Shown here: positions 1 to 64,000 of the stretch, in pieces
Position numbering within the stretch: position 1 is the first letter of the stretch
How the letters are laid out: each line of letters begins with the position of its first letter
Origin: Verpa conica
Taxonomy: Eukaryota > Ascomycota > Pezizomycetes > Pezizales > Morchellaceae
DNA: 64,000 bases
Assembly: GCA_033030425.1 (NCBI GenBank)
Contig: JAUFSD010000021.1
Span: 496,001 to 560,000 of the forward strand
Direction of reading: 5' to 3'
The notes under the pieces: model-generated
The model's database searches: none
The model's input: the letters and a program-made list of their open reading frames with translations, nothing else
What the model was told of the DNA's origin: nothing
Position numbers and translations under genes: made by a program

Positions 1-1
1 G

Positions 2-1015
2 AAATCTGCTGGGTTCATTCCAGACGTCGTTACCTTCAATATCCTCTTTCATGAGCTTCGCAAAGCTAAAGTCCAACCATTTCTTCTCCGTCGCTTATAC
101 AACGCTGCCGCTGATATAGATCCAAATCTCGTGGATAATACGACCAAAGCCATGCTCCTCGACTCGATGTTTAAAGACTCCCTTGCCTACGGACGCCGCC
201 GAAACCTCCGTCGTTTAAAGCCTTTACTGCTAGAAGATGATATCTTCCTCCCAGAGATTCGGGAAATGGAATCTGCAGTCAATGCTAATCGCCCATATGA
301 TGCGATCTGCATCTTCAGCGACATTATTTCCCGAGGTCTAAAACCAACAAATTTCCTTACCGCTGTCGCCATCCGTGCATCTTTCAGAATTCCAGAGTCA
401 GAACACGATCACATCTCCCGCCTCCTCTATATCGCGCAATTACGTGGTGTCTCGGTTAACGAAGTTGTCATGACCGTACTCTCATCCTACGACCAAAATT
501 TCCCGGAGGCTTCCCCTGAACAACTAAACGCCATCTTACAGCGTATTCATACCTCCTATAGATTCATGGACAGATCCTTTTTATCGGTCAGTCACTATGT
601 ATTAATTCAATCTGCATGGCAGCTTATCCAGTCCGAAAACCCACATGGTGCTATATTCTTAATGAACCAGATCAGTAACACGCGCTGGGGTTTGAAGTGG
701 AATATTGTGGGGTTAACAGTATTACTGAAAGCGTATACTATGGTCAGAGACTTGAAGGGAATGGTCTGGATCGTGGATACAATGGAGGCACAGGAGGAGA
801 TACCCGATAGGCTGTTTATGAGGTACCTTAGGAGGGCTAAGGAGGTTGCAGAGAGTCAAGAAGATGAGCAATTTATAGCGTGGCTTGTGGCGCGGTGTAT
901 AAAATTTCGGACCACACTGAAGGAGAGAGAGTCGGATGACAAGGCACGGGAGATATTACGGTTTTTCGAAGACCGGGAAAAAAAGAGAAGATCTATAGCA
1001 CCAGCGAGTGCCTGA
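2..1015 (+). CDS. Pentatricopeptide-repeat (PPR) protein, 3' part
   Basis: An open frame enters at the left window edge and runs to a TGA at 1013-1015, giving about 337 C-terminal residues. The N-terminus lies outside the window, so no start can be chosen. Near the left edge the translation reads GFIPDVVTFNILFHELRKA, the helix-turn-helix pattern of a PPR unit. Further helical repeats with MVRDLKGMVWIVDTM-like segments follow toward the C-terminus. PPR proteins bind organellar RNA; fungal members mostly act in mitochondria on transcript stability, processing or translation. That role is inferred from the family. The tail is charged (DREKKRRSIAPASA). No intron is needed in the visible part. The next gene on this strand is almost 5 kb away. 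Confidence 0.75.
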   Translation, partial: KSAGFIPDVVTFNILFHELRKAKVQPFLLRRLYNAAADIDPNLVDNTTKAMLLDSMFKDSLAYGRRRNLRRLKPLLLEDDIFLPEIREMESAVNANRPYDAICIFSDIISRGLKPTNFLTAVAIRASFRIPESEHDHISRLLYIAQLRGVSVNEVVMTVLSSYDQNFPEASPEQLNAILQRIHTSYRFMDRSFLSVSHYVLIQSAWQLIQSENPHGAIFLMNQISNTRWGLKWNIVGLTVLLKAYTMVRDLKGMVWIVDTMEAQEEIPDRLFMRYLRRAKEVAESQEDEQFIAWLVARCIKFRTTLKERESDDKAREILRFFEDREKKRRSIAPASA

Positions 1016-1731
1016 ATTGCTTTTGTTTCATGTTTTATGTTTTTATGCTAGTTGGGTTAGGAGCTATTCTAAAGGTTTCATTTGATGTTATACTTATTCC
1101 GGGTAGACAGGTTACGTACTTTGTAGTCACTCATAAACTGTAGATAGGTGGAGCATGGTAACCGGAGTATATTTTTTCACTTTTTTTTGTATATCGTATA
1201 TACCGGGTTAGATTGTCAGAATGGGGTATTATAGATCAAGGATCGGGCAGGAAAAATCTCCATTGTACGTAAATATGCAGGAATACAATTAGCTAGGTTA
1301 CGGGAATGAGTTTTAGCAATGGCTTTCGTAATTAAGAGTGGTTTTTATGAACACCCATCCACTTTTGATAAAAAACGACCTGGCATTCTCGAGGATGGAC
1401 TACTAGATGGAAGATTTCCTATGATGTAGCTGTAAGTTCCACCAGCTGTCCTGGTGAGGGTGTGGGTGTGGGGGTCGTAAAGAGAAAGGGTCTTATCCTG
1501 GCTAGGCTAAACGTGTATTCTATAACTTCAATTTATGGACTGTGGTGGTTGCACCAGCTGTAGTGAGAAATATTTTAGATGATATTAATTAATATAAAAG
1601 GTCTAATAAGACATCCAAATAACTACTAATGCAGAGCGCTAAGTTTAATTTACCACAAAACCCCCCAAGGGTTATTAGGAGCCTATCACAGCTGTAACAG
1701 GTCAACTTCGAGTCATCTATGCCTTGTATAT
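1016..1731. other. Intergenic, AT-rich
   Basis: This is the 3' flank of the PPR gene. I see no reading frame worth annotating, no tRNA and no clear repeat. Confidence 0.6.
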
Positions 1732-2040
1732 GTTCTGGCCCGTTGGGGGGACGTCCCCTCAATGGGCCAACCTGTTGGAGGGACGTCCTCTATATGGGCC
1801 TACGTCCCCTGTATGGGTAACAACATAAAAAAAACCCCTGGCTACAAAAAAACACTCAGAACAAAGCTTTCAGCCTCCTATAAGTTTAATAAAGCATAGT
1901 ATAAAATCCTCAAAAATCACAAATATAGTTCAAGATAGATTTATATTTTCTAGATATTATTCTTATTCTTTTTAGTTTCCCTGTATTAATTAGGCTATAC
2001 TCTGTTGGCCTGCCCATGGGTGTCCCTCCAACGGGTAGGG

Positions 2041-2464
2041 TGTCAAGAACAACAAATCATCAGTTCTCACTCGGTCACAAATTGTCACTCGACCACCAGT
2101 CAGCCTTGCCCGTTTCATATCAGTTTCATGTCTAGTCTCATTTGTGTTTCATGTATGGGATGACGTGGCCTGCCACGTCATCAGGATCTCCTTAGTTTCA
2201 TATCACGTATCATGTTCTTGTTTCATGTAGTCTGACACGCTACGCGTGTCAGCCCCTTCCCTTTCATGTTTCGGCCATACTATAAGTATCGAGCCATTTC
2301 CCCAGTTCTTAGTCTTAGCTCTCTATCCTTCAACTTGTATTTACTACCAAGTACCTACTCTAGTTCCAGTCTTCCCAGTCTTCTAGTCCATGTGCCCTTA
2401 AATTTCCCAGCCTTTAGACATCACCTGCTGTCCCCACTAGAGCAAGGGCTTGTGTACTTTTACA
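2041..2464 (+). repeat. Left LTR of family L element
   Basis: This is a 424-base LTR with TG...CA ends. It has two perfect palindromes (see the regulatory entry) and a TATA-like CTATAAG near 2280. It differs from the right LTR mainly around 2400-2415. Confidence 0.92.
2159..2251. promoter_or_regulatory. Two palindromes in the LTR promoter
   Basis: GATGACGTGGC-CT-GCCACGTCATC (about 2159-2182) is a perfect 11-base inverted repeat carrying two TGACGTGG half-sites of the kind bound by bZIP factors. CTGACACGC-TAC-GCGTGTCAG (about 2231-2251) is a second palindrome with 9-base arms. A TATA-like CTATAAG follows about 30 bases later. The same layout recurs in the right LTR and, slightly eroded, in the L copies at 46143 and 50325. 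A promoter or enhancer role is inferred from position. Confidence 0.55.
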
Positions 2465-2807
2465 CTTTGAAGGATCTACCAGCATGACAGCACCTGGTGT
2501 CTCATCACCAACTAGAGAAATCTCCTTCTCTACCCCACCAGCCAAACTCCCTGTCAACAAACACCAAGGGCTCTGCCCTTCTCACGGAGAGGGACCTAAC
2601 CTCTCAAACCAGTCAACACTACCAAGGACTTCGTCCTTCTCACGGAGAGGGACCTAACCTCTCATCCCTACGTCTACCAAATCCTGTCAAGCAGTACCCA
2701 CTGGAAGCCTACCCAATATTCAGAGACACAGTCCTGAAGAAAAGTAGTATGAAAAGTGCAGTCACTGAACCACGCCATAACTATTTCGAGTACCCAACAC
2801 TCGATTC

Positions 2808-3810
2808 CGTGTTGAGCACCACGAGCAAGATACACACCCACCCAGTCATCAACAAAGGAAGCGAACCCACCGACCAAGCCTCTCCTACTTCTCCAAAATC
2901 CAACACAAACTCCTAAATTCAAGTGGCTAAAGCCCTCGAATAAGCCAGCAAAACCCTGTTAAAAGACTCCACCAAGCCTCCACCCAGTCATCAAATTTTT
3001 TTTTTCTCGTCTTGCTGCATTCAAGCAGCAATACTCGATTTTTTTTCTCCAATGCTCGGGGACGAGCATTCTCGGAGAGGGACCTAGGGGTGAAGGAAGG
3101 CCTCAGCCAAACCGAACCTCCAAGCCAAGAAACTAGGATGGAAGCAAGAACTCAACTATGCAAGTACCGTCTTGTGAAGATGAAGCCAGGCGTAGCTACA
3201 CGAGAGTAAAAGTAGCAGCTGGTTGCATGAAGCAAGGCAGAACGGAACAAAGGAACAAGCATAGCCCAAAGCCAACAGTTCTCCATCCTACAAACCATTA
3301 AGTCAACATTTCCCTCGAAGAAGCCAACAAATAGAAAAAACCCCCACGGGTTCACAAACCTAGAATTTTTGAAATTTTAGTTGCCAATCACCAACCCACC
3401 ACTCCACCACCAAGAATCAAAAAAAGCAATAGAAGCAACCAGCGTCATAGTACCTGAGAACGACTATTACCCCTTTTCGTGATTCTTCATTCATCAAACA
3501 TCTCCTGTTTCAATCCCGTGTTGAGCCTCTGCGGCAAGATACACATTCCCTGTTTTTTGAAACACGCCCTGTTTCAATTCCGTGTTGAGTTTCACAACAA
3601 GATACACATTCCCCAGTCCTTTGAAACATACCCTGTTTCAATTCCGTGTTGAGCCTCTGTAAAACAAAGCAAGATACACACTCCTTATCTTTGAGACGTG
3701 TTCCGTCTCATCCCGTGTTGAGCCCCGGTGGCAAGATACACATTCCCCAGTCCTTTGAAACATACCCTGTTTCAATTCCGTGTTGCGTTTTTACAACAAG
3801 ATACACACAG
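2808..3810 (+). repeat. Six-copy hairpin minisatellite inside the family L element
   Basis: The pattern CCGTGTTG...CAAGATACACA occurs with its first half near 2808, 3516, 3579, 3644, 3713 and 3778. The last five form a near-tandem array with a period of about 65-70 bases. The centre between the two constant parts varies, yet each copy keeps self-complementarity, for example TTGaGCC...GGCAA, TTGaGC...GCAA and GTTG...CAAC. Spacers between units share CCAGTCCTTTGAAACATACC. Function is unknown. Confidence 0.75.
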
Positions 3811-3920
3811 CCCAGTTCACAATCCAACGTCTATAAAAGACTAAACTCTCGTGCGTCCACGGAACCAGAAAGAAAGTCTTACGAACCAAAAAAGTACTCC
3901 AGAAAACCCATTATCCCCCA

Positions 3921-4156
3921 ACATGTCCCAACCTCAGGAAAACACTACTCTCCCCTCCAAGCCAGACAAAGTCAAAAAGTCTGCCAACCACGAGCATGCC
4001 TGTATGCACTTCACTGCCTGTTACGATGACGGATGTCTCATACATTACAGCGCCAAAGTAGGAGCCAACTACTTTCCCCAGAAACGCAAAGTCAAGCGTA
4101 CCAAGAAGCGTCAAGTTAGACGCATATCAGACGGCAACCCTAAAACCAGTTGTTAA
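3921..4156 (+). pseudogene. Residual retroelement reading frame with Cys/His cluster
   Basis: Starting at the ATG near 3921, about 78 codons read to a TAA at 4154-4156. The product has a charged N-terminus, then HACMHFTACYDDGC followed by IHYSAK, then a basic tail (KRKVKRTKKRQVRR). Cys and His spacing of this type appears near the end of some fungal Gypsy-type polyproteins. It may be the surviving end of a larger polyprotein or a small basic accessory protein. The frame is open from upstream (3851), so the true start is uncertain. It ends just before the polypurine-like tract and the right LTR. Confidence 0.4.
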
Positions 4157-4185
4157 GGGACTAACAACCTCGGAGAGGGACCTAC

Positions 4186-4609
4186 TGTCAAGAACAACAA
4201 ATCATCAGTTCTCACTCGGTCACAAATTGTCACTCGACCACCAGTCAGCCTTGCCCGTTTCATATCAGTTTCATGTCTAGTCTCATTTGTGTTTCATGTA
4301 TGGGATGACGTGGCCTGCCACGTCATCAGGATCTCCTTAGTTTCATATCACGTATCATGTTCTTGTTTCATGTAGTCTGACACGCTACGCGTGTCAGCCC
4401 CTTCCCTTTCATGTTTCGGCCATACTATAAGTATCGAGCCATTTCCCCAGTTCTTAGTCTTAGCTCTCTATCCTTCAACTTGTATTTACTACCAAGTACC
4501 TACTCTAGTTCCAGTCTTCCCAGTCTTCTAGTCCATGTGCCCTTAGTGTCCCAGCTCTTTAGACATCACCTGCTGTCCCCACTAGAGCAAGGGCTTGTGT
4601 ACTTTTACA
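4186..4609 (+). repeat. Right LTR of family L element
   Basis: This 424-base repeat matches the left LTR except for a short cluster near 4545-4560. It is followed by TAGGG, the target duplication. Confidence 0.92.
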
Positions 4610-5025
4610 TAGGGCACCTAACAGATTGCCCGTTGAGGGGACGTCCCCCCAACGGGCACGTCCCCCCAACGGGCCAGAACAAGTATATATTTTCTAGTGA
4701 CCAGAAGTCCAAATATTTCTTCGACTATAGACTACGCAGTAGGTCAATTACGCACTTGACAAAAGTCACACGATAGATTCACAACCGCAAATTAATGCTA
4801 GCACCGATAAATAGCCGACTACTGGTTCATTAGCATTAATACGGCTAAATTTTTAGAGGAGTGGTTTGACGGGGGCGTGAGCGTGGTCTAGGGATACATA
4901 TACTAATAATCATATGAGTGTTACACTATAGTGTTATGGCTTTAGGCATGACAGTGTGATTTACTAGATATGATACTTTGACTCATGCTCGGGGGGGGCC
5001 TTGGGAAATTGTATATAGCCGGAAA

Positions 5026-5496
5026 CTATGGTGCGGTGAATGTGTCAAAACTCTAATTTACCATCGGTGGTACCAAAACTCTCAAATTCAGAGTACCAGT
5101 ACCACCAGTGGTAAATTAAAAGTTGCCAGTGGTAAAATCAAAAATATCAGTAGTAAATGTCTACCCTTTTACATTCTATTACCACTGGTGGTATGAGCCT
5201 CTGGATCTAAGAGTTCCTATACTTCTTGAATGTACCAGTTATGAATTTGAGGGCCATTGTACTCCAAAAGCCTTAGACACCCTAACCCTCTATAGGCTTC
5301 TACTGAAATTGATACCTCCCATACCTTTTATATACTAGAATTCAGAGATCTATACTACTAATGGTAATAAAATGACAAAAGGTAGCAATTTACCACCGGC
5401 GGCTTTGAATTTACTACTGGTGGTATAGACCTCTGAATTTGAGAGTTTGGTACCACTGGTAGTAAAATGGGTTTTGACACATTTGCCGCTCCATAG
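5026..5496. mobile_element. MITE-like element with GTGTCAAAAC termini
   Basis: Inverted ends of about 60 bases begin CTATGGTGCGG on the left and, reverse-complemented, CTATGGAGCGG on the right. Both then read AATGTGTCAAAAC, followed by a ...TCTCAAATTCAGAG stretch in each arm. A TA at each boundary fits Tc1/mariner-type target use. The inside carries many copies of an ACCASTGGTA-like motif in both orientations and no coding capacity. It is about 470 bases long. Confidence 0.7.
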
Positions 5497-5972
5497 GAAA
5501 CCTCCTAGAAAGTTTGTAATTTGCCTCTACAGAGAATTTGTCTAATGGCTTGTTCACTACATGTAGGGCTTTCTTGTCGCTGAAAACACATGTACACAAC
5601 GCTACAGTTTTAGACTGAAGCTTTAAGGGAGTACATACATGTACAGTACAGATACGCGTAGCCTCGCACATAGTCATAGTTGGAACCCTATTTATGATAA
5701 ATTCATTCATTCATTCGTAATTGGGACCCTAACCCCAGTCACATATAATCACTCGGTTATCTTGGGTTAGGGTTTACGCATCGTCACAATCTCTGCCAAG
5801 CCCAAAATAGAAAGGTCCCTCCCAGCGAGCTTCAAGTTGCCCGATCTTCAATAACCACGGATTGTCCTAGGTAATCCATCCATCATCAATCCCCATCACC
5901 CATCGATATTATCCATCACTTCTTCATCCTCCACTCGAGCTACACACTTGTCACCTTCTTACCGCAGCCTCC
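5497..5972. other. Upstream region of the proteasome gene
   Basis: This stretch holds no coding region. It contains an ATTC microsatellite (5700-5716) and a pair of inverted telomere-like motifs listed separately. Confidence 0.6.
5726..5773. promoter_or_regulatory. Inverted telomere-type motifs (telobox-like)
   Basis: ACCCTAACCC (5726-5735) and its perfect inverse GGGTTAGGGT (5764-5773) are separated by 28 bases, about 200 bases upstream of the proteasome start codon. TTAGGG-type sites are bound by Myb-domain Tbf1-like factors in fungi. A role here is inferred only from placement. Confidence 0.4.
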
Positions 5973-6977
5973 ATGAACCACCTTCCTGAAGCCTGGGGTA
6001 GAGTACGCTTTCCCCCACCATCTCCGCCGCATCATCCTAACTGACATTTCAACCTTCTAGCCCAGAAACGACGTCTATGGAGCCTATGATCATTCCTACC
6101 TGCAAAGTGCCCATCCACAGCAGCACACGCAGCAGCCGATAGTCACTGGTACTAGTGTTATCGCACTCAAGTTCAATGGCGGGGTCGTCATCGCTGCTGA
6201 TAACCTAGGTATACCCATCTACTATAAACTCTTCCTCGCACCTGCCCATACTGACCCATCCATCCATCAGCATCCTACGGCTCCCTCGCACGTTTCACCG
6301 ACGTTGAACGTCTCAAACAAGTTGGAACCCACACAGTCGTCGGTGCCGGTGGTGACATGTCGGATATGCAGCATCTATACGAGAAGCTCCTCGACTCACT
6401 AATAATCAAAGAGGAGTATCAAAATGACGGACATAGCCTTCGTGCGAGTCATATATATAGGTATTTGAGCCGGGTGTTGTACCACCGCCGCTGCAAATTT
6501 GATCCGCTCTGGAATACAATTCTTGTAGCTGGGTGGGATGATGGGAAGCCGTAAGATTTACCTACTATCTATACATATTTAGAACCGTAGCTGATGATGG
6601 GGTACAGGTTCCTTGCATCTGCTGATCTCCTTGGTACGACCTTCTCTTCTCCCGCCCTTGCTACTGGCTTTGGTGCACATCTTGCGGTGCCTCTTCTTCG
6701 TCGTGTCTGTCCCGACGAAGCGGCCGTGGAGGGTATCACGAGGGAGATGGCAATTGAAGTTGTTGAGGAGTGTATGAAGGTTTTATTTTACCGTGATGCA
6801 AGGTCCCTGAATAAATACTCGATGGCCATCATTACTGGAGAAGGTGTAGAGAAGGCTGCTAAGAGCGGTGAGGCAAGGGAAACGGTTCATGTCGAGTGGA
6901 GGAAGGATATCACCCTAGAGAACCAGAGCTGGAAGTTTGCGGAGAACATTAGGGGATATGGAGCGCAGACTGTTTAG
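5973..6977 (+). CDS. PRE4: 20S proteasome subunit beta type-7 (Pre4-like)
   Basis: I read four exons: 5973-6002, 6061-6208, 6271-6550 and 6608-6977, giving 275 residues. The protein opens MNHLPEAWGRPRNDVYGAYD and continues with TQQPIVTGTSVIALKF, GGVVIAADNLASYGSLARF and GAGGDMSDMQHL. The C-terminal part has WNTILVAGWDDGKPFLASADLLG and SSPALATGFGAH. This pattern is specific to the beta7 (yeast Pre4, human PSMB4) subunit of the 20S core particle. The subunit is non-catalytic in the family and shapes the inner beta ring. Length matches yeast Pre4 (about 266). The first donor was set at GGTAGA/GTACGC because only that choice keeps frame and gives the expected GRPRND. The gene is alone between MITE-like elements. 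Confidence 0.93.
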
Positions 6978-7125
6978 AGCTAGGTATGATGGGCGGCGCT
7001 GGAGTTCTACAAGACGCTTTTATCAAATAAATAAATGTTTGTTACAGAATTTACTGTAGATTCTTCGTTTATTTCATGTTCATTTGTGGTTTTTTTATTA
7101 CTACTTTGGATAACTACATACCCAG

Positions 7126-7676
7126 TACGGCGGACAGCAGCAGCCAGTCCGCCATAATTGCAAAAGTGAGAGGCCAGAACCCCCCTACACTTAAAATCGA
7201 TGAGTCAACGGATAGATTAAAATTATCTTAGGCTTCTAGCAAGCAGATACGCTTCTGAATAGCTATAGATCCTCAAGGCTAACAAAAGGGGGGGTTTCTG
7301 AGGGGCCGAATTCTGTTTTGCAATCCCTATAGCAAACCTTCCACTCAGAGAACTCTAATGACTGTTAATAAATACTACTAAATTATTTATAGGTATTTCT
7401 AAGTTAATTTTCCTTAGAGATCTCTAAACCAGCAAAACCCAGAGGGCCTCAATTGGGTCCCAGGGCAAAATTTTATATGTAGAAAACATTGCTTCTACTC
7501 TCCTCCCTCTTTCTAATAGGCTCTATGGATATTCAGAAGTATATTTAATATCTAAAGCACAAATAAATTTAAGTATATCAGTTAGCTCATTTAATTTTGG
7601 GCGATTATTAGTGTGGGAAGAGTTCTGGCCTTTCGCTACCGCAATTATGGTGGACTAGTTGCTGCCGTCCGCCGTA
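7126..7676. mobile_element. MITE-like element with TACGGCGGAC termini
   Basis: The ends form inverted repeats of about 55 bases. The left starts TACGGCGGACAGCAGCA; the right, reverse-complemented, starts TACGGCGGACGGCAGCA. Both then share CCATAATTGC and AGGCCAGAAC. The TA at each border is compatible with a TA target duplication. The 550-base element has no coding capacity. It sits about 150 bases downstream of the proteasome gene. Confidence 0.75.
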
Positions 7677-9820
7677 CCCAAGTCCTTTATACCTTTCAAA
7701 GAATTTAACTAGTACAAAATATGCCCCACAATAGCAGGGAATTATAGCCTATAGGAAATTAGGATCATACAGCTCCATAGTTTCATAGGTGACTAAAAGC
7801 TAGCTAGACTTTAGCTATGTTTTTCCAACCACGATGGTGATCATGTACAGAATATTTTAGAACACCAACACAACCTAACTTTGAACAATAAGACATTCAC
7901 TCTTATCGAATATCCCTAAAGGTTTATGTAGACTTGAGAGCCTGAGACTTTCGGTCAATACTAGTAAAGTATTAATGTGATAGAATCCTAACTACCTATG
8001 CATGTCATGGAATAGGACAAGGAGCCGAGCTGAGGGTGTTTGTCGGTGGGATTGACCATGAGGGTTTAGAGATTGGCCTCGATTGGGTTATGGGAGGTTA
8101 ATTCGGCTAGGGGGTAGAGAAATGTTTCGGGGGAACGTTTGTCCGTTTTGTGGGTCTACTTTTTGGTTTTCTAATGGGGATGAGATACGTGTATTTATTT
8201 ATTTACGAAGTTATAGGATAGAGTAAATGAATAAGTGAAGTTCGAGGTGTCTACGAGTAAAACCTGAGAATATAAGTTAGTGTTTTGAAATTGTGCATGT
8301 CACATGTACGTAGGGTGGAAAAAAGTGATGCACATTTTGACCTAGCAACGCCTAAGAACCTATGTTTTACCACAACAAAAAGCCAGAGATAAATAGGGAT
8401 TTTAATGATAGTCTTAGTCTAACCTCCTGCTGGATTAGATTTTTGGTTTTTTCATTAAAAAAACACATGTATTAAGTGAAATATAGCATGAGAGTACCAA
8501 CCCTAAGCTAGTAAACACTAATAGAGTTGATAATAATAAATATTATTGGAATTTCTTAGCACAAATAGATTCTAAACATTCTAGTTGATATTCATGTCCT
8601 TCTTCATATTAATTGTTTATGCAGTCGTTGAGAATTAGCATTGTCTTCTGAAATGTGCATCACTTTCCGCAACCCTACGTACATACTTCTAGGGGCCGTC
8701 ACCAAGCTACATGTAGTGGAATAGAAGTGTAGAAAGCTCTCGATCTCGGTGTAATTCCAGTCGGTGAGGGAATTACATGTAGTAGATGGTTCACGATGCC
8801 CCGGCATTATTGAACTCTGCAGTTTGTGCTGGAGGGGTACATAAATGCATATGTACTCCCACTCCCCGCTTCTCCGGTAAAGTGCTAGCTTTATGTACGC
8901 ACCCCCACTTGATCAGAGCTCGTTCCTCTCAGCCACGGGGAAAAAAAGAAAATTCACGTCATTTGGTGTTTCTTTTTGGAGATGAGCAATGTGGTAGAAT
9001 AAAGGAAACTCATCCCTAGATAATGGAACACAACACCGCGGGAATCCCGGAGAATTGTCCACTCGCATATACATACTAGCACCTCCAGGCCTACTCTTTC
9101 TGTCTGAGCTGTTTCTGCCCCACGAAGCTACTTACCCGGACTCGGTGAAGCAAACACATTTCCGTATATTGATGCCGAGAAAAAGCGGAATTGTTGCTGA
9201 GTGATCCGGCTAAATTCCCTACCCTCCGGTATCAAATCTCCGAGGGTTTCCGGAAAAGGCTTTTTTATCGATATCCTCGATGCGGAGCACGGGAGAGAGG
9301 GGAAAGAAGAAATTATTTGTTGCTCCAGGCTTTAGGCTTCGCAGCAATACATATTTTACATAAGTTTGTTTTACAAGTAGCGCGTAAAGAGAAAGTAAGT
9401 AACATATGGAAGAGTGATAGAACGTAGCTACCTTTTGGAAGAAGCAGGGAGGGATTTTCCCTATCTACATATAGGTTCTTCTCCCAGAGGGGACTGTCTC
9501 CTTGGAACGGTGGTTAACAGATACATGTAGAGTACATCCTCAATAACCCCTCACTAATCCCCGCCCCACCACGAACGGGCAGTAGCTCCCCCACTCACTT
9601 GCTCAAACTGAATTCGTGCTGTTGGGGCGCTTCGCCACCTTCATCCTATGACCAAACCTAGTACATCATCTACGTAAAAGCATTGCAGCATCCCCTCTTC
9701 TCCCTCTTTCTTCTCCCCTCCATCTTTGCTCTTGTCACCATCTGATCAGCTTCTCCGTCATCGTCATTACTTTCATCCCGCAATCCCGTTGATATCTTCA
9801 AAATTCAAACACGCTACATC
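7677..9820. other. Intergenic with one degraded MITE; transaldolase upstream region
   Basis: Apart from the inverted-repeat element at 8304-8684 I see no gene. The last 250 bases before the transaldolase start are C/T-rich (TCCCCTCTTCTCCCTC and similar), typical of a fungal core promoter or leader. Confidence 0.55.
8304..8684. mobile_element. Degraded inverted-repeat element
   Basis: ATGTACGTAGGGT...AAGTGATGCACATTT at 8304-8338 recurs inverted at 8651-8684 with small gaps. The interior is AT-rich and non-coding. No target duplication was recognised, so this is a probable old MITE of about 380 bases. Confidence 0.5.
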
Positions 9821-11157
9821 ATGACTTCCGCTCTCGACCAGCTCAAGGCATCTGGCACAGTACGTCATTATTCTCCATGTTATCGCCTAGATTCTTTACT
9901 AATAGTGCTAATTTCAGACTGTTGTCTGCGATTCCGGTATGACATCGGGACTACAAAAATTAAGATTTTGATACTGATGCAACTGTTACAGGTGATTTTG
10001 CTAGCATTGCCAAGTACAAGCCCCAAGATGTATGTCTCTAGCCCATTGTCTCAAGTCTGTCCCTGTCTTCCAATGCTAAAATGAAACACTTTGAAGGCTA
10101 CCACCAACCCCTCGCTCATTCTGGCTGCTGCAAAGAAGCCTGAATACTCTAAATTAATCGACGCCGCCATTGAGTACGGAAAGACTAAGGTGAATAACAA
10201 ACCCTAGTTCACCTAGTTCTCTATTAACTAGTATTCTAGGGATCTACACTTGATGAGAAGGTCGATGCCACCCTCGACCGTCTCCTCGTTGAGTTCGGAA
10301 AAGAGATTCTTGCTATCGTTCCTGGAAAGGTCTCAACTGAGGTCGATGCCCGTCTTTCATTCGACAAGCAGGCTTCAATTGACAAGGCTCTCCACATCAT
10401 CGACCTGTACAAGTCAGTTGGAATTCCCAAAGAGCGGGTTCTAATCAAACTTGCGTCAACTTGGGAGGGTATCCAGGCTGCTAGGGAGCTCCAGAGCAAG
10501 CATGGAATTAACTGCAACTTGACTCTCATGTTCTCGCTTGTCCAGGCCATTGCTGCTGCCGAAGCCGGTGCTTTCTTAATTTCGCCCTTCGTTGGAAGGA
10601 TTTTAGACTGGCACAAGGCTGCTACTGGAAAGACTTACACCGCTGAGGAGGATCCTGGTGTCAAATCTGTCCAGGGTATCTTCAACTACTACAAGAAGCA
10701 CGGCTACAAGACCATCGGTTAGGCGATCCCCTTTACTAACAACTACTCTTATAGCTAATTTTTTTTTTGGGGGGGGGGTTAGTCATGGGTGCCTCCTTCC
10801 GTAACACCGGCGAGATCACTGAGCTTTCTGGTTGCGATTACCTCACTATCTCCCCCAACCTCCTTGAGGAGCTCTACAATAGCCAGGCCTCCGTCCCTAA
10901 AAAGCTCTCGGCAGAAGATGCCGTCAAACTTGATATCGAGAAAAAGAGCTACATCGATAACGAGCCTGAGTTCAGGTTCTTCTTGAACGAGGACCAAATG
11001 GCTACTGAGAAGTTGAGTCATGGTATCCGGGCCTTTGCTGGTGAGTTGGCGCATCTTCCTTTCCTTAAATGGTACCCAAGACCTAAATGCTGACTGTTGA
11101 GGAACAGCCGATGCTGTTACTTTGAGGAAAATCCTTGCAGAGAAAATCAACGCTTGA
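9821..11157 (+). CDS. TAL1: Transaldolase
   Basis: I read seven exons: 9821-9859, 9918-9936, 9992-10029, 10097-10189, 10240-10717, 10783-11040 and 11108-11157, giving 324 residues. Transaldolase moves a dihydroxyacetone unit from sedoheptulose-7-phosphate to glyceraldehyde-3-phosphate in the non-oxidative pentose phosphate pathway. The protein has the N-terminal TVVCDSGDF and [15 protein letters not shown], then [15 protein letters not shown]. The Schiff-base lysine lies in [12 protein letters not shown] (about Lys133). [19 protein letters not shown] and [11 protein letters not shown] follow. The length is typical. Exons 2 and 3 are only 19 and 38 bases long. The fifth intron contains long T and G homopolymer runs just before its acceptor. 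The product is cytosolic by family. Confidence 0.96.
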
Positions 11158-11638
11158 AACCAAAAAAACACAGATATGGGTCTCCCTAGCGAAGGAATAA
11201 AAGAAATAAAAGAAATATAAATAAAATGCTATTCTTGATTGTCATTACTGCTTCTTTACATGTAGGCTAGATAAACTTTGATCTTTTGACGGGTGTTCTA
11301 CTTTGGGGTTTGGTTTTGCATTTTTAAGCTCGCACTAGGTCTCTTGATAGTTGGCCGTAGCAAGCTACCGTGGTCCTGATGCAGTTTGTATTTTCTAAGC
11401 AGATGTGAATGTATAACGTATGTATAATCAAGGCCTTGATGGTATATTTCCAGGTACAGGTGAATGACCTGTGGGTGAGAATATGTCACGAAGCTACTAC
11501 ATTTGATGTTACAAGGGTTTTGTTGAGCCCCTTTATCATAAATGGACTCTTGTTGCGACGTCATCTGTCTTATAAATTACAGCCGCCTCAACCTCAACCT
11601 CTATCACTCTTTAATGTATTACACATATAGCCTAGAAG
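11158..11638. other. Intergenic between transaldolase and GPI2
   Basis: The 480 bases hold no gene or repeat I can support. Both neighbours read on the plus strand. Confidence 0.6.
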
Positions 11639-13202
11639 ATGCCGCCACCACCACAGCTTCATATGCCTTCGCCGACAAATGTCCACCGCCCATCACCACC
11701 GCGACTGTCTACGCCTACCAAAGATCAAGCGTGGGGGCGCGGAACAGTACCAGCAGTAGTAACGGCGGCGCCAACAGGAGGACGAGGTACAAGCCCAAAT
11801 CCAAGGGCAAGAAAACGAAAACCATGGCGAAAACTTCTGTGGGTCAAACAAGACTGTAGATGGCCCTATCCAACGACTAAAAAATTAACTAACAGCCCCG
11901 GAACACAGATCCTGATAACTGGGTGGACCCGACATTCCTTTCTCAGCTCCAGCGCAATATCAACGTCCATCCTTATGATTTCTATTCGCTCGTGGCAGAT
12001 TCAACAGTAATCGTACAGCACCTCTCCTCGGTGGTTATATTCGTCACGTCTTTTATCGCAATCTCCGCAGAACGTGTATCCCCCGTCGCAGTTGCAGTTG
12101 CGTCCTCAGCATTGACGGTTGCTGGATGGGCGATATGGGATATGGGGTATGAAAAGCGGGAGGCGGCGACAGATGTACGGAATATGCGAATGGGGCTAGG
12201 GTTAGATATTCCTGGAGGACCCCACTCGAGGACCCCATCGGGGAACGGGAGCCATCTGAGGACACCGTCGGGAAACGGGAATGGCGGGGGGTTACACTCG
12301 AGGACCCCATCGGGGAATGGGAATTCTAATGCTACGGGGAGCTATTTCCCACCATACCCCGGAGGGGTGGAGAGTTCAGGGGGGTCACCGACGATAAGGT
12401 CTATACATGATAGCAGGGTAGAGAGTTCAGAGGCGGATAAGGAATATGTGAAGAAGGCGCAGAGGGCGAGGAGGCTAACGACGGCGAAGTCAGCAGCATT
12501 GATTTACTGTATGCAGCTTTCTTGCCCCTTTTCAAGTATCACTTTGCGTATTAGAAATGCTAAAGTAATATAGTCACACTACTCGGTCTATCACCAATCC
12601 TCAGGAGTCTAACAACAACAATCAGCGTCGATAGCATTTGGGCCATAGCAACCTGGCTATTCCTAGCTAACTGCCTCGGCTTCGATTATGGCAGCGGCGT
12701 TGAAGTCAAGTAATCACCCCCTACCCCTCCCTATTATGATTTTATTAACCCCTGCACCGCAGGTTTCCCGCATCCCTTCCCACAAATGCAGCTATAACAT
12801 CCTCCGTCGTTCTCGCGTCACGTCTCCCCGACACCACCCACGTATTCTCCCTAATCCTCTTCAGTATCCAAGTATTTGGCCTATTTCCCGTATTCCGACG
12901 CTACCTCAAACACGTATCATGGAACCTTCACGTGCTACTAACTGTCGTGCTTGTCTTGGGTGCTGCAGGAGGGCTTGGTGCTGTTGTAGGATGGGGGTGG
13001 GCGGTAGTTTGGGTAGTTGGAGTTGTGGGAGGCATGGGTGGGTGTGGGTGGTGGCTGATTGGGCTACAGAAATATAAAAAGTGAGTACCTTCTTTGTTAT
13101 TATATCACTTGGAGTAGGAATTATTAGCTGACGTTGCGGATTAGTGAGATCCATGGGCCTTGGGATCCGGCGAGGCCGGTTATTAGGCGACAGTGGGAAT
13201 AG
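11639..13202 (+). CDS. GPI2: GPI-GlcNAc transferase complex subunit Gpi2 (PIG-C)
   Basis: I read five exons: 11639-11855, 11909-12508, 12574-12709, 12763-13080 and 13145-13202, giving 442 residues. Gpi2 is a multi-pass ER membrane subunit of the complex that adds GlcNAc to phosphatidylinositol, the first step of GPI anchor synthesis. The signature WRKLLWVKQDYPDNWVDPTF is followed by RNINVHPYDF and VIVQHLSSVVIFV. Later come LGLSPILRSLTTTISVDSIW, LANCLGFDYGSG, ASRLPDTTHVFSLI and the family ending NEIHGPWDPARP. Several hydrophobic segments fill the C-terminal half. It is longer than the yeast protein (about 280) because of a Pro-rich N-terminus and a low-complexity loop (about residues 170-215) with three RTPSGNG repeats. 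All splice junctions keep frame and restore family motifs. Confidence 0.93.
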
Positions 13203-15595
13203 GTAGTTGGGCTTTCAACAAAAATACTAGCAGTTATGAATTATATGGCTACGAGTATTTTTCTTACCATATACAACATTATTACTATCACGGAAGATTC
13301 ACCTGTTTAGATACCTTCTCAGTTTACAGGACCAATATTTACCTTAAAAATATACTAGAAAACCAAGTATTACTACTTCCTGAATTTATGTTTTAACTAT
13401 ATTAAATAAAATTTCTTAGATGAAAATCACATAATAGTACAGGCAATATATCCATCGCAAGACCGTTGGTAGAAAATCATAAGTTATCACTCGGTACTCT
13501 CCGTCAGCATAAATCAATTTACCCACCTCCTTTTTAAAAATAATCCTATAGCACGCCAGAGAAGCATTAATCCACGCCAATAAAAGACGATACTTACAAA
13601 TAAAATAAAAAAAGGTCTAGGAGGTAACAAAATCCCTACTAATGAATAAATCTTCCGATTATTCCCAAGACCAAATGCCTAAACGTATTGTAGGAGGACA
13701 AAAATAACCACTGATTCACATATATATAGCAGCCAACATTTACTAGTAGAGGAAGAGCTCAACGAGCACTACTCCACAACTACTAATAAAGGCTTGAAGG
13801 CCAAAACACAGAAGCCATAAACCAATAAATCTCATGTCATTTATGTATCCTAGATATTGAGTGTATTTTGTTCATGAGAAAGGATTGTTGGGTGACAGAC
13901 GTGAGGCTCAACTTAGTTGCTATGCGAATACGTAGTTATTTTTGTCCCCCTAGCTACAATGCCATAACACCTAAAGGCCAACTTATATAACCTCACTCTA
14001 GCTTACACAAATTCACCGCTAGCCTCTTACATTTCGAAAACCATTGCTATGATACGAACAAGTCAAGCAGCTAGTACCTGCTAATACCACTCGAGTACTT
14101 TTCAGGTAGCAAAAATACCCGTACATTTGCGCAATGGCAATAGCATGGCAACGCAACAGAAGTCAGCACAGATAAGCGAAAATCAGCTACAAGAACATAG
14201 AATATGGATCCAATAAAGAAGCGAAAATAGGCAAATATACATCAATACTTGTTTTGAAAGAAACCAATCATTATACCTACTCAGACCCTCTAGACTACAG
14301 GCTGTATTAAGGTACCAAATATCCCAGAATTTAACATTTCCCATAAATTGATGATCACACAACCAATTCTTTTCAAAACACTCTAAAACTCTAGGTGGTG
14401 ATTAAGGAGATCAGTACAATCATTCTGTGGTAAAGATTTAATTGGATGTTAAGTATACTTCATAGGGCTAGTATCTAGAGGATTCCTTGGATGCCACCTT
14501 TCACGTACTCCTACCCTATAAAATTAGGTTTAGATATTTTCTTAGCTATTATTATAGTTCTATAGCTTCCTCTGATGGTATTTGGCTCTTTTTGGTGTAG
14601 TTTTTATATTGCTATGTAAATGTATGAGTATTTTTACTACCCGACGATACCCAGAGCTGGGTATTCAAAGCTAGAGTTGATTCGAAGTTTCTTTTCTCAC
14701 CAACAGATTATGAATGAATATAAACATCCCTCTGCCGGGATTATAGAATATGAATACATATCTTCTTCATAGCCCTTTCCTATGGAATTCCTATAGATTA
14801 GATTATAGGCGACCTAGTGCTACAAGAAACAGCGGGCTGAGAATAATTGAACCTACAGCGGCGCCTTTACGGGAGAATAACTGTTAAATAGAAGAAGCAG
14901 AATAACAGAGATTTGCTAGCAAGATATAAGGGCAAGAGGTGGGATTAAGATTATGGGGCGCTAGATCACCACTCCTGGCCCAGTATATGTACTCATATAA
15001 TTAATGAGGGGGGGACTCTTCGTACAGTAGACTTAGGATACAGGGCAACACCAGCGGTACCCTAGCAATAGGCTAAGGCTAAGTTACAAGGCTCATTCAT
15101 ACCATTTAGATGACTCTTGTTTATTATGAAACATAAACTGAATAGCGCCTGGGTATCAATAACAAGTAACAAAAACCGAATGTAATTAATATACAAGTAA
15201 AATTCTAGCTTTAGCTAGAGGAAAACTTTCTAAGAACTATTAGCTAAATTTTCCCTACTAATAGTAATTAGCTAATACAACAAAATCATTCTATGAGAAT
15301 TCGAATAACTACCCTATAAGAACATGATGTCGTATTAAAAGCATATTCTAACTAAACTAGCTGAAATACTATTTTTTTAGTGAACAAAATATAGTTCACA
15401 GAGCACCCAGCGTTGTGGCCCTGATTCCCTTAGGTTACGAAGAGAAACAAATAGCGCTAGTTCTGACTATCAAAGAACCCCCAAAGCTTCCAAAGAGCGT
15501 GAATGTAGACTTATAAATTTTTTTAAAATATTCTACCTTTAAGTTATATATATAGACATGATTTTCCCCCTAACACTAAGCCAATTAATCCCAAA
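13203..15595. other. AT-rich gene desert
   Basis: About 2.4 kb without a supportable gene. Composition is strongly AT-rich, as expected for old RIP-like degraded repeats. The only local structure noted is a small palindrome ATACCCAG-AG-CTGGGTAT near 14650. Confidence 0.55.
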
Positions 15596-16841
15596 TCATT
15601 CCCCTGATGGTTCATCCAGACTTTCAGATAGAGAGTCCGGTGATCCAAAGTTAGGAGAGCCATCCAAGTCCCAGTTGACTATTTGAGCCATTGTATATCT
15701 GTTTCCATCACATGCCCCAGTAGTGACCTGGGTTGCATGATATACGTTCCAAATTTCCTTTCCATCTGGACTCGAAAAAAATCTGTTATTTGACCAAATA
15801 TTAGCATGAGACCTATTCTAGGAGCTCTTAATAGATTTTAGCTTACCCGTTGTGACCAGGACCAAGATTTCCATTTGCACTACTAAACACAGGACCTGAC
15901 TTCGTCCACGAGCTCGCCAATAGTGGATCCCCACTTCCATTCCACGTAAGCAGCCCTAGCTGATAACTAGTCGTCCAGCAATATGAAGCTGAATAGGTAA
16001 GGAAAGTCTTCCCACCATGGTAAAGTGCTGCTGGCCCTTCGTTGACGGCACCCCCAACGGTCTCCCATGAGTTTGTAGGCTCTGAGAGAAGGTATGGCGT
16101 TCCAATTGTGTATGGATTACTCATTTCGGCAATGTACAAGCTTTGTAGGCTATTTGGACTGAATCGAGACCATACAAAGTAATTCTTGTCGGTAAACCGA
16201 AGGACGGTTCCATCAATACCCCATACAGTACTGAGTTCGCCTTGGTAGGTGTATGTGCCGAGAATGTCCGTACCGCCTATAAGAGGTTAGGGTCCTTTTC
16301 CCCGAGGGTAAACAATGGAGAGTAAGAAAATCCCCACCTTTAAGGACGTGTAGGCGTTGACCGTCACAGCATGCTTCGGTTCCAGCAGTATCTAAGAGAG
16401 TTTATTAGAGCAACGGATGGAAGAACATACGGGAGTAGGTGATTACAATAAATCCACCAAGTATCATCGATCCAGTGGACCTCTAGGCTCCAAAAAAACC
16501 GTCAGTAAGGTGGAAACACAAATATATAACTATAAGCTTTCAAAAGCTAGACTGCTACTACCTGGCGCCCAGAAGTTGGCCGCTCTAGAAGCCGTGGCAT
16601 CACTATAAACTTCAGTCGGTGTAGCCGTCTTCAGTCCTTCCAATGTGGTTGCTCGAGTAATCTCAATATTAGTCCACGTTGTGGTCAAAAGATGGTAATA
16701 GCCAGTGGTGTAGACCATGAAAGGGTCGCTGCCATTGGTTTTTTTAAGTGGGTTTGTGAATGTTGCACCAGCTGCAAGCTGGAAGAGAAAGCTGAAGAGA
16801 CATGATATAGCGAAGCCACGAAGACCGGTACGGAAGTACAT
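15596..16841 (-). CDS. Secreted glycoside hydrolase family 43 enzyme
   Basis: I read five exons on the minus strand: 16841-16562, 16482-16447, 16391-16338, 16276-15847 and 15782-15596, giving 328 residues. Residues 1-25 form a signal peptide ending near QLAAG. GH43 enzymes are five-bladed beta-propellers acting on arabinan or xylan side chains. The expected triad is visible: Asp39 in NGSDPFMVY, Asp145 in VWGIDGTVLRF and Glu198 in AVNEGPAALYHGGKTF. Other family patterns are ANFWAPEVHWIDDTWWIYY, YTAGTEACCDGQRLHVL and NGNLGPGHNGFFSSPDGKE. I chose the ATG at 16841 because the upstream in-frame codon is TTG. Arabinofuranosidase or exo-arabinanase activity is likely, but exact specificity cannot be read. 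Extracellular location is inferred. Confidence 0.88.
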
Positions 16842-19109
16842 CTTGAACAATAAATATTATCCTGCCACAAAATGATTCTGAAACAAAAAGGAGAATCGCA
16901 AGCCCTTTGAAGCTTTATAATCGTTGGAAGGAACCTAGTCACTATACCGGCCGAGGATGTCCCGGCATTGCTCAGGAGTTATATTCCCCCGAGTGACGAA
17001 CCTCCTAATTGTTTACTCGGGTCAATTATTGGTTTACGTACATTTCCAGGTTAATTACTAGAGGATAGACCTGTTTTGTTCTCGTGGCTCTTCATTACAC
17101 AAGGCTATTTCCGGCCTGGTCTTTATATATGCAAAACATGTTTCTATCCTCCACGCTGGTTCAATCCTCGGAGTAATCCGAGCTTCTAAGCCAATTACTT
17201 GATAGAGCCTACCCCCTAAACTGTAACACATTCGATCAGTACTAGCTGATGCCCCTGTATGTACCCCACAAAACACCAAACATCGATATTAAAATGAATC
17301 TGCCTAAAAGAACCCACTATAATTCTCTTCTAAACCAGGTTTGGTTGATCTCGGTATAACTTGGCGCAAAACTCATTACCAGCACGGAAAATTCCTGAAG
17401 GCTTTTCATCAGCCATCACTCATTACCTACATCATAGTACAGATAAAATGGCTTACAGTCCATCGGAACTCTTACGCAGGTAGGACTAGCTAGCTAGAGC
17501 GCAATGCACCCACGCAGGCTGGACACTGCTCGGCAAAAGCCTTGGTGCATACCACTCCATTGGGCTTAAAGCAACCTCAGCCCATTCCATTGGTACCGAG
17601 ATAGGTTGAAAACCATTGACTCCCTCGTAGCACTCTGCATGAAAGCGTATAAAGCTGTTTATTTACTTGTCGTAGTCTGCTTCCAACATTCCGTGAGAGT
17701 ATCCAAAAATGAAGGACACTCAAAGTTTGTCGATCGTCGGTCACAGGTATAAAAAGGAGGTTGAGGCCCTGCATTAGTACCCCAGAGACGCGTACCGTAG
17801 GGACAGGGTACAGCGAACGGTAAAAAAGATCGAGAAACGCCAGACACGAGAATCAGCGTTCCTATTTGTTCTTTAGGTTTTTGGCAAAGATTCTAGTAAT
17901 AGGATTGGCCAAAATACCCTGGCAACAGACCCTGGTTTCTCGATCTTTTTTACCGTACGCTGTACATGCCCCATCGCAACTACTCCAGCAACCTCTAGGG
18001 GACTGACAGGCTTAAAAAAAAAAAAAGAATCCCTGCCCAGATGGTACACATGCATATCTGGCTACTCCAATCGAACGCAAAGAAATCCTTTTTTGCCGGT
18101 TGGAAGCCCGCATGCATAAAAAACCGTTTTACTACAGCCGCGCATTAAGAAGCTTGTACTTACGGTGTTCTTCGGCCACCATGTTTTATACTATTGTAAA
18201 GAGATACAAGAAAGATTCATATCTTTCTGGGAAAAGTACGTGAGCTTCGGAGGGCCACAAAGAGTTATTACAACATTAGTGGGTATCTACTATTTTCAAG
18301 TTCCAGTGTAGATTTCTTGTACAAGGTACACCGCAAAACACAGTACGAAAGTGAGTGTTGCACTCTTACTCTGCTTCATCCAAAAGCACCCCCTATAAGC
18401 CCAAACGCCCTAATTCCCCGTGAATTTCTTTCCTACCTTTATTATTCCCAGGGGCCCTCTAGCAACAAAGCAACAATTCTACAATCTACAGTGCCATCAG
18501 CTCATCTATATTCTATAACCTGCTGAGATCCCATGAGCGGCCGTTTCAGCTCGCTTTTAGGCAGTTGGCACAATAAGAATTCAGTCCCGGGCTTACCCCG
18601 GGCTGCATTACTTCGAGACCGAGGTTGGGGTTAAGAGAACAGAGAAGTGGGGAATCCTTGTATCCGCATCCCTACCGTGAACTCCGGAAACAACCCCATG
18701 TTACTATTAGCGGCACAGCGTTGATTGGTTGGAAGGTGATTCTTTGCGGTATACTTAATATACGCAAACATCCTTCCTCGGTGGCAGAACTATTCGGTTC
18801 GGAAAAGATTTACCTAGAATTGCTCATGTGCTTCCCCAAAGTCTTTGGGAATCGACGGTCATATTTTGTGCAAGCACACTATCTGAGAGCCCTTTCTGCG
18901 GCTGTATGTGCGGCTGTAGCATTACTCTGGCCAGATCGAATACTACTCTGATGCCTTGCGTTTATGTGAGAGATTTTGAATAAGTATGCCTCCATGATGC
19001 CTGCCCTTCTCCTGGCGGCCTTCATCAAAAACACCCATGGGCTCGCCTATGGTCATCTCAGACCCCGCACAAATGACCCACTCCGACTTTCAAAAATCTC
19101 CCCGTCAAT
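16842..19109. other. Intergenic with a long inverted repeat
   Basis: Over 2 kb hold only short incidental reading frames without recognisable domains. The notable structure is the 31-base inverted repeat at 17808-17965. The left 150 bases are the promoter region of the GH43 gene. Confidence 0.5.
17808..17965. repeat. 31-base inverted repeat (potential stem-loop)
   Basis: The left arm 17808-17838 reads GTACAGCGAACGGTAAAAAA then GATCGAGAAAC. The right arm 17935-17965 is its reverse complement with one mismatch (30/31). The 96-base spacer contains no coding capacity. It could be a very short MITE, a recent hairpin-forming duplication, or the stem of a structured transcript. Confidence 0.7.
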
Positions 19110-20155
19110 ATGGACAACTGGTACTCGTACACTATTTACACAGCGGCCCCGCAAAAACCATTCCTTCACACGAGAAGTGAACAATTTCCCACTGAAACTT
19201 CGTTGCGCCGAGGCCCTGGAAGTCAAAGAAGTTCTGGCTCAAGCGATACAGATTCTAGAATTGCAGTATCACCTAAAACCGAAAAATCTCGGAGATTTCA
19301 ATTTGCTAGGAGAAGAAAGAAACACCAGAGTTTACCCGAAACTTCCTTCGATAATAAAATTGGTGTTCCGAGAAATTTTGCAGCGGAAGAAGTATTCAAA
19401 GCAATAGCTTATTCCTCATGCGGTAGGGTTATATCACAGCTACTTTGGAAAACTCCGTACTGACTTAAATTATTTTTCCCCGGCTACAGAACAGTCTCCC
19501 CATACGACTGACAAACCATATAATTTTTCTCGACCTATTGACCCTAGAAGCTCACAACTTCATGAATGGGAACTCAACCCACGTAGGCATAGTGATAGCT
19601 CCTTCCAGAGTACCCGCACTTTCACCCAGGAACAATTCCAAGCTCCTACACCGTCACAAGAACAACAACACTCTCCTACTTCTTTGCTAAAACCCTTGTT
19701 CCTACATACATCTCCTGAGGGTAGAGTTTTTCCCCCAATTCTGCACCCCCAATTGGCACAAAAGAGCTGAGGAGCACCACAGCTAATCATATGGAACTCA
19801 CCAAATAGTAATAGCAAGTACTGAGCCTTCTCCTACATACAATTGGCGAGGAGAGGCCCCAAAGTCTTCATCATTTTTGACAGAAAAGACTTTTTCGCCA
19901 TTAAGAGATAGACTTAGTCTCATTCCGAGACCTCTGAGCTCGGGATCGAATACCCTCGGCGAAGTAGAGCCCTCAGTTCCTATCCGTTTAGAAAAAAAAT
20001 TCCCGTCAAGATTTCGGGTAAACCCATTCCGTATTAAGCACGCCAGGTCTAGAAGTGACCAATCTGAATCCTTTGGATCGTGGGAGGAGGCTGTAGATTG
20101 GTGGTATGAGTACGGTGAGGACGAAGCTGTAGGGCAATATGACGGTTATATATAA
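19110..20155 (+). CDS. Hypothetical protein, 294 residues
   Basis: I do not recognise this gene. Three exons (19110-19422, 19490-19720, 19815-20155) join in frame across two introns with CTGAC and CTAAT branch-like motifs. The product opens MDNWYSYTIYTAAPQKPF. Most of it is Ser/Pro/Gln/Arg-rich and probably disordered (RRGPGSQRSSGSSDTDSR, PTPSQEQQHSPTSLL). The C-terminus is more ordered in look: RFRVNPFRIKHARSRSDQSE, then GSWEEAVDWWYEYGEDEA ending YDGYI. There is no signal peptide or membrane segment. Codon use and three in-frame exons support a real gene, but no function can be assigned. An upstream exon remains possible. Confidence 0.55.
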
Positions 20156-20732
20156 CATAAAATATACTACATTTATCACTTTTCTATTTCTTAAAATCAT
20201 TCTCGGCTATGTATAGGAGTCCAATTGTTTGAAATGCAATTGAATTTCGTTTATTTTCATATTACCTTCAGCGAGCGCCTTTACTGGATCCCCTGCGTAC
20301 TACTATACATGTATATTACCTTACCTTTTACTTCAAGTATACATCAACCAGGAGCCCTGAATCATAGTTTCCCCAGTATAAAATACTACGTAAATTAGGG
20401 TACCTATCTGACCCTAACCAGCACAAAGCCGAGCTTTCCTAGATATCTTGTAGATATCCTACACTTTTTTGCTAGTTAATTCTAGCTTGAATTACATTGT
20501 CTATAAAACCGAATGATTTCCTATGACGAAGACGCCAAGCCTACTTCACCTAAGCGAGCAAAACACGTCTATCCTTTAGCGGCTCGTGCAACCTTCAACG
20601 ACATCCCCCAAACAACAGACATCCCTCAAACAACAACTATCGTAACTGTAAATCAGCCAGTCGCCAACGATCAAAAAACCCCTCTCATCCCCCCAACACC
20701 TAAAATTACAACTTCCACTACCTGGGATATAA
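20156..20732. other. SmE upstream region
   Basis: This is the promoter and leader of the SmE gene. A 92-codon reading frame beginning at 20513 overlaps the SmE start in another frame. It has no recognisable domain and is probably incidental. Confidence 0.5.
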
Positions 20733-21196
20733 ATGGCGTCTCGAGGCGGTGGCGGTGGAGGTGGCAGAAGGGTACTCCTTCCCCCCATTAACTTCATCTT
20801 TAAGCTGTTACAGCAGCACTCGACGGTGCAGATCTGGCTCTATGAACAGCTCGGTATCCGTATCGAGGGGAAGATCAGAGTATGTTTTCATCTTCATCCC
20901 TAAATCATCCCTCTACATCACTTTTATTCCTGTGCTCTGATTTCTGATGGTGCACTTATAGGGCTTTGACGAGTTCATGAACCTTGTAATCGACGACGCG
21001 GTTGAGGTCAAGATGGCAACGAAAGATGAGGCGGAAAGTAGGAGAGACCTTGGTATGTTATTTTCTCTAGACGTTTCTCGTGGACGGAGTAGCTATTCAT
21101 CTTTAGCTAACCGCTGGTAATACAATATCTGCAAAAATTATAGGCCAGATCCTCCTAAAGGGTGACAATGTCTCGTTGATACAAAGTTTACAATAA
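20733..21196 (+). CDS. SME1: Small nuclear ribonucleoprotein E (Sm core protein SmE)
   Basis: Three exons (20733-20879, 20962-21052, 21144-21196) encode 96 residues. SmE is one of seven Sm proteins forming the ring around U1, U2, U4 and U5 snRNAs in the spliceosome. The protein reads a Gly-rich start, then LLPPINFIFKLLQ and VQIWLYEQLGIRIEGKI, then GFDEFMNLVIDDAVEV (Sm1). RRDLGQILLKGDNVSLIQSL is the Sm2 motif. Length and motifs match the human and yeast proteins. It converges on the CCT7 gene, the two stop codons lying about 460 bases apart. The nearly all-Gly segment at residues 5-11 is unusual but harmless low complexity. Confidence 0.95.
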
Positions 21197-21660
21197 TTAC
21201 GCTATTGTGCGAATAAAATTATGGGATAGTAGTGCGGGGGGGGGTGCAGTGCGCTAATCTACGAATAAGCTGCGTATCAATTAAATAAAGGCTTCCCAGT
21301 TGGCAAGTTTTATCTCGAGTCATCTTTTACGAGCGTTTTATCTTCATACATTTCATGATAAAATTTTATACAAGTCTGAACCTTACCAGGAGAATCCAAC
21401 GAATATCAGAATTCACATTCTATGTACTATATGAACCAGAAAACACTCTTTAACCATACCTAACCGTACACAAATGTTGGTACTTACTAATAACACTTGC
21501 ATGGATATTTAGGCCTAAATCTATAAAGCGAGGTTGGTTTTATGTGCATGGTGATTGATCATGACAGTGAATTCTCGTCTGCCCCATGAACTATAAATTT
21601 ACTTTTATTCCAAGATCACCCATTTCTGCACTATTTAATACCCTCTATCCCTACACCTCT
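21197..21660. other. Shared 3' region between convergent SmE and CCT7
   Basis: This AT-rich stretch between two convergent stop codons must hold both 3' UTRs. It includes a G run at 21237-21244. No gene is seen. Confidence 0.6.
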
Positions 21661-23855
21661 CTATCGTCTCGGCATCCCTCGACCTCTTCCTCTCATAGCC
21701 CGCTGAGCAGCACCGCGAGGCATCTTCGAGGGACATGAATTATTAGTAATAGCAATCTAGGAAGTAAGGAGATAACTTACAGGGGGGCCGCCTTGCGGCT
21801 GCTCTGATTCCTTGTTCTTAACAGTTTCATCAACCGACAAGATCAAACAAGCTGCCTCGGTAGCAGCCTGGATAGCGTTGATCTTCACGGCAGTAGGCTC
21901 CCACACAAACTTCTCCAAGTTGTTCGCAATGCCTTCGTTGACAATATCGACACCAGCCCAAGTCTCACCATTATGATGGCGCATACGAAGTTTGTTCAGG
22001 ATATCAGTAGCGTCGAAACCTGCATTATCACACAGCTGCCGAGGGATAATTTCAAGTGCCTTTGCGAAAGCAGCAATAATAAGTTGTTGCTTACCCGCGA
22101 TAGTGCGGGAATACTCGCGGAGATATTTTGAAATTTCCATCTCGCATGCACCACCACCAGCGACAATATAATCGTTTTTGACGGCCTTCTTAACAATCAT
22201 AATAGCATCATGGAGGGAACGTTCAACCTCGGCAATGAACTGTTCAGCACCCCCACGGAGAACAAGGGTGCAAGTCTTGGCGGCAGGACAACCCTCAAAG
22301 AAATTAAAGCGCTCACTACCGATTTGACGTTCTTCAAAGCTTTCACAGGTGCCTAGATGCTTGTCGTGGATGTCTGAACAGGTAGATTGAACACTGCCCC
22401 CGACGGCTTTGACGATACGGTCCATATCGTCTGCGGTAACACGACCAGCGCAGAAGATATCTCTATCGGCGAAGTACCTGTACAAATTTAGAATTTTACT
22501 ATTAAGTCTGTGTTTATACGTACTGTGTAGCAAGATCCCCAATTGGTAGTTTCGAAAGGACAACTTTTGCTCCAGTGTTCGCCAATGCCTCCAGTTTTTG
22601 AAAGATAATCTGCCATTCGGCATCCACTATAGCTTGGTATTCCTATAAAATTACTTTATCAGTCGCAGCTAATATAGATAATACCTATTTACCTACCGAA
22701 ACCTGTTCTACCCTAATCTCGGCATTATCCTTCTCACTCTCTGAGTCTTATATTAGCATTATTATAACGCTCCACTAGGAATCAAACTTACTCAATTCCA
22801 ACTCAACATTTAAGCAAACGATTTTTGGGTTCTTGAAAGACTTAGGTTGCTGTTCGAAACCGGCATAAGAGAACTAAAAAGGTGGCTAAGTCAGGCAGTG
22901 CCCTAAATAGCGGAATTGGCCCATAAGTAGGGACTAATAACCTACAGTCTTCTTGAAAGCCACACCATTGACAAATAGTGAGTCCTGTAAACCACCACCA
23001 GGTACCTTCTTCATCCCAATGAGCCTCTCGTTAAGCTCCTCTTGATCCAATGACATGACCGCATCCACACACACTTAATCATACCAAACGTTAGCCTTCA
23101 CCGAATATAAAACCCAGCCCACACCATAATCACCGTGAATTAAAGTAAAACATACTCTTAGCAAAGAATGTAGAATTCCTTTTAATAAGCTTCGAGCTCA
23201 TTGCGGTGGTCGCCAATTTTAACAAGGTATCTCTCCTATCCCCCTTCTCGATCTTAACCGCAATCTCTTTGATCTTATTCTCCGCTAGCCTAGCGGCAGT
23301 TCTGTACCCCTTAATGATAACCTGCGAGCTCACACCTTCTTCTACAAACTGTTTGCTCTCCTTCAGAATCTCCCCAGCCAACACGACAACAGAAGTAGTT
23401 CCATCACCGACTTCAGCGTCTTGGGAGCGTGCGATGTCTGTCAATATCCGGGCAGCAGGGTGGACAATATCCAGCAACTATAAAAGCACGATTATTGCTT
23501 AGAAGATCTATAGTGATAGATGATAGGATTATATAGATGTAAGCATACTTTCATGACTGTAGCACCATCATTCGTGATCGTCTGCCGTCCATTCGCGTCC
23601 ACAAGGAGTAGATCCCCGCCGTAAGGTCCCAGTGTAGTCTTCACAGTGTCTTGAACCGCTAGACATGCGTTGATATTGGAGATGATTTGACCACGACCCT
23701 GTGAGGCATCGGTCCCTGCATAAATACCCCCACTACTGAATTAGCTCACTGGACTCTTCCTTTATTGAACTTGATCAGAGATAAACAAAGAAGGAGAGGA
23801 ACCGCGCACCCTCTTTCAGCACGATAATCGTGGGGGTTTGTCCATTAAAGGCCAT
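21661..23855 (-). CDS. CCT7: T-complex protein 1 subunit eta (CCT7)
   Basis: I read nine exons on the minus strand: 23855-23810, 23715-23549, 23477-23156, 23073-22946, 22873-22792, 22740-22697, 22642-22524, 22477-21781 and 21723-21661, giving 555 residues. CCT eta is a subunit of the cytosolic TRiC/CCT ring that folds actin, tubulin and WD-repeat proteins with [19 protein letters not shown] opens the protein. ATP-site motifs TNDGAT (about 63-68) and GDGTTS (95-100) are intact. Eta-specific stretches include [29 protein letters not shown] and [19 protein letters not shown]. The end is a Gly/Arg/Met-rich tail ([12 protein letters not shown]) like that of yeast Cct7. Every junction preserves frame. 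The eight introns are unusually many for so conserved a fungal gene. Confidence 0.95.
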
Positions 23856-25224
23856 GATACGGTGTTTTTATTGATAAAGTTTAGCAGATAGAGGTGGGGT
23901 TTTTAATGAACGATCGAGGGGTAGAAAAAAGCTACGAAGATGTTTCTTTCAAAGAGTCAGTAATCTATTACATAGGCTGTCTAAGGTATCTTCAGCAAGA
24001 ACAGACAGATTCACTCACCTTTCGACCGAAAATTCAGGTGATGTGTGATGTTGTGGGGCTGAACTACTGATGGGTGGAGGGGTGTCGTGGATAACACTGG
24101 CCGCGAACTTTTTGAATTGTGGTGGTGGCTACTAATTTAGTGGTACGTGCGCCACCACAACTTTGCGCTACAATAAATAACCAAAACTAAGTTTAAACCA
24201 CTACAATCATGAAGCTAATAAAGAGTACAATCCTGTAGTTATTTTTTTATTTTTTTCAAAGTATTTTTTCGATTTTTAAAGAAGATATGATAAAATGTTC
24301 TTGGTACTTTTCCCCATACAAATGGTTGGTATTGCAGGAAAAGCATTGGCTCCTAAATGTGGCGTAAATAAATTTCGGGCCTATGGGCATCAAGTTCTCG
24401 GTATTTTACGTGCACACCCGGTACGTACATATAATTACTAACCGCCCAATAGGCCCTACGCCACCCCACTACATATCATTTTCAAGCACTTGTCCATGTC
24501 TGCCCTATGTTCTAGGCCTCATCTCGCAAGAATAAGAGACTAAAAGTAAGTTAAAAAGTACGGGAGTCAGAACCCCAAGATTCTCCAATAGGAGAAAATC
24601 CTTCCATCGCCCCGTAATCTGATCAGCCCTTCACCTATTTGCATTACATATCGTCCATCCCTATCCTCCCTCCCACCCTACCACTATTTTCAAACAGTAA
24701 TCCCTAGCTACCGCAGGAAGAAAATTTCCTCGCACATATTCCCCAAGGGAACAAGATATAAGAGGAAAGACAAGATATATCCTACAGGTACAAAATACCA
24801 GGGAATTGGTTGAGCAGTGAGATGATAATGAAATAATTTTTAAACGTTTAGAAGACTAGAAAGCAAATATGAGGTAACTAACATGAGTAAAGGCAAGTAT
24901 AAAACGCTTGTCTTCCCTAGAAGATACTCCAAACGATTGCAAACTAGAAAAATTAACACAAAGGGGGCCAAAAATAAAAGAATAGAAATGATAGAATTAC
25001 AAGCAAAAAGAGAATTTGGGATATTAAAGAAAGGGGGGGTAAAATAAATGAATGGTACAAGAACCCAAATCTCACACGCGTAAATAGTGGAAAGAGACTG
25101 CCATAACAATGACTGGTATCATTTCCCTTCTCACCTACGATGAAAAATAGCCTATGACATTAAAATCATATAAAACTAACCCATAACCAATCCAACGAAA
25201 CCGCAAGGAATGGAAGAAACAATG
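23856..25224. other. Intergenic: CCT7 promoter side and downstream of the 497-residue gene
   Basis: No gene is supported. A short inverted repeat TTGTGGTGG...CCACCACAA (about 24117-24165) lies 260-310 bases upstream of the CCT7 start. The right half is A-rich. Confidence 0.5.
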
Positions 25225-26718
25225 CTATGAAGAGGGGACACCACTAGTCCCCAACCCCCCAATACCTCGAGCACCAGTTCCACCCTTCGCCCCACCACCA
25301 CCCTCTCCCGCACCTCTTCCAGTACTAATATGGCTATTACTCTCTTCTAGATACGCTTCAGTCTGTACTTGCTGGCTATGTCGCTGTGGCTTCAACGCTG
25401 GAGTCTGAGCTGCGCTGGCAAGTGGTGTGTTGTCGCTCTGGGTTCCTTGAGAGTCTGTTGTACTAGGCGGCGGTGGAGGAGCAGAATTTGAATTGCCATG
25501 ATGCACATTACCTCCTCCCTTCTTCCCAGAGCTTTTTCCAGAATTCCTCTTCCCCTTTTGCTTCGCTTTCTCAAGAAGCCGCCTCTTCTCCGCTAATCTT
25601 CGTCGCTCCTTACGATCCTTAATTTCATATTGCCGCATAAGTGCTTCTGGGGCTTCGCCAAATATTGACTCGTATTCGCAAAACTCGCAAATCCAAATCT
25701 CTCCATTGTTGTTTCCACCCCCTCCCATCGCTTCTTGACGGCGTCGTCGCTGCTGTTGAAGGGCATAATCACGCCTAGAACTGGCAGTTCTGCTGCTAGA
25801 CTTCTTCTTCGCCTGTTGTGACATGGGAGGATAGGCCGCATTATTTGACATGCTTGGAGATGTTTGCGTTCCGACTGTGTGCATCGACTTTTGATAACCA
25901 GGACCATCCCCAGAGGTCTCCTTAGAAGTGGATGCAGAATTTTGTAGTGTAGTTGTGGAAAACGCTAGGCTTGCAGAAACTGGTGATTCACAAACAAAAG
26001 TGAATTGTGTTTGTTTAGGCGGCGGCAGTACTAAGTCACCATTATCTTCACCATGATGCCTTGTTCTTGAAGACTTCATGGGCTCATCGCCAGAAGATTT
26101 ACCGTTAGTGGATCTTTTAACGAATGAATCTGTCGATGGTGAAGACGGATATCGTCGACAACTCCTCCGTATTGATGCCTGGTTTGCTGAGGAGATAGCA
26201 GACAATGGCGATCGCTGTGTAGAGCCACTCGACTTCCAACGACTCCGAGGTGTGGACACTGATGTGGGTGAAAATCCCGGAGAAGACTGAGACCCACTCC
26301 CGCCACCGGACCCATTCCCACCAGCACTACCCCCGGGATTTGTAGGGGTTGGAATCTTCCGCTTCTTCTTGTTATTGGTATTCTCCGACCACTCATAAGA
26401 ATCCGCCTGCCCAGCGGTACCCTCCGCCGTACCAGGAGCATTACCCCCGATCCCACGAGAAACCGACCCATTTGAATTGTCTTCCTCATCCGACGAGTCC
26501 TGAAGATTATCTCCTATGTGGCGATGTCCCGTACTAAACCTAATAGATGTACCGGTGCTACCAAGGGCAGTGTCTCCAGCATAGTTGTTGTACGGAAAGT
26601 AGAACAGTGGGGTTGTTGGTTGTTGCGGAGGGCCGAACAGAGCAGTACTGGCATCCTCGGACAGTCGGGATCGGAGCCGACGTTTCGGAAGGGGCCTGAT
26701 AGGCCGTCCGTGCACCAA
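25225..26718 (-). CDS. Conserved fungal protein with CxxC motif, mostly disordered
   Basis: A single open frame of 497 residues runs from the ATG at 26718. The N-terminus MVHGRPIRPLPKRRLRSRLS is basic and is followed by TPLFYFPYNN; from memory this start is shared by related ascomycete proteins of unknown function. The middle is low complexity (Ser, Gly, Pro). The only ordered-looking block is IWICEFCEYESIFGEAPEAL (about residues 336-356). It runs straight into a basic coiled helix (IKDRKERRRLAEKRRLLEKA). The C-X2-C could bind metal only with partners. The C-terminus is Gly-rich. A nuclear or RNA-associated role is a guess from the basic content. The next gene to its right diverges 3.4 kb away. 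Confidence 0.75.
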   Translation of the reverse strand: MVHGRPIRPLPKRRLRSRLSEDASTALFGPPQQPTTPLFYFPYNNYAGDTALGSTGTSIRFSTGHRHIGDNLQDSSDEEDNSNGSVSRGIGGNAPGTAEGTAGQADSYEWSENTNNKKKRKIPTPTNPGGSAGGNGSGGGSGSQSSPGFSPTSVSTPRSRWKSSGSTQRSPLSAISSANQASIRRSCRRYPSSPSTDSFVKRSTNGKSSGDEPMKSSRTRHHGEDNGDLVLPPPKQTQFTFVCESPVSASLAFSTTTLQNSASTSKETSGDGPGYQKSMHTVGTQTSPSMSNNAAYPPMSQQAKKKSSSRTASSRRDYALQQQRRRRQEAMGGGGNNNGEIWICEFCEYESIFGEAPEALMRQYEIKDRKERRRLAEKRRLLEKAKQKGKRNSGKSSGKKGGGNVHHGNSNSAPPPPPSTTDSQGTQSDNTPLASAAQTPALKPQRHSQQVQTEAYLEESNSHISTGRGAGEGGGGAKGGTGARGIGGLGTSGVPSS

Positions 26719-29700
26719 ACTGTAGCTACTATCTGCTGTTCCTCACAATCTTTTATTGAGTCCTGGTTTCCTCATGCACTGAATATAGGACTGTTGTAGA
26801 TGGTGATCTGGGGGAAAGTATGGGGATAAGTGTGAGGGGCTCCCGGGGATAGAGAGAATTGGGGGGGAGGGGGGGTAGAGAGATCCATACCCACAGCGAC
26901 AGACATCGTGATTGGTGAAAGGAGCTTGCCGGGAAGTCGTGATTGAAGGCGTCGTTGAATAGAATATTTGTTGCTGTGGTGATGGTGGGGGGGTTGATTG
27001 AGGTAACTGCAACAATGGTGATTGTGATCGAGAGTGATGTGTTAGATGAAAGTATTCTACAGGAAAGAAAAAAACAGTCAGCTGAGAGAATGGTGACGAA
27101 GCCCTGGGGGCAATGGAGAGAGTTTATATGGATGTAAAGTCGACTGACCCCACACAGCACATGGCCCTCCTGTTGCCCACACAAAGAAGCAACGAGGGGC
27201 ACTTGCCTTGCAGCACCGATGGAGAGATGTTACCTACTATGTCAACACAGAAGATGAGCGGTCCTAGGGACAGTTACACAGTAGCAGCTGAACTCCGGAA
27301 ATTGATGGGAGAACGACGATGATATCTGGGTGAGATGTGGATGCGAGTGCGTGAGGGAGTGCGTGAGTGAGGTGGGACTTGCTGGTTGGAGTCCTTACGC
27401 TGCGTCTCGGCACCCGCTGAATGGGGCTCGATAGGGCAAGTTGGTCCTACACCCCGTCCAATGCCTCTGCATTCCACAAACATCCAATCTTGAATTGCCC
27501 TGATCTTCGCCTACTAGAGGCTGAAGTCAAGACGCTGATACCCTTATTTACCCCCGAAGCTCTAGTTCCTTCGATTGTGTTGTTTCATAACTACATGTAT
27601 TAATACTACCAACTCGTCTAAGTGGAATATTGAATCATTTGGAGAGACACTGAGACCTATAAAAGAAATATACGTCTCTTAAAAAGAAGTGTTTAAGAAT
27701 ATATATATATATATTCATATCCTAAAAATATTTCTTACTTCTATAAACCATGCTATCTAGAGATCCAATGCTACACTTACAGACTTTATAACTCCTGGTA
27801 CCACGATAAGTGCTTATCTACATGTAAGTATACCCCCCCACACAGTCAATTACCTCTCGCCCTTTAGAAGTGCATCTAGGTTCTCTACTGGAAGCTGAAT
27901 AATATAATAACCTATAAGGTAACACTAGATGCCAGAATAATGAAATCACTTGATGTAAAAATAAAATAAAAAACACTAGATGCCTTTTGACTTCCAAAGG
28001 TCAAAATCCGGTTAAACCGGCTCAATCCCGTACTCACCTTACCGCTCAACGATATGATCAAACTATCTCCCAAATACATAGCAGTCACGATTCTAGTGGA
28101 GTGGACGAACGTTGAGTGATTCAGTAAATTTAGACCCAAATGGGATAGTCCATCACTAGTGCCTGGGACTGCAAGCAATGGATGGAGTATACTATAGCCA
28201 ATGGGGAAAGGTAAAGACACGACAGAACCTCAAATTCCGTACATAAATATTGTCATACCTGAGATCCATCCTGAAGTGAGAAGATGGAGGATAGAAATGC
28301 GGCTTTTATACCCCGCACCCAAAAGTCAATGCGGATATCTGCCGCTCCCCAAGCAAATCGGGAACCACTGAATAGTTGCAGGAAATCTTAAGAAGATGAG
28401 CAGCAGACAGGATATAAAACGTGGCGAATAGGAGCTCTTGGACTCCGTCCAACGCAGACTGCAGCCTCTATCCACACTCCGATCTGGTCCCTAGCCCAGG
28501 TATCAGACCAGAACGGTACCGAGTGTAATAGTATTTAAATGCACTCCAGGTGGCTTCTCCCGTCCTATTCTCGAAGCCTTGGGGCCTGGGTGACTGGGCA
28601 CTTTTCGCAGCCTACTAAGCTGGCTGACCAAACTCCCGATATGTCCCCTCACATAATTCTAAGAGCGCCCCTTCTTCTCTTCCCATCACATCTATTGAAC
28701 TAGACTAGGTGAATCCCTATAGGCGACGCTAGTATCCCCAGGATAACGACGCTCTGTGCACTGCGCTCAGAACTCGGACTAGACGTCATCGAGAGACGAG
28801 ACGAACCCTCCCATCTCTGCTGCACGTCAGTTTCAAGGGGGCCTGCGTCTGATCTGGTATGTATCTCCATAAGCGACTTCCGCCAGCTTTGGGCTCGAGA
28901 TGAGGATAAAACATGCAGTCTATTGTACTGTGGCCCATGTTGCACACACACCTCTGTTGTTTTCGCCGAGGCTCAACAGCGTCACCGCCAAGACATTCCT
29001 GCACGCCGCATCGTGGTTCCAGCGTTTCCAACCCTTCCCTTTCCACACCATCTACAGAGCCGCCTCCTCAGCAGTAGATTTCTTTATAACTAACTCCAGA
29101 TCGCTTTTTTGCTTAGATCTACAGGAGGCGGGCCACCACCACTGCTACTACTGCTACTACCACTACTACCGCTACACTACACTACCAGAACTACTCTATC
29201 AGCGGGTCATCGGGTTTAGGATATTATTCTATTTTTATACTTTAGGACGCTGGGGGAAGACAGCAGCTATGAGTGATGCGGTGATGTTAGTAACTTCCTT
29301 TCCGTTTACAACCCGTCAGTCAATACAACATGATAGGGTTTTTGTAAAAATAACTACAGAGACGGTGGCACCAGAACAGCGAATCAGTCCTTGAAGACGC
29401 GAATGGACCTTTCTCTCAAAATTAACATTCAACTGTTAGGGCGGGGGAGAAGCGAAGAGGAAGTAAGCGGCGGGCAGCGGGCAACAAGCACACACCAGGG
29501 CTCAGCATCACTTTGTCCTGATTGGAAGTGGCTGCAGGTAGCCCAAACCGGCTAGTACAACTCCCACGCCCAGCCCACTTTGGCTCTCGGCAGCAGTTCT
29601 AGTCTAGTTCCCTTTTATGTCCTGTCCTGCTATTACGGTATTATGGCTGTCGGTCGTTTTCCGTTGCTCGCGCTGCTGAGAAACTCTGAGTCTCTCACTT

Positions 29701-30151
29701 CCGTTGCTGGCTCGTCACTCAACGCACACACGCCCTTTCTACCCGCTCTCCGCTGGCTCCTCCCACTGGTCTGGCTTCCTGTCACTCATGCTCGCCCTCC
29801 CTTACACTTAGGCACGCACACACTCGCTCGCTCAGTTTCCCTCACACTGCTACTCCTCCTACTCCTCTTCTTCCCATGCACAAGCTGCCGTTTCTCCCCC
29901 TCCTCCTTCGCCGCTGTCGTCCTAGTCTTCTCTACCATTCTTAAGACGGTTCTCAACCTTTCCCCATCTCCCATTGCACTCAATCACTATCTATCTCGGC
30001 TGCCCCTACTTTCAACGCCCCTCATCCCTCGAATTTTCCTGCTTCTATTCACACTCCATCCTTCATTCTCCCTTGCCTTCATCCTGCTTCTCATATTCTT
30101 CCTCTTACAACTCTTCACCCCCCCTCCATCGCACAAGACACCATTCCCACT
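26719..30151. other. Long intergenic region between divergent genes
   Basis: About 3.4 kb hold no gene I can support. The last 330 bases (about 29830-30150) are strongly pyrimidine-rich and probably form the leader of the PHD-protein transcript. An AT-repeat palindrome (GAATATATATATATATATTC) lies near 27700. Confidence 0.5.
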
Positions 30152-32124
30152 ATGGTTTCTCCCCGCCGCTCCTCGCGAGCGCGCTCCACAGCAAACCCAG
30201 CGCCAGTGTCCCATTCTTCATCCTCTTCGGGATCCTCTACATCCAATCGTAGCCGTCTTCAGAAACATCTCGAAAGCGAGTCCCATCCTGAAATTGACAC
30301 CAGTTACTCCCGACGCGGAGACCACCCAGAGCCCGCGTTTGAGTCGCTTCCTGAGGCACCTGCAGAAACCAACGGTAATGGTGATGAGGAAGTTGACGAG
30401 ACCTCACAGGAAGACGAGATTACGAGATGCATCTGCGGCCACCAAGAATACCAGGGCGGTGACGATGATCAAGCTGACTCTGCAGACGGTCTCTTTATCC
30501 AGTGTGATCAGTGCCATGTCTGGCAGCATGGCTTCTGTGTAGGCATTACAGACCAGGCGGCCACCCCAGATAACTACTACTGTGAAAGGTGTAAACCAGA
30601 ATTGCACAAGCTCGGACACAGCAAATCTGGGTGAGTTCTGTTTCCCTATTGTCCTTGTTGCTCACTAGGCTTGTTATGCATCCTGAAAGCAGGCTCGATT
30701 CCATCAGACATCGTTATAAGCTTCATTGGCACTTGACGGTCGGATTTTAACGTGTCTACCTTAGAATGCGAACATCCCTTTACCTTCCTGTTCATTCTGA
30801 ACCCACCTCCCCTCTAAACAGCAAGGAACAATCTCACAAACGCCGGACTACCATGAACTCTCGTGACGCTGAGTACGATGATGCCCTTCTGAAAAAGGTT
30901 CTTGAAGAAAGCAAATACGACAAAGCGTCCGGAAGTTCTACGCGAGGAACCAGCTCAAGAGGACGTAAACGAGGCACCAGTGAGGGTTCCGACGAGTGAG
31001 TTTTCGCTGCCACGTCTAAACAGTAACTTTCAAAAGCAGGACGGATGGCTGATGCTGGGGTAGACCAAAGCAAGACTCGAAGCGAATGAGAACTTCGGAT
31101 TCACCAGACTCACCCACCAACGGAGCAGTCTCGTCAGGAGACGAAAAGCACGGCAAGGTAGCTGCAGCACCTTGCTCGAGTAAAAAAGCACGCGGTGCGG
31201 CTGCCCGCAACCCCACCACTACAAGTTCTTCTGTAGCTGGGAAACGCACTTCAACTAGGAACAGGGGTGGAGAAAAGAACAAGGAAGCGAGGAAAGAAGG
31301 TGTGTTAAAGTTGTTTTTTCCCCTCCCTAGCCCTTTATCCCTCATACTCGTCCAATAAAGCACAAAGCGCGTTCGAATGAATTTCTAACAACAGATCTTG
31401 CACAGACTCTGAGCATTCAGACGAATACCCACCACCCCGCTCCAACAACCGTAGCATTCAGAAACCCTTGGTAGAAGAAGCAATCAACCCACCACCCCCT
31501 ACTGAAGTTATTCCAGATACTCCTCAGCAGCCAGCTAAGCGTGGTGGCCGTAATGGGCATACCAATGGTGGTTCCCGGCGCCGTGGAGCCCACCGCCACC
31601 GCCAGTCAGAGGATCCCAATGATGGCAATATTGCATCTCCTCATACAATGACACGAGATCACTCATCCACTGGAGGTGGCCAAACCCAAAAGACCGACCC
31701 TAGTACTACTATACTTGATAAGCCCACAAAACCCAGAATACCACAAGCAAGGATGAGCATAAATGAGATGAAGAGGCGAGTAAACGGTATCTCGGATTTT
31801 ATTACCCGCACACAAATCGAGATGGCCAACTCAAGACAGAGTGACATATATGCGTACCTATCCTGGATGGAGGAGAAGGGAACTCCTGTTACCAATTTTA
31901 GCACACCGCAAGAGACATCCAAGGCAGTCACACCGACCTCAGGCACTGTACCTGAGGGTAAAGGTCTACCACAAATTCAAATCAATGGTAACGGAACGGT
32001 TAAAATGTTGGAAAAGGCAACTGAGATGTTGGTTGGTGATTTACAACCAGGTGCGTTAGAGATGATGGAGATGTTATCAAGTAAAATAAATCGATGGCAG
32101 CAGCACTACGGGAAGAAAATATGA
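30152..32124 (+). CDS. CTI6: PHD-finger protein, Cti6-like
   Basis: I read four exons: 30152-30630, 30765-30995, 31064-31299 and 31406-32124, giving 554 residues. A single PHD finger spans about residues 92-148: CICGHQEY, then FIQCDQCHVWQHGFCVGI and DNYYCERC complete a C4HC3 zinc set. Cti6-type proteins read methylated H3K4 and sit in the Rpd3L histone deacetylase complex; this is family knowledge. The rest is basic and disordered, except for RRTTMNSRDAEYDDALLKKV and the C-terminal ARMSINEMKRRVNGISDFIT helix, both of the type conserved in fungal Cti6. The last acceptor was placed at TTGCACAG to keep frame. Assignment to Cti6 and not another single-PHD protein rests on these flanking blocks. 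Confidence 0.82.
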
Positions 32125-35100
32125 GCAGTTTTATCTTGTCTGATGAGTTTTTTCTTTTTCTCCTCTTTTATATGGGTTTCATGGGTGTCTGTTGGTGTTT
32201 TTTCTTCCTACCAAAAGATTAATTGTAGTCTTCTCACTCCTTCTAATTCTTTTCATTTGTCTTTGTTTTTGGGCGGCGACCTGGAGCTGGGGGCCGGAGT
32301 ATTTGCTTTATTTCTAGTACTTTTATTGTTATCATTATTTCAAGGGATTATGTCTTCCATTAGTTTAGTGTCCATTGGGTTTCTTTCTTTCCAGGTCATT
32401 TTGCATCATTCTCATTATTTACGGTCCCTGGTTATGCGACCCGAAACAGGGTAGTGTCGAGCAGTGAAATTTCCGGAAGAAAAGAATATATGCGTATCTT
32501 AAAACGGATTAAACGATCGAAACATGTCCGTTTATTTTTCTTTTGTTAGGTGGCTCTTTTCCTTCCTTTTTCTCATGGGGAATTTTCTTTTCTGAAAATG
32601 GTAAATATGTGGGTTCGGCCCGGGTTCATGGGTTCCTAGGTATTTTTGGACGATATTTTTCTTTCTTTTTCCTTTTCTTTCCTGGTTGTTCTGCTCTTCA
32701 CTTGACTGGGAAATAGTGGATCAGCTGCTTATATATGCTGTTTCGGCATCGGTTCGGGTTATATTTTGTCAAAGAACGAAGGTTGAAACCCGTAATAGTC
32801 GTTGGCCTTCGAGAGTGCGGGCCTGGAGCAAGTATGGGCCTGTATTGGCCATCGATAGCCAGCAACCGAACATGCTTTGAATGATTTTCTGTATGTGAGT
32901 GGAAGATACATAGTGGGGCGACTTGATCCATTTTAAGTGGGGGGCATCATGAACCTTCTAGATACCTTATCCGCTCAGTCTCCGTGTTGTCTGTACCTTA
33001 CACCCTCCCATGGTTTGCTTAAGAGCGCCTCTTAAAAGGGAAGCATATTTATTTTTCTTATCTGGCTGTCCACCCATTATCTTTGCTTCTTGTCGACCGC
33101 GGCAGCACTTTTTTGTTTTCCGGAGGGCTGTGGGGAAAGGCTATTGGTTCTCTTTGGTGGGGGGTGGTTTTTTGGTACTTTATTTTACCCCGCTCACCTT
33201 ACCTTCCCGAGACATGTTTTTTCCCTTCGTATCACGCACGCAAGTGCATGTATCCTTGGGTCTTGGCGTAAAGATATGACGTCACAGGCCTGTCCTGGAA
33301 TGGACTGCAGTTGGACTAGGATTCAGGGCACGACACCTGTCAACCAAGGCTTTCGGAGTCCGGCTGTAGGACGTACTTAGACGCAGGGATCGAATGTGGA
33401 TGAGGACGCGATGGGAGATGTGGGGTGAGTGAGGGGCTGTGATCTACAGCGCAGGTGGTACTCAAGGTGGGCGAGGACACCATAGTATTGGTGATGGTCG
33501 TATCCATCATCATTTCTAGAGATGGAGGAATTAACTTACTAGGCAAAACTATCATGAAAAGTAGCTCACCTTATGCCGTATTTCGTTTCGTTTCGTTTCA
33601 ATAAATAGAGCCACAGTGACTTCTAGACAATATAAACCTGAGCGTTAGGGTGACACATGTACATTTCCACCTTATAGCACATAATAATCTATTTATCTAT
33701 AGGTATTCGGAATTGTAAAGAGTATGGTAAGGAGTAATGTAGTAAGAACAGGAAGGGGGGCTATGGTTATAAGATTTGTCATTAGTAGTAGCTCCAAAGC
33801 TCCCATGAGTCATCAGTCCAGTCTCACTGAAGATTGGCGTATGTAAAAGTCACAGATTCTGGCTTAGTTGTTCAATAAGCCTCTCTACAAAGAGAGGTCT
33901 ATGGAAATATAAGTAATCTTTTCCTATAAGCAATACCTTAGTGAATTAATAAACTTCTACTATAATGGTAGAGAGCAGTAGGCCCGAGATGCTAAAATCT
34001 CAAAGCCCTTCTTCCCCCTCCATCAGTACTACCTTAATCTCAGTTCCCTGATTAATCCGCCGAAGCTCTATTGGTATTATAGTCTAACTAAAATTAGTAC
34101 CTCTTATAATTCCTTTGTAACAAGAGGTAAGTACTACAGATAAAGAACGTAGAGCATGTATAAGTAGTGAAAAGGAAGTAGAGAAGTGAATAAACAATGA
34201 CTGCTACCTTGGTGATATTTATGAGATTGTTCCATAGCGGAAAAGAGGCGACCCACTTAGTAGATCTTACTATGTAGTCAATCGCTAGTAAGGCCCGGCT
34301 AGTAACAAGAGTCACACACTATATTTTTTGTCTTTTCCTCCTGCGAGTATTTCTTAATTCTCTCAGCACAGTATTCTCTATTGGAAGTTGCTATTTATAA
34401 CTCTTATTCAATGGCCCATTCGAGAGCTATAGTCCGCTTCTACTGATTCTTTATATTTATTTTAGAGACAAGGTAGACCATAAGATATATTGGGCTTAGT
34501 GTACTAGAACCATAGCTTATTACAGATGAAATCGAGTCCTACTAGAATCTAACCACTACTCAATGCATAGAATAGGCATTATTGAGGTTAGTAACATAGC
34601 CTGTCACGTGAAGACCACGTAATATCTTTGTCACACTAGCTAGTGATCCTCCATAAGAGGATCATCCCTCCGATGCAGGAGGAAGACAATAATATTCTTG
34701 AGTTTGTCATCTTTTGATCAAAGTTAGTAGAGAGTTAGTCTTTCCGCTGGCCGACGTGTCTTGGGGACCGCAGCCAGCCATCACATAGCCTCTCGCAAGA
34801 ACTTTACCCTATATACCTGATGGCCTATGGAAAAACATTAATTGGGGCTCGGAACCTATAAACCAACGTAAACTCAAACCCCCAGGAAGGGTCTTTCTTA
34901 AAAATCGATATATAAACTGATATATAAACCGACTTAGGAAATGTGCTTAATCACAATACTATTCTCTTAAAGATAAAGGCCCAGAAGTAAGGACAAACTC
35001 TGAAGTATCGACACATCCAGCTCCAGCCAGCCTAGACAGCCATTATCACACCATTAAACATTTCCAGCTCAACACAAACTACATACCCCCCACCTTCCCC

Positions 35101-36525
35101 AGGAAACACCCTAACAGTATGGACAGTCTAGCCCCTAAAAGAGCTCTAGGCTTGTTCTGTGTTCAGCTACCTATATATGTACCTATCACCCTCCATCTAT
35201 ACCGGCCAATTGCTCAAAAAAAAAATCTGTCAATAGGGCCACCAACAGAACAGACTAGATAAGAGAGAATTTTTCTTAGGAAGAAATAATAAAAACCAAA
35301 AGGATAGAAACACTCCCGAAGACAGAAAAGACTTAAAGACTTAACCTCTGTAGTCCTCAAGCGCTAAAAAAAATTTAAAAAGCGTACTAACATTACGCAA
35401 CCTAATCAAAAATCAAACCTCCTTTCTCAAGCCGAGGTATAAGGTAAGTTTTTACGTAGGTGGGGGGTAGGATGTGTCAGTAGTAGAGTAAAGACAAGTG
35501 ATAAAGTAGATAAACCCTACTAGGCGTCAGAAAACAGGATGTAACGGGTCTTTTGAATTGAACCGAAGGCACTATTACCACGACTAAAGGATTAGCAGCC
35601 AAGGAGGGAATTAATGGCAGGCAGAAAACTACAATAGATAAGTGGGAAAGGGGCCAGCAAAAGATGAATGGAGGGGGAATAACATGCTGGAAACCCTTAA
35701 ACAAACCTTACACCACAAGTATAAATAACACGAAACGGTGAGAATGCATACATATAAAATATGCGTTCGGAAAAGAGGAAAAAGTGACTAAGATGTAAAA
35801 ATCAATTCCACTCCAACCCAATGACACCCATACACAAATAGAGACAAAAAAAACAACTCGTAAAAGTAAAAGAAAAACCCATATCCTTTCATATAGAAAA
35901 ATTCACCAGTTGCACCTAGCCCATTCTTTTGATACCAACGTTTTTTTGTTTCGTGCTTCGCCCAGATAGCCCAGTTGAATACGGGAATGCCGAGAGTGGA
36001 GACTGTCGAGTATCTTGGTGAGACAAACACCGGTCGATCAGGTCCAAGAGATCCCAGCGAAGCCGACTTTGAAGGGAAAAAGAAAAAGGGAAAAAAGAGA
36101 AAAAAAACAGACCCAACCCCACAACCGATGCCACATTTTGTACGTGCGATATTTTGCCCCCCAACCCACCCCCCTCCCAAATCCAATATACCCCATCTTT
36201 GCAAACAACCCAAACCCCATTTGCTTGTACCCAATAAAGTTCTTCCTCCCAGAAACTCTTGCTCTTCACTGGAAGGAAGAAACAAAGGAAAATAACAGGA
36301 AAAACAACAACCCCTTTTAAATGCCTTCGCCATTGTGACTGAAACCCCCTCTGCCCACCTGTAGGTATCCGTACCCCGACCCGGAAAAAAAAACGAACAA
36401 TTACAAGACTTAAAACACTCAACAAAAAGCAAGTTTAAACAGGTCCTCCCAAGACACAGCGCCCCGAAGTATCAAGAATAAACACCCCAAACAAAAGAGA
36501 ACCCAACTATAAAACATAAAAATAC
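32125..36525. other. Long intergenic region, no supported gene
   Basis: About 4.4 kb. The first kilobase is T-rich 3' flank. From 33.6 to 35.4 kb the sequence is AT-rich with a TTTCG microsatellite (about 33580-33600) and short hairpins such as GATCCTC-CATAA-GAGGATC near 34650. From 35.8 to 36.4 kb it is low-complexity purine/pyrimidine sequence with long but implausible open frames. Confidence 0.5.
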
Positions 36526-38058
36526 CTAGCCCCAAACGCTAGCGACAGTTCCAAGACCCTTGTTGCTAGGACCCCAAACCTTGCTCCAACCAAGCCCATC
36601 AGCACCTTGGCCACTAGGAGTGGAGTTATTAGAAGGTGCAGGTGAGGACCTCTCCTTAGAAATATTATTGAATGGGTCATTCTCTTGGGCAAAGCCATAG
36701 CTCAGAGGAGAAGGCAAAGGTGTTGTAGACCTTTTACTATTGGTAACGGCAGGATTCTGGCCCTGCGTTGGGCGTGTTCCGATAGGGGCAACCCCTGATG
36801 AAGTCACAGGTGTAGAGGGTGCGCGTTGCGCACGTGGCGGAGAGCCACCAGGAGAAGACGCCGAAGTCCGACTTGACTGCGCTTGAGCACCTGCGTTATC
36901 GAATAAGCTAAATGATGCAGACTTCGACGACGGCGAAGAAGCGCTGTTTGTGCGAGAACGCGTCGGTGAGGCAACGGCAGACTGCCCTGCATGAGGGCCT
37001 TGCTCAGTTGCAGGTGTTTGAACTGGAGTAGTATCAATGCTGCCATTCTGCTGATTCCCAAATGGGTCAAACGCGGATGAAGGAGACGGACCACGTGTAC
37101 CACCAGCATTAGAACCAGGAGCCGAAGGCCCATTTGAATGGATATTGGATCCTCGCGATGTATTATTCTCATCCATGTGGGAGCCGTCTTCGGATGGATG
37201 ACCATCGGGATTTCCGGCATAAAGAGCACGGTGCTGGCGAGCAATAAGTTCACGTCGCTCGTCTTCGGTCATGGCGCTGGGACTCATGACGCGGTCCTTT
37301 CCATAGGTGGAAATTTCGGCCAACAATGCTAAAGGGCCTTTATAAGTTGGGTCTCTCCCAAGATTTGGAGTGTTCGAAGACATACTCCTATTATACTGCT
37401 GCTCTTGATGATAATTGCGCAGATCACGCTCCCTTTGAGCAGCCAATCTTCGCTTCGCTTGCATCATTTGCTCCGCCTCGGTCTGGCGCGGCTGAAAACG
37501 TTGAGTGGCGTAAAAGTTCTGAAGATTTGCAGCAGATTGAGAGCGCATTACATCAAACTCCTGAACAGAGTAGTGACGAGAAGGCAAAGGCGTCACCATG
37601 CGCGAATCTGAGTACATTAGCCATCTATTAAATAAAGACACAAAAAAAGGGGCATATAATAGAAATTATCTACAGAAGTATTTACCATGTTCAGGGAAAC
37701 CACGGGGGCTCAAGACTGGCAACGAGTCACGACGCTGCGGAGCAAACATCTTCCCACTTTTAACAAGGTTATCAACAGCCCGGTCAACCTCTATTGTATG
37801 TAATTAGTATTCGGCAATAGGATACTGGGATAACCTAGGTAACTACTCACCATCGATCTGGGCGCCGAAAGCAGCAGGGTCTTCTGGCTTCATTTGAGCT
37901 GTGTACCGTGCAGTCAGATCCGAAGGGTCGGAGGCGTGAGAACGTGGAAAGTGCGTCTGGACGGGAGTAGTACCAGCCCGCCCTTCCCAGTTGGGACGAG
38001 AGCTTTGCCAGGTTGCGGCTTGGGGTTGGGCTTGGGCTTGATTTTCGTAGTAGGACAT
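36526..38058 (-). CDS. Conserved low-complexity fungal protein, 464 residues
   Basis: Three exons on the minus strand: 38058-37851, 37790-37686 and 37607-36526. The start MSYYENQAQAQPQAATWQSS leads into DPSDLTARYTAQMKPEDPAAF, then VDNLVKSGKMFAPQRRDSLP. Next comes an ordered-looking block, RHYSVQEFDVMRSQSAANLQ. A Gln/Arg-rich helix (AEQMMQAKRRLAAQRERDL) follows. GRDPTYKGPLALLAEISTYG and ELIARQHRALYAGNPDG precede a long Ser/Pro/Asn-rich disordered tail ending in GLGWSKVWGPSNKGLG. I do not recognise the family. The third exon must begin at CTCAG/ATTCG because the nearer acceptor gives a stop. The leader (plus strand about 38460-38550) is a purine-rich tract. Confidence 0.75.
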
Positions 38059-40750
38059 GACTGAACGCTCTGGATGTGTAAAATATGAAGCGAGGGAAGG
38101 TTTATTAACAAGATTTTATGCAGTCGTCAGTGAAAAAAGGCCTAGATGGCTACTACACACTATGACCGAAAGAGGGGATGGGGAGAGTTTCGATCCTGTC
38201 TAAATAGTGGGGAAGGAAAATCGTTAGCGATGAATAAATAATGAGGAAGTTTTTCTTGATTCTTGGACCGGCCAATAGCATTGTGAGGAATCGAGGGATA
38301 AGGATGAACAGCAAGATAGAAGCAGAACTTTTTTTCGGTACATAAAAAGTGCAGCTAAATGGGCTACCACCACAACAACGTATGCAAGACAACGACAATG
38401 GCTAGGGGAAAATTGACATACCACTAGCACAACAGATGAATAGCAGACAAAAGGGTTGTCTGCTGAAGTATGATGGTGGAAGAGGTGGAGGAGGTGGAGG
38501 AGGAGGAGCAGAGGAGCAGAGAAGAGGAAGAAGGAAGAAGGAGTTCTTGTGTCGATGGGAAGAAGAAGCAAAGAGGGGATGAGAGGTTGGGTGTGGAAGT
38601 CCTCGGGGTTGGGGGTTAGCCTTTTGGGGTTAAACTGGTGATGACGGGGTTGTGCGGGAAAAGGGAAATGGAAAGGGCCCGTGTGCAGCAGCCAGCAAAG
38701 GAGGAGGAAAGGGAAAAGAGGGAAAAGAAAGGGAAAGAAAAATATATATAAATATCCCTAGGATTCAAAAAGAGGATAAAATACTGTTCAACTAGAAAAC
38801 TGGAGACCTTTCGCTCCCTCTGCGCCGACCACAAACGCCGAAAGAAGATATCCCGGCAACCACGACAGGCAACAGTCTGGACAGGAAGGGTCCCTCAAGT
38901 AAGGAGGCCAAGTCTGGTCGAGCGATGTGCGGGATGGGGGGGAGGTATCGCTCCACGCTTCCCAGTCTTCCAGTCCGCCAGCGTTGGGCCGCTGCAGTGC
39001 CAGTCTGTAATTACTGTCATTGGCTACCTGTGGAGTGGAGGCAGCATATGCTGTGACCGACCCTTCACGCCGCTGGATTGGGCAGGTTCGGTGATGGGTC
39101 TTCACTTCCTCACTTTTTTGGTACAATGTGCATCATTCGGTACTATTTAGTCCCACCTTTTTCTCGTGTCCTTCTCGAGGTACCACAACCGTGAACGTGT
39201 CCTGACCACGACTTAAAAATCCCAAATAATGGTATTCTCTCCTCCAGCTATGGACGTGATTTGTGCAAGGTCGAAATTCAATTGCGCAAAGTGGCCTCTT
39301 GGGTTGGATCCCGCCGTACCCTGCTCTGATAAATCCAAACTGGTCCGCAGTTTAGATTTCTAATTCTAAAGCGTCCATAAGATGGAACGTATGTATGGAA
39401 TGTTCTGAAACAAGTCACCAGGGAAATATGGTAATCCAGAGTAAACCGCACATAGCGAAGAACAATGCCTTTTTCGGGAAGCCCACAACTTCGCGCCATA
39501 GGAAGAGTCTCCCCATAAACATGGACCTAGTGGCTAGCAGCAACTTGGATGTCATAGATATCTCGGCAGGCATGTGCCCTTCTACACCACCAAAATTATG
39601 TACATGCCGTAACTAGAAAGCGTATCTCTGCTGTTCCACTTCTGAGGGCTTAAGCCTAGGTTAGGAACAGTCTCTACACCCTGCATCAAGCCGATAGGGC
39701 AGCAACCAAAAAAGCAAAGCCAGAGGAAGATAAATCATACCTGGCCGCTGGTATAACCCGAGATCCCCAGGTTTTGAGATATATACCCCGAGAACACCTA
39801 TTTCCTCTCGTTCCTAAAATGTCTGAAGAGGTGCCCATGGTTCAACGAAGAGATACCATATTTTTGTAACAAGGGTGTACGAAAATCCACCGATCCCTTC
39901 TGTGTGCGAGGACGATCCTGTCTACCTTTCGCCTCGACACTCTTTTCCAGAATCATAATCCCGTGATGTACCCTGTACAACTGATTACGGCGCCCAATAT
40001 GTTACGATCCAATCACCAAAACCGTAGAGATCAACGCCCAGCCCTAACAGCCAACGAAGAACACTAGATGGAAGGTATCTTCAAAATTACAAAGTGGCAA
40101 CCAGACCGAAACCGCTGATCTCTTTTGTGGCTCATGAGCAGTGACGCCATACTATCCGAGAAATTCTGAAGGAAAAAAAAGAAAGGGTGTGTAGAGAAAG
40201 CCTATGTTTGCCCATCGTCACATCTCACACGGGCTCTCATCCGGCACCTTCAGGATCAGTCCATCCTGGTTTCCACCGCTATTCATTTTCCCTGTATACT
40301 TGGATATTCCTTTTTCTCCCACCCTCTTTTCTTAGGAATATTACTCTCTGGGACTCCCCAGCCTATTCATGTCCCCGCCCGCTGGTCCCCGGAACAGTAC
40401 TGGCTATCTCTCGGGGTATCGGAAAAGACGAAATTCCCGTTAACGCCTTGTAACCGAGACTACCTACGCTTGCCAGAGAAATACCTATGTAGACACGAGC
40501 CCAGGATGTACCGCGCCCTAGTAGCGTATAATATGTGGGCAATTTATCATGTCGAATAAGTCACACTGCAGATATACCGTAAACATCACCAACAGCAGAG
40601 CTCCTGAACAATTTCCGGAGTTTTCTATACTTTGCATAACTCTAGATAAAGAGTGGCTACACGCGCCTGTGGTGATGGGGAGGAGACCCATGGCTGTCAA
40701 TCGTGAAAATCTGTACCTGGCAACTCCTTCGGACTGCACGGGTCCTTGAT

Positions 40751-40799
40751 CAAGTGGGCCGACACTGGAAAGTCGGTGATTTTCCTCAGGGCCCACTTG
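40751..40799. repeat. Perfect 10-base inverted repeat with inner hairpin
   Basis: CAAGTGGGCC (40751-40760) pairs with GGCCCACTTG (40790-40799). Inside the loop CCGAC...GTCGG can also pair. This is a compact structured RNA or a chance palindrome; no family is recognised. Confidence 0.45.
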
Positions 40800-41244
40800 G
40801 CCTTTGCACCATAAGCACGCCAGGCTTGGGACAGACAACAAAAATTAGGTTACCCCAATGAAGGTTGAAACCCTGAAACAGGCAGCTGCTGGCTGCTACG
40901 TCCGAGACTCGGAAACCAGTCGCACAATAAGGTTCGCCCGACAAGATCAAACTGAACGAAATTCAGAGCCTCAAGTCCACCTGTGTGATCCATGGTGCAA
41001 GCGCTTCTAGGCTACCAGGTAGATAACTTGCCCTGAAGCGCGTACCAGATAAAAGTTTTTCTCGATCCTTTCGATTATGATGCCTTAACTGCTAGCGCCC
41101 GATAAGGTTCAGTTACCTCACGTGGTATCTTACAACAGAGCCTTGGCGGTAGCATCGCATGGACCCTTGTTTTTGCGGTTAGCCTTGGCGCAGTGCATAA
41201 GGGTTAGGGGTGGAGACTGAAATAGCAATTAATTACATATAACT

Positions 41245-41492
41245 ACTCGTGCGTTAATTAATAACTCGGAATGGGGTTACAACCACCAAAATGTGTATAG
41301 TGGTGTAATAACAACGAGAAAGCTAGTGAGAACCTATAGCATTCTAATTTGTACTTCAAGCAGATATTAGCTAGTCTTAGCTACATTTGGAGCCTATTTA
41401 CTAGGTGTTTTTGATGGTGTTTTGGTGTTGTGGCTATGAAGATTCCGAGTTATTAATTAACGCGCGAGTACATAGATATACATGTACTCGCG
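41245..41492. mobile_element. MITE-like inverted-repeat element
   Basis: ACTCGTGCGTTAATTAATAA plus CTCGGAAT (41245-41272) recurs inverted at 41442-41469 with one mismatch. The right end extends into a perfect hairpin, GCGCGAGTACAT...ATGTACTCGCGC (to about 41492). The element is roughly 250 bases and non-coding. Exact outer ends and target duplication are unclear. Confidence 0.6.
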
Positions 41493-42177
41493 CCAGGAGT
41501 GAAGTATTGTGGCAGACTGGCTGTCACGGGTCTGAGCGTCATAGTTTTTCTTTGTTGCTACCACCGCGCTACGGATCTACACAATCGTTATATTTCCCTT
41601 TTCAGTAGGCCCCAATACTTCACCTTTGACACGAGTATATGTAGTCGTTTGCCATGAAACATGTAAATATTTAATTATTGATCTTAGGATGATAATAGAG
41701 CGCCTGCGGTCGAGGGTACATCTATTTACGTATACGGAATTTCTCTCATCTGCACTCATGGTATCGGGTTCCCTGCAAGATCTGGCTTAAATCGCTAATA
41801 AATTATTTAGCCTCTTCATATCGTAGGCTGCATGTACTATGGTCCATTTATTCTTCCTGTCGCAGGATTGAGTGATGAGCAATGGGTTAAGAGGACTAAA
41901 GCTACATGTATCCTATGGGTGATAGTGACGAGTGATTACCTATGAATAAAGAATAAGTGATTTTTGAGGTCGAGTGATTTTCTGTGCCCACAATAACTTC
42001 GAGAAAAATAGCTCCTATCTAGTAAATAGTCGACCTTTTACTGCTTAATTACAATCAGGAGAAAGATATTATATAAAAATAATGATTCACCTAACTACAG
42101 CACATCATCTAGCCTTTTCTTACCCTTATGTACAGATTCCACCAGAGAGGTCCCAACAGATTTTTGTCCGTCCTAGA

Positions 42178-44365
42178 TTAAGGCCGATTCTTAAACACGC
42201 TCGGCAATTTCTTTGCTGCCTCAGCAATTTTCGGAGAGTAGTGCTTTCTTAGTAAAACTGTTTCCCAAATAGTCGCTGCGTAAGGATTACTAGTTTCTGG
42301 CTCGTCGATATCCATTTTGTATGTTCCATCACCAACTCTTTCCTCTGTGGAGAATAACCCGTGGAGTCTCCGTTTGTGTTTTCTAGCCATCTTATTCAAC
42401 ATTTCCAGTGTTGCTAATGTCGACTTCTCTGGCATATTCAAACTCGAAGTCATTAGTCGTTTTGTGAACGCTGCAATTCGGATCGGTGTGTTTGACTTGT
42501 TCGTATTTTGCTGGAAAAAGATTGTATTTAGCGCGCGAATGAGCATCTCGATCTCAGTTGACACGTTGATTCGTTTTGAGGGCGGTGTGGGATCATTTGG
42601 ATCAGGAAGATGGAGGGATTTTGTAGAGAGTTCAAGATCGGGAGAGATCGAGAGAGGGATTAGAGTAGCGTAGAAATGTGCTGTGAAAAATGTTAGATCG
42701 ATATTCATCCCCTCGCCTGTTCTGGGAGTTAGCTACTTTGGTTCGAAGTACGGTTAAGGAAGGGGGAGACTACCTTGACCAGACAACAAGGCAAACGCTG
42801 TTATGATGCAGAGAAGAGTTTCACGGGTGGAGTTGCGTTTCGTTGGAGTTTCGATATCGCCTATCTCCCCTGCCTCCTCTTCTAATGCTGTAGTAGTAAG
42901 CTCTTTCAAAGCTACGAGGAGATCACCAAAAAAGTCCATGTTTATTAGGTGTGCATATCTACGTACCCAAGCTGTTAATTATAACTGCTCCATTGTAATG
43001 AAGGTGGGGTGAATCTCACTTTGCTAGCCCCTCTAATGTTGCGCCCATGAGCCCTGGTGGCCTTTCCTTGAGAATCCTGAAGTAAGTCCCAAAGACCAGC
43101 TTCAGCGTCTCAGACTGTCTCTCTTCCTTTTCCTCGTGCGATACTGTTGCGTCTGCTTCATCCATCTCCTTCTCAGAAACTCGCCTTTCCTTTTCTATTT
43201 TCCTAGCCTTCTTGGTCCTGAATGTACGATCTTTCTTCTTGCGTTTCCTTGGGTTATCAACCGCTTCCGAAGAAGCTTTTATGTCGAGCTCCGAAAGAAG
43301 GCGTAATGATAGAAACGTATTTAGGGTAGATTCGTCCACATTGAAACTTTTGGCTTTAAACATCTTTGTGAGGAGTTGAACAGCCTCAAATGAAGCTGCA
43401 CCATCATCGTCATTGCGGAAAAGGTCCTCTAGTGCTATACGACATTTTATAAATATCTCATCTACCGTCTTGATGCTAACTCGCTCGACAATGATTTTGA
43501 GAAGTTGGCTACGAAAGTTAAAATGTGGGACTGCGGATATGAGACCACAAGCACAATTTACTGCGATCCCTCCGAGGGCAATGGTTTTTGGTGAGCGGTC
43601 GTTTCTAGAAGCTGCTATTTATTAGTCTACCATTATTTCTGATCTCAAATAAAAGAGGCTCACCCCGAGACAAGTCCGCTAGGCTTTCGACATATGCTTG
43701 GTAATTTGAAACTAGAGACTGCTCGAAACCTCTAAGCTTCTTCACTTCCTTTGTAACTTTAGCCTTCTGCTCCTCCTCTGCTAAAGGTCTTATCCTATAG
43801 CCTGGTATAATATTTTTGTAGATGGCCAATTGTGTCGCTAGTGCTAGCTTCTGTATAGTGACGTTCTGGTCCTCTGATATCTCGCGCAGTTTCCGGAGTA
43901 ATCCAACCTAACCCGATAATCACAGTGAGAAACGTTTATGTCGAATAAAAACCTCTAATCGATGGTTATACATACATTCTCCTCTGGATCTTCATTTAGG
44001 CTTGTTGCAACATTTGCAAGCTCTTCTTTCGCATCTACTATTCTCTGCCGTTCTGAAATCTTAGGGCGGACCTCTTCCTCTAATAGTTCTTCCGCAACTC
44101 CAACCCAATCACCACCACCATCGCCATGTATATCCTCTTCGCCACTGTTATTTTCTCTCTCTAGAATGTGGGGTTGTTGTACTAATCCACCAGCAGTCTT
44201 AATCGGGAGTCTACTACTCTCCTTCTCCATCTTCCTCTTCTTTAGCGCTCGTGGTCGCCGCTCGTAATCCTGCTCGAGATCCCATTGTGCAGCGGCAGAA
44301 AAAGGGTGCTCATCTCCAGAATTTTTAGGAGTTGTGAGACTCAAGGTATTCTTCTTGGTCTTCAT
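42178..44365 (-). CDS. NOC3: Nucleolar complex protein Noc3
   Basis: I read five exons on the minus strand: 44365-43976, 43907-43664, 43614-43020, 42958-42774 and 42716-42178, giving 650 residues. Noc3 pairs with Noc2 in pre-60S export from nucleolus to nucleoplasm; in yeast it also has a reported role at replication origins. The Noc3 domain is visible as NVTIQKLALATQLAIYKNII and PGYRIRPLAEEEQKAKV. It continues with SLVSNYQAYVESL and VNCACGLISAVPHFNFRSQL. The middle holds a Lys/Arg/Glu-rich block (NPRKRKKKDRTFRTKKARKI). The C-terminus has a CBF/Mak21-type segment, IAAFTKRLMTSSLNMPEKST, followed by RRLHGLFSTEE. Length matches yeast Noc3 (663). I chose the ATG at 44365 because the frame further upstream has no ATG. 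Confidence 0.93.
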
Positions 44366-44789
44366 AGTGTAGTGGGATCTTCTCCAGCGGGTGTTTTGCA
44401 GAGTTATGAGTTCTGGAGTGTAGTTTGGTGTTTGGTTGTCAAGCTTTTTTTTTTCTTCCTTCTCATTAGCAGAGCCGCAAACACAAGGGCTAGGGTTGCG
44501 GGGTTGGTATTCATAGGCGCTAGTAAACAAATCTTCCAGCAATAGTACCAGAGTCTTGTTTAACCTACAATACTCACTTTATTGAATTATCATCGCCTTA
44601 ATCTCACTAGATGCGTCTTTGCATATTTCTTACGGGAGAGCCTGCCCAGGGGTACACCCAGACCAATAGGCTCATTAGTTACCTATAGTACGGTGTCGGA
44701 TCTTATCGTAAAAATACGATGTAACCGCAATCACCCGCAACCCCACCCACGCAACCATAGATCACCCCATATCTCCTCCAAGCAAAGCC
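44366..44789. other. Noc3 upstream region
   Basis: About 420 bases without a supported gene. It is the promoter side of Noc3 and merges into a degraded transposon. Confidence 0.5.
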
Positions 44790-45145
44790 GTAAAATAATA
44801 AGGCTTATCTTCATGTAAGGTAATTCTATGATCCATATAGCAGATCATACAATGGATTTATTGGTGGATAATGGGGTGGAGTTGTTGGAGGTCTGGCCTG
44901 CCTATTCTCTAGATCTCAACCCTATTGAGCATGTTTGGGTACACCTCAAAAAGCTCTACCATCTATACTATTTCCACTTGGTAGATAATACTAAATTGCC
45001 AGAGGTATTAAAGCCTATGATATAAGAAGCTCTTATTCACTGCTGGGAGTTGATACCTGATATTCTTTTTGAAAGACTGATAAAAAACATTCCTAGGAGG
45101 ATTGAGGTTATTATAAAGGCAAAGAGTTGGTATAGAAAGTATTAG
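44790..45145 (+). pseudogene. Tc1/mariner-type transposase fragment
   Basis: The translation includes HTMDLLVDNGVELLEVWPAY then SLDLNPIEHVWVHLKKL, the hallmark end of a DDE transposase of the Tc1/mariner/pogo group (Glu in PIEHVW). An in-frame TAA at about 45023-45025 breaks it, after which EALIHCWELIPDILFERL continues to a stop at 45143-45145. Just upstream, MetTAA-GGT-AAT replaces the usual Met-Gln-Asp-Asn; the TAA would be a C-to-T change of CAA. The N-terminal half is missing. This is a dead relic beside the LTR nest. Confidence 0.75.
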
Positions 45146-45451
45146 ATAGAATATACTATAGTGCAAGAAGTCTTTAAAGTGTGCCTATATTTGAGCTATA
45201 ATGCAATCGATTTTTTAGTGGTTTTAGAGATGACTCTTTAAAAATATATAGTAAGGTGGTTTTAAAATAGGCTGTTTCTATACAGTTGGCTTGTAATTGA
45301 AGTTACTAATTTTTGGAATTTTTTAGTGTTTTTACCAATTTTTTAAAGTAGTTTTGGGGGAGGCCTAGTGTCACGGGCAGTTCCGGAGATACTGCACAAA
45401 CGTATAGAGCAATCAGTTCCAAATCAGACCAGCGCCCGCAGAAGGGGTCAT

Positions 45452-45810
45452 TGTAAAAACCGATCACCTATTGGGGAACAGCAGGCGATAATCACAAGGC
45501 AAGGCTAGTATCGAGAGACTAAGGGCTCAAGGACAAGGTAGGTATGGTAACAATATAAGTTGTTGCGTGAAGAACTAACTAACGGGCAGAGATGCGTCCC
45601 TTTTATACCCTTTCTGGAGGGACGCTGAGATCAACAATGAGACAATATGAGACTGAAGGAGCGACCTCCTTCTACATGAAACTATAGACGTCTCGTCCTG
45701 CAAGGCGTACTCCTTACATGACCAATGATAACAGGAATCCTACGAGATATGAAACGATACACGAAACAAGGAGATGGACAAGGCAGACTAGAAAATGGGT
45801 GTTCTTGACA
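45452..45810 (-). mobile_element. Solo LTR of family S
   Basis: This 359-base insertion in R1 has GTCAT on both sides (45447-45451 and 45811-45815). Read on the minus strand it starts TGTCAAGAACACCC and ends GGTTTTTACA, with GGTATAAAAGG as TATA box. Its termini resemble family L, but the body is different, so it is a related family. Confidence 0.85.
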
Positions 45811-46383
45811 GTCATCTTTAATATTGCCTTCACAAGGAGATTGAGTCGATTGCTTGCACAATAGTGCTGCCGTTTTACAAAAGAGTTCCAAAAGAGGTCT
45901 TTTAAGTCTGTACCGTTGCACGGAACGTTGATGGGATGCCAGATTTTTGGGATTAAGTTTTTTCTGGAGCTTTACATATGTTGAAGGAGACTGAATAGGA
46001 GTAGGATATCTGAAAGGCTTTGACGGGGCCTTTGTACCTTTAGTACAGGATTAGTAGGGGGAACTGACTTGGAGAAAAGATTTAACATATTTAAAGAATT
46101 TGTAAATCTTAGTTGTAATTTTTGGTAACATGGAAGGAGAATTGTATCAAGAACGACAAATTATCAGTTCTCACTTGGTCACAAATTATTACTCGACTAC
46201 CAATTAGCCTTATTTGTTTCATATCAGCTTCATGTCTAGTCTCATTTATGTCTCATGTATGGGATGACGTGACTTGCCACGTCATTAGAATCTCCTAGTT
46301 TCATATCGCGTATCATGTTCTTGTTTTCATGTAGTCTGACATGCTACATGTGTCAGAATTTTCCCTTTCATGTTTTAGCCATT

Positions 46384-47768
46384 CATCAGCAAACTTGAAG
46401 GTTTCTCTCTGACGCATCTGATGCATCTGAGGCTTGGGATGCAGTTGGTGGAATTCGACGTGTGACGACTTAACCATCGTCATGACTAGTCTTAAGTATC
46501 TCTCCATATAGAGACACCTAAGGATCTCCCTTGAGGAATAGGACTAGCTATCCCATTCCGGTCAATAGATACTAAGGAAAGTCATTACTATGATAGCCCG
46601 ATCCCTAAGCGAGCTGGCGAGCTCCTAGGACGTAGCGAAGCTCACCGTCGTCGGTATGCGACAGAGACCAGAGTAATGCGTCTGTAGCTTATAGCTTCGG
46701 GAGATACTAGTGCAATGAGACTGAAGCAGTTGCCTCCATGAACAGAGTTAAGCTCCTGTTCCTCTAGGAGAAATAACAACGGCTTCGCTGATGGCCAACC
46801 TTATGGGAGGCCGAGAGCCGTGAGATGAAAGCAAAGCTATGCTTACTAGTTAGGGCCGCCAGCAAAAGTAATAATTAACCTGGCGGCGTCACGATCGAAC
46901 CATACGGGGCTATGCCTTGTGCTTCGCCCTAAGGTCCTTATGGATCAAGATTACCTCTCCGCCACGTCCCCAGGTTGGACTAGGAACGTGGGAAAGGAAT
47001 CTAAGCAACGGCAGGAATCATCAGTGGGTTACCCTGCCTAGGGGACTCTGTGTTTTCTAACACCCGCGAGGCGTCCCACTGTGCCACCCGCCGTTTGCAG
47101 AGGGGGCCCCCCTGAGTTGCAGATTCCCTAACAAAAAGACAAGTTTTGGACCCCAAAAATAACCCCAAAACCGTCAGGAAAATTCGTCCAACCAAACCTA
47201 ACTCGGAGGGTATATGGGGGACAGTGCTGCAAATCCATAGGTGCAATCGGATTTGAAATCGGACCATTATAGCAAAAGTTACAGAGCTTTTAGTAACCAA
47301 CGCTTTTTAGTCGCTAGTCTATCGACCCCGCTAGTTCTTAGGGGCGCTCTAGACTCAGTTGATTTCCAAGCACGGAGGAACTGTTCCCCGCTCCTTGGCA
47401 GCCTGCTCGCAATCAAAATCCATAGCTTAAACCCGTCCTTCCCTCAAGACAATCATTCTTGCTAGTCAACGAACAACTGTTGTTCAGAGACCCTCATACT
47501 CTTCGCTAAAGACGTTTGTCTTCCCCTGGGAAGCAGAGCCTTTTAAAGTCTTTAGTTATCTATCCATTAAATCCTTATTCCTGTTTTGCCTAGGGACTGT
47601 CGACCTTCCGTGTTGACGAGCGGTTCTAAGCCTCGCTGCTGAAGCTTCTCGTCAGAAAGGGAGGTTGTTGGTTTTTTCTGGTACGGCAGTACTCCCCTGG
47701 GAGTGCCCCCGTTACAGTATCCTGACACAGTGCTTGTCCCTCCTGATACAAATTTTAGTTTGCTGATG
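46384..47768. mobile_element. Element X1 with CATCAGCAAACT terminal inverted repeats
   Basis: Perfect 12-base inverted termini, CATCAGCAAACT (46384-46395) and AGTTTGCTGATG (47757-47768), bound about 1.39 kb inside L3. Family L sequence resumes on the right with CAGTTCTTAG; about 20 bases of the LTR between the two flanks seem to be missing. No coding frame of note was found. The inside contains a tRNA-like stretch on the minus strand (about 46885-46975). The superfamily is not recognised. Confidence 0.6.
46885..46975 (-). other. Possible tRNA-derived stretch
   Basis: On the minus strand GACGTGGCGGAGAGGTAATC resembles the A-box region of a serine-type tRNA. About 55 bases later ATGGTTCGATCG resembles a B box. 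The acceptor and T stems do not pair well, so this is not a functional tRNA. It could be a tRNA pseudogene or the head of a SINE. Confidence 0.25.
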
Positions 47769-47794
47769 TTTTCTCAGTTCTTAGTTTTAGTTCT

Positions 47795-48429
47795 TGTAAC
47801 GGCGGGGCTTAGGGGGCGTGCCGAGGTGACGCGGACAAGGAATTTGGTTACTTTGGAAAACGACAAAAACTCAGGCAGCAACAATGGTTCTTCGGAAAAA
47901 CTTTTAGATATAACAAATTTAAGAGACAGAAAATTTCTTTGATAGTAGATTTAGGAAACAAAAGAATGCATAATGAAAGAAAACTCACTAGGAAGGGGGC
48001 GAAGCCCCTCTTTATATACTCTGTTTTCCCCTTCTTCGTGCAACCCAAATCCCTTCCCCGTACATTTCGTTACTCTTTTACTATTACAAATGTCGTCGAA
48101 CATGTCATGTTCAACGCGCAGGTCCTTTCCTATGCTGTTCCCATACTAAATCTACTTCTTTTCTACCGCTTCCATTGTGCACACCAGTCTAATTCCGCTT
48201 CTTCCCACCGGTTCAAGACCTTCAAAGGACCCAGTCCATCCGATCCCCTACGTCCTACCTACGTCCCGTGTAACACAGATAGCTTAAACCTTTTAGAATC
48301 AGTTCCTTTCTCGTAACGCTAAGTTAAAGACGTGCCTGCAATCGGTCCGATCTTCTAGTGGGGGCAGGGGCAAAGGTAATTTGTTTCCGTGGGCACCAAC
48401 GCTTCACCTCTTCGGAACTGTCCGCGACA
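47795..48429 (-). mobile_element. Solo LTR of family R, reversed (copy R3)
   Basis: A 635-base insertion in L3 is flanked by GTTCT (47790-47794) and GTTTT (48430-48434), a target duplication with one C-to-T change. Read on the minus strand it starts TGTCGCGGACAGTTCCG, close to the R1 start TGTCACGGGCAGTTCCG. It has a TATATAAAGAGGGGCTTCGC segment matching the R promoter block. It contains a long but meaningless open frame. Confidence 0.65.
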
Positions 48430-48500
48430 GTTTTTTATTCTTCAACTTGCATTCAATACCAAGTACCTACTCTAGTCCTAGTTTTCTAGTTCATTTAGTC

Positions 48501-49824
48501 CATCATCAGCAAAAACAAAGATTCCGCCCCGCTCTCCTGGAGAGCGGGGCAACGATTTCGCAAACCTACTCTCCTACAGGTGCTTTACACTGCACGTCAT
48601 CTCCGGGAGATCTCAGGGCGGACGCTAGCAGTCCGGAAGATGCCGGGAGAGCCTCAATAAGAGTAGAACAAAAAGTTGCGTCTAGAAGAGTCTCAATTCT
48701 CAATTCTCTATTCTCTATGTTCTATCTAATCTATATACAAGAATATATCTGCTTTGCTGCCTGCTCCGCTGCCCCCCCCCCTGCTTGCCCTTCCGCCTGC
48801 CTGCCTGCTTGCTTGCCTGCTTGCTTGCTTGCCTGCTTGCTTGCTTGCTTGCTGCCTGCTGCCGCTGTCGCGCTGGGGGGCAGCTCGAGGTCCAGTCGAC
48901 GCGTCGGACATGGGGTGTTTGTACCGGGACGGATAGGTTGTTCGCTTGGTGACCCGGAAGCTGCTGAAGCCTTGCTGGGGTCCTGGGGGGGGTCTACTGC
49001 CTGCTGCTGCGCTAGGTGTCAGGTTGAAGTCCAGTCGACGTGTCGGACCAAGGGTGTTCGTACCTGGACGGGTTGGTTGTTTGCTTGGTGGCCCGGACGC
49101 TGCTGGAGGCTTGCTGGGGGTCCTAGGGGCCCTGCTGCAGCTGTCGCAGGAAGAGGTCTGCCTGGGAGTCTGCTCGAGGTCCATAGACGCGTAGGACATG
49201 GAGGGTTTGTACCGTGACGGGTAAGTTGTTCGCTTTATAGGAGAGAACCTGCCCATCCCCCACCCCCCGTCTGCCTGCCTGCTTGCTTGCCTGCTTGCTT
49301 GCTTGCTTGCTTGCTGCCTGCTGCCGCTGTCGCGCTGGAGGGCAGCTCGAGGTCCAGTTGACGCGTCGGACCAAGGGTGTTCGTACCTGGACGGTTAGGT
49401 TGTTTGCTTGGTGGCCCGGGGGCTGCTGAAGGCTTGCTGGGGGTCCTGGGGGTCCTGGGGGTCCTGCTGCAGCTGTTGCGCTGGGGGTCCTCTGGGGGTC
49501 ACATTGACGTGTCGGACATGAGGTGTTCGTACCGGTACAGCCGCTGGGGGGGAGCTACTGCTGGCAGTGCTATAAGGCGCTGTTTTCAATAGTTAGCATA
49601 GGTTCATAGAGTGGTAGTGAGTGGGTGGGGGGTGCTGGGGGAGAGGGGTTGCAGGCGCGTTAATGTGGTACGGCCGGGTAACACCAGCACCTCTTCAGGA
49701 GACTGGGGGCGACGGTCCCTTGCCCGGGTGCTGAGGGGTCGGCAGCGCTCTCCAGGAGAGCGGGGCGAACTTTCTCCGCCTGGGCGACGAAAATCTCCCA
49801 GAGAGTTTTTTTTTGCTGATGATG
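48501..49824. mobile_element. Element X2 with CATCATCAGCAAAAA termini and internal tandem repeats
   Basis: CATCATCAGCAAAAA (48501) and its inverse (ending 49824) bound about 1.32 kb inside L3. Just inside the left end lies a 25-base palindrome (GCCCCGCTCTCC-T-GGAGAGCGGGGC, 48525-48549); a partial copy, GCTCTCC-A-GGAGAGC, lies near the right end (about 49747). The core holds five imperfect direct repeats of about 150 bases, starting with a CCAGT-GACG motif near 48892, 49031, 49181, 49353 and 49501. Two blocks of GCTT/GCCT microsatellite add to them (48795-48853, 49262-49313). The open frames seen here are by-products of the repeats. The termini relate it to X1. Confidence 0.65.
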
Positions 49825-49868
49825 TATCTATAGTGTCCTAGTTCTTTAAAACATCATCTGCTGTCTCC

Positions 49869-50989
49869 TGTTGCGGGCAGTCTCAGAGATATTGGGAAAA
49901 CGTATAAAGCGATTGATTCTAAACCGGACTGGCGTTTGCAGAAGCGGGTCACCTTTAACATTGCCCCCACAAGGAGATCGAGTCGATTGCGTGCGCAATA
50001 GCGCAGCTAGTTTACGAAAGAGTTCAGAAAGTGGTTCTTTAGGCTTGCGCCGTCACACAGGACGTTGATGAAATGCTAGATTTTGGGAGTTAAGCTTTAT
50101 TAGGGTTTGCGCATATGTCGGAGAAAACAGAACGGGAATAGGATGTCAGAGATGTCCCGAAGAAACATTTGTACTTTTAGTATTGAATTAGTATGGGAAA
50201 GTGACTTAGGGGAAGAATATGACATATCCAAGAGAATTTGTAATAGCTGAAGTGGTTTTAGGTAATGCGGGCAGGGAAACGAGGCTTGGAGGGTTAGGGG
50301 TTTTGGTATATAAGTGGGGCTTCATGTAAAAGTACACAAGCCCTTGCTCTAGTGGGGACAGCAGGTGATGTCTAAAGAACTGGGACACTATGGGCACATG
50401 GACTAGAAGACTGGAAAGACTGGAAAGACTGGAACTAGAGTAGATACTTGGTAGTAGATACAAGTTGAAGGATAGAGAACTAAAACTAAGAACTGAGGAA
50501 ATGGCTCGATACTTATAGTATGGCCGAAACATGAAAGGGAAGGGGCTGACACGCGTAGCATGTCAGACTACATGAAACAAAAACATGATACGTGATATGA
50601 AACTAAGGAGATCCTGATGACGTGGCAAGCCACGTTATCCCATACATGAAACATAAATGAGACTAGACATGAAACTGATATGAAACGGGCAAGGCTGACT
50701 GGTGGTCGAGTGACAATTTGTGACCGAGTGAGAACTGATGATTTGTCGTTCTTGACACTTCACCCCGCTTCGTGGAGGACTTACTTTCGTTACGCAATCT
50801 CTTGTTTCCTAAAGTTTTTTGCTAAGAATTCCATTACTTTCTTGGATCTGTTATCTCCAAGAAGTCTTACCGAAAAATCATTGTCGCCGTCCAAGTTCTT
50901 GCTGTTGTTCCTTTGCCCCGTTGAAAACGAAACAAAATCCTCACCGTATCACAGTCACCTAGGTACCTTCCCCAAGCACTGCCGCTACA
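49869..50989 (+). mobile_element. Solo LTR of family R (copy R2) inside L3, split by L4
   Basis: R2 starts TGTTGCGGGCAGTCTCAG and ends CTGCCGCTACA. It is flanked by TCTCC (49864-49868) and TTCCC (50990-50994), both one C-to-T step from the TCCCC of intact L. Its body (49869-50324 and 50763-50989, about 680 bases) aligns with R1. A TATATAAGTGGGG promoter-like block lies at about 50309. It is interrupted by L4. Confidence 0.78.
50325..50757 (-). mobile_element. Solo LTR of family L, reversed (copy L4)
   Basis: This nearly intact 433-base L LTR lies on the minus strand, flanked by a perfect CTTCA target duplication (50320-50324 and 50758-50762). It keeps the TGACGTGGC palindrome and the CTATAAG box. 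It is slightly longer than the 424-base copies because of extra AGACTGGAA repeats near 50410-50430. It is the youngest layer of the nest. Confidence 0.88.
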
Positions 50990-51306
50990 TTCCCACTAGA
51001 GCAAGGGCTTGTGTACTTTTACAGATTGAGATCAGGAGGTTTGGGAGATTTTGTTATATAAGCAAGACTTCACTTCACTTCGTGGAGAATTTTCATTCGT
51101 TACGCAATCTTTTTGTTTCCAAAGTTTTTAGTTAAAGAAATTCAGTATTTTCTCTTTGGATATATTATATTTAAGACTTTTATTATACAAATACCGTTGC
51201 CGTCCAAGTCCTCATTGTTCTCTTAGAATTCTGCTGAAACTCTAACAAAAATTCACTGTTACCGTTCTCTGTGTCATCTAGGCACGTGCAAAGTCCTGCC
51301 GCTACA

Positions 51307-51719
51307 CCTAAGAGGTTCCAGTACAGTTTGTTGAAATTTCATTTAGTCACGTGGTATTTTCGTTACCCTACCTTCGGGGTTATTGTTTGACCGTTTTTGT
51401 TACCCTGTTTTTGGTTACCCTGTTTTCGGAGGAATATTTACACCGTTGGTGTTTACGGGTAACTTGTTTATTGTTTTTGCTTGTGTTACTTTTAGTTAGT
51501 ATAAGTAGTTTAGGACTCTGCCGGTTAGCAGAAGAATCAAGCGAGTTTCATCAGCTTTACTGCGCAAAACAGTTCACCCCCCAAAATGTTACACTTTTGC
51601 TTTTTTAGTGGTGGTTTCTACCAGAATATCACCTAAATCCCAAAATCCCAAAAGTTTACTACACCATGGAAGAAAATCCTATCAACAAAAACTATTTAGC
51701 CAGACCTTATTTATCACCC
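51307..51719. other. Flank between LTR nest and next element
   Basis: Contains direct GTTACCCTGTTTT repeats (about 51395-51435) and a short frame beginning ATGGAAGAAAATCC at 51666 that runs into the next element. No gene is recognised. Confidence 0.45.
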
Positions 51720-52768
51720 TATCCCATGGTCTGTAACACGATTTGGGCTAAAAACAGCCCAATTCCTCCAGCTGTTCCCCCACAACCACCACAGTCTTTG
51801 ATAACTTTGAAAAAATTATATAAGCTATTTAAGTATCTAGAGAGCCTATCTATTACATTATATATTTAATTAGATATTACCTTTAGTGGATTGGTTGATA
51901 CTAAACTACTGGCTTAGCACTTATTACAGTGTCTTTTTTTTAGGGTAAAAAACTCTAGCACCCCCACAATGATTAATAGTATTTATTTTATATGGATAAA
52001 ATAGTAGAATTATCAATTAGAGGATTTATTTGGGTATAGATTTTTTTAGAGCATTTTTGGTTGAGCTTTGATTTATTTAGATGACTGAGTGACCACTTAT
52101 GAATGGTGAGGAAGTTGGTTGCCACGCAAAAATAACGGTCTGAGATATACCAGCAGGGTATATATGGTCATGGTGTAACTTTTGGGCCGGAAATCTCACT
52201 ATTTTATGTATACTTCCAACAATCAAAAATAGAATTATGATTCTGAGAGACTAAAATTTTTCATAGAGAGACTAGTGTATATAGAGTACTTACTAGGAGC
52301 TGCGTGAAAATCTATCTATCATAGTACCTGTACTAGAAGTAATCTACTAAATTGAAATAAAATATCTAATCAGTTAAGTTGGGTAGATATTATAAGAATA
52401 AAACCAAGGGTCTAAATATTTTTCATAGTACTGAGTAATAGGTGACATTCAGGAGATTAAAATAAGCCCTTTATTAGTATAATCGGAGGAATTGGGGATG
52501 TAGTAGTCTTTCTTGCTAGACAGTTGTGATTTGTGGTTGTAAAAAATGAGGTCTTTTTACCTCTACTGCTATAATAAATTTTATAGCCAAAAAAAATCGG
52601 AAAAATTTCTAGAAAAATATCAGAGAATCTACAACTGATGGAAATTACATTGATAATAGTTACATGAAGTTATATGTGGTCTCTATTGGGTGGTTGCTAG
52701 TTGCATACAGGGCATTAAAATTCGCACCATATTTAGTGCGAAATTGCGTTGTTACAGACCATGGGATA
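51720..52768. mobile_element. Non-autonomous TA-flanked inverted-repeat element
   Basis: TCCCATGGTCTGTAACA (from 51722) and its exact inverse (ending 52766) bound about 1.05 kb. TA lies on each side (51720-51721, 52767-52768), the target used by Tc1/mariner elements. The interior is AT-rich and encodes no transposase. The left TIR falls inside a small open frame that begins at 51666. Confidence 0.7.
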
Positions 52769-54548
52769 GCTACCTGTACAGAGAGTTTTTACCAAAAACT
52801 CTATCTGGTTTGTTGTTATAATTGAGTAAAAAAATAGTACACATTAATTGATTCACGTACCATACTCCTAAAAAAATTACTTGTCTATAGCAATAATTGG
52901 TGGGGCAGGGTGTGGGGTGTCATTGCACGGGAAGGGCAAACGGGGCGGTTGCCACAGCCATTTACGATAAAATCCGATATCAAACTGTACAATCAACCTG
53001 CTAGGTTATATCATAGAGCCTAAAATCAGTGAGGACCGAGATCATTTAGGTACTAGATAAAAGTATATGTAGTAGTATGTAGTAATATTAATATTAAGAC
53101 ACATGATTTCTTAATGAATTTGTTTAATTAACAAGGCGGGTTATATAACACTACAGGACCTCCAGAAACTCATACTGTAGCTATAAGGTCTGTACTGGCT
53201 TGGGGTATCTAAAGGGCGCGGGGGCATATTCCGGTACCTGTTTATGTTGGAACCGTGAGAGTAGTTTTTCTAAGGTAGTGTGAACTAGCGCATAAACCAT
53301 TATTTTCTTAGGACTCTGTCTTAGATCTAAATCTGAAGTCATGAAAATGACATAGTGGGATCAGGACAAGTAGAGGCGACCTCAATTTAAGGACTGGAAA
53401 TTTTTGTGGTTGATAATACTTTGCGATACCCTTACACTAGTAGATTTATAATTGGCCTATCAAAGATACGTAACCATAAGCCATACTCACTGCTACATGT
53501 AGTATTAAGGATATCCATTAAAGTACATGTAGTATGACTCGAGATAGCTGTAGTCGGTGCCGAAGGCCGTGTCGCAGCGACCGACATCCCACAACACCTT
53601 CAGTTTACTAGAATAAAATGGACTCTTCAACCCTCATCTTAGGGCACATATAAAATACCACTAAATTCCATATATAGTAACCTCGGTTTGGGTTGATTCT
53701 TTTGGGCTCGGCCTGGGACTAACAGTTCTTCTGGGCGATGACAAATCATACTATATCACTCGCGGCTGTGCTGGGATCAGTCCCTTTCCAGTTGGAGTCA
53801 ATGTGCATGGCTTGATCACTAGGAACTACCGAATGGGCCCTGGAGCTTGGGTAGTGATGTACCCGTAGTCTTCATGTGTTTCTGGGGCATTGTAACAGGG
53901 AGCGCCATATCTTGTCTACTGTCGCATTCTGCCTCTGCACCTGACAGGGCGTTTTACCTTGAATAAATTAAATCTAGACTAGTCATTCATCCTGCCAGGG
54001 AATAAATGCTAGAATTAGCCAATGACATAGACATATAGAAGTGACTTCGTAGGAGAGACATGGCACTCCTAGTAACCGTATTCCGGCGACTCTTAAAGAC
54101 TACGAGTATATGAGGACTGCTAAATACCAACGGGTTAGCTCTAGCTACAAATAGGTATAAGTTTTTCTATATGGTGCCAGCAGAGTCCCTAGCGATCTTC
54201 GCCATAGATGACCATTCAACAATAAATTTTCAACTACAGTTTGTCTTCAAATAGATACATTATTCAATTTCGATGTGCTTCTCAAAACGGTCATGAAATT
54301 TCGCAAGTGGCGATGGCTAATAATATACAAGAACTCCAGCTCCAAATGACGCCCCAGACATCCAAGTCAAAGGAATAGAGAGAAAACTCAAATATTTACA
54401 TTATATACCAAGGCAAGTTCCAGGAAATTCGTCAATCATCACATTACCCTCAAGATACATGGACACGTTTACATACGTAAACAGGGCCGCTATACTCACC
54501 AATCATTGAATCCAAAAGTCACAGAAAATTTTCCCAATAGAAACTTGC
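52769..54548. other. AT-rich intergenic region
   Basis: No gene supported. A weak inverted pair GTCGGT...ACCGAC lies near 53550-53585. The rest resembles degraded repeat DNA. Confidence 0.5.
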
Positions 54549-55401
54549 TTAACAGACCTTCCCAAGAAATATCGACGAACGTGATGTAATCGAAGCCCTT
54601 CTCAATTGAAATCGCTCGATGTCATCGTCCGCATACTCTTCCTCTAGTGTTCCATCACCTAAGCGTATGTAATTGGCCGGTTTTATCCACAATGACATTG
54701 CATACTGTCGCATCATCGTAGCGAAGAACATTTGTATTAGCATTGAGGTGAGAAGTCCGATCCACCCAACTATGATTGAGATCTGCATCATCTCTGAGCA
54801 ACCCCATGCTGAATAAGAGGGAGCCAAAGAGCTGAAATCAGTATCGTCTACCCCTGCAGCTTCAATCACATCGTTGATGTGGTTAAAGGTAGATGTGTGG
54901 AAAGTTCCATGGGGTAGTGTTAAAGAAAGTAGCCCCGTATTAGTTAATCCAGCATCGCAGAGGTGATGACTGAAATTCGAGAATATGTATAACAGAACAA
55001 AACGGGAGAAGGCTGAAACAATGGTATCTAGGATAAAGAAGTTCGCAAATATCGATAATGTGTAGGCGTGTTGCTGTATTTGATATGTAATGTCAGTGGG
55101 ATGACGTGAGAGTAGGAGTGTTGGGTGCCTAGGAAACTCACTCTTATGGAGCCAAATACACCTAATAAACTTATGAATGCTGCAAAATATGTATACAATG
55201 AAAGGCCATCCGAACTTCGATAGGCATCGCTCGATAATTTGTGAAAAAGGCAAGCTGAGAGTCCGTTTGAAACTAACGCCAAAACGCTAATGGCAGTAGT
55301 AAATGTACTGCGAGGGATCAGTACATACACTTTGACTAGAGAGAGGTAAGGATCGGAGTAAATTATCAGATGTAGACATACCGAAGTCGCTTCAGTACCA
55401 T
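54549..55401 (-). CDS. Four-span membrane protein, fungal, function unknown
   Basis: Three exons on the minus strand: 55401-55382, 55307-55142 and 55073-54549, giving 236 residues. The start MVLKRLR is followed by four hydrophobic spans: TFTTAISVLALVSNGLSACL, LYTYFAAFISLLGVFGSI, FFILDTIVSAFSRFVLLYIF and IIVGWIGLLTSMLIQMFFAT. A loop between spans three and four carries two Cys (HHLCDAG and WGCSEM). The C-terminal tail is acidic then basic (LGDGTLEEEYADDDIERFQL). The layout is tetraspan-like and known among uncharacterised fungal proteins. The ATG at 55401 with a 74-base intron is the only model I found that starts with Met and keeps frame. An alternative is a longer N-terminus, since the main frame is open upstream. 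Confidence 0.65.
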
Positions 55402-55552
55402 CCTGGTCCGGCGCAATCAAACGAATACTCCACTTATAAAAAACAAAATATAGTATTCCTCCGAAAAACCGATCCCCAGTTATAACAAAAACAAAAAACA
55501 AAAACAATTCCCGCACTGACACTCCCTTCAACACAAAAAGACTTAATCCTAA

Positions 55553-56029
55553 CTAATGCGGGTTGGCGTCGATAATATCAATATGTTCACCGTGACCGTG
55601 ATGATGATGATGGTGGTGGTTGCCGTGTTCGTCCTCGGGCACTGCGTCGACGACCTCTACTTCCTCGGCCTCCGGATCGTAGTCTGAATGGTCCGACGGA
55701 TGATTTGCCGCAGTTTCCTACGGGTACACTCCCGTTAACTTCTGATTCGCATCGACTAGAAGCCACAGTTTATAAAAGGGAAGAAACAGGGTAGAACTCA
55801 CAGTTGTTACTACAACTACCCTTCCACGAGGAGCTTTCTCAATGTCGTCGCTACTATTGCTGCTACTACTACTACTGGTGAAATCCGAACTTGATCTACT
55901 ACCCCGGATACCAAGGAAATAACTCGGTTTGTAGCAGTAGGCACAAGTACAAATGACGACAGCACAGAGAATAAGAGTAGCAAAGAAGATAGCGAGGAAG
56001 AGGGAGGTTTGGGCTTTTGTCATCCCCAT
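55553..56029 (-). CDS. Small single-pass membrane protein with His-rich tail
   Basis: Two exons on the minus strand (56029-55802 and 55717-55553) encode 130 residues. A short N-terminus leads into one transmembrane span (LFLAIFFATLILCAVVICTC). A Ser-rich cytosolic-type stretch (about residues 45-62) and a basic VVVV segment follow. The second exon is acidic (DYDPEAEEVEVVDAVPEDE), then has seven consecutive His, then GHGEHIDIIDANPH. The His/Asp-rich tail could bind divalent metal; this is inference. The neighbouring four-span gene starts 151 bases downstream on the same strand. I do not recognise a family. Confidence 0.65.
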
Positions 56030-58983
56030 TCTGAGAGAGCGTTGCGGGCCGTGTGGTTATGATGTAGTGGGTTTTTAGCCTGGTTCAGATTGACGTATTC
56101 CGGATGATCCGATTAAGCATTTCTCAGCAGCAACACGCTGCAGTTTCACCTTCGACAATTGCAAAGTCGTAAGTCCGGGAACGATTGGTCCGCGGAGGGG
56201 GAAGCCGGGGGTCCTGCGACCAATAAAATTCGGCTAGCAACGGTATGGAGTGACAGACAGGAAGTCTAAGGCCCGACTGAGGGTTGACTGTTTGGCGACG
56301 CAGGTCTAGCTATTGACAGTAACGGAGATTTGTAATCGACCGTATGTATAGTAGAGAGCTAAAGCCTGACCGGTGCACAAGGGAATTCGTGGAATTCTAG
56401 CTGAAGTTCCTGAGGGGAGCAAAGCCTAAGCTATGAGGAGGTATCTAGGAATGAAGAGAACTGGCGGGCGTGAAAGAGTTTTGTATGATCAGACACGTCG
56501 GTGCTATCGTTCCAAATAATATTCGGGGCAGGAAAAAAAGACGAGAGGCGGAGGCCCAGGGTTTGGTTCTTGGTCGCCCGTCCAGCCTTTCCATTGGGTG
56601 TAAGCGCTTATGCTTAGGTCTGCAAAACCCCGTGGCCGGCCAACCTCCCCTCATTGCGTGCCTTTAGTCGTATTTAAACGATATGTGATAAGTAGCCATG
56701 CCATGTCGCACAACCCCATGCCGTAGGTCCATGCCGGGGGGAGGGGTCACTAGGAGGCCTTTTACTTTGCGGTGTCTTTCCTTTATGTTCCAGTAGAGAA
56801 GCATTGATCATGAGATAGCCCTCTTTCCACTATGTTGGCTCGCTAGTGTAAATTCTAGGCAAGTAATTGGTATTCCCCGCAGGAAGCTGCCCCATTTTTA
56901 CCCGACTGGGTAAAAATTAGCCGTTTCATGCGTTCCTGATGTTACCAAAGCTCATCAGATTTCGTTTATCACTGAGATCTCAGTAGTTTCGAGATGGGTT
57001 CCTTGTCCCCCGCCGCAATCCTTTAGAAATAGACGGCCAATTCGGATGGCTGATGACTAAAACCCCAATCTGTTGTGTCATCTCGGGTAGTTCTTCTAGA
57101 AATAACTATATAGAAAATAGAAACTTCTGTCGGGTTCTAATGCTGTCAGAAACTCGATATATCATAAATATAAGCGAATTGTAGCCGCCATAACAAATGA
57201 AAGCCGACGTTTTCGTGGTGTTAATTTCTTCCTAGATCACTTTTTATATAGTAGGATGGCAAAGGGGCTCGCCTTTGGGGTTTGTACTATAGGCGGGGCA
57301 TCCTATCGACGGACCCTAGCTGGCAAGCTTCAGTGAGTCTGTAGCCGGGAACCCGGCGAGAGTTTCCTTTTTGTTTCTTAGATGGGTTGGTGCCGATCGG
57401 CCACTCAAAGTCATGGTATATAACTCTTGTGATTAAACCAGGAGATCTCCTAAAACACCACGCCATCTAGTAGTAGTACTTGGATTGGAGGTAACTTGTT
57501 AGTACTATTACATGGTGCCTTTGAATCTATCCTTTGGATAATAATTAGATACCCGTTTTGGAAGGCTTTCCTGCTTTGCGCACACACTTCTTCACTATCT
57601 GCCTGTTCTGCATAGTAACCACCGAGCCCTGCGTTTGGAAGTCATTTGTTTTCGGGGTGTGCCTGACTGCAGGCCGGGGTGCAGCGATTCTCGGGGAAAT
57701 TGTCAACCTCAAATCTTGAACACATCCGGACCTGAACTTTGGGGTATGTGTCCGGAGATGTAAGATCTTTTTATTTTATTTTTTACTTGTAGTTTATTTT
57801 AGCTTCCTTCTCTTCCTTTCCCCTCTCTTCCTTCTTCTACCTTAGGTACTGTTCGTTGTCTTGGTTTTTTTTCCTGTTGTGTATGTATGGGCTATTTCAG
57901 CCGGCTTGGTGACGTAAATAATAAAGTTTTGTTTTAAGTGATTCTAGCAGGTATTTGAGGGAGCTCTCTTTTCAAGTATCTGTGGGAAACTTCTGTAAAC
58001 CATGGGCAAGAGCAGAGGGCGCACAGAGTCGTTTAGAGACTAAAGCATCCCCTGGAGTCAAGATGTAAAGTGTGGGGTCAAGAAAAGGGGGGATGAGATC
58101 AAGGTCGTAAATAGGGAAAAAGAAAAAGGGAACAACTGGGGGGGGCCTTTGACAGAGAACTATTTGCTAGCTACGTGTAGATGACTCTAGATTCTCACAA
58201 TTCTGACACACAGGAAATATAAAGAAGGGGAGAGGTGATACGTATGGTAGTGGGTACATACATCTTTATCAATGATTCCAGCACAGCTCCTTGCTGCAGT
58301 TGTCGGTACATCGTGCTGCCTCGTTCAACCAACTTCGCTTTCTGCTAACAACCTCCACTCCCGCACGCACGCCCTCCTTTACTTTTTGGTTCGCACACAC
58401 ACTCGCTCTCTGTTGCTCTCGGTCTGCCTGAGAGTTAGCCTGCAGCCCTCGTTGCTCACCACACCTTCCCTCTGTCTCTTCCCTCCCCTACGCCCTATAC
58501 CCTCCCCATTGTTTTCGCATCTCTTCCTCCACCACTACTCTCTTTCCTCCTTCCTTGTTCCTTGCCCTTTCTATACCTCTCCTATTGTAGTAGCCTGCTT
58601 TAACTACGTCAAGCCTTTTCGAAGCTCTGAGATCCGTAGTTTCCCTACTGTTTTCAACCTGTTTCTAGGTGCCCCTCCTCACCTCTTCCTCGTTATCTCA
58701 TCTCTGCACATACGGCTGCCGCTTCTCGGCATTGATACAAAATTATCTCCCCAGCTATCTGTTGCTCGTTCCTCGCTTCGCTGGCCGAATTTCTCTGCTT
58801 TGCTTCTCCTTGCTGGAGCTGAGCGTGGAACCTTTTACGTCGTGCTACCTTATTCGACCACTCTTACGCCACATCACCATCCAATTACCCACTGCTGGCC
58901 TTAAGATCGTTGCCTGAAGGATTATTCACAGTCTCTCAACAAGGCAGTACCCAAGTTGCCCTCTCAATCCTTCCTGAGGTTTT
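56030..58983. other. Intergenic and long pyrimidine-rich leader of the polymerase gene
   Basis: About 3 kb without a supported gene. From about 58340 to 58900 the strand is C/T-rich, probably a long 5' leader. A nested hairpin lies at 57252-57305 (TAGGATG...CATCCTA enclosing CAAAGG...CCTTTG). Confidence 0.5.
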
Positions 58984-61900
58984 ATGACGTTGAACGTTGG
59001 AACGGGTGCTTCCCCGTCTCTCCACCAACAGCAGACACCCCCCCCCCAAATTCTTGAACCAACTAGTCCTCTGAGAAGGTATACAGTTGGTTCTCCTAAA
59101 TCTTCAACTCTCAAGTCTGCTGTTTCGTCTAGTCAGACGTTCCACACTACTACACCGCAGTTTCTCCCCCTGCTATCACCACACCAGGAGCTCACAGTCC
59201 AGCCCCGCAGCTTCTCGACGGAGCAGTCTCGCAAAGTACTTCTTCCTACTCGGCGGCGACCAAATTCAAAGTCACCAGAGCGTAATCGAGGGACTGCAGG
59301 GACAGGGCAAGGGAATGGGCGGAGAAGCTACCAAAATCAAACAGCTGGTTCAAAACATAGCACACCAGCCATGCAAGGAAGAAGGAATGAACTGGGACAG
59401 CCGGTAGCAAATCAGCGACCTCCAACGAAGTATGGCCGATCGCATTCATCTGTTCAATCAAATTCATTACCATCAACACCCAATCACAACTCTCGTCAAT
59501 CAAATAGGCTTTCTCGGAGTCCCTCGCCACCTTGCCCTCTTGATTCCCCACGATCGGCAGCCTCAGAACCCGTCACAGTATCTCCATATACAAGGCCACC
59601 AGTTGGTGGGTGTATATACGAGACTGCACTGGTCAATGCACGGAGGCGGATGCCTTATGCTCTTGGGAATGATAAAATTGTTCCAGCAAAGCCAAAGCAG
59701 GAGAAGCTGGCACCGGAGCGAGAAGCTAAGCTAACGAAAGATATGCTGGACTTGTTTGAAGTACTAAAACCGAATAATGAGAGCAATGAAAGGCGGAGGC
59801 GGTTTTTGGTCAAGCTTGAAGGACTGTTGAATAATGAGTGGCCAGGCCATGATATAAAAGTGCACGCTTTTGGCTCGACAGAAAATCATCTTTGCATGAG
59901 TGATTCAGATGGTACCGAGCACACTCCTATGTCTTGGGTCAAAGGGTATGTTACTGATATAATACAGTGGACGTGTGCATAACAACAAAGTGGAAAGAGT
60001 TCAGCCATGTCTGTAGGCTGGCGAGGACGCTTGCTGAACGTTTGTACTCATGTGATTGTAAGACTAGTATTATTTGTGTCTAACGATCCGTAGATGGTAT
60101 GGAAAGAGTGGTTTGTGTTCCTGGAGCAAAGGTTCCTATCGTAAAGGTATGGGACCCGGAATACGAAGTTGCTTGCGACATGAACATCAACAACACTCTT
60201 GCTCTCGACAATACCAAGATGATCAAAACCTATGTGGAAATTGATGACCGGGTTCGCCCTTTAGCGATGATTATTAAACATTGGACAAAACAACGGTCGC
60301 TGAATGACGCTGGTAAGTAGAATTCTTTGGGTTCAACATCTACTTCAGGAGTTGACATATGAATCAGCTGGTGGTGGAACACTGAGTTCATACACATGGA
60401 TATGCATGATCTTGAATTTTCTTCAGACTAGAGATCCGCCTATCCTCCCTTCCTTGCATCAAAGGCCGCATAAAAAAAGGCCGCCTATATGTGGTGTGGA
60501 TATATCTTTTGACGATGATATTGAGTCTTTAAGGGGGTTTGGCTTAAATAATAAGGAAACTCTTGGGGGGCTAATGTTTGCTTTTTTTAAGAAGTATGGA
60601 TATGACTTGGACTATGATACGAACGTGATATCAGTAAGGCATGGGAGGCTTTTGTCAAAAGAGGAAAAAGGGTGGCAATTCAAGCAAAACAATCGACTTT
60701 GCGTTGAAGAACCATTCAACACCACTCGAAACCTTGGTAACACTGCAGACGATTACTCGTGGAGAGGTTTACATTTGGAGTTCAGAAGAGTCTATCAGAT
60801 TTTAGCAGAAAAAGCAGATCTAGCTGCCTGCTATGAACTTTTCGTATTCCCACTTGATGAGCCACATGCCCCACTACAGTCACAGCCACCACAGCACCGT
60901 CCCGTATCTATCTCTAGAAGTAACTCGAGCCATGGGAAACCACGAAATGGTCACAATGGAAATAGTGGGAGAGGGCGAGGAGGAGGATGGCGCAATCCCA
61001 ACGGGTCGAATCAGAACAAGAGAGTCTCGAATGGGGGAGCATATGGTGTTCAGTTACCTCAGTACCTCCCACCAGATCTCTTTGGATACATCCAAACACC
61101 ACAGGAACAGATTCTTGCTTTACAGGCTCAGTTTCAAGCGCATGCTCGTGCCCAGGCTCAAGTACAGCTTGCCCAAGTACAAGCTGTTCAACAAGCACAT
61201 GCCCACGCTCAAATGCACGGTCAGCAGTCGCAGTCCCAATCGTCAACCACCCCCATCAACTCACTGGGACCTACGCAGAATCACCAAGATACCCTCGCTT
61301 TGCATCCACTGGCGTCTTATGCATATTTTGCTCAGCTCTGGGGAATGAATCTCTATTATCCCAACCCGTTACATCCTGAGAGCCCTTCAACACCAACGTC
61401 CTCACATACCATGAACGATGCTAGGAATGGACATGGTCGGGGCCGACGTCAAAACGTGTATAATTCAGGGCTAAGGTCACAGTCTCAACCTCCTGCTGAT
61501 ATATACCCAACATCAAACTATGGGAATGGGACATCGACAGCTGGAGCGCCTGGGTCAGAGGATGAAGATTTTGCTGGTCACTCGTCGGATGGGAATCCCT
61601 CAACTCCCCCAGAAGAGGAGCCAGATGAGTATGTAGGGTACTACGCTATTGGTGGTTCTCTACAACATGTACCTGCCGTCGTAGACTCAGTTGACGAAGA
61701 AGAAGAACCTTTTTTGGAGCAGAAGAGTATAGTCGATCGACAGAAACGACTATCACAAGAAAGGCTACCCCCACCATTATTAGGAAGATCACGAGATGTA
61801 TCAGGTGGATTATGTTTAGATAATCCAACCTCTCGTGACCGTTTAAATAACGATCGAGGTCCGGTGATTGTCAATGGCTCAATATCGGTGCCATCTTCAT

Positions 61901-62751
61901 CCTACACAGACACTACTTTTTCAAATATCTCGCCACCTTCCGAGTCTCTTTGTTCGTACGATAGGTCAACGCCTAGTATGGATACCCACGGGTCGGATGG
62001 AACATCAGATTTACCAGCTATAGAATCTAAAGAGGTTTCTGGGCACACTCGGCTATTTGCTCAGAAACTATTAGAGGTACACACCCAAGCGGCTGGTAAC
62101 CGTCCCGAAGACGATCTGGCCGTCCCTAATCTGGCGCATCAGTATACTGAAGGTTGTACGTCCGCACCGATGTCTACTGCCAGCATCTTATCATCACCAA
62201 AATCGGCCATCCAGTCTTCCCAGCCGGCTTCAGATGATGATATTGAGGGTCTTTCCTCTACGCGACTATCTCCAAATCTTCGACAACGTGCGGCTACCCA
62301 ACAGTTACTTTGGAGTAATACCAGGGCACCAGCAGTAGACGCTCTCAAACCTAAAGGTTACAGTTCTTCTCAAGAAGACCTTGGTCTTCCTCTTACGCCT
62401 GTATCTGAGGTCTTGACACCTTCACCAGTGCCAGCCAAAAAGGATGAAAAGAGTGATCCTCTTCCAAAACAACAGAAGAATCCTCGTAACCATAAACAAA
62501 AGTCCCGGGCTAATAATCACTCTGAAAAATCAACCCCAACAACTGTTGAAAAGTCGGCTCAAAAAGGAGCTGGTTCGAAACAAAGGGGTGGGACAGCAAG
62601 CAATGGCACTAAAGCAAATCTAGGCCCAAAGCCTAGTGGAAAGGGTAGTCCATGGGAAAAAATAGGCAGTTCAGGCAAAGGACGAAAGCCACTGGTGCAG
62701 AAGACTGCAGATGCTGTTCTATCTAATGAAGCTGAACGAAAAGGTGGTTGA
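58984..62751 (+). CDS. Non-canonical poly(A)/uridylyl polymerase (Cid1-like) with long disordered regions
   Basis: I read four exons: 58984-59911, 59968-60039, 60094-60312 and 60368-62751, giving 1200 residues. The N-terminal 220 residues are Ser/Pro/Gln-rich and disordered. The nucleotidyltransferase core follows: HAFGSTENHLCMSDSDVDVC (about 295-314) supplies GS and the first two catalytic Asp. VACDMNINNTLALDNT (about 359-374) supplies the third. VRPLAMIIKHWTKQRSLNDA and GGGTLSSYTWICMILNFLQ belong to the central domain. LGGLMFAFFKKYGYDLDYDT (about 475) is the PAP-associated domain. Family members add A or U tails to RNAs. The C-terminal half is unusual: RG-rich (GRGRGGGW), then a Gln/Ala/His repeat (about 640-690), then about 500 low-complexity residues. 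Nucleotide preference cannot be read. Confidence 0.88.
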
Positions 62752-64000
62752 GTTGATTTTATTACAGCCATCCTTGCTCCCTTCGGAACTTGTATGACGA
62801 ATTTGTGGATACTTATGAAAGAAAAAGAAGGGATGAATCTGGTGCAGAAGAGAAATAGGCCATTTTTGTTTTTGTTTTCCTTTTCGGCCTTTAAAGTCGT
62901 TATTTTATTATTATTTTATTCTTTTCTTCTATACCTGGGATTAACGGTGGCAAGGTTATCAGAATGCTTGTGTTTCTATTTTCTTGAGCTGCTAGTATTT
63001 GTGTGGTTTCTTGGTGTAACTTTTCTTTCTTTTCCTTTACTCGTTAATACGGAAACGGAGTGATTCACGGCAAAGCGGCATCATTATTTTCTTTTTTGTT
63101 TGTCTTTCTCTTATTATCAGTTATATAAATTTCTTTTGCGGGTATTTTGTTTCCCCCCCTTCAACCCATATTTGTCCCTCTCACCTACATATACAGAGTA
63201 ACACTACTGGAAGACAGATAAACAATACCTGGAGAATGAAGGGACACGCAGCATTTCGCTATTGTACCACCAATAAGACGCGGCTAGAGGAAGGCAGCCA
63301 CATAAGCATATGAAAATGCAAAAGAGGAACGGAATGGATGAAACCTATCGGCTGGAGAAACTTTTTCCTTTCTGGCAAAGGGTTTATTTTCTACTCTACT
63401 TATTGCGTTCAATCACTTGCCTATTTTTTTTTCTTTGTTATATACTTTTTTCTTTATTGTCATTGCGGATGGGTTACAGGCTGGGGGTGGAGCTGGAGAA
63501 TGGAAGAACGGTTCATAGTTTTTTTCCCCTCCCCCATCGTGAGTACTATAAAAATTCTCTTAATTTTGTTTGATTAACGCAAGGGAAGGTGCCCCCAAAA
63601 AGCGGGAGGAAGAATGGAGAAATGAGTTGCTGGTCAGGTAAGGAGCATTGCGTATGGTTTTTTTTTCTTTCCTATTTTAATGGGAATTGTTTCTTTTGTG
63701 GTCATGATGGGAGGCTCGGTACGGTTCGGTTTTGTTTGCGGATCTGGGACGTAGAGGTGGATTTACATTTGCGACTATTTGAGGTTTTGTTTTGTTTTGT
63801 TTCATTCACCCTTGTATTTTCAACTTCTTCATAACTCTGCTAGCGCTTTTGATATAGTAGTTCTGGGTTTATCTTCCTCCATCTCCCCAACCCCTCAATT
63901 CCTGTTTATTTCTGGTAGCATGGCTTACAAATTTGAGGGTGGTTTTTCTTCCTTTTCTCAACCCTGTATATCAGTGCAGTTTTATTGTTGATTTTTCCCT
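62752..64000. other. 3' flank of the polymerase gene, T-rich
   Basis: Only short T-rich frames coding for hydrophobic low-complexity peptides are present; I see no gene. Confidence 0.55.

Follow-up and report, generated by a model that had tools for sequence, protein, structure and literature searches.

This locus raises the question of whether a stack of LTRs, each inserted into the one before, records alternating activity of two retrotransposon families, R and L, or serial insertion of a kind that needs no such mechanism. The nest lies at 45369–51306 of the window, i.e. the whole stretch of 64,000 nucleotides analysed (C21:496001-560000), and its parts were compared with copies elsewhere in the genome, which spans 45.8 Mb over 25 contigs. 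Among the genes of the window are GPI2 and others for a TCP-1 chaperonin, CBF/Mak21, and a Cid1-type poly(A) polymerase, and a search for RNA families in 44000–52500 gave none reaching gathering score. Among the 120 listed hits to the T-complex eta exon of the window, the nine with an organism name are all fungal, five of them from Ascomycota. The parts of the nest, with flanking 5-mers as left/right, are:

45369..51306, + strand (taken from a TATA box): R1, outermost solo LTR, of a divergent R subfamily, flanks CCTAG/CCTAA; pieces 45369-45451, 45811-46142, and 51024-51306 (all +), identified by matches to R copies
45452..45810, − strand (coding sense, taken from full-length S): solo LTR of family S, 359 bp, in R1, flanks GTCAT/GTCAT
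46143..51023, + strand: L3, solo LTR of family L in R1, in the opposite direction to L4; pieces 46143-46382, 47769-47794, 48430-48503, 49822-49868, and 50990-51023 (all +), collinear with an L copy
46384-46460 and 47717-47768: TIR-A, two ends of a larger TIR transposon in L3, its middle missing, with CATCAGCAAA at one end and the inverse at the other
46461..47716: T, 1256-bp solo LTR (TG..CA) within TIR-A, flanks CGACG and GTATC, unmatched
47795..48429, − strand: reversed R′ solo LTR in L3, flanks GTTCT/GTTTT
48504..49821: TIR-B, 1.3-kb element in L3, with CATCAGCAAA ends, internal tandem repeats, and a 2-bp AT duplication
49869..50989, + strand: R2, solo LTR in L3, pieces 49869-50324 and 50758-50989, flanks TCTCC/TTCCC
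50307..50770, + strand: TATA box of R2 (50307-50314) and near-palindrome AAGTGGGG-CTTCA-CCCCGCTT, interrupted in its 5-base loop by L4
50325..50757, − strand: L4, unbroken 433-bp solo LTR of L in R2, flanks CTTCA/CTTCA

The coding sense of L3 and L4 is judged from the likeness of the L ends to those of S.

R1, L3, R2, and L4 form a four-deep chain, and the sequence-only reading, which had proposed this layering and its ends, was correct: the fragments are collinear with other genomic copies. When R1, L3, and R2 are rejoined, their pieces run consecutively along R or L copies, and the R1 pieces flanking L3 join within 2 bp, at 443/444, in a sister copy (L071, on C1; 80–86% alike). The break in R2 lies at 50324/50758, and the halves match 1–455 and 451–680 of an R copy (C10:970794-971473) with a 5-base overlap that is the duplicated CTTCA; the halves are adjacent with the same overlap in two further copies (C7:1303342-1304023 and C24:519550-520224). 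The pieces of L3 are consecutive along the near-intact L copy L007 (1503–1738, 1777–1851, 1850–1895, and 1893–1924), with overlaps of 2 positions at TIR-B and 3 at R2 and with ∼17 L positions missing beside TIR-A (38 L007 positions lie between the pieces, and ∼21 bases are present before the reversed-R duplication). The S solo LTR, likewise placed inside R1 beforehand, keeps its ends at 45452-45810 and has exact flanks. Related copies of the nest families are found on many contigs (mostly from the best 40 candidates scored); the best matches elsewhere in the genome have E values of 7.7e-47 for an R1 piece, 2.2e-71 for the 3′ half of R2, and 1.4e-206 for L4, and chance is excluded as the source of the layer matches. 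The order of insertion, R1, then L3, R2, and L4, is fixed by the nesting.

The target duplications that had been put forward as support for the layers are exact at S and L4, match at four of five positions at R1, and are decayed at R2 (where the complement of L4 reads TCCCC at the flank position) and at the reversed R, but L3 has no clean one. Its flanks are AGAAT and GATTG, and joining them with or without deletion of 5 bases fits the R1 sister copy about equally well. R1, L3, R2, and L4 are read as solo LTRs because none holds an internal region, so the earlier statement that all layers are solo LTRs stands for the chain, whereas the LTR-LTR recombination invoked with it is for R a matter of inference. 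Solo LTRs are in keeping with the R family, since in 7 of 11 end-to-end R copies whose DNA was examined the 5-bp flanks agree at four or more positions. By eye, no same-strand R pair spaced as a full element was seen among the best 40 of 79 candidates; loss of the R interior by recombination is thus an inferred step. Identity of R1 to the R copies compared is 66–80% by piece, mostly 66–73%, and 70–77% over the longer matches. A reversed R copy is present in L3, as had been claimed, but belongs to another subfamily, being 59%–62% identical to most R copies and ∼68%–74% to its best relatives, which are a different set; among the R copies compared, R1, R2, and the reversed R belong to different subfamilies.

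L3 had also been said to contain two TIR elements. The second, TIR-B, has CATCAGCAAA ends, but the first is composite, with a solo LTR at 46461-47716 lying between the ends of TIR-A. A single TIR element spanning 46384-47768 was ruled out, its middle being an LTR, as the TG..CA ends and the matching 5-bp flanks in 12 of 24 copies indicate. This stretch is 95%–97% identical to at least 40 other near-full copies (best 40 of 358 candidates scored). The 5-bp flanks of end-to-end T copies match at 4 or more of 5 positions in that half (12/24) and are unmatched in the other half, as they are in the window copy. T is bordered in the window by 78 and 53 bases that elsewhere are separate transposon ends (left, L074; right, L076, L077, and L003) with the CATCAGCAAA repeat, and no intact single TIR-A copy holding both ends was seen in the loci examined. 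Since 46461-47716 is a solo LTR between TIR-A ends, there is a second four-deep chain, R1 > L3 > TIR-A > T. All four families, R, L, S, and T, have the TG..CA ends and 5-bp target duplication of LTR retrotransposons.

Full-length S elements appear as same-strand LTR pairs ∼6.3 kb apart. The interior of one such pair holds RVT_1 (E 1.1e-23), a Tf2-1-like SH3 domain, and Chromo (E 1.5e-5; 25.3 bits, where the cut-off is 25.1), all on the strand opposite to that reading TGTAAAA. On these predicted domains S is a chromodomain Ty3/Gypsy element, or chromovirus. It is like the fungal chromoviruses, which ‘LTR Retrotransposons in Fungi’ (PMC3248453), in the part drawn on here, describes as Ty3/Gypsy elements with a chromodomain, in its reverse transcriptase, Tf2-1-like SH3 domain, and chromodomain. 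No interior was seen for R or T. The S layer of the nest is 99% identical to L030 and 93%–97% to the remaining near-full matches. Target duplications (at least 4 of 5 positions) are found in 5 of 21 end-to-end S copies and in 7 of 13 end-to-end L copies; 14 of the 16 other S rows and all 6 of the other L rows have internal-region flanks, as is expected of LTRs that belong to full-length elements.

Full-length L is ∼2.6 kb long. The window holds one such element, 2041-4609, which is flanked on either side by TAGGG and whose LTRs are ∼99.5% alike, and further L pairs occur elsewhere; the longest stop-to-stop frame overlapping 2300-4400, in the L interior, has 142 residues. L4 is 93%–97% identical to at least 39 further near-full copies (best 40 of 83 candidates scored). 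L and S have in common the bases after TTGACA (GTAGGTCCCTCT) and, beside the other LTR end, a stretch with 9 bases complementary to the element’s own LTR (ACGCAACAA in S, ATCCTTCAA in L). A complement of this type is expected of Tf1-type self-priming elements, and S and L could prime their own reverse transcription in this manner, because the 9 bases differ between the two families yet each fits its own LTR. Compared with Tf1-type self-primers, the complement in S falls within the LTR, downstream of a TATA-like box, and L has the same arrangement with other bases; it comprises only 9 bases, and the priming is putative. The link between S and L consists of their ends and these possible priming sites only, their LTRs aligning poorly (73% of aligned bases identical, 123 gap columns). 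L looks like a non-autonomous relative of S-like elements, whose enzymes probably mobilise it, given that no long L frame was seen and that the terminal bases, the bases after TTGACA, and the possible self-priming arrangement are common to both.

Decay had been described as falling from the outer to the inner layers, a trend that the terminal branches of FastTree trees built from genomic copies do not bear out. The branches are 0.41 and 0.52 for R1, 0.103 for L3, 0.115 and 0.089 for two regions of R2, and 0.18 for the reversed R, long branches of this kind mixing subfamily history with time since insertion and those of R1 being inflated by subfamily distance. In decay R2 is thus similar to its host L3, and the reversed R is more decayed than the L3 that contains it. 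The remaining layers have short branches (L4 0.004, S 0.003, and T 0.018), and by this measure the innermost L4 is young. Transition/transversion ratios are 12 for L3, 9 for L4, 6.6 and 2.0 for the R2 halves, 3.3 for R1, and 3.4 for T. Changes from C to T against the reverse number 21/3 in L3, 55/15 in R1, 50/23 and 11/9 in the R2 halves, 16/8 in T, and 7/2 in L4, with directions that are approximate because single reference copies were used. CpA-type repeat-induced point mutation was considered as the cause of decay and set aside, there being no CpA preference (changed in L3: CA 7/43, CC 5/19, CG 7/22, and CT 2/24).

Very probably, solo LTRs and remnants of DNA transposons piled up here by serial insertion, in a transposon-rich region of a genome that is fungal and probably from an ascomycete, and no mechanism of alternation is needed. 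Alternating bursts of R and L activity would agree with the layer order R1, L3, R2, L4 and with L3 being older than L4 within one family (branches of 0.103 and 0.004), but the R2 branches resemble that of the L3 hosting it, and R1, R2, and the reversed R are members of different subfamilies and not copies of one tight family. A four-layer chain would moreover alternate by luck 1 time in 8, given two equally active families. The fetched loci show R in R, R in T, T in R, T in T, L in T, and S in T, and L069 has an R copy containing a ∼600-bp LTR with a further 1.16-kb insert (reading its 1.76-kb insert as a single LTR element was rejected, as it is itself nested). No second R/L alternation was found in these loci, a small sample chosen by family. 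Because R, T, S, and L nest in several combinations elsewhere, the R/L alternation calls for no special mechanism; alternating activity, as originally proposed, is overstated, and we consider such bursts improbable.

That the block was rearranged by duplication or recombination of earlier nests, and not built by serial insertion, is highly improbable. Some nests do look duplicated, L012 and L016 sharing an R-in-R junction and flank, and T in TIR-A has unmatched flanks; on the other hand, the 5-bp flanks of most layers match, or nearly so, exactly at the LTR ends, and a second site with the same set of pieces was not seen by eye among the matches listed. Serial insertion has its own blemishes, namely L3 without a clean target duplication, imperfect duplications at R1, R2, and the reversed R, the lack of any full-length R among those seen, and the unmatched flanks of half of the end-to-end T copies.

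Under serial insertion, each LTR element would have landed in an older one and duplicated 5 bp of the target, as observed for most layers, and LTR-LTR recombination would then have removed the internal part and one LTR, as the solo structure suggests. Two T insertions in one TIR transposon probably recombined to leave T in TIR-A; recombination between two T copies would account for both the differing T flanks and the missing TIR-A middle. Chromodomains are reported to direct integration to heterochromatin, and the one in S may do so here. Growth of the nest would be favoured by the harmlessness of older insertions as targets and by the chromodomain that S, at least, carries. Six of these families cover a mean of 24% (median 17%) of the flanks of 64 fetched loci, some overlapping, a figure that reflects clustering and is no unbiased density, since the loci were fetched for holding these families; the same families cover 1.5% of the window outside 45000-51500.

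L4 lies exactly at the CTTCA between the arms of the R2 near-palindrome, of which one left-arm base differs from the R reference copy; the latter has TATATAAG at position 438 and reads TATATAAGCGGGGCTTCACCCCGCTT at the TATA box and palindrome. Breakpoints in R copies were listed by hand, truncations included, with the duplicate pair L012/L016 entered once; omitted were one break at about 355 in L071, which is R1-like, the ends of matches at 69%–71%, and the reversed R. In this list 6 of 26 breaks fall within 19 bp, at R positions 441–459, covering the TATA box and the palindrome that follows:

L4 in R2, with the CTTCA duplication
R in R at 449-451, flanks GGGCC/GGCCT, an unclean duplication
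nested LTR element of L069, with an ATAAG duplication
a 240-bp CATCAGCA TIR element, at L023
a 277-bp element flanked by an 8-bp duplication, TTCACCCC, at L013
an unexplained break, at L010

These breaks raise the possibility, a doubtful one, that the R LTR has an insertion hot spot at its core promoter and palindrome, where several families tend to split R copies. Against breaks placed uniformly, an equally crowded 19-bp window has p values of 0.012 and 0.013, for a region chosen after looking; p is 0.019 when two divergent-copy breaks are added, 0.079 without L010, and 0.004 when only the 13 breaks with both sides or an insert seen are counted, 5 of them in this region. Weaker clusters of four breaks each lie at 242–256 and 315–326. 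Palindromicity of target sites was compared with shuffles at 2, 6, and 10 positions a side in 12 tests, using 6 of 7 R, 6 of 7 L, all 5 S, and 11 of 12 T sites (two 4-of-5 matches and one cut flank were left out). It is in excess for R (p = 0.0075, 0.003, and 0.031) and, in a set that includes the site of L4 itself, at the wider spans for L (p = 0.36, 0.005, and 0.002), with no significant excess for S (p = 0.48, 0.51, and 0.65) or T (p = 0.23, 0.057, and 0.089). Besides the choice of region, the handmade list, and the rival clusters, the R-in-R break shows no clean duplication, and a 2-bp AT/TA target would fit TATATA anyway. The evidence for a hot spot is suggestive only, and it seems unlikely that the R promoter, with its TATA box and 8-bp-arm palindrome, is a landing site shared by unrelated elements such that nests grow preferentially at LTR promoters.

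Reports of biased nesting and of palindromic targets already exist for plants. In the part drawn on here, the survey of nested LTR retrotransposons in 12 plant genomes by Jedlicka et al. (2019; PMC6911290) reports that nesting is non-random, that some families nest within themselves, that nested LTR elements have preferred positions, that the preference for palindromic targets is weak, and that LTRs are not commonly targeted. The present case is alike in its LTR-in-LTR nesting, same-family nesting, and weak palindrome preference, but concerns a fungus in which solo LTRs are the hosts. Among the papers found in a search on nesting hot spots at a TATA box or palindrome, this survey alone, judged by title, addresses the subject.

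Overall, the nest is real, was well read from the sequence, and is of an ordinary kind, a product of transposon-rich DNA. The order of several insertions can be read from this clear stack, which serves the transposon history of this genome and, as a nest, is unsurprising. If the R promoter proved a hot spot across a full catalogue of R copies, it would offer a modest and testable example of a single structural or chromatin target used in common by different integrases and transposases, in contrast with the plant LTRs as reported in that part of the survey (PMC6911290).

The window carries a full-length element of the LTR family L, whose two LTRs are approximately 99.5% alike; together with the TAGGG flanking it on each side, this likeness points to a recent insertion. 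The features with coordinates, in the window and in fetched genomic loci (L numbers), are:

2041-4609 (window): full-length L element, 2569 bp
44831-45140 (window): Tc1/mariner-type transposase-like remnant, a short way upstream of the outermost solo LTR, R1
48810-49533 (window): tandem repeats internal to the TIR element TIR-B, spaced ~138 bp apart
L057:2824-3699: broken copy of the R LTR
L069:322-2085: LTR family of ~600 bp with TGTAACC..ATTACA ends, holding a 1.16-kb insert

The remnant upstream of R1 matches DDE_3 with an E value of 2.4e-5 and 24.6 bits, under the Pfam cut-off of 28.6, and is interrupted by an in-frame stop. The repeat-bearing part of TIR-B also contains a CTTG/CCTG-rich stretch.

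The ~600-bp LTR family recurs in other loci (e.g. L027, L055 and L068). Copies of family T lie inside or adjoining other T copies, in both orientations, at L052, L053 and L068.

The L057 R copy is broken at R 325/326 (reference-copy positions), its halves oppositely oriented and separated by 193 bp; three other R copies are broken inside R 315-326. An R-in-R junction and its flank are common to L012 and L016, both on contig C19, and the flank is found again at L010 on C2, a likeness reflecting either duplication of the nest or repeated use of a target.
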